The notes beneath the pieces are model-generated. The model ran no database searches and was not told the DNA's origin. It was given only the letters and a program-made list of their open reading frames with translations. The translations under genes and the position numbers were made by a program. Shown in pieces: positions 1 through 21,933 of a stretch of 21,933 bases of DNA. The stretch comes from a virus, in IMG/VR virus record IMGVR_UViG_3300047382_000059, positions 1-21,933 of that record; one strand, 5' to 3'. Numbering within the stretch: position 1 is the first letter of the stretch; each line of letters starts with the position of its first letter.

Positions 1-137
1 CTCTCTTCAATAGGCGCAGGCGCTTGATACGTAGGCAGATTGTTCATCTGCTCATTCATTTTGGCTAACTCTTCTTGCATACGTCTAGTATTGAGAAGGT
101 CTAGCTCTTGTCCACCCATTTGAAACAAACCGTTCAT
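1..137 (-). CDS. N-terminal part of an unknown gene, cut by the window edge
   Basis: Open frame of 45 codons running off the left edge. It begins with ATG at 137-135, reads MNGLFQMGGQELDLL and continues through a polar, Glu/Gln/Asn-rich stretch to PTYQAPAPIEE. The start is chosen because AAGGGG sits about 8 bases upstream, inside the end of the preceding gene. That gene's stop codon lies only 10 bases away, so the two are probably co-transcribed. The Gln/Met/Pro-rich composition continues that of the three genes upstream (148-2176), so this is probably another member of the same virion-protein cluster. No family is recognised and the C-terminus is missing. Confidence 0.6.
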   Translation of the reverse strand, partial: MNGLFQMGGQELDLLNTRRMQEELAKMNEQMNNLPTYQAPAPIEE

Positions 138-147
138 TATCAGCCCC

Positions 148-561
148 TTATCTCATTCGCGCTGCTTGTTCTAATAACTCCATCAATCCCATGTTTTGCA
201 TAGCACTACCGTATGGGTTAGCTTGTTGCATAGGCATACCTTGTTGCATTCCTTGCTGTATAGGCAGTCCTTGTGGCATTGCTTGCTGCATTGCTTGCAT
301 TTGCTCGATAGGCATATACTGAGCCTGTGACTGCACTAAAGGCGCGTGTGGCGCATCCATCCCACCCATACCTGACATAACAGGAGCTTCTGAAACCTGA
401 CCGTCAAACATCCTTTCTGGGGCGCTCATTATATTTTGCCCTGCCTCAGATAGCTTGCTCATAGCCTTGTCTTTAACCTTATCAACCGCCATGTCTTTAG
501 CTTTTTCCATAGCCTTTTCTTTAGCTTTTGCCATCGCTACTTTCATTGCTGCTTGTATCAT
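148..561 (-). CDS. Met/Gln-rich hypothetical virion-type protein
   Basis: A 137-residue protein of unknown function. Residues 1-38 form a Lys/Ala/Met amphipathic stretch with repeats of the type KAKEKAMEKAKDMAVDKV, probably helical. Residues 45-75 are Gly/Pro/Met-rich. Residues 80-125 are a Gln/Met repeat region (IEQMQAMQQAMPQG, then QQGMQQGMPMQQ). I count 22 Met residues, about 16 percent. No signal peptide or hydrophobic membrane segment is visible. The ATG at 561-559 follows the stop of the 382-residue gene by two bases, with GGGTAG upstream as a possible ribosome site. Low complexity and position among similar proteins suggest a structural, scaffolding-like or ejected internal protein. 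This is inference; no family is recognised. Confidence 0.7.
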   Translation of the reverse strand: MIQAAMKVAMAKAKEKAMEKAKDMAVDKVKDKAMSKLSEAGQNIMSAPERMFDGQVSEAPVMSGMGGMDAPHAPLVQSQAQYMPIEQMQAMQQAMPQGLPIQQGMQQGMPMQQANPYGSAMQNMGLMELLEQAARMR

Positions 562-563
562 AA

Positions 564-1712
564 TTAGCTACCCATTGCTAAGGTTAAATAGTCAAACAGC
601 CCAGGATTTTTCTGCGTAGTTTGCGACTGAGGAATCGTTGAAGCTCCTAGTGCTTGTGACAGATAGCCAATAGTAGCAGCTGGTGCGCCTGTATAGCCTG
701 CAAACTGTTGTTTAGCGGCATCAATTAACTGTTGCTGCATTAATTGCTGCATATTGCCTTGCTCACGCACATCACCAGTAAGCGTTCGACCCATGTCAAA
801 GCCTTGCTGTGACAATCTACCTAACTGACCAGCTGCTTGTAGTCTCTGCCCTGCACCCTGTAGTCCTGCACCTTGATTAGCCATTTGTGCCGCCATGCCT
901 TGCGACTGATTAGCCAAGCCTGCTTGTAACATTCTTTGCAAACCTTGCTGCTCAACATTCTGATTTGCCATGCCAGCCTGTAGCTGTCTAGCTAGACCTG
1001 TTTGCTCTGTCTGCTGATTGGCGCGTGACGCTGCAAGCTGTGTAGATTGGTTTGCTAAGTCTGCTTGCATTGTGCGCTGTAAATCTTGCTGAGCCATTTG
1101 TTGTGCATTCTGGAAGCCTTGCTGTCTTAACTGTCCAGCCATAGCCCCTGCACGGTCATAAAACGCTCTGTTAGACTCTGCCTGTGCAATTCCATGCCGA
1201 GACCCGCCAAAAGCTCCAGCTGCGCCCATTTTAGCGTTCTGTTGCATTTGCTGTATCTGTCTAGCACGGTCAAGGTCTGCCATGCTTTGATTAACAACCT
1301 GCGATTCATATGGATTTGTATACGCACTTAAATTAGTGCTTGCTAGTTGACCAGCAGATACGTCACCTGCTTGCGTCATTCTAGACCCCATTTCCGTACC
1401 AACCTGCTGCGTACCCATGCTTGTAGCAACCTGATCTGGTGTAACATTCATAGGCTGATAATTTGAAGCAGCTGTAGCGGCTTGCGTAGCATCTGTTAAA
1501 GCTGTAGCCGACTGCTGCATGACGTTAGGCGCAGTAGGGTTGTTCATTTGAGGTGCTGCGGGTGCTGCGGGTGCTGCTGGGGCGTCAGGGATAGTTTTGT
1601 GAACGTATGGCTGCCCTGCATTATTAGCACCGCCTTTGCCACCTGATGTTGGCGCTGTTGCTGGCTGTATTTGCTGCGCCCCTTGTATTCCTGCGTTTGC
1701 TGCTCCTGCCAT
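564..1712 (-). CDS. Gln/Ala-rich conserved phage structural-type protein
   Basis: A 382-residue protein. Residues 22-32 carry a SGGKGG motif also found at the N-terminus of the next-upstream product. Residues 45-54 are a Pro-Ala-Ala repeat linker encoded by 9-base DNA repeats. Residues 133-200 are the most family-like part: NPYESQVV, then a DLDRARQIQQMQQNAK helix, then AGAFGGSRHGIAQAE. I recognise this arrangement from uncharacterised proteins of many marine phage contigs. Residues 205-300 hold Gln-rich helical repeats built on LQAGLANQ-like units, probably coiled coil. The ATG overlaps the upstream stop (TAATG) and has a strong GAGGAAGAAG ribosome site. A role as an internal virion or tail-associated protein is inferred from context only. 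Confidence 0.75.
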   Translation of the reverse strand: MAGAANAGIQGAQQIQPATAPTSGGKGGANNAGQPYVHKTIPDAPAAPAAPAAPQMNNPTAPNVMQQSATALTDATQAATAASNYQPMNVTPDQVATSMGTQQVGTEMGSRMTQAGDVSAGQLASTNLSAYTNPYESQVVNQSMADLDRARQIQQMQQNAKMGAAGAFGGSRHGIAQAESNRAFYDRAGAMAGQLRQQGFQNAQQMAQQDLQRTMQADLANQSTQLAASRANQQTEQTGLARQLQAGMANQNVEQQGLQRMLQAGLANQSQGMAAQMANQGAGLQGAGQRLQAAGQLGRLSQQGFDMGRTLTGDVREQGNMQQLMQQQLIDAAKQQFAGYTGAPAATIGYLSQALGASTIPQSQTTQKNPGLFDYLTLAMGS

Positions 1713-2176
1713 TATCTTCTTCCTCTGCCGCGAGTTGACTTGTAAAACTCAGCCATCATGCTGTTAAACCTGTCTTGGTCTGTTAACAATTTGGTGTCTG
1801 CTGGATCAGGGTTGCCAAACAAGCTGTCGTAGATTGCTTGTTGCTCTGGGTTCTTTCTAGCTAATTCTTGCTGGGCTTGCTCAAATAGTGGGAAGGCGCT
1901 GTAGCCTTTCATGCCACCACCAAAGTCTTGCGCTTCTGGCATACCCTGCATAGGTGTAGATGGCGCAGATAGCCCAAAAGCACTAGCTGCATCTAGCTGA
2001 TTCTGCATGGCAGACATTTGCGTTGGGTTAACCGCAGCCAAGTCAGCACCCATGTAAGGCTGATAGCCTACTTGCTGTGCGATTTCTGACCGCGCTAAGT
2101 TTCGTTTTGTAGGCTCTTCTGCCCACTCTGGGATGCTTGCTGTTGTAGTATTGCTGCCGCCTTTGCCGCCACTCAT
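1712..2176 (-). CDS. Conserved hypothetical phage protein, SGGKGG N-terminus
   Basis: A 154-residue protein beginning MSGGKGGSNTTTASIPEWAE, followed by RSEIAQQVGYQPYMGADLAAVNP and later NQLDAASAFGL. This N-terminal pattern (Gly/Lys motif, Ser/Thr run, IPEW, GYQPYxGxDVA) resembles uncharacterised proteins that I associate with the structural regions of marine phages. The middle is Gly/Met/Pro-rich. The C-terminus is a charged helix (FNSMMAEFYKSTRGRGRR) with a strongly basic end that could bind nucleic acid. AAGGAG lies 8 bases before the ATG. It shares SGGKGG with the downstream 382-residue protein, so the two may be distant paralogues or partners. The function is unknown; a virion role is inferred. 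Confidence 0.75.
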   Translation of the reverse strand: MSGGKGGSNTTTASIPEWAEEPTKRNLARSEIAQQVGYQPYMGADLAAVNPTQMSAMQNQLDAASAFGLSAPSTPMQGMPEAQDFGGGMKGYSAFPLFEQAQQELARKNPEQQAIYDSLFGNPDPADTKLLTDQDRFNSMMAEFYKSTRGRGRR

Positions 2177-2177
2177 G

Positions 2178-2543
2178 CTATAGCTCCTTCGCTAATGTGG
2201 TGAAGGCTTCGCTCCACCCATGTTCTTTCAAAACCTTAGACCAACCTTTTCTGCCTGCTAATGACATTCCTTGACAGCCGTTTTGCTTAGCAAATATTGC
2301 TGCTGAGCTTTCCATGTCAACAATTTGATCCATTTCACCGCCTGCTAGAAACACATGAAATACCTTCTTTCTAGGGTATTCTATGATCTCTGTCACAGCG
2401 CATCCCTTCTCTGCTGGCCAAAACTGATACCGTAAAGCGTGTATGCCTTCTACAATATCTTCATATTCATGCGTGCCACCACTGTATGCTAAGGCAGCTT
2501 CAATCCATTTGCGACATCTAGCTAATTCTGCGTCTATGCTCAT
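2178..2543 (-). CDS. Small conserved phage protein, possibly GNAT-like
   Basis: A 121-residue soluble protein. It starts with a helical, acidic segment (ELARCRKWIEAAL) followed by GGTHEYEDIVEGI and a stretch containing AVTEIIEYPRKKVFHVFLAGG. It ends with GCQGMSLAGRKGWSKVLKEH. The strand-turn-helix order with a Gly/Arg-containing turn (SLAGRKGW) near the C-terminus is reminiscent of the acetyl-CoA-binding part of small GNAT-like proteins seen near phage structural genes. No catalytic residues can be assigned, so this is a weak guess. The start ATG (2543-2541) has no clear Shine-Dalgarno. A TATAAT box ends only 8 bases before it, so translation could be leaderless from that promoter or coupled from upstream. 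Confidence 0.75.
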   Translation of the reverse strand: MSIDAELARCRKWIEAALAYSGGTHEYEDIVEGIHALRYQFWPAEKGCAVTEIIEYPRKKVFHVFLAGGEMDQIVDMESSAAIFAKQNGCQGMSLAGRKGWSKVLKEHGWSEAFTTLAKEL

Positions 2544-2551
2544 AGGCTCTG

Positions 2552-2557
2552 ATTATA
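2552..2557 (-). promoter_or_regulatory. TATAATC promoter-like box before the 121-residue gene
   Basis: On the minus strand the gap reads AAAAAATGG-TATAATC-AGAGCCT-ATG. The box is a perfect -10 hexamer, with an A-run 4-10 bases upstream and no recognisable -35. Only 8 bases separate it from the start codon, so the predicted transcript would begin at or next to the ATG. The same TATAATC element is found in most other gaps of the window. Confidence 0.5.
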
Positions 2558-2569
2558 CCATTTTTTAAG

Positions 2570-2779
2570 TTATCGAGGTATTTCGTGTGATACGTTGTAA
2601 TCTACTTCAGTATCAGAAACTCTATGCCCGCGTAGCACCTCAAAAACTTCTTCGTTATTTACTGATGCTAAAGCTAATGCTTCTGCCGCCTCAATAGCCT
2701 GTGCTTTAGTTTCACACTCTTGGTGTATGATTATTTCTCTACGATATTCACTATCTAATCTACTGTATGCAACTATCAT
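2570..2779 (-). CDS. Small hypothetical protein (69 residues)
   Basis: A short soluble protein starting MIVAYSRLDSEYRREIIIHQ and continuing with an Ala/Glu-rich helix (AQAIEAAEALALASVNNEE), then a short strand region (EVFEVLRGHRVSD) and the end EVDYNVSHEIPR. The pattern resembles a compact alpha/beta protein. No family is recognised. It begins one base after the TAA of the large fibre gene, with only a weak GAG-type ribosome site, so translation is probably coupled. Its location directly after a fibre suggests a possible fibre chaperone or accessory protein, but nothing in the sequence proves this. Confidence 0.6.
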   Translation of the reverse strand: MIVAYSRLDSEYRREIIIHQECETKAQAIEAAEALALASVNNEEVFEVLRGHRVSDTEVDYNVSHEIPR

Positions 2780-2780
2780 T

Positions 2781-5306
2781 TTATGGCTCTTGTTTTGAAA
2801 TTTTTACAAAAGATTGCATTATTTGACCTGAATCACCGCTTCCAAGCTCCCTGATTTCTATAGAATATTTTAACTGCCTGCTTTCATAAGCAGTTTTAAA
2901 CATCAACGCTGCGTTTTGCGTTCCGCTAAAATATCTTTCATCAATATCCCTGTATTCTATTAGCGCTGTACCAGCGCTTTCCCACGCATAAGGATGCCAG
3001 TATAAAGTTGTCCCACTAGCAGGTGCAGAAGGGTAGGTAGTCAGCAAAAAATACGTTCTATTCTGGGTAGGTTCATACTGCCACGAATAGATTTTTTTCT
3101 CAAAAGAACCGCCTGACTGGTTTTCATGCACCGCCCCAAACTCAGTAAATAAGTGCGTTTTGTTCCCTGCAACAGAATACCATTGCTCGTATATGGACAC
3201 TGTGCTGTATTCCCCGCCAGTGATTTGTGTTGCGCTTCCTAAACTTTCACCGTTTGAGGATACGCCTGTTGGAACATATAAAGAAAACTTTACCTGCAAA
3301 TCATTAGTTGAGGATGTGTAGCCCCAAGCAATTTTCAAGTTGGCATCGACAAACCGCATGGTTGCCATAGGCGTTAACATATCGTGTATGTAGCAATAAT
3401 TTCCAACACAACTAAATGATGTTGTTAGTGGCTTTTGCCCCCCATCCCTTATCATCAAATAGTCTTCTCTATGATACTTGAGATTACCTACATCAACGCC
3501 ATCTACTGTGCCTGTAACTGTAATATCACCATCTACACTCACATCACCTGTAAAGTCAGCGCCTGACAAGTCTGCTTTACCTGATACAGTAGTGTTTAGA
3601 CCTGCTATATCTACTCCGTCTACTGTGCCTGTTACTGCAATGTCTCCTGAAACACTTATACCGTCAGTCAGAGTTTCTATCTTTGTAGAACCATTATAGT
3701 ATATCTTTGTCGACCCACCTGATATTGCGCTTAAATAACTTTGATTCGATGTGTCGCTTACATTTAAATTCTCTCCTTGTATAAGAAGATTGCCAGTACC
3801 TTGCTCTCTAATAGTGCTACCATTAGTGCCTGAAGAATGGAAAATCCGTAAATCACCACTAACACCATCTCCCAGTCTTAATTCAACGTCATCAGATAAC
3901 CTCACATTACCAGTGAACGTAGCACCTGATAAGTTAGCCTTTCCTGAGATGTCTTGGTGTGTTGTAAGGTAAGTTCCAAAGTCACTAATCTGCGATTCAG
4001 TAATGCTTAATGCCGTCTGGTGCTGAGTAACACTAGTTTGAGTAATGTTAGCATCTGGTACGTCAGCCCACGTTACGGCTGTAGTTAAATTATTAGCTTC
4101 TGACGTTAAGTAAGTATTGCTATCAACAGCATAAGTACCTGCACCAGTACGCTTCATAAAGCCGTTGCTGGAAAAATCTCCATCAACTAATACATCATCA
4201 TGGCTAGTTTCTAAGGTAGAAACCTGTGTGGCTAAGCTAGCTGTTACGGCTTGATTATTACTGTCGCCAATGAAAATATTGCCATCATTTAGGTTAGGCG
4301 TTGCGTTAGTACGCCCTGCGCCCATAATTTTGATTGAGCCAGCTGAGGCGTGTGATCTAGTAACTTTGCCAACTTTTTGTACAAGCGATCCTTCGCCTGC
4401 TGGCGCTGTAGAAACGAGCGCACCTGCTGTCGTGCTTACAAATAACTCATCACCTTCTGTGTAGCTACTGGTGTCTAAACCAGCCAATGTACCAAACGTG
4501 TAAACCTCAAGGTTAGCATTGTTGTTAGCGTCTATGGCTGCCAGACCAAAAGCAGGCATTTTTGCAGCATCGTCTGCATCTGCTTTGCTAACGACAGTTG
4601 TGTTGCCAGATATACCAGATATATAGACAACATCACCTTTTGTTAGCGCCTCACCTGCTTGTGCTTTAAACACTACAGCGCCACGTAAATCACCTATAAA
4701 CTCTGTTGCTTCTACGTCACCTGTAACTGTAACACCATCAGCAGTAGCTTCTGCCTTGATGTTTCCGCTGTGGTACAGAGCAGATACTTGCGTGTAGTCG
4801 ACAGTGCCGTCAGCGCCTCTCAAATCGCCTGTGCTAAATCCTAACCCATCATCTGAGGTAAAGGTAACTATGCCTGTAGAGCCATTATATGATCCACCAG
4901 TAAATCCATCACCATCTGCACCATTAGTGCCGTTCGTACCATTAGTACCATTAGTGCCGTTAGTGCCTCGCACATCAGTAGTTGAGAAACCTAACCCATC
5001 ATTTGACGTAAATGTGATTATTCCAGTATTTGAGTCGTATGAACCACCAGTGAAACCAGCGCCATCTGTGCCATCAGTACCATCAGCGCCTGCAACACCA
5101 TTACCTATAGTATTCCACTGTCCGTTGCCACTGTATAAGATTGTTTTGTTATCGTCATCCCACACCAACATACCGTCACGATATGCTGTAGCCCCTGAAA
5201 CATAAAAAGCTAAGTGTGACTTTGTTCTCGTTAAAAAAGAATTTAGTCGCTCAGCCCAATGCTTGTACTCAGTTTGCCCTGCTACTGGCGGTCTTTCTAC
5301 ACTCAT
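2781..5306 (-). CDS. Large tail fibre / receptor-binding-type protein with collagen-like repeats
   Basis: An 841-residue fibre-like protein. Residues 1-70 form a possible particle-attachment part (YKHWAERLNSFLTRTKSHLAFY, then DGMLVWDDDNKTILY). Residues 72-84 and 114-134 are Gly-X-Y collagen-like runs (GTD and GTN triplets). Between and after them are two near-identical modules (residues 84-113 and 134-163) sharing GFTGGSY, TGI, TFTS, DGLGFST. Residues 205-330 form a conserved beta domain (RGAVVFKAQAGEALTKGDVVYI) often seen in marine fibres. Residues 455-610 contain paired SGKADLSGADFTGDV and VTGTVDGVD repeats, typical of beta-helical trimers. Residues 611-841 are a unique C-terminus that is probably the receptor-binding head; it has Cys633 and Cys638 and many aromatics. 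The ATG overlaps the upstream stop (ATGA). A role in host recognition is inferred from the architecture. Confidence 0.85.
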   Translation of the reverse strand: MSVERPPVAGQTEYKHWAERLNSFLTRTKSHLAFYVSGATAYRDGMLVWDDDNKTILYSGNGQWNTIGNGVAGADGTDGTDGAGFTGGSYDSNTGIITFTSNDGLGFSTTDVRGTNGTNGTNGTNGTNGADGDGFTGGSYNGSTGIVTFTSDDGLGFSTGDLRGADGTVDYTQVSALYHSGNIKAEATADGVTVTGDVEATEFIGDLRGAVVFKAQAGEALTKGDVVYISGISGNTTVVSKADADDAAKMPAFGLAAIDANNNANLEVYTFGTLAGLDTSSYTEGDELFVSTTAGALVSTAPAGEGSLVQKVGKVTRSHASAGSIKIMGAGRTNATPNLNDGNIFIGDSNNQAVTASLATQVSTLETSHDDVLVDGDFSSNGFMKRTGAGTYAVDSNTYLTSEANNLTTAVTWADVPDANITQTSVTQHQTALSITESQISDFGTYLTTHQDISGKANLSGATFTGNVRLSDDVELRLGDGVSGDLRIFHSSGTNGSTIREQGTGNLLIQGENLNVSDTSNQSYLSAISGGSTKIYYNGSTKIETLTDGISVSGDIAVTGTVDGVDIAGLNTTVSGKADLSGADFTGDVSVDGDITVTGTVDGVDVGNLKYHREDYLMIRDGGQKPLTTSFSCVGNYCYIHDMLTPMATMRFVDANLKIAWGYTSSTNDLQVKFSLYVPTGVSSNGESLGSATQITGGEYSTVSIYEQWYSVAGNKTHLFTEFGAVHENQSGGSFEKKIYSWQYEPTQNRTYFLLTTYPSAPASGTTLYWHPYAWESAGTALIEYRDIDERYFSGTQNAALMFKTAYESRQLKYSIEIRELGSGDSGQIMQSFVKISKQEP
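4818..5057 (-). repeat. Duplicated fibre module with 9-base collagen-like tandem repeats
   Basis: Two copies of a 30-codon module (5057-4968 and 4907-4818) flank a tract at 4967-4905 coding for five GTN triplets plus GAD and GDG. The GTN tract is a 9-base DNA repeat with synonymous differences between units. Together they form a unit with a period of 50 codons. Such a tract can change length by slippage or recombination without breaking the frame, which would alter shaft length. Confidence 0.85.
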
Positions 5307-7126
5307 CGTTTACTACCAGCCTTAACGTCTAAACGTATTGTGCCTAGTGTAGCTGTTTGCCCTTTCCCTTCAAAAGTTAAAAATTCTTCTGTGTCAGGCA
5401 GATTAGCTATTAACGTAGGAATAACAGTGTTAGTAATGTATTCTACTGCCTCATCATCATTGTTATGTGAATTTGGGTAAGCGCCAAAGTAGGAAGGGTC
5501 AGAGCTTGTAATGAATCCGTCATTATTTGCATCGCCTAAGCGTCTACCATTTATTACAGTTGTAAATATGCTAACGTCGCCGCCTGATCCTAATCCGCCC
5601 CCAGCAAGCGTTTGTAAATGTGTTTGCACAGCGGCAGAGTTCAATGTCCAGTCGCCTTGTCTTACGTTTAACTGCGCTTCTCTTGCAGTAATCCTAACAT
5701 CTGTTGGGCTGCCTGACGCTTTTATCAATTTACTAACAGACTCTGGACTGTTTGGATAATTTTTAGTTGCAAAGGAAACATGAATATTACCTTCAGAGAT
5801 ATGGTCTGGTATTACCTGTGTAATATCCATAACCTGATCACCACTGCCAATTTGTATTTTTCCAGTTTCTGCGCGCGGGTAGTCATCATAGTCTGGTGTA
5901 TTGAATGAAAACTCATGCTCATATATCTTGCCTGAAGGTGCTGCATAGACAGGATGTGCAAAAATACCTGCGTCTATGCCAGATGTTCTGTCCATCTTGC
6001 CAATGTTCCAATGCCCTTCTTTATAATCATAAACTACATAACTGTCGTTTTCTGTGCTTGTATTGCTAGGGTAGAACCACCACACTTCATTATGCTGACC
6101 GTTGTGAACACAAACAGTTTTTGAGCGTTGCCCTATATTTAAGTTTTTAAATACGTGGTCATGCACATCACATGGTAAATCTTGTACGGCAGAGCCGTTA
6201 TATACAAAAAACCCATTAGTACCCATCCAGAATGCGCCTTCGTCTATAGATACAGCGCAGTGTCGTGATATAGCACCACAGTCTCTACCCACTTTCTCGA
6301 AACCATAAACTGTTGGGGGTGCTTGGTACGTAGCTGTAAACGCATCTACCGTTGTTAGTATAAGCGTGCGCCCCCTAGTGCCAATCCCTAGCATTATCTC
6401 GCCAGTAGTCGCTAACTCAAAGTCGCCTGCTTGGTTTGTTGCTGCTGGTGTCCACTGCGTCAAATCCTCTTGGTCGCACCACGCTATCCTGCGAAGATTA
6501 GTGGTGTTTGGAGTTGCTCCAGAACATAACATGAAGACAAACCGTTCTTCAGTAACAACCATAGATTTAGCGCCATTTGGCGCTTGTGTAACTAATGTGG
6601 CAGGGTTTGCGCTGTTTAATATCCACTGGTATAACTTGCCATCTTCTGACGACACGCCTACTAGGTATTCGCCCCAAGAATCTAGCGACCATGTTGTGGC
6701 TTCTTGAATAATACCGCCACTGGGTCTTTCAATGCCAAATGCGCCTTTACCATAAGCAAAACCACCATAACTTATGTTTTGGTCTGCATCTAAATCACCA
6801 GCTGTGAAGCTAGATGGCGTAATGTCAGCTACAGTACCTGACTCATTGATGTGAAATAATTTATTGTAAGTACCACATCCAATATGTGCCGTACCGCTGT
6901 TGTCCTTCCAGCTTACCATGCCTCTAGCAGTCTGACCTGTGCCTAGCGTTACACCAACTGTATCGTCAGTGTCCGTGCGGTCTTCTTTTTGTCTCCAGCC
7001 GCCTATTGTTCTTAGGCTGCCATTTTCCCAGCGCATTAAATTAGCATCGCGCCAACGCCCTGCTGACTGCGATTCTGTGCCGTGCTTTACTACGCCTGCT
7101 GGTATATCTAAACTAATTAATGGCAT
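5303..7126 (-). CDS. Tail protein resembling the P22 gp10 / DNA-stabilisation type
   Basis: A 607-residue protein. Its N-terminus (MPLISLDIPAGVVKHGTESQ, then GRWRDANLMRWENGSLRTIGGW) matches tail proteins of podovirus-like phages that plug or extend the tail after packaging. Several repeated strand-rich blades follow (HIGCGTYNKLFHI, YLVGVSSEDGKLYQWI, VVTEERFVFMLCSG, AFWMGTNGFFVYNGSAVQDL, VWWFYP, YDYKEGHWNIGKMDR, HPVYAAPSGKIYEHE), consistent with a beta-propeller-like fold. The C-terminal 130 residues are different and include a dockerin-like calcium loop (residues 532-543). The gene starts in a TAATG overlap with the holin-like gene, behind AGGAAGAAG, and ends in an ATGA overlap with the fibre gene. 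The assignment to the gp10-type family is by general pattern and is moderate. Confidence 0.7.
   Translation of the reverse strand: MPLISLDIPAGVVKHGTESQSAGRWRDANLMRWENGSLRTIGGWRQKEDRTDTDDTVGVTLGTGQTARGMVSWKDNSGTAHIGCGTYNKLFHINESGTVADITPSSFTAGDLDADQNISYGGFAYGKGAFGIERPSGGIIQEATTWSLDSWGEYLVGVSSEDGKLYQWILNSANPATLVTQAPNGAKSMVVTEERFVFMLCSGATPNTTNLRRIAWCDQEDLTQWTPAATNQAGDFELATTGEIMLGIGTRGRTLILTTVDAFTATYQAPPTVYGFEKVGRDCGAISRHCAVSIDEGAFWMGTNGFFVYNGSAVQDLPCDVHDHVFKNLNIGQRSKTVCVHNGQHNEVWWFYPSNTSTENDSYVVYDYKEGHWNIGKMDRTSGIDAGIFAHPVYAAPSGKIYEHEFSFNTPDYDDYPRAETGKIQIGSGDQVMDITQVIPDHISEGNIHVSFATKNYPNSPESVSKLIKASGSPTDVRITAREAQLNVRQGDWTLNSAAVQTHLQTLAGGGLGSGGDVSIFTTVINGRRLGDANNDGFITSSDPSYFGAYPNSHNNDDEAVEYITNTVIPTLIANLPDTEEFLTFEGKGQTATLGTIRLDVKAGSKR
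5498..5533 (-). other. Dockerin/EF-hand-like calcium-binding loop inside the tail protein
   Basis: Codons 532-543 read DANNDGFITSSD, preceded by RRLG. This matches the type I dockerin loop (D-x-N-x-D-G-x-x-x-x-x-D), with acidic or Asn ligands at loop positions 1, 3, 5 and 12 and Gly at 6. A helix-like segment with acidic residues follows. Only one such loop is visible, whereas cellulosomal dockerins have two. Confidence 0.75.
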
Positions 7127-7500
7127 TACTTCTTCCTTAGACTCATTAACTTATCAGCGCCTTTAATACCAAAGCTGCTGCTGACCGCAATAAACAATAG
7201 ATACTGATACCACTCAGGCAAGCGCGACAATGCTGCAAAGCCTTCTTCTACCCTAGCGATAATTGTAGGGTCATCTACACCTACCGCATAACCTATAAAA
7301 ACGATAGGAGCTGTGAGGCAAATTACTAGATACTCGTCTTTCCACGAATCTTTCGAAGCCTCAGCCATCTTAGCTTCCCAGTCAGCATCATTCTCGATCA
7401 TGGTCATCTTGGCTTTGTGCTTGGCTTGCTTCTCTTCAGCCTTGTTCTTCATGTAACCGCCAGCTAAGTTAGCTATTGGTGATATTAAACTTTGCCACAT
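7126..7500 (-). CDS. Holin-like membrane protein (resembles the GTA_holin_3TM family)
   Basis: A 124-residue protein. The N-terminal 50 residues are amphipathic and Lys/Ala/Met/Glu-rich. A conserved-looking junction follows (DSWKDEYLVICLTAPIVFIGYAVG), with a hydrophobic segment at about residues 57-75. Then comes an acidic-to-aromatic loop (VEEGFAALSRLPEWYQYL), a second hydrophobic segment at about 97-113 and a basic tail (LMSLRKK). The order W-KDE, hydrophobic span, GFxxLxxLPEWY, hydrophobic span, FG is what I associate with the holin family found in gene transfer agents and phages. The predicted role is making inner-membrane lesions at lysis. The ATG has GAGGT about 9 bases upstream. The stop overlaps the tail gene start (TAATG). 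Confidence 0.7.
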   Translation of the reverse strand: MWQSLISPIANLAGGYMKNKAEEKQAKHKAKMTMIENDADWEAKMAEASKDSWKDEYLVICLTAPIVFIGYAVGVDDPTIIARVEEGFAALSRLPEWYQYLLFIAVSSSFGIKGADKLMSLRKK

Positions 7501-7506
7501 AATCTA

Positions 7507-7983
7507 TTACCTCAATGGGTCACTAACATGGTCTAACCCCATCCAAAGGTCAGAAATTTCTCTTTCAATAACTTTATACTCATCTTTAAGCTCTGTCATC
7601 GACTCGGACACCAATTCTGCTTGCTTAACTACCGACTTCATGCCTTCTATCTCTTTAGATAGCTCAGATACGTCTGATTGCAATTCTAAGAGGTTTTTTT
7701 GGCTTTCTGCCATAACTGATAGGGTTGTTCCTAAAGTAGCTAATTTAGCGCTTAACTGGCTTATATCGTTATCTTGTAATTGTTGCTGTATTAGCTTAAT
7801 TTCTTCCTCAATAGGAGCAACATCAGGAACGGTTACAGCTTCTACTGTTTCCAGTCTGCCGTATAAGCTGCTGGCAGCCCATATAAATGAGCCAATTGTT
7901 GTTGCAAGCGAAAACACCACCGCAATGTAGATACCTTTCAGCTTAACGCCACCAATTGATAATTCTGTATCTGCTAAACTCAT
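7507..7983 (-). CDS. Membrane-anchored coiled-coil protein (spanin-like topology)
   Basis: A 158-residue protein when begun at the ATG at 7983, which gives an ATGA overlap with the preceding gene. A TTG two codons upstream is in frame but has no support. A short N-terminal polar segment is followed by one membrane span at about residues 18-38 (IYIAVVFSLATTIGSFIWAA). A long Glu/Leu/Lys/Ser helix (about 58-150) of probable coiled coil and an end WMGLDHVSDPLR follow. One N-terminal span with a long periplasmic-type coiled coil is the topology of an inner-membrane spanin or lysis accessory protein. It lies between a secreted protein and a holin-like gene, which fits. It could also be a particle-associated coiled coil. 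The assignment is by topology, not by homology. Confidence 0.65.
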   Translation of the reverse strand: MSLADTELSIGGVKLKGIYIAVVFSLATTIGSFIWAASSLYGRLETVEAVTVPDVAPIEEEIKLIQQQLQDNDISQLSAKLATLGTTLSVMAESQKNLLELQSDVSELSKEIEGMKSVVKQAELVSESMTELKDEYKVIEREISDLWMGLDHVSDPLR

Positions 7984-8810
7984 TCGCAATCCATATTAAA
8001 GAAACAATCATAGCCCTGTGCTACTGGTGAAGTTTGATAAAACTCTGATTCAGCACCTAACGCCAGTATATCTGCCTCAGATGCGTACAGGTCTAGTCCG
8101 AAGTCATTGTTGCCTGCTAGCATAACTACGGTCAGGTTACGTGTCGTGTTATATCCCATTGACACCCATTGCGCGTTAGCGTCATAGAATAGATTAACAT
8201 CATCCGCTGTAGTGTTATTGTCTTCGATACTATCTTGTAGGTAGGTAGCAGCATCGCTTGCAGCTACGGCTAGGTACACAGCTGCCGCATTAGCATTTGT
8301 CTCTATGTCGTCAGTTGCTTGGTTAAATTCTTCTGTCTGCTGCTCAGTGATTACAAGCATATCTTGGTTAGCCTGCACAAACTCTTGAACCTCTGCCTTG
8401 TCATTGGGGGTGACAGCTTCTGCGACTTTTTCGTTTACCTGTATAGCGGTACTCATAGATACAACCACTTCGGTAAACTGATCAACGCTGTCGTGCATAA
8501 TGTTTAAATGCTCTTCAGCCTTTTGTTCAAGCACCTGCCTGATGTCACCATGTGGCGAGTAGCTGCTAGCGTAGTTGGATAAAGCAGTGTTGTAAGCGTC
8601 TAGCATTTCTGTACTGATGTGCGCTGTGCTAGACAATGTACCATCACTAATTCCAACACCCTGATGCGCGTACTCCATGCCTGCACCAGCTAACTTAATA
8701 GCACGGTCTATTTGACCTACGATATCTCCGCTACTGTTAAGCAGGTTTTCATGCTCACTGCTTTGAGCTGCGGTACTTATCGCTAATAGAAATATAATCC
8801 TCTTCAACAT
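7980..8810 (-). CDS. Secreted helical protein of unknown function
   Basis: A 276-residue protein. The chosen start is the ATG at 8810, with AAGGTGG about 8 bases upstream. An in-frame TTG at 8831 is less likely. The product begins MLKRIIFLLAISTAAQSSEH, a typical signal peptide with a basic start and hydrophobic core, cut near residue 15-18. There is no lipobox Cys. The mature part is acidic and Ala/Asp/Asn-rich, largely helical (AEEHLNIMHDSVDQFTEVVV, QATDDIETNANAAAVYLAVA). It ends with a strand-rich segment and a Cys pair (GYDCFFNMDCE) that could form a disulphide in the periplasm. The first 56 bases overlap the preceding gene in another frame. No family is recognised. A role in lysis, outer-membrane disruption or exclusion is possible from context only. 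Confidence 0.75.
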   Translation of the reverse strand: MLKRIIFLLAISTAAQSSEHENLLNSSGDIVGQIDRAIKLAGAGMEYAHQGVGISDGTLSSTAHISTEMLDAYNTALSNYASSYSPHGDIRQVLEQKAEEHLNIMHDSVDQFTEVVVSMSTAIQVNEKVAEAVTPNDKAEVQEFVQANQDMLVITEQQTEEFNQATDDIETNANAAAVYLAVAASDAATYLQDSIEDNNTTADDVNLFYDANAQWVSMGYNTTRNLTVVMLAGNNDFGLDLYASEADILALGAESEFYQTSPVAQGYDCFFNMDCE

Positions 8811-9378
8811 TGTCTTCCACCTTTTTGCCAATTCCCAACACCCCGTTGTACCAGTCTTTATGCTCCAAGTAATCTGGAATATATAGCTCTGGCTGCTGCT
8901 TTATTACTAATAATCCTTTTCTTCCTGCTATTAACTTGCCATTTAAGATCAACGGACACGGACTTCCAGCGGTTAGCATGGCTCTGTACACTAACGGTGA
9001 CTGGCAAAGTCGTGACACGCTAGCAACCTTTAGGTTTAAGTCAGCCAGCATCTTTGCGTCTTTTATTCTCTGGCACTCTTCATCAACAACGTACTTGCCA
9101 GATGAAAAGCCAACAGCAACAGTCTGTAACGAGCCGCCAATGCCTTGCAAGCACGTATCTGACCCACTGCTCATGTAGCTAGGACTAATAGCACTGCCTA
9201 CTGGTATCTCTGATGAGCTGCCAGCACCTTGATACGTATTGCTGACACTGTGGTCTTCACTTACGTTATTGCTACTCACCGTGCTGCCAATGGCGCTAGT
9301 ATTTAGGCTGCCCTCTTGATTATTCTGAGCATTAGCCATAACGCCAAACAATAATAAACTAAACCAAGCCTTTCTCAC
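8755..9378 (-). CDS. Secreted four-cysteine protein found in marine phage cassettes
   Basis: A 207-residue protein beginning at GTG, which overlaps the previous stop (GTGA). Residues 1-17 (MRKAWFSLLLFGVMANA) form a clear signal peptide with an ANA cleavage site. Residues 18-65 are a Ser/Asn/Thr-rich, probably disordered linker. Residues 68-143 form the core: SSGSDTCLQGIGGSLQT, then DEECQRIKDAKML, then VASVSRLCQSPLVYRAMLTA, then GSPCPL. Its four Cys (76, 102, 125, 141) could form two disulphides. I recognise this core from uncharacterised proteins of marine phages, where the last part often reads SGTPCPY. Residues 165-207 are charged and specific to this protein. The role is unknown; export to the periplasm or cell surface is well supported. 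Confidence 0.8.
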   Translation of the reverse strand: MRKAWFSLLLFGVMANAQNNQEGSLNTSAIGSTVSSNNVSEDHSVSNTYQGAGSSSEIPVGSAISPSYMSSGSDTCLQGIGGSLQTVAVGFSSGKYVVDEECQRIKDAKMLADLNLKVASVSRLCQSPLVYRAMLTAGSPCPLILNGKLIAGRKGLLVIKQQPELYIPDYLEHKDWYNGVLGIGKKVEDNVEEDYISISDKYRSSKQ

Positions 9379-9557
9379 TTTAATAGCTTCTGCACCGTTT
9401 CTGACTCATATATTCTTATGCCTAGCCAGATAATAGTAAATATACTTGCTAATGGTGGCAACCATGCAGCTACGGACATAACGCCTGTTGATGCGGCAAA
9501 AACATCTACTGCCTGTTTGGTTTCTTCAGTCATTGTATTTCCTGTTATTTTGTGCAT
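9375..9557 (-). CDS. Small single-span membrane protein, candidate holin with two possible starts
   Basis: A 60-residue protein with a polar N-terminal helix (TEETKQAVDVFAAS), one hydrophobic span at about residues 29-48 (AAWLPPLASIFTIIWLGIRI) and a charged end (YESETVQKLLK). This resembles small holin-like proteins of T7-type and marine phages. Two in-frame ATGs exist: 9557 (preceded by GAGGTG) and 9533 (preceded by AGGAAA), giving 60 or 52 residues. Each has its own plausible ribosome site. The first start lies 15 bases after the stop of the fibre gene and the end overlaps the secreted-protein start (GTGA). The predicted role is inner-membrane permeabilisation at lysis. A membrane anchor for the following secreted proteins is an alternative. 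Confidence 0.7.
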   Translation of the reverse strand: MHKITGNTMTEETKQAVDVFAASTGVMSVAAWLPPLASIFTIIWLGIRIYESETVQKLLK

Positions 9558-9572
9558 GATTACACCTCACGA

Positions 9573-11324
9573 TTACGCTAGGCTAGCTCTCTTCCACATA
9601 TAAACACCATAACTTGCCTGCTGCACATTAAAGGCAATACCAGAACCAGCATCAGAAGTTCTACCGCAATTTGCCCTACCGCCAGTAGCGTGACCTAAGT
9701 CGTACTCAAAGTTTGCGTTGGTTAGCCCCCCATAATCTACACCCCTTAAATTTGCGATGGTATGTGCTGAGGTAGTCACATCAGTGCTTGAAGCTATTTC
9801 GTTGCGGGCTACCATATGATCGTGCACTGGCATATTTGCTTCAGTAATGGTGTGAGAATTAGTACCGTAATTCTGACCTGCGGCTGGCGATGAGCCACTG
9901 ACTGTTTGTAAAACACGCCCACCACCAATAGCTGTCCAAGTGCCACCGAATAAGGTTGCTGGCGAGGTTGAAGAGGTAGATATATAAACTGCACCTACAG
10001 GGTAGATTTGATTAAATATTGACTGTACTAAAGTGCCTTCAAGCTCATCAGCTGTTACTTTGCCTCTAAATTCCCAATCATTACTGTTGTAACTGTTTTT
10101 AGCAGTCCACTCATTAGTGCCATCATGTCTACGGAATAAAGCAATTTTGTCACTCCCCGCACCTGACAATTCAGGGTCGTCATTACCACAATACTCAATA
10201 CCGCCACCGTAAGTATTTGACTGTCCGACATAAACGCGACCATTACCCTGATTGCCGCCCATTGCCTTTATATCAGCCGTACCGCCATCGTCACAAAGCA
10301 CATCGAGAACAGTACTTGTACCACCGTCAAATTTACCGTCACCTGCAACGTGTAGCTTTGAAGAAGGGCTAGTAATGCCTATACCTACGTTTCCTAATGA
10401 GTCTATACGCATACGTTCTGATGTAGTAGAACCATTACTATAATCAAAAGTTAAATCACCCTCATCAAGAGCAACGTCAAAACGCACATTTACATTACCA
10501 CTTCCGTCTGACTCCGCAAGTCTCAAAGTTGCGTGTGAATCTGCACCCGAAGTAGAAGTATCTCTAATAGTTAAAATAGGGTCTGCACCGACTACATCAA
10601 GAATTGAGTCGGGACTATCAGTGCCTATGCCTACGTTGCCTGATGAGTCGATACGCATACGTTCTGTAGCAACTGTATCGAAAGACATATAGTTAGAATC
10701 GTGATGATACTCAATAGTACCTATCGCTGATGCTGAATTGTCTGCAAAAAATATTTTTGACTCACCATCATCTACAGAATCAAGGCGTAAAACAGAATTA
10801 CCTACTGTGCTGTGTATTCTTGCTTGGGCTGTGTCTGCCTCAATGTCTAAAGTGTAAGAAGGACTACTAGTACCTATACCCACTTTGCCGTTTGAGTCTA
10901 TGCGCATTCGTTCTGTATCGTTTGTCTTAAAGTTCATGAAGTTGTATTCATGGCTGTAAGAAACTCCACCAATGTTGTCATCATCAGTATCTGCAAAATA
11001 CAGATGACCCGCATCATCGTTGCCAGAGCGTATCTGTATAGCTGAGGATGCTGCATTATTAACAACCAAGTTGTATGTAGGACTATCAGTACCTATACCA
11101 ACATAACCAGAAAAAGATGCTGCAACATCAGAAGCTGACGCTGCATTACAAATTAAAGGCAGTGTAGAGTTAGTTGTGCCGATACCTAAGCGAGTAATAG
11201 TCGTACCACCAGTTACAATGCTATCTACTGCATCCCAGTTAGCATTTAGGGTTGTTCCCCACGTATCTGTATCACCACCTACTGCTGGCTTCGAGAAATA
11301 GTTATTAGTCGTATTAGTTGCCAT
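9573..11324 (-). CDS. Tail fibre with repeated shaft and gp10-C/collar-like C-terminus
   Basis: A 583-residue protein. The N-terminus (residues 1-35, ending DTWGTTLNANWDAVDS) matches the attachment end of many marine phage fibres. Residues 45-430 form a beta-rich shaft with three strong copies of ERMRIDSxGxVGIGTxSP at residues 138-155, 221-238 and 303-320, about 82 residues apart, plus a weaker copy at 73-82. Residues 435-463 (IYPVGAVYISTSSTSPATLF, then GGTW) and 487-503 (GTNSHTITEANMPVHDH) are typical of phage baseplate/fibre C-terminal domains of the T4 gp10-C/tail-collar type. The end is strand-rich (YGVYMWKRAS). GGAG lies about 8 bases before the ATG. Cell-surface recognition or baseplate assembly is the likely job. 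Confidence 0.88.
   Translation of the reverse strand: MATNTTNNYFSKPAVGGDTDTWGTTLNANWDAVDSIVTGGTTITRLGIGTTNSTLPLICNAASASDVAASFSGYVGIGTDSPTYNLVVNNAASSAIQIRSGNDDAGHLYFADTDDDNIGGVSYSHEYNFMNFKTNDTERMRIDSNGKVGIGTSSPSYTLDIEADTAQARIHSTVGNSVLRLDSVDDGESKIFFADNSASAIGTIEYHHDSNYMSFDTVATERMRIDSSGNVGIGTDSPDSILDVVGADPILTIRDTSTSGADSHATLRLAESDGSGNVNVRFDVALDEGDLTFDYSNGSTTSERMRIDSLGNVGIGITSPSSKLHVAGDGKFDGGTSTVLDVLCDDGGTADIKAMGGNQGNGRVYVGQSNTYGGGIEYCGNDDPELSGAGSDKIALFRRHDGTNEWTAKNSYNSNDWEFRGKVTADELEGTLVQSIFNQIYPVGAVYISTSSTSPATLFGGTWTAIGGGRVLQTVSGSSPAAGQNYGTNSHTITEANMPVHDHMVARNEIASSTDVTTSAHTIANLRGVDYGGLTNANFEYDLGHATGGRANCGRTSDAGSGIAFNVQQASYGVYMWKRASLA
10365..10913 (-). repeat. Three fibre shaft repeats (ERMRIDS-GIGT units)
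   Basis: Copies of the 18-codon unit lie at 10913-10860, 10664-10611 and 10418-10365, spaced by about 246-249 bases. The DNA is also similar, for example the minus-strand GAACGTATGCG start. Such regular shaft units commonly arise by internal duplication and allow fibre length change and exchange between phages. Confidence 0.85.
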
Positions 11325-11327
11325 GCT

Positions 11328-12011
11328 TTAGCTCCAGCGTACATGATTTGGTTGTTTAGAACGGCTTGTATCTAAGCCTAGCTTGCGTGTTCTTAATCTG
11401 TCGTGCTTGTATTCAGATTCAGCAGATGATGCGTTTACTCTCTGCACTGCTGCACCATACATCTGTGAGAACAATGCTAGTCTTTCGTCATCTTTTAAGT
11501 AGATAGCAGCGTGTATTAGTGAGCCGTATAAATATACGTCAGGGTGATCCTCTATCAGCCAGTTTGTGCTGCTAATATCGAGCTTCTGCAAATAAGACAG
11601 AACAATCTTATCGTCACTACGCGCTTTTGGCTGTGGGAATAATACATACTGGCCTGCGCCTGCATTCACAGAAAACGTGTAATACTGCGGTTCGCCAATC
11701 ATATTCTCACTGTTCATTTTGCGCTCATCTAGCGCGTTCTGTGATAAATACTCTAGCGGATGAAACTTGGTATAATCATTAATATCTGGATAATACTGGA
11801 CATTTTTAGTTTCTAGCCAGTCAGTAGGCAGAAAAACAAAATCATCAGTTATGGCTCGCAGAGATGTTGTTTCCATCTTCCAGTGACGCACATCGCGATT
11901 AATCTGACCCTCAGCCATATCAATAAAGGTTGGAATAACATCTGTTAGGTCATCCCGATTTAAAAAATCTGCAATGCCAGACTTTAATGTTAGTAATGAA
12001 TCAATTGCCAT
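11328..12011 (-). CDS. Head-tail adaptor protein (SU10 adaptor type)
   Basis: A 227-residue protein. The N-terminal helices (SLLTLKSGIADFLNRDDLTD, then IPTFIDMAEGQINRDVRHWK) are followed by a strand pair (TTSLRAITDDFVFLPTDWLE). This is the signature arrangement of the podoviral SU10-type adaptor that joins the portal to the tail. The centre contains the usual short beta domain (EPQYYTFSVNAGAGQYVLFP, then KIVLSYLQKLD). The C-terminal helices (DVYLYGSLIHAAIYLKDDER, then ALFSQMYGAAVQRVNASSAE) end in a basic tail (RLRTRKLGLD). Its length is normal for the family. GGAG precedes the ATG by about 8 bases. It follows the giant polyvalent gene rather than a portal gene, which is unusual. Confidence 0.8.
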   Translation of the reverse strand: MAIDSLLTLKSGIADFLNRDDLTDVIPTFIDMAEGQINRDVRHWKMETTSLRAITDDFVFLPTDWLETKNVQYYPDINDYTKFHPLEYLSQNALDERKMNSENMIGEPQYYTFSVNAGAGQYVLFPQPKARSDDKIVLSYLQKLDISSTNWLIEDHPDVYLYGSLIHAAIYLKDDERLALFSQMYGAAVQRVNASSAESEYKHDRLRTRKLGLDTSRSKQPNHVRWS

Positions 12012-12034
12012 TATTGCGCTCCAGTTATCATGCG

Positions 12035-12040
12035 ATTATA
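12035..12040 (-). promoter_or_regulatory. TATAATC promoter-like box before the adaptor gene
   Basis: The minus strand reads TCTAAATTTGT-TATAATC-GCATG, followed by a leader with GGAG before the adaptor ATG. It lies in the 54-base gap after the polyvalent gene. No good -35 is visible at 16-18 bases upstream, as for the other TATAATC boxes. Confidence 0.45.
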
Positions 12041-12065
12041 ACAAATTTAGACCTGTCACTCTTGT

Positions 12066-15000
12066 TTAGTTTAACAAGCCTTGTGGCATCATGTTTTGCT
12101 GAGCTGCTTGCGCTGCTTTACGCCTTAAACCTAGCACATCGTACATACCTAATACGCCTAGTGCGCTTAGACCTGCTGCTGGCAATGCGTTGTCCTTTAG
12201 GTAGCCTTCTGGCAGTGACTGGTAGCCTTGCTGTGTGGCTTGCACCATGTCTTGTATAGATGGCGCGCCTAATAGCCCCTCATGCGTGTATGCATCTCTT
12301 AGATACGGTGCAGCTGCTTGTACTGCACTGGTTACGTTTTCCCCTATCTGCCCCTTTATCAGCTCTTCTTTTCTAGTGTCACCTTTACCAAAGTTCATTA
12401 AGCCCATTGGTGATAGAGACATACCTAGCTCTGCAAGCTGCTTCATTTTGTCGCCATATCTTTGCCCCATGCCTGCATCTGCTTCAGTAGGCGTAGCTTT
12501 TTCATATGCGCTCACAAACAAAGATGGAATTGTTGCAGCATCGCTTACTAAGCCAGTAACTGCGTCACCAGCAAGGCTCAATGCCGTTCTAGGAGCATCT
12601 AGCAAACCAGTTAGCGTATCACCTAGCTCTTCTCTTTTACGCGTCTTAGCGTCTCTAGCTAGCATATCTTCAATGGCAGCTCTATTCTCTTCTCTTTGCG
12701 TATCTGTGTCATCATAAACTACACGCATTCTTTCATCTTCTGCGTTTACATTAGACCTCATAGCGTCTATTGCGACTGGCGTTAAGCCAATTGTAGAAAA
12801 CATTTTCAAGCCATTCTTTTTCACATCAGCTTTCATTTCGTCAGTGAAAGGCAGATAAAAGTGGTCATCAGCACCCATCTGCTGTGTAGCTAGGTATTGC
12901 TTTGCCTCGTCAATGTCATCAAACTCTTCAAGCACATCCCCATCACGTACTACAGCATAATAACCGTCATCTAGATCATCGATACTATACTCGTCAGTAT
13001 TGTTGCGCCTCTCTACCTTAACGCCATACTGCTTGCCTATTTGCTCCAAGTGCTTGCGAAGGGTCTTGTTGTAGTATGGTCTTAGCTTCTTGCCTTCTAC
13101 CTGTGTATTGAAGTTTGACATCACGCCACTGTCATCGCCTTTTGCCACGGCTGCTTTAACTTCATCAATTATCTTGTCAGCAGCACCTTTAGGCATCATA
13201 GTTCTAAAGGCTTCCATGTCTTTTTCAATGTCCATGCTTAGCTGTTGATGCACTGTACCAACATCGCCTTGTCGATTCGTGATACCACTGAAGTCAAATA
13301 AAATTTCAGCCGCATCACCATCTGATTTAACAGTCTTCCAGCTGATATCATTAATAAACTGAAATTGATCTTTTGCTGCAAGCTGAGTATCGCCTGTGAC
13401 AATCCCTACACCATCCATGTTGTCGTCAACAGCATCAATGATTGTCTGGTTAACTAATGGTATGTGAGGTTTAGCTACTGGTGGCTGAGGCACTAATGCA
13501 AGCCCTTCGTCACTTCTGTTCATGCTATCTAAGCGCCTACTGATATCTGCCTGCTCAGCTAAATATGCATTAAATATGCCTTCTTTTTCATCAGGTGACG
13601 CATTTGCCATAGCCTTGTACTGGTTAACCTTGCTCTCATACATAGCGTCATACAGGTTGTCCATAGCTTCAACGTCTTTAACACCATAGTCAGGGTTTTC
13701 GGCACGCTGCACCCAATCTGACTGCACCTCTTCCATTAGCCTGTACTCAGTCTTCTTGCCAGTACGAGGATCAAACGTATTAACACGGTCAGTGGTTCTA
13801 ACGTGTCCGATAGCATTAGGATCTGTAAAGTGTGACGACTCAACAAATAACCTGTTTTCAGCTTGGTTGCGTAGCAACTCTAGGCGAGCTTTATCTGTTT
13901 GTAATTTTGTGCGTCTTGCTATCATCTCTTCCATTGGCACTTTAACTAGGTTGCCGTCAACATTGTCTAAGATGAATGATTCATTATCTATGGCGTTGTT
14001 TAGCTCGATTAACTCACCACTAAGCTGTGTTGATCTCTGTGTGTTCATGCTTATATATTGGTCAATCTGTTCGCCACTGGGGTCTGTTAAGACTTGATTC
14101 CTGTAGTTAGTAATATCACCATCTGATCTATCGGTACGAAAGTTTGGTTGCTTCTCATCTAGCAAGCCGCCAATCTCTTCATTAACGTCTGCTGTTGTTG
14201 CGCCATATGTTGACATTCTCTCATCAAAATAATCCTTATACTGCTCGCGCATTAAATCTACATCTGTCTGGTTAGGCTGCTCAGTGTAAAGTGATCTGTC
14301 AAACTTATATTCATTGTCTAATAGATACTGTGATACCTCTTCCTTGTCTAATGGTCGCTTACTATCAATTAGGTCTAGATTGTACTTCTCAATCTCATTA
14401 GGTTTAGCGCCATTGTTTTTAAGGTAGTTTGCCCAGCCTTGCGGAGTGTTCTTTTTAGGCGCATTAGGATCATCTAACATCTTTCTAGCAATAGATGGCA
14501 CTGCCGCAACTAACCCTGCTGCTTCTGCCTCTTCCTGACCGCCTAACAAACCTGTAGCAGCCACTGCTGTAGGCAATGCAACACCACGTAGTTTCTTAAC
14601 TGATATAGCTGAGCCATTAGGAATGTCTTTAGATGGTATCTTGGTTACTTCAAAGTTATCGCCCAGTATGCCTTGCACTTCATTTTGCAGCTCATCGCGT
14701 GTAAAGCCCTTCTGATAAGACCCTTTACTAGTCAGGAATGATGCTGGCTCATCCTGTGGAATAGCAGTCTTAGACTTCTTCAATTCGTTTACAGCGCTGG
14801 CTGAGCGTGTCTGAATAACAGCCATACCATTTGGCTCTAGTATGCTGCCAATGTTTTGCACGGCTGCTGTACGTGCGTCAGGTGGCAATACGTTCAATAC
14901 GTTAGTGCTAATTACCTTGCCATATGTGTTTTCTGGAATGTCTGCTGCTGACGAATATGTTGGCTTAAACGTGTCATCTGCAAATGGCTCAAAGGTATCA

Positions 15001-16274
15001 TCAAACCCAATAGATTTCGCGTTTAGACCAAACCCTGCACCATAGTCTAAAGACTTACCAGTAGCGCCCTGATCTGTTAGATACTTATCTGCTGCCTTAG
15101 CTGTTGGCACTGTATTGGCACGCTGTGTAGTTTGCGCTAACTTAGGTATGATTGCTGATTCTGCTTCTTCTGGGTTTAAAAAGTTAATAGCCGTCAATCC
15201 AGCCCCTGCTAACACAGGAAGCAATCCTAAATTAGCAAAGCCACCTTGTTTCTTGCTTACATTAAATCCACGATCTTCTAAACTACGCAATAAAGGCTCG
15301 TCAATTAAACCGCCATAGTAGTTAACTTCCATAGAGCGTCTAGGCGCTGTCTTTGTGCTAAGAAAGTCTTTGCCTTGCGGGTCTTCAACAAACGATCCAT
15401 CTGCTCTTCTAGCCCTAGCATATCTATTAGGGTTTAGGTCGATAGCTGTTACATCAGTATCTAGTGTACCCATGTACTTACCAGCTAATGCTGATGGGTA
15501 TGTAGGATTGCCAGCACCAGCCAAAGCATCCACAGATGTGTCTATAAGACCTACGTTTTTGAATCCCATTACTGGCTGGCTTAACTGGCTTTGGTCTGCA
15601 ATGGCTACCCGCGTTTGGGGTAAGGTTATGCCGCCTACATTCCTAAACTTCGTGTCCATATCACGCTGTACAATCTTGCGCGACTTGTCAGGTAATGCGT
15701 CAAACTGTGCGCCACTTTCAGGGTTATCAATGCCCTTCCAGTTGGGTACGTGTAGCTTCATATAGCCATCTACTTCATTTTTAAAAGTCTTAGGCATATT
15801 CTCTGAAGCGTAACTAAACATTGTTTTGCCTGTCATACCTGCAAAGTCAGAGCCAGTAGGCGACATAGTCCACGGCATCAATACTGGCTGCTTACCATAC
15901 TCGGTCTCTAACTCTCTGGCAGCTTGCACCATCTTTGGAACAACACCTTCCCCAGAAGCCCATAGATTAGGGTTCTCAGTGAAGTCTCTCATGAAGTCTT
16001 GCCCACCTGTTAGGTTTACAGGGTAAGCTAATGATTTGTCGCCAACACCAACTAATTGACCGCCAGCAGCAGTTCTATCTGACATTGTTGTTAGATATGG
16101 AAAGCCCTCTAGCTCAGAAAGGCTAAGTGGCTTCATTGGGATTGTTTCTCTGCCTTGAACGACAGGAGTAGCTAAAGGCGCGTCACTTACACGATCAGGG
16201 TTTTTAAATCTTGGGTCAAATTCTTCTGGATCAAGTATTCTACCAAGTATACCTATGACATCGTCTTTTAGCAT
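12066..16274 (-). CDS. Giant phage polyvalent protein with methyltransferase-like domain
   Basis: A 1402-residue multi-domain protein, probably packaged and ejected with the DNA. Residues 55-335 are a first domain (AGGQLVGVGDKSLAYPVNLT, then FMRDF, WASGEG, TMFSYASENMP) of a kind I see in other phage giants but cannot name. Residues 351-374 are a hydrophobic linker ending PEEAESA. Residues 390-560 look like a class I methyltransferase. Residues 565-587 are a second hydrophobic linker ending EEAEAAG. Residues 600-810 are charged and helical. Residues 810-1165 form the well-known polyvalent-protein domain (SSHFTDPNAIGHVRTTDR, EEVQSDW, ISWK, YYNKTLRKHLEQIGKQYGV, then DEMKADVKKNGLKMFS). The C-terminus has Ala/Leu-rich segments (1230-1256, 1361-1383). 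AGGGGTG precedes the ATG. It lies directly after terL. Confidence 0.85.
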   Translation of the reverse strand: MLKDDVIGILGRILDPEEFDPRFKNPDRVSDAPLATPVVQGRETIPMKPLSLSELEGFPYLTTMSDRTAAGGQLVGVGDKSLAYPVNLTGGQDFMRDFTENPNLWASGEGVVPKMVQAARELETEYGKQPVLMPWTMSPTGSDFAGMTGKTMFSYASENMPKTFKNEVDGYMKLHVPNWKGIDNPESGAQFDALPDKSRKIVQRDMDTKFRNVGGITLPQTRVAIADQSQLSQPVMGFKNVGLIDTSVDALAGAGNPTYPSALAGKYMGTLDTDVTAIDLNPNRYARARRADGSFVEDPQGKDFLSTKTAPRRSMEVNYYGGLIDEPLLRSLEDRGFNVSKKQGGFANLGLLPVLAGAGLTAINFLNPEEAESAIIPKLAQTTQRANTVPTAKAADKYLTDQGATGKSLDYGAGFGLNAKSIGFDDTFEPFADDTFKPTYSSAADIPENTYGKVISTNVLNVLPPDARTAAVQNIGSILEPNGMAVIQTRSASAVNELKKSKTAIPQDEPASFLTSKGSYQKGFTRDELQNEVQGILGDNFEVTKIPSKDIPNGSAISVKKLRGVALPTAVAATGLLGGQEEAEAAGLVAAVPSIARKMLDDPNAPKKNTPQGWANYLKNNGAKPNEIEKYNLDLIDSKRPLDKEEVSQYLLDNEYKFDRSLYTEQPNQTDVDLMREQYKDYFDERMSTYGATTADVNEEIGGLLDEKQPNFRTDRSDGDITNYRNQVLTDPSGEQIDQYISMNTQRSTQLSGELIELNNAIDNESFILDNVDGNLVKVPMEEMIARRTKLQTDKARLELLRNQAENRLFVESSHFTDPNAIGHVRTTDRVNTFDPRTGKKTEYRLMEEVQSDWVQRAENPDYGVKDVEAMDNLYDAMYESKVNQYKAMANASPDEKEGIFNAYLAEQADISRRLDSMNRSDEGLALVPQPPVAKPHIPLVNQTIIDAVDDNMDGVGIVTGDTQLAAKDQFQFINDISWKTVKSDGDAAEILFDFSGITNRQGDVGTVHQQLSMDIEKDMEAFRTMMPKGAADKIIDEVKAAVAKGDDSGVMSNFNTQVEGKKLRPYYNKTLRKHLEQIGKQYGVKVERRNNTDEYSIDDLDDGYYAVVRDGDVLEEFDDIDEAKQYLATQQMGADDHFYLPFTDEMKADVKKNGLKMFSTIGLTPVAIDAMRSNVNAEDERMRVVYDDTDTQREENRAAIEDMLARDAKTRKREELGDTLTGLLDAPRTALSLAGDAVTGLVSDAATIPSLFVSAYEKATPTEADAGMGQRYGDKMKQLAELGMSLSPMGLMNFGKGDTRKEELIKGQIGENVTSAVQAAAPYLRDAYTHEGLLGAPSIQDMVQATQQGYQSLPEGYLKDNALPAAGLSALGVLGMYDVLGLRRKAAQAAQQNMMPQGLLN
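12780..13847 (-). other. Polyvalent-protein domain with EVQSDW motif
   Basis: Codons 810-1165 of the giant gene. Markers in order are HFTDPNAIGHVR (815-826), LMEEVQSDW (846-854), GVGIVTGDTQLAAKD (955-969), ISWK (977-980), a Gly/Lys-rich segment leading to LRPYYNKTLRKHLEQIGKQY (1064-1083), and a closing DEMKADVKKNGLKMFS (1145-1160). In other phages the equivalents read HxxxPNVLAHVR, EEIQSDWHQ, YD-LP-KK-G and TPEMRxxVxxGxPLF. Its biochemical function is not established. A short insertion, GYYAVVRDGDVLEEFDDIDE, lies at 1104-1123. Confidence 0.7.
14595..15107 (-). other. Class I SAM-methyltransferase-like domain in the giant protein
   Basis: Codons 390-560. A helix (TAKAADKYLTDQGATGK) precedes SLDYGAGFGLNAK (408-420), a typical motif I Gly loop after an acidic strand end. 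KVISTNVLNVLPP (453-465) resembles the NxVLNVI motif IV of phage-associated and phosphorothioation-associated putative methyltransferases. It is followed by AVQNIGSILEPNGMAVIQTR, the usual helix and strand five. The end GFTRDELQNEVQGILGDNFE resembles the C-terminal part of such folds. The region between motif I and IV is short, and the acidic SAM-ribose contact is not certain. DNA or another nucleic acid is the likely substrate, by inference. Confidence 0.65.
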
Positions 16275-16301
16275 GAAAACACCCCTGTTAATTAACGGCT
16301 G

Positions 16302-16307
16302 ATTATA
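16302..16307 (-). promoter_or_regulatory. TATAATC promoter-like box before the polyvalent gene
   Basis: The minus strand reads TTTAAAAGTGG-TATAATC-AGCCG in the 39-base gap after terL. The flanks closely resemble the box at 2552 (CTTAAAAAATGG-TATAATC-AG), including the A-run and GG before the hexamer. The predicted leader of about 20 bases contains the AGGGGTG ribosome site. Confidence 0.55.
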
Positions 16308-16313
16308 CCACTT

Positions 16314-17600
16314 TTAAACGATTCCTTGAAGGTTTCGTCTAATAGGTTCACCCCAGTTGGTTGTCTCCTTGTAACCTATGGCTAGATACCTCATTGCATC
16401 AGCACAGTGGCTTGTCCAGTCGTGTAATGGTCTGCTGCGCCATGTCATGCCTTTCTCATCGTATTCACGCCTATATTGACGTAAAGCATCGACACCTCGC
16501 TCACACTTGTCCTTGTCGAACCAGCAGCGTGGTATCAATGACCTGACAGCCTGTATACCATCATCAACATTAAGCTGCGGGGCAATATGTACTGGCCTCA
16601 CCCCCAAACCATCTAATGTCTCTAAGCGTGATCTACCAGTGCCTAGCTCCCTGACCCTTACATCATGTGGCAGTATGTGCTGGTCGTATACGTAGCCCTT
16701 CTCACCTAATACCCTAGCGTAATGGTCTAGACCTACACCGCTGCTTTCATAGTAGTCTATAAGGCGCACCTCAGCCCCTACCATCTGTGCAAACCAGATA
16801 GAGGTACTATCGCCTACCCCTAAATCCCAAGCCGTTACAACGCCAAGAGATCGGTCATACGGCACATTGGTAATACGCTCATTATGTGTAGCTTCACGCA
16901 TCTCTACAGCAAAGTATGCACCCTCTGCATGGATGAGCATCTGCCCTTCCCAGATATGGTCATACAGGTCTGGTCTGTTCTTTTTGTCTTCTAGGCGCTC
17001 ATTCTCTAGCACCTTCGGGAAGAAAGGATTGTCACGCCAGTTAATCTCAGCGATCTTCATATCAGTTGGTGGATGAACCCTGAACCGTCTGTGCGTAGCT
17101 GAGTGCTTTGTCTCTGGATTCCACGTAACCCATATCTCAGAGTCGTCTTCACGTACAGTTGGTATTAGCTTCTGCCATGCACTATCGGACACACCTTCTG
17201 CTTCGTCTACCCAGCATAGGATGATACGTGCTTTAGATTTGATTGAGTCTAGGTTGCGTCTAAGGCCAGCGAACACGTAATTGATTCTACCGTCTTTAGA
17301 GCGTATGTACTTCTCACCTAGCTCATAGTAGTCAGAAAGGAATTTAACGCCTCTAATGGCGCTTTTGACCTCTTCTAAGGATGATTCATCAAGTGAGTTA
17401 AGGTGTTCCCTTGCACAGAGTATCTGACCCTGCTTTCCTTCCATACCCCATTGGTAACCACGTACTGCTGTCATCAATGCGAATGATCGTGTCTTAGCTG
17501 ACCCTCGACCACCATATGCACATCGGTATCTGGCTTCACCCTCAAACAGATCAACAATCTTAGGTGGTAGATTAATCTCTACTGTATCAGTCTGACTCAT
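16314..17600 (-). CDS. terL: Terminase large subunit
   Basis: The packaging motor ATPase and nuclease, 428 residues, close to the usual length. The ATPase part has Walker A at residues 30-37 (GGRGSAKT), the coupled Q-motif-like region upstream, and Walker B at 127-133 (ILCWVDE with catalytic Glu133), followed by a WNP motif (160-162). The nuclease part has TAWDLGVGDST with Asp259, HDVR at 312-315, and a C-terminal DWTSHCADAMRYL with Asp394 and Asp401, as in Terminase_3/6 nucleases. The protein uses concatemeric phage DNA and the portal. The gene overlaps terS by 14 bases and lacks a strong ribosome site (GGTAG at best), suggesting coupled translation. It ends 7 bases before the next TATAATC box. 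Confidence 0.97.
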   Translation of the reverse strand: MSQTDTVEINLPPKIVDLFEGEARYRCAYGGRGSAKTRSFALMTAVRGYQWGMEGKQGQILCAREHLNSLDESSLEEVKSAIRGVKFLSDYYELGEKYIRSKDGRINYVFAGLRRNLDSIKSKARIILCWVDEAEGVSDSAWQKLIPTVREDDSEIWVTWNPETKHSATHRRFRVHPPTDMKIAEINWRDNPFFPKVLENERLEDKKNRPDLYDHIWEGQMLIHAEGAYFAVEMREATHNERITNVPYDRSLGVVTAWDLGVGDSTSIWFAQMVGAEVRLIDYYESSGVGLDHYARVLGEKGYVYDQHILPHDVRVRELGTGRSRLETLDGLGVRPVHIAPQLNVDDGIQAVRSLIPRCWFDKDKCERGVDALRQYRREYDEKGMTWRSRPLHDWTSHCADAMRYLAIGYKETTNWGEPIRRNLQGIV

Positions 17601-18003
17601 TAGACTGCGCTACCAGTTTAATAACTGTCGGCTTAAACGTGTCGTCTGAAGATGTATGGTCTATCTGCTGCTTATCACCATACTTACGTGGTGACATTCT
17701 AGCTACCTTCCACTTGCGTGAATCTATCTGTAACTTAGCCCTAGCTAGCTCACTTGCTTCTGCTGCTTCTGACAGCTCATCAGCTATATCTACAATCTGA
17801 TCTGCGTAGTAATCAGCCTGACAATCCCTTGCGCGCGCGTACTGCTCCGAAAAGGTCACTTTGTCACTATCAGTAAGCCACTTCATCAACGTACTCATAG
17901 CAGGCATAGCATCATCCCTACAGATTTGTCTTGCACTCTCACCAGCTGCTAAACGTCTGCAAATGTCATCGCCTAAGTCAGTTGTGTATTTACTAGGTCT
18001 CAT
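17587..18003 (-). CDS. terS: Terminase small subunit (Sf6-type)
   Basis: DNA-recognition subunit of the packaging terminase, 138 residues. Residues 20-42 (AGESARQICRDDAMPAMSTL, then MKWL) form the helix-turn-helix that binds the packaging site. Residues 50-90 are the oligomerisation helices (FSEQYARARDCQADYYADQI). The signature KLQIDSRKWKVARMSPRKYG follows at 90-109, typical of Sf6-like small subunits. The tail is acidic/polar and contains DDTFKPT, a string also present in the giant protein. The start overlaps the stop of a 55-codon ORF (ATGA), and the end overlaps terL. Length and gene order fit the family. Confidence 0.93.
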   Translation of the reverse strand: MRPSKYTTDLGDDICRRLAAGESARQICRDDAMPAMSTLMKWLTDSDKVTFSEQYARARDCQADYYADQIVDIADELSEAAEASELARAKLQIDSRKWKVARMSPRKYGDKQQIDHTSSDDTFKPTVIKLVAQSNESD

Positions 18004-18167
18004 AGGTTTACGTCATACTCTTCATAGGTTGTTTCTAGCCGTTGTTTAGCTAAGTATACCACCTCATCCAGTAAGGTTGCATCCCGATCTGAGATAGCCT
18101 GAGCAAAGTCGTTAATCAACTCTAGGTCGGCTTCATGAATGTCATCGTCAATAGTAACTCTAATCAT
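18000..18167 (-). CDS. Small acidic hypothetical protein (55 residues) before terS
   Basis: Short ORF beginning MIRVTIDDDIHEADLELIND and ending TTYEEYDVNL. It is soluble, strongly acidic and probably helical after a first beta strand. Support comes from its fit: it begins 15 bases after the DUF3310 gene, and its TGA overlaps the terS ATG (ATGA), the same coupling used elsewhere in the window. It has no Shine-Dalgarno. A TATAAT box ends 7 bases before the ATG, so it could be read from a leaderless transcript. The function is unknown. The acidic strand-helix pattern is compatible with a small partner of terminase or a DNA-mimic-like protein, but nothing in it proves this. Confidence 0.65.
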   Translation of the reverse strand: MIRVTIDDDIHEADLELINDFAQAISDRDATLLDEVVYLAKQRLETTYEEYDVNL

Positions 18168-18174
18168 AAGCCCG

Positions 18175-18180
18175 ATTATA
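18175..18180 (-). promoter_or_regulatory. TATAATC promoter-like box before the terminase genes
   Basis: The minus strand reads ACAAAATAGGG-TATAATC-GGGCTT-ATG. The box lies between the DUF3310 stop and the 55-codon ORF. Only 7 bases separate it from the ATG, so transcription would start on the A of the start codon. No -35 is visible. Confidence 0.5.
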
Positions 18181-18182
18181 CC

Positions 18183-18392
18183 CTATTTTGTACCGTACTC
18201 TAACTCCAACAGTAACTCACAGTAGTGGATAATCTTCTTGATATCCTCAGCACCGTTCTTGTTTCTGTGGCGTGTTGCGTACTTGATTATGTTGCCTTCA
18301 ATGTATGGCAGCTTGTTTTTAGTTATGTATTCAATAGGTTGGATAGGCATAACGTAATGCTTACCCCCCTCTTGTTTCTTTAATGCACTCAT
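18183..18392 (-). CDS. DUF3310 family protein
   Basis: A 69-residue protein matching the DUF3310 pattern over almost its full length. It has GGKHYVMPIQPIEYI at residues 9-23, a helix with NKLPYIEGNIIKYATRHRNK (26-45) and a final GAEDIKKIIHYCELLLELE. In this family the GxHY and (F/Y)xxGNxIKYxxRxxxKxG residues are conserved; the same domain occurs in T7 gp1.7, a nucleotide kinase. This short version contains only the domain, so kinase activity is not implied. Nucleotide metabolism is a plausible area. It overlaps the phosphoesterase stop (TAATG) and is followed by a TATAATC box. Confidence 0.88.
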   Translation of the reverse strand: MSALKKQEGGKHYVMPIQPIEYITKNKLPYIEGNIIKYATRHRNKNGAEDIKKIIHYCELLLELEYGTK

Positions 18393-19201
18393 TACTTACC
18401 CTCATACTTGTTGCGTAAGTATTTAATAGACACTGGAAGCTCATCACAGTTACCGCCAACTACTTCATTAAGCATCCATATACCACGCCATGAACCATTA
18501 GTCTGTGGGGTTAAATAATCTTCATCATGTTGATAATAGATGCCAGCAAACAAACCCAACATATTGTGACCATCTGCCCTACGCCCATAAGCTATATCAC
18601 GGTCTTGCACATGACCCATCACACATGATTGAAACTGTGTAGCTAACAGTCGTTTAGCGTTTGCCACAGGGCGACCCATGATTCCACTAGTGAAGTAATG
18701 GCTATAACAAATACCATCTATAACAACTACCTCTAGGAAGTCATACACCTCGAACCCAAGCTCGTTGAGCTTCAGGTCGTCATAGCTTATTAGCCCTTCT
18801 AACTTTGCATCTGATTCGATAGCGCGCTCTATACGCTGCTCATGGTTGCCTATAGTGAACACTAGGCGTGGATTCCATTGTTTCTTCTTATTGGATATAA
18901 GACGTTTCTGCTCGTCTCTGATTGGCTTTAAGAATACTTCCATTGCATCTAAGCCAGCTTTGATGTCGTCTTTGTACCTACGACCCTCAAATGATTTCTT
19001 GCCTACATCCCAGTTTGATAGGCTAGGCATATCCCAGTGATCGCCTATGTGAATGATTACATCTGGTTTCTTCTCTGCTGCATACAAACCAGCCCACCGC
19101 AAATGTTCAGTAGGCTGATTTGGTTTTACCTGCGTATCTGGTATTATTAAGTGCCTTGATGTCTCTTTAAATGCTGTTTGCGTTCTACCAAGTTCTGTCA
19201 T
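18392..19201 (-). CDS. Calcineurin-like metallophosphoesterase
   Basis: A 269-residue protein with the metallophosphatase motifs in order: IIPDTQ (19-24), HIGDHWD (51-57), TIGNHEQR (116-123), YSHYF with His168, and MGHVQD (195-200). These bind two metal ions and activate water to cut phosphate esters. The first motif is Asp-x-Gln where the classical one is Asp-x-His, so one metal ligand may be changed; related phage proteins also show a DTQ form. The substrate may be nucleic acid or nucleotides and cannot be read from the sequence. It has its own leader with GAGGTAAGCT before the ATG and a TATACT box upstream, so it may begin a unit with the DUF3310 gene. Confidence 0.9.
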   Translation of the reverse strand: MTELGRTQTAFKETSRHLIIPDTQVKPNQPTEHLRWAGLYAAEKKPDVIIHIGDHWDMPSLSNWDVGKKSFEGRRYKDDIKAGLDAMEVFLKPIRDEQKRLISNKKKQWNPRLVFTIGNHEQRIERAIESDAKLEGLISYDDLKLNELGFEVYDFLEVVVIDGICYSHYFTSGIMGRPVANAKRLLATQFQSCVMGHVQDRDIAYGRRADGHNMLGLFAGIYYQHDEDYLTPQTNGSWRGIWMLNEVVGGNCDELPVSIKYLRNKYEGK

Positions 19202-19227
19202 AGCTTACCTCGCCAAGTCTCAGAACC

Positions 19228-19233
19228 AGTATA
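19228..19233 (-). promoter_or_regulatory. TATACT promoter-like box before the phosphoesterase gene
   Basis: The minus strand reads AAATAGGTG-TATACT-GGTTC, three bases after the stop of the preceding gene and 26 bases before the phosphoesterase ATG. It is a one-mismatch -10 hexamer with a TG dinucleotide directly before it, but no convincing -35. It occupies the only gap in this stretch. Confidence 0.4.
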
Positions 19234-19236
19234 CAC

Positions 19237-19452
19237 CTATTTATTTAATATCAAATTAATCTCGACAGCCTGCTCTTCCGTAACCCATACTCGCATTTCT
19301 TTTAAGCCTTCGCTTTTTCTTCTGCTTCTCATCTCACGCATTAGCTGAGCTTTTGGTTTCGGCTCAGACTTTTTGTTGAAGATGGCATCGAAGTTATCCT
19401 CATAAGATTTGCGATCTGGGATAGGTCTTGGCGCTGATCCTTTACCTGACAT
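19237..19452 (-). CDS. Small phage protein with GKGS motif and possible ribbon-helix-helix end
   Basis: A 71-residue protein when begun at the ATG at 19452 (MSGKGSAPRPIPDRKSYEDN), which has GGAG seven bases upstream. An ATG two codons earlier lacks proper spacing. The N-terminal GKGSAPRPxPDxxxYExNFDxIF pattern is widespread in small uncharacterised phage proteins. The middle is basic (RREMRSRRK-like, KAQLMREMRSRRKSEG). The end GLKEMRVWVTEEQAVEINLI has the strand-helix pattern of a ribbon-helix-helix DNA-binding segment, though the second helix is short or missing. A DNA-binding role is possible but not shown. It overlaps the winged-helix gene by 11 bases, so the two are probably translated together. 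Confidence 0.75.
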   Translation of the reverse strand: MSGKGSAPRPIPDRKSYEDNFDAIFNKKSEPKPKAQLMREMRSRRKSEGLKEMRVWVTEEQAVEINLILNK

Positions 19453-19663
19453 TGTCATTCTCCATAAAGTATTCAGATACGCTGCACTGCTCGTTGTATC
19501 TGTTGGTTACTTTAATTCGTTTGCTTTTAACATCATGCCCCTCTTCCTTCAGTTCGTAAATTCTAGCTGCTACCTGTGTGATACCCAGCTCATTAAACGC
19601 ATTTAGGCACGTTAGTTTCTTGCCTTCCTGCAAATACTCTAAAACTCTTTCTTGCTGTGTCAT
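19442..19663 (-). CDS. Winged helix-turn-helix protein (HTH_39-like)
   Basis: A 73-residue protein. Residues 3-47 (QQERVLEYLQEGKKLTCLNA, then FNELGITQVAARIYELKEEG) give the three-helix pattern VLxYLxxGxxLTxxxAxxxxGIxxxxARIxELxxxG. A wing strand follows at 48-53 (DVKSKRIKV). This matches the small phage helix-turn-helix domain of the HTH_39 type. It probably binds DNA, as a local regulator or recombination/replication accessory. AGGAG lies 7 bases before the ATG. It is the only clear DNA-binding regulator candidate in the window, so it is a possible ligand of the palindromes at 20912-20934. That link is inference. Confidence 0.8.
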   Translation of the reverse strand: MTQQERVLEYLQEGKKLTCLNAFNELGITQVAARIYELKEEGHDVKSKRIKVTNRYNEQCSVSEYFMENDNVR

Positions 19664-19672
19664 AACCTTCTC

Positions 19673-20134
19673 CTAGTGAACGGATTTGTGAAACTCATTA
19701 AGGATTTCATCTTCAAGCCTTTTCTCCAGATAGAGATAGATAGAATCTCTAAACGCCTCTGCCAGAGTATAGACCTTACCAAAACATACCTTTTTATTGC
19801 CAACGTACTCTTTAAAGTTCGGCACTGCTAGGCACTCATAAAACATCTCAGGGTTGTCCTTCTCACTGTACCCCTCATCGGCAGCGTAACTGTCACGACT
19901 GCCAGCCATTGCAGTATCGAACATCTCATCAGTACCATCTGCGTACAGAATCTCCAGCAGCATATCAACATCATACTGGGCGCACTCAGGAAACATATCG
20001 TGCAACCACGTTTTATGCTCCTTGAGCCATGTGTAACACGCTACATCCTTAAGCGTGTCTTCCAATTCAGCCATGCAGCCATCCCAGTTGTCGTCTAGCT
20101 GCACTATCAAATCCCCAAAAATTTGCGTCTTCAT
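19673..20134 (-). CDS. Acidic hypothetical protein (153 residues)
   Basis: A soluble protein read here from the ATG at 20134 (MKTQIFGDLIVQLDDNWDGC), which overlaps the upstream stop as TAATG and has GGAG just upstream. An in-frame ATG four codons earlier lacks a ribosome site. After a first strand the protein is mostly helical and acidic (MAELEDTLKDVACYTWLKEH, MLLEILYADGTDEMFDTAMA). A conserved-looking aromatic segment (EMFYECLAVPNFKEYVGNKK) and a C-terminal helix (YLYLEKRLEDEILNEFHKSV) follow. It has five Cys, but none in a zinc-binding arrangement. No family is recognised. The high acidity and early-region location would suit an inhibitor of a host factor, but this is speculation. Confidence 0.75.
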   Translation of the reverse strand: MKTQIFGDLIVQLDDNWDGCMAELEDTLKDVACYTWLKEHKTWLHDMFPECAQYDVDMLLEILYADGTDEMFDTAMAGSRDSYAADEGYSEKDNPEMFYECLAVPNFKEYVGNKKVCFGKVYTLAEAFRDSIYLYLEKRLEDEILNEFHKSVH

Positions 20135-20415
20135 TACAGTCTCCATAGCATCAATGTGCCTGCGTCATATGGCTCACAGTAAAAGCCATGCTTATCTGCC
20201 ATTGCCTCTACACCTTCATGGTACTGGCTGCCAGTCATGCTCCAGTAGTCAAAGTAAGGCAGCCCATCTTTGTCTAAATCCTCGCTGCCCTTTAACCAGA
20301 TACCGTCTTGCTCGACCTTATCTTCACCAGTAAATTCATTGTAGGGAACAGCGCCAATGTTCGGAAACGCTGCGTTTAGTTTTTTGCAAAGAGTGGTTGC
20401 TCTTGTCTTTTTCAT
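20134..20415 (-). CDS. Small hypothetical phage protein (93 residues)
   Basis: A soluble protein starting MKKTRATTLCKKLNAAFPNI, with the conserved-looking elements GLPYFDYWSM (51-60), YHEGVEAMADKHGFYCEPYD (65-84) and a last strand GTLMLWRL. The order FDYW, GV helix, HGxYxExYDxGTxML is familiar from uncharacterised small proteins of cyanophages and other marine phages. No function is known. Its leader contains AACGAGGAAATAAAA before the ATG, almost the same as the leaders of the 129-residue gene and ssb. A TATAATC box sits 25 bases before the ATG, directly after a terminator. Confidence 0.8.
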   Translation of the reverse strand: MKKTRATTLCKKLNAAFPNIGAVPYNEFTGEDKVEQDGIWLKGSEDLDKDGLPYFDYWSMTGSQYHEGVEAMADKHGFYCEPYDAGTLMLWRL

Positions 20416-20440
20416 TTTTATTTCCTCGTTTGTGTGAATG

Positions 20441-20446
20441 ATTATA
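20441..20446 (-). promoter_or_regulatory. TATAATC box fused to the end of a terminator
   Basis: The minus strand reads GGTGGCTTTAT-TATAATC-ATTCACACAAACGAGG. The -10 hexamer follows the hairpin of the preceding gene's terminator by four bases, and the hairpin occupies the place where a -35 would be. The leader then has the shared ACGAGGAAAT ribosome site of the 93-residue gene. Confidence 0.5.
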
Positions 20447-20471
20447 ATAAAGCCACCTCAGTGAAGTGGCT
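20447..20471 (-). terminator. Hairpin terminator after the 129-residue gene
   Basis: The minus strand reads AGCCACTTC-ACT-GAGGTGGCT followed by TTAT. The stem has nine pairs including one T-G pair, with a three-base loop, starting 9 bases after the stop codon. The T-tract (TTTATTAT) is interrupted, so termination may be partial. Confidence 0.7.
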
Positions 20472-20479
20472 CGATATAA

Positions 20480-20869
20480 TTACTTGATGAATTGCAAGTT
20501 GCCTTCGTCATCCATGATAACATCAGTCCAATCGCTATAAAGTTCTTCCCAGTTTTTCTCGCCAGTATAAGTAAACTCTTTAGCGCCTTCACTGCCAGCT
20601 CTCCACGGAAAGTCTCTGAAGTTTTTTACATAAGAAACAATACGCTCTGCTTCAGTCAAAACCTCATGCGAATAAACAGTTCCTAAATGTTCTATTCTCA
20701 TATCTGGGTTTCCAGAAAGTGCGATACAGCATGAATGATCGTATTCGCCAGTGGCGCTGTTGCGTTTAATGTAAGTCTCGCTAAATGCGCCTAAAGTTTT
20801 TTTAACCTCTGCAACAAATGCAGCAGGTAAGTCAGCCAAGATTGCTTGAGAGTTGTTTAATGTAGCCAT
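20480..20869 (-). CDS. Hypothetical early-type protein (129 residues)
   Basis: A soluble protein. An N-terminal helix (ILADLPAAFVAEVKKTLGAF) leads to a strand-rich centre (GEYDHSCCIALSGNPDMRIE, a Cys-Cys pair at 47-48). A helix follows (VLTEAERIVSYVKNF), then a Trp/Tyr-rich acidic end (NWEELYSDWTDVIMDDEGN). No family is recognised. It is transcribed as its own unit: the best sigma70-like promoter of the window (20903-20930) with overlapping palindromes lies before it, and a hairpin terminator follows it. The leader has AACGAGGATATACAC before the ATG. This arrangement suggests a strongly expressed and regulated gene, perhaps an early takeover protein; the function itself is unknown. Confidence 0.8.
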   Translation of the reverse strand: MATLNNSQAILADLPAAFVAEVKKTLGAFSETYIKRNSATGEYDHSCCIALSGNPDMRIEHLGTVYSHEVLTEAERIVSYVKNFRDFPWRAGSEGAKEFTYTGEKNWEELYSDWTDVIMDDEGNLQFIK

Positions 20870-20902
20870 GTGTATATCCTCGTTTATGTGTGTATGGCAT
20901 CT

Positions 20903-20930
20903 ATTATACAGAAGTAACTGTTACTTGCAA
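20903..20930 (-). promoter_or_regulatory. Sigma70-like promoter of the 129-residue gene
   Basis: The minus strand has TTGCAA at 20930-20925 as a four-of-six -35, then 16 bases, then a perfect TATAAT at 20908-20903. The ATG is 34 bases further. This is the only TATAAT box in the window with a reasonable -35, and the -35 lies inside an operator-like palindrome. Confidence 0.6.
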
Positions 20931-20934
20931 GTAA
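20912..20934. promoter_or_regulatory. Overlapping palindromes, operator candidate
   Basis: The plus strand holds AAGTAACTGTTACTT (20912-20926), symmetrical around one base. It overlaps TTACTTGCAAGTAA (20921-20934), a perfect 14-base palindrome. The result is three AAGTAA half-sites in alternating orientation sharing the middle one. They cover the -35 and spacer of the promoter, where a bound dimer would block RNA polymerase. Confidence 0.65.
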
Positions 20935-20993
20935 GTTGGCACAATTTGCATCACTTTTTGTGCTGTTTTTTTCCAAGTTAAGCTGTAGCCCAA

Positions 20994-21018
20994 TAAAAAA
21001 GGGGCTATTGCCCCCTTT
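20994..21018 (-). terminator. Rho-independent terminator of the 35-residue gene and upstream unit
   Basis: The minus strand reads AAAGG, GGGC, AATA loop, GCCCC, then TTTTTTATT. The GGGGC/GCCCC stem with flanking A and T runs is a classical intrinsic terminator for minus-strand transcripts. The stop codon of the 35-codon ORF lies in the loop. The plus-strand T-tract is shorter, so activity there would be weaker. Confidence 0.85.
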
Positions 21019-21112
21019 CTACTTTGTACTTTTCTATCGGTCTTCGACCAGCCAAGTCATCTATAGCTATCAAAGTTAGCGATATTAAAGTGAATAGTAT
21101 GATGTAGTTCAT
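21005..21112 (-). CDS. Predicted 35-residue membrane microprotein
   Basis: ORF coding MNYIILFTLISLTLIAIDDL followed by a basic end (AGRRPIEKYKVERGQ). Residues 2-17 form one hydrophobic span, followed by two Asp and then Arg/Lys residues, giving a simple inner-membrane topology. Its start has GGGGGTG about 5 bases upstream, and a TATAATC box lies 24 bases before the ATG. Its TAG falls inside the loop of the terminator at 20994-21018. Promoter, ribosome site, frame and terminator thus form a compact single-gene unit. Such small membrane peptides in phages often act on host membrane proteins or exclude other phages, but its role is unknown. The absence of homology evidence keeps confidence moderate. 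Confidence 0.55.
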   Translation of the reverse strand: MNYIILFTLISLTLIAIDDLAGRRPIEKYKVERGQ

Positions 21113-21136
21113 TGCACCCCCAGTTATTGAGGCGCG

Positions 21137-21142
21137 ATTATA
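21137..21142 (-). promoter_or_regulatory. TATAATC promoter-like box before the microprotein
   Basis: The minus strand reads CTATCTACAC-TATAATC-GCGCC, followed by a leader with GGGGGTG. A weak TCGACT lies 15 bases upstream of the hexamer, so the -35 is doubtful. Confidence 0.5.
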
Positions 21143-21272
21143 GTGTAGATAGGTAGGAGTCGAGAGTGTTATTTGGTTATATTAGATATGATTTTAGGTA
21201 ATGATGCGTTACGACCACCAGTGCATCAAGCTGGCTCACATAGGGAGAGGATTCCCATAGGTCATAGGGGTA
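21143..21272. other. Non-coding stretch of about 130 bases
   Basis: No frame of useful length with a ribosome site was found on either strand. It contains a direct repeat on the minus strand (CCTATGA then CCTATGG near 21255-21268) and an AT-rich part (21168-21200) that could support promoter activity. No tRNA-like fold or clear hairpin with a T-tract was seen. Confidence 0.5.
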
Positions 21273-21464
21273 TTATCCTACAAAGAGTAGCAACAACATG
21301 ATGGCTGCCACACCTAGCGCTTCGCCTTTTGTAACCATGCGCCATTCACTGTTTGACCAGTGCTTAAACTTAGATCGAAGAAAGCTGGTTCTCTTCCTTG
21401 CAACTGCTATAGCTTTATCAGCGTAGCGATGCGCGTCTTTTACTGCCTTTTCTTTATCAGTCAT
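21273..21464 (-). CDS. Small C-tail-anchored membrane protein (63 residues)
   Basis: A strongly basic soluble part (residues 1-47: DKEKAVKDAHRYADKAIAVA, RKRTSFLRSKFKHW) is followed by one hydrophobic C-terminal span (EALGVAAIMLLLLFVG, about 48-63). This places the basic domain in the cytoplasm with the tail in the inner membrane. The ATG has AGGAG seven bases upstream, and this ribosome site overlaps the TAG stop of ssb, so the gene is co-expressed with ssb. A basic domain tethered to the membrane next to ssb could hold DNA or replication proteins at the membrane. That is inference and no family is recognised. Confidence 0.7.
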   Translation of the reverse strand: MTDKEKAVKDAHRYADKAIAVARKRTSFLRSKFKHWSNSEWRMVTKGEALGVAAIMLLLLFVG

Positions 21465-21473
21465 CTTAATCTC

Positions 21474-21863
21474 CTAAAACGGAATATCGTCTTCTAAAAA
21501 GTTGTTATTCTGCTGCGGCTTTTGTGCTTGTTGTTGTGGCGCAGCGCCCTCTTGTTTTTTACCAAAGTGAACATCCCTGACCATGCATACTGGGGTTAGC
21601 CGTGCATTACCTTCCTTGTCAGTCCACTCATCCATCTGAAACTCACCAGACATTGTTACTGGCGTTCCCTTTGTGAGATACGGTGCTAGCTTCTCAGCAC
21701 GCTCTTTAAACATGGTGCATTTTACCCATGTAGTTTTCTTGTTATCACCCCATCCTGACGTTACCGCCACGTTTACAGTTCCAATAGCAACACCTTTAGG
21801 GGTATGGCGGATTTCCATATCTGCTCCGCAGTTGCCTGTAAACACCATTTGATTAATACTCAT
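21474..21863 (-). CDS. ssb: Single-stranded DNA-binding protein
   Basis: A 129-residue SSB. Residues 1-105 form the OB fold: an N-terminal strand (SINQMVFTGNCGADMEIRHT), then GVAIGTVNVAVTSGWGDN, TTWVKCTMFKERAEKLAPYL, GTPVTMSGEFQMDEW and RLTPVCMVRDVHFG. Trp, Phe and Lys residues in these strands are the usual DNA contacts. A Gln-rich linker (about 108-120) leads to the acidic tip DDIPF, the conserved docking peptide by which SSBs recruit replication and repair enzymes. It coats single-stranded DNA during phage replication and recombination. The leader is GCGAGGATATAAA-ATG, and the start overlaps the stop of the preceding gene (ATGA). Replication genes are likely beyond the right edge. Confidence 0.95.
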   Translation of the reverse strand: MSINQMVFTGNCGADMEIRHTPKGVAIGTVNVAVTSGWGDNKKTTWVKCTMFKERAEKLAPYLTKGTPVTMSGEFQMDEWTDKEGNARLTPVCMVRDVHFGKKQEGAAPQQQAQKPQQNNNFLEDDIPF

Positions 21864-21933
21864 TTTATATCCTCGCTTGGATCATAGTTTTTTGTTAGCT
21901 TCCAAAACGTCAGAAGCGCTTTAAACATCTCAG
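21860..21933 (-). CDS. C-terminal end of an unknown gene, cut by the window edge
   Basis: Open frame entering from the right edge and ending with ALLTFWKLTKNYDPSEDIK and a TGA that overlaps the ssb ATG (ATGA). This coupling style is used throughout the window, so a real upstream gene is likely. An ATG near the edge (MFKALL) could also make it a 22-codon peptide, but it has too little upstream sequence to judge. The family cannot be identified. Confidence 0.5.
   Translation of the reverse strand, partial: EMFKALLTFWKLTKNYDPSEDIK

What the first reader, a model, noticed from the sequence alone, without database searches (positions are those of the whole stretch)
12066..16274. A giant polyvalent protein directly follows terL where a portal gene would be expected
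The 1402-codon gene carries at least three domains, including the known but unsolved EVQSDW-type polyvalent domain, and it has its own TATAATC promoter-like box. Phage polyvalent proteins are thought to be packaged and injected to protect incoming DNA or to attack host defences. A version placed between terL and the adaptor, with portal and capsid genes displaced, marks an unusual genome layout. It may be the cargo of this particle and the most likely novel system in the window.
Basis: partly seen in the sequence, partly recalled or inferred. Interest (0 to 1): 0.75.

Follow-up and report, generated by a model that had tools for sequence, protein, structure and literature searches.

The report
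Swappable-module cargo protein of marine podophages
This marine virus of bacteria carries a very large multi-part protein, probably packed in the particle and sent into the host with the DNA; relatives swap its parts like cassettes at a recurring joint sequence, which shows how such effector proteins are shuffled.

Summary
The ORF is real: 1402 aa at 12066-16274 (-), directly after terL and before the SU10-type adaptor. The window is a 21.9-kb IMG/VR fragment. In near-identical relatives portal, scaffold and capsid lie downstream of the ejection-like genes, starting about 2.8 kb beyond the window's left end. The displaced layout belongs to the lineage and does not depend on the giant gene.

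Three modules: an N-domain (res 35-340), a >573-member phage family absent from Pfam, PHROGs and NCBIfam; a class I SAM methyltransferase (376-563; fold match Z 14); and the EVQSDW domain (595-1165), absent from Pfam, with a tentative GNAT-like core.

The terL-adaptor interval is a cargo slot. Relatives carry different combinations there: two N-domain variants, MTase, ART, LPD23-peptidase, GNAT, lysozyme, separate ORFs, or nothing. Module switches fall exactly at a joint made of a Gly/Ala-rich hydrophobic stretch plus EEADA: 10 of 10 junction pairs change identity there, and 63 motifs were found against 4.6 expected, none inside a domain. An extended -10 box after terL is kept across cassette types.

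Most likely it is a polyvalent, virion-carried effector. Injection is inferred, not shown. It is a new variant of a known kind.

The parts
12066..16274 (-). giant cargo ORF, 1402 aa
   Evidence: 92% identical full-length relative L002
16301..16310 (-). extended -10 promoter-like box TGGTATAATC
   Evidence: kept after terL in relatives with different cassettes
16282..16286 (-). ribosome-binding site AGGGG
   Evidence: sequence
15255..16172 (-). N-domain (residues 35-340), unnamed phage family
   Evidence: AF2 pLDDT mostly above 90
15150..15230 (-). joint 1 (residues 349-375): hydrophobic stretch + NPEEAESA
   Evidence: AF2 pLDDT under 50
14586..15149 (-). class I SAM methyltransferase module (residues 376-563); motif I DYGAGFG at residue 410
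14520..14585 (-). joint 2 (residues 564-585): VALPTAVAATGLLGG + QEEAEAA
12780..14492 (-). EVQSDW domain (residues 595-1165), tentative GNAT-like core
13713..13733 (-). EEVQSDW motif (residues 848-854)
12069..12779 (-). C-terminal helical tail (residues 1166-1402) with a third hydrophobic stretch and PQGLLN end
   Evidence: low confidence
16314..17600 (-). terL, left boundary of the slot
17587..18003 (-). terS (Sf6-type)
11328..12011 (-). SU10-type adaptor, right boundary of the slot

Best explanation
The gene is the occupant of a dedicated cargo slot between terL and the adaptor of a marine podophage lineage. It encodes a polyvalent-type effector built from exchangeable modules: N-domain, SAM methyltransferase, EVQSDW (possible acyltransferase) and a helical tail. 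It is probably expressed late from its own extended -10 promoter, packed in the head and ejected with the DNA, so that its enzymes act on host targets at the start of infection. Modules are exchanged between phages at joints made of a Gly/Ala-rich hydrophobic stretch followed by EEADA; the same kind of tail ends some free-standing modules. Shown: the ORF, its place, the module content, the swapping exactly at the joints, the conserved box. Inferred: packaging, ejection, enzyme activity and targets, and what the joints do in the protein.
For: Slot of varied content bounded by conserved terL and adaptor. Polyvalent repertoire in equivalents of the slot: ART-PolyVal (L262), LPD23, DUF6782/M78 peptidase-like, GNAT, lysozyme, MTase. 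EVQSDW occurs in 2,000-2,600-aa proteins with LPD22 or LPD38. In Pelagibacter phage HTVC028P the EVQSDW protein gp34 lies among the internal virion proteins, just before the putative internal virion protein gp33, with a joint-like element (GLFADNEAEG) before the domain. The MTase family sits next to portal, capsid or internal virion protein genes in Roseobacter, Microcystis, Mycobacterium and Rhodobacteraceae phages. Class I MTase fold, Z 14.2. At 10 of 10 joints compared, 60-aa identity jumps from 12-30% on one side to 67-100% on the other. 63 joint motifs against 4.6 (at most 7) in shuffles; 0 of 63 inside a module against 29 expected. Same box upstream of different cassettes.
Against: No virion proteomics for any member was found. 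The window protein itself has no match to a catalogued LPD or ART domain. No named peptidase is in the window protein. The slot is empty in some relatives, although L059, L061 and L065 carry N- and/or EVQSDW-domain genes upstream of terL instead. The substrate of the MTase and the chemistry of the EVQSDW domain are unknown.
Confidence: 0.68

Rival explanations
1. It is mainly a structural internal or ejection protein (head core or DNA-ejection conduit). The N-domain is the working part and the enzyme modules are secondary.
For: The N-domain is the commonest module beside terL in this lineage, and free-standing 400-aa versions lie upstream of terL-portal in other phages. Gly/Ala-rich hydrophobic stretches also occur in the annotated DNA ejection protein of C72C1.
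Against: Separate ejection-like genes already exist in the genome (window 148-2176; the 617-aa L094 gene, phrog_5880). The N-domain is absent from the slot of some relatives (L025, L030, L031, L075). The catalytic motif of the MTase is conserved across distant phages.
Confidence: 0.2
2. It is not a virion protein but an intracellular early or accessory enzyme complex that merely sits in the late operon.
For: It has its own promoter-like box. No direct evidence for packaging was found.
Against: It lies inside the packaging and tail gene block. The modules recur near head or ejection genes in unrelated phages.
Confidence: 0.1
3. The EEADA joints are only recombination scars or flexible linkers, kept because fusions of formerly separate genes retain the C-terminal tail of each module, with no role in the protein. 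(This rival concerns the joints only and can hold together with the best explanation.)
For: Free-standing modules end in similar hydrophobic tails (L252, L253, L171, L202). Separate-ORF versions exist (L069). AF2 gives low confidence at the joints.
Against: The hydrophobic parts differ in sequence but keep length, composition and the acidic small-x-A end across non-homologous neighbours. HTVC028P, a phage of different genome layout, has one too.
Confidence: 0.45
4. The giant replaced the portal in this position.
For: Related podophages have portal right after terL.
Against: Relatives with nothing in the slot still have portal far downstream (L061, L065). Portal is a separate 697-aa gene in the lineage (phrog_1216, 1.7e-143).
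Confidence: 0.02

Closest known systems
Phage polyvalent proteins (Iyer et al. 2017, PMC5512222)
   Same: Large multi-domain proteins encoded near phage structural genes, mixing unrelated enzyme domains; equivalents of the slot hold ART-PolyVal, LPD23, peptidase-like, GNAT and lysozyme modules.
   Different: The window protein's N-domain and EVQSDW domain are not in Pfam. The MTase is not the LPD36-N6A-MTase-SWI2/SNF2 type. A term search of that paper's main text found no linker or joint motif (no 'linker', no 'transmembrane').
P1 DarB / DarA system (defence against restriction)
   Same: Virion-carried MTase proposed to act on incoming DNA (PMC5512222).
   Different: No adenine-MTase (D/N/S)PP(Y/F/W) motif and no helicase; fold nearest UbiG, TylM1 and Trm9-like MTases.
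Pelagibacter phage HTVC028P gp34
   Same: EVQSDW domain (E 2.8e-66) preceded by a hydrophobic stretch + NEAEG; lies among internal virion protein genes.
   Different: Other phage group; no N-domain or MTase hit; different gene order.
Polymorphic toxin systems with a marker motif before the variable end (from my own knowledge: CDI VENN, Rhs DPxGL; not tested here)
   Same: A short conserved motif marks where variable enzyme modules are exchanged.
   Different: Here the joints occur between several successive modules of a phage protein, and include a hydrophobic stretch. No homology is claimed.
Sulfitobacter phage pCB2047-A, Paracoccus phage KLEP18-1, Rhizobium phage RHph_Y1_10
   Same: Closest named TerL relatives (46-52% identity); P22-like short-tailed module order.
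   Different: Portal follows terL directly or after small ORFs; no giant gene between terL and adaptor.

Membership tests
Phage polyvalent protein (Iyer et al. 2017) | Domains of disparate biochemical activity in one polypeptide | tested here: met
   Class I MTase + N-domain + EVQSDW domain in the window protein; further enzyme modules in slot equivalents
Phage polyvalent protein (Iyer et al. 2017) | Encoded with phage packaging or structural genes | tested here: met
   Between terL and adaptor in independent contigs
Phage polyvalent protein (Iyer et al. 2017) | Catalogued LPD/ART-type domain present (supporting rather than defining) | tested here: inconclusive
   None in the window protein; LPD23 and ART-PolyVal in slot equivalents, LPD22/LPD38 with EVQSDW elsewhere
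Phage polyvalent protein (Iyer et al. 2017) | Packaged in the particle and transferred with DNA | not testable with these tools
   Needs virion proteomics and a translocation assay; only neighbourhood evidence
Class I SAM-dependent methyltransferase | Rossmann-like MTase fold | tested here: met
   AF2 pLDDT mostly 80-95 over the core; Foldseek E 1e-7, VIA Z 14.2 over 170 residues
Class I SAM-dependent methyltransferase | SAM-binding motif I and acidic residue after strand 2 | tested here: met
   DYGAGxG and FEP conserved in 11 distant members
DNA amino-methyltransferase (DarB/Dam type) | (D/N/S)PP(Y/F/W) catalytic motif | tested here: not met
   Alignment A3 has NVLNVxPPxxR instead
GNAT acyltransferase (EVQSDW domain) | GNAT fold | tested here: inconclusive
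   VIA list dominated by GNATs (AtaT Z 9.4, 130 aligned, rmsd 4.0), but Foldseek best E only 0.078 and about 9% identity
GNAT acyltransferase (EVQSDW domain) | Sequence-profile relation to Acetyltransf_1 | tested here: not met
   hhalign of EVQSDW profiles against 24 GNATs gave probability 0; so not filed as a GNAT

The most novel reading that the evidence does not exclude
The hydrophobic+EEADA joint is a standard interface of phage cargo proteins, acting both as the exchange point for modules and as a processing or membrane-translocation signal (it obeys the small-x-Ala pattern of signal-peptidase sites), so that one gene delivers several separately released effectors per particle. The N-domain, found by the hundreds beside terL, would be the packaging or delivery module of this system.
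Probability: 0.2. Interest if true: 0.78.

Novelty: new variant of a known kind. Interest (0 to 1): 0.5.

Why it matters
Polyvalent proteins are widespread, but how their modules are joined, exchanged and released is unclear. This locus gives a natural series (same slot, same flanks, same box, different modules) with a defined joint, so exchange and release can be tested directly. It also defines two large unnamed phage domain families (N-domain, >573 relatives; EVQSDW, >337 relatives) and ties one to an internal-virion-protein neighbourhood in a cultured SAR11 phage.

Tried and rejected
Giant as a portal replacement: rejected. Artefact of a misassembled ORF: rejected by a 92% identical full-length relative and further relatives of other make-up. 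Catalogued family for the whole protein: PHROGs and NCBIfam give none; Pfam gives only weak MTase hits; PADLOC gives a weak mad2 match to the MTase region (E 4.4e-4), not taken as evidence of a defence gene. EVQSDW as a GNAT by sequence: not supported. Solved-structure profile search for the N-domain and EVQSDW: no significant relative. Host: the genome scan found only two distant TerL matches (47% in a beta-proteobacterial MAG), so the host is unknown. Prohead protease as the cutter at the joints: no such gene was recognised among the 10 structural-block genes of L094 scanned, so this was not pursued. Mass-spectrometry papers for cultured relatives: none found that covers these proteins.

Full report
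1. Observation. The ORF 12066-16274 (-) is 1402 codons with an ATG start, an AGGGG ribosome-binding site and TGGTATAATC between it and terL. TerS, TerL and an SU10-type adaptor flank it. The window is the complete stored record, a 21,933-bp virus fragment, so absence of portal in it says nothing by itself.

2. Where the portal is. Contig 3300017772_000064 (L016 and L093; TerL 99-100% identical) and 3300017709_000011 (L018 and L094) show the continuation beyond the window's left end: ejection-like genes, then portal (697-698 aa; phrog_1216, 1.7e-143), scaffold and capsid. The window's last complete gene (148-561) corresponds in place to the 161-aa L093 gene ending at 11784; portal starts at 14555, about 2.8 kb further on. 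Relatives with nothing between terL and adaptor have the same layout (L061, L065). Named relatives (Sulfitobacter, Rhizobium, Paracoccus phages) have portal soon after terL. So portal-scaffold-capsid has moved in this lineage, independently of the giant gene.

3. Cargo slot. Among the 80 TerL relatives the interval terL-adaptor is empty (L057, L059-L063, L065, L076), or holds a single giant of varied make-up, or separate ORFs (L069: EVQSDW-type 619 aa, MTase 228 aa, N-domain 596 aa). Some empty-slot genomes carry N- and EVQSDW-domain genes upstream of terL instead (L059, L061; N-domain alone in L060, L065). Other modules found in the slot: ART-PolyVal, LPD23, DUF6782/M78 peptidase-like, GNAT, phage lysozyme, DUF7178. 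This is the repertoire of phage polyvalent proteins (PMC5512222).

4. Modules. N-domain: invariant D56, G81, S97, F134, R189, Y249 over 25 divergent members (numbering of that alignment, which starts at protein residue 11); at least 573 relatives in IMG/VR; no Pfam, PHROG, NCBIfam or PDB relative; folded with pLDDT mostly above 90. MTase: 47% identical to part of Roseobacter phage CRP-738 gp40; DYGAGxG motif; class I MTase fold; no DNA amino-MTase motif. EVQSDW domain: at least 337 relatives, as ~760-aa single proteins often just upstream of terL-portal or within proteins of over 2,000 aa together with LPD22 or LPD38; conserved H, N, H, R and EExQSD residues; the model's structural neighbours are mainly GNATs (Z up to 9.4), but Foldseek is not significant and profiles do not match. 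I therefore call it GNAT-like only tentatively.

5. Joints. Between modules lies a Gly/Ala-rich hydrophobic stretch followed by an acidic EEADA-type end. With one fixed pattern, 63 copies occur in 141 cargo proteins against a mean of 4.6 (maximum 7) after shuffling; the rate in other proteins of the same loci is about five times lower, and the clearest exact hits there are other occupants of the slot. The pattern fixes the final Ala, so that residue is not independent evidence. None of the 63 lies inside a recognised module (29 expected by random placement) and 44 are within 35 aa of a module edge. In ten pairwise comparisons the switch from unrelated to near-identical sequence falls at the motif every time. 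Some free-standing modules end with a similar tail, and HTVC028P gp34 has one (GLFADNEAEG) before its EVQSDW domain. That the joint is cleaved or inserts in membranes is a guess based on its resemblance to signal-peptide h- and c-regions.

6. Promoter. TGnTATAAT(C) follows the terL stop in relatives with N-domain variants A and B, other proteins, and in modified form before the adaptor in slot-empty relatives. A consensus scan needing a -35 box did not report it; extended -10 promoters do not need one (general knowledge).

7. Function. Most likely a polyvalent effector carried in the particle. The best neighbourhood evidence is HTVC028P, where the EVQSDW protein gp34 lies among the internal virion proteins, just before gp33, and the recurrence of the MTase family beside portal, capsid or internal virion proteins in four other phage groups. 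No step after gene expression is shown experimentally.

8. Novelty. The kind is known. New here are a slot with a standard joint, two large unnamed domain families, and the observation that the modules trade at that joint. Hence 'new variant of a known kind'.

Noticed in passing
L034:14727-17486 (also L027, L030, L031, L035): In a sister group the adaptor gene carries a tandem array of a 306-bp (102-aa) unit, 9 copies in L034; adaptor lengths 633, 837, 939 and 1245 aa differ by multiples of 102.
   Followed up: partly
L320:9796-16959 (Dolichospermum phage Dfl-JY45): A 2387-aa protein contains two EVQSDW domains in tandem.
   Followed up: no
window:14634-14993: PADLOC model mad2 (MADS defence) matches the MTase module (residues 428-547) weakly, E 4.4e-4.
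   Followed up: no
L164-L243, L276-L310: In other phages single N-domain genes (about 400 aa) and single EVQSDW genes (about 760 aa) occupy similar positions 1-2.5 kb upstream of terL and seldom occur together.
   Followed up: partly
C-termini of cargo proteins, e.g. window residues 1395-1402: Several cargo proteins end in a PQGLL-like tail (NMMPQGLLN, DDPVPQGLLS); possible C-terminal packaging tag.
   Followed up: no
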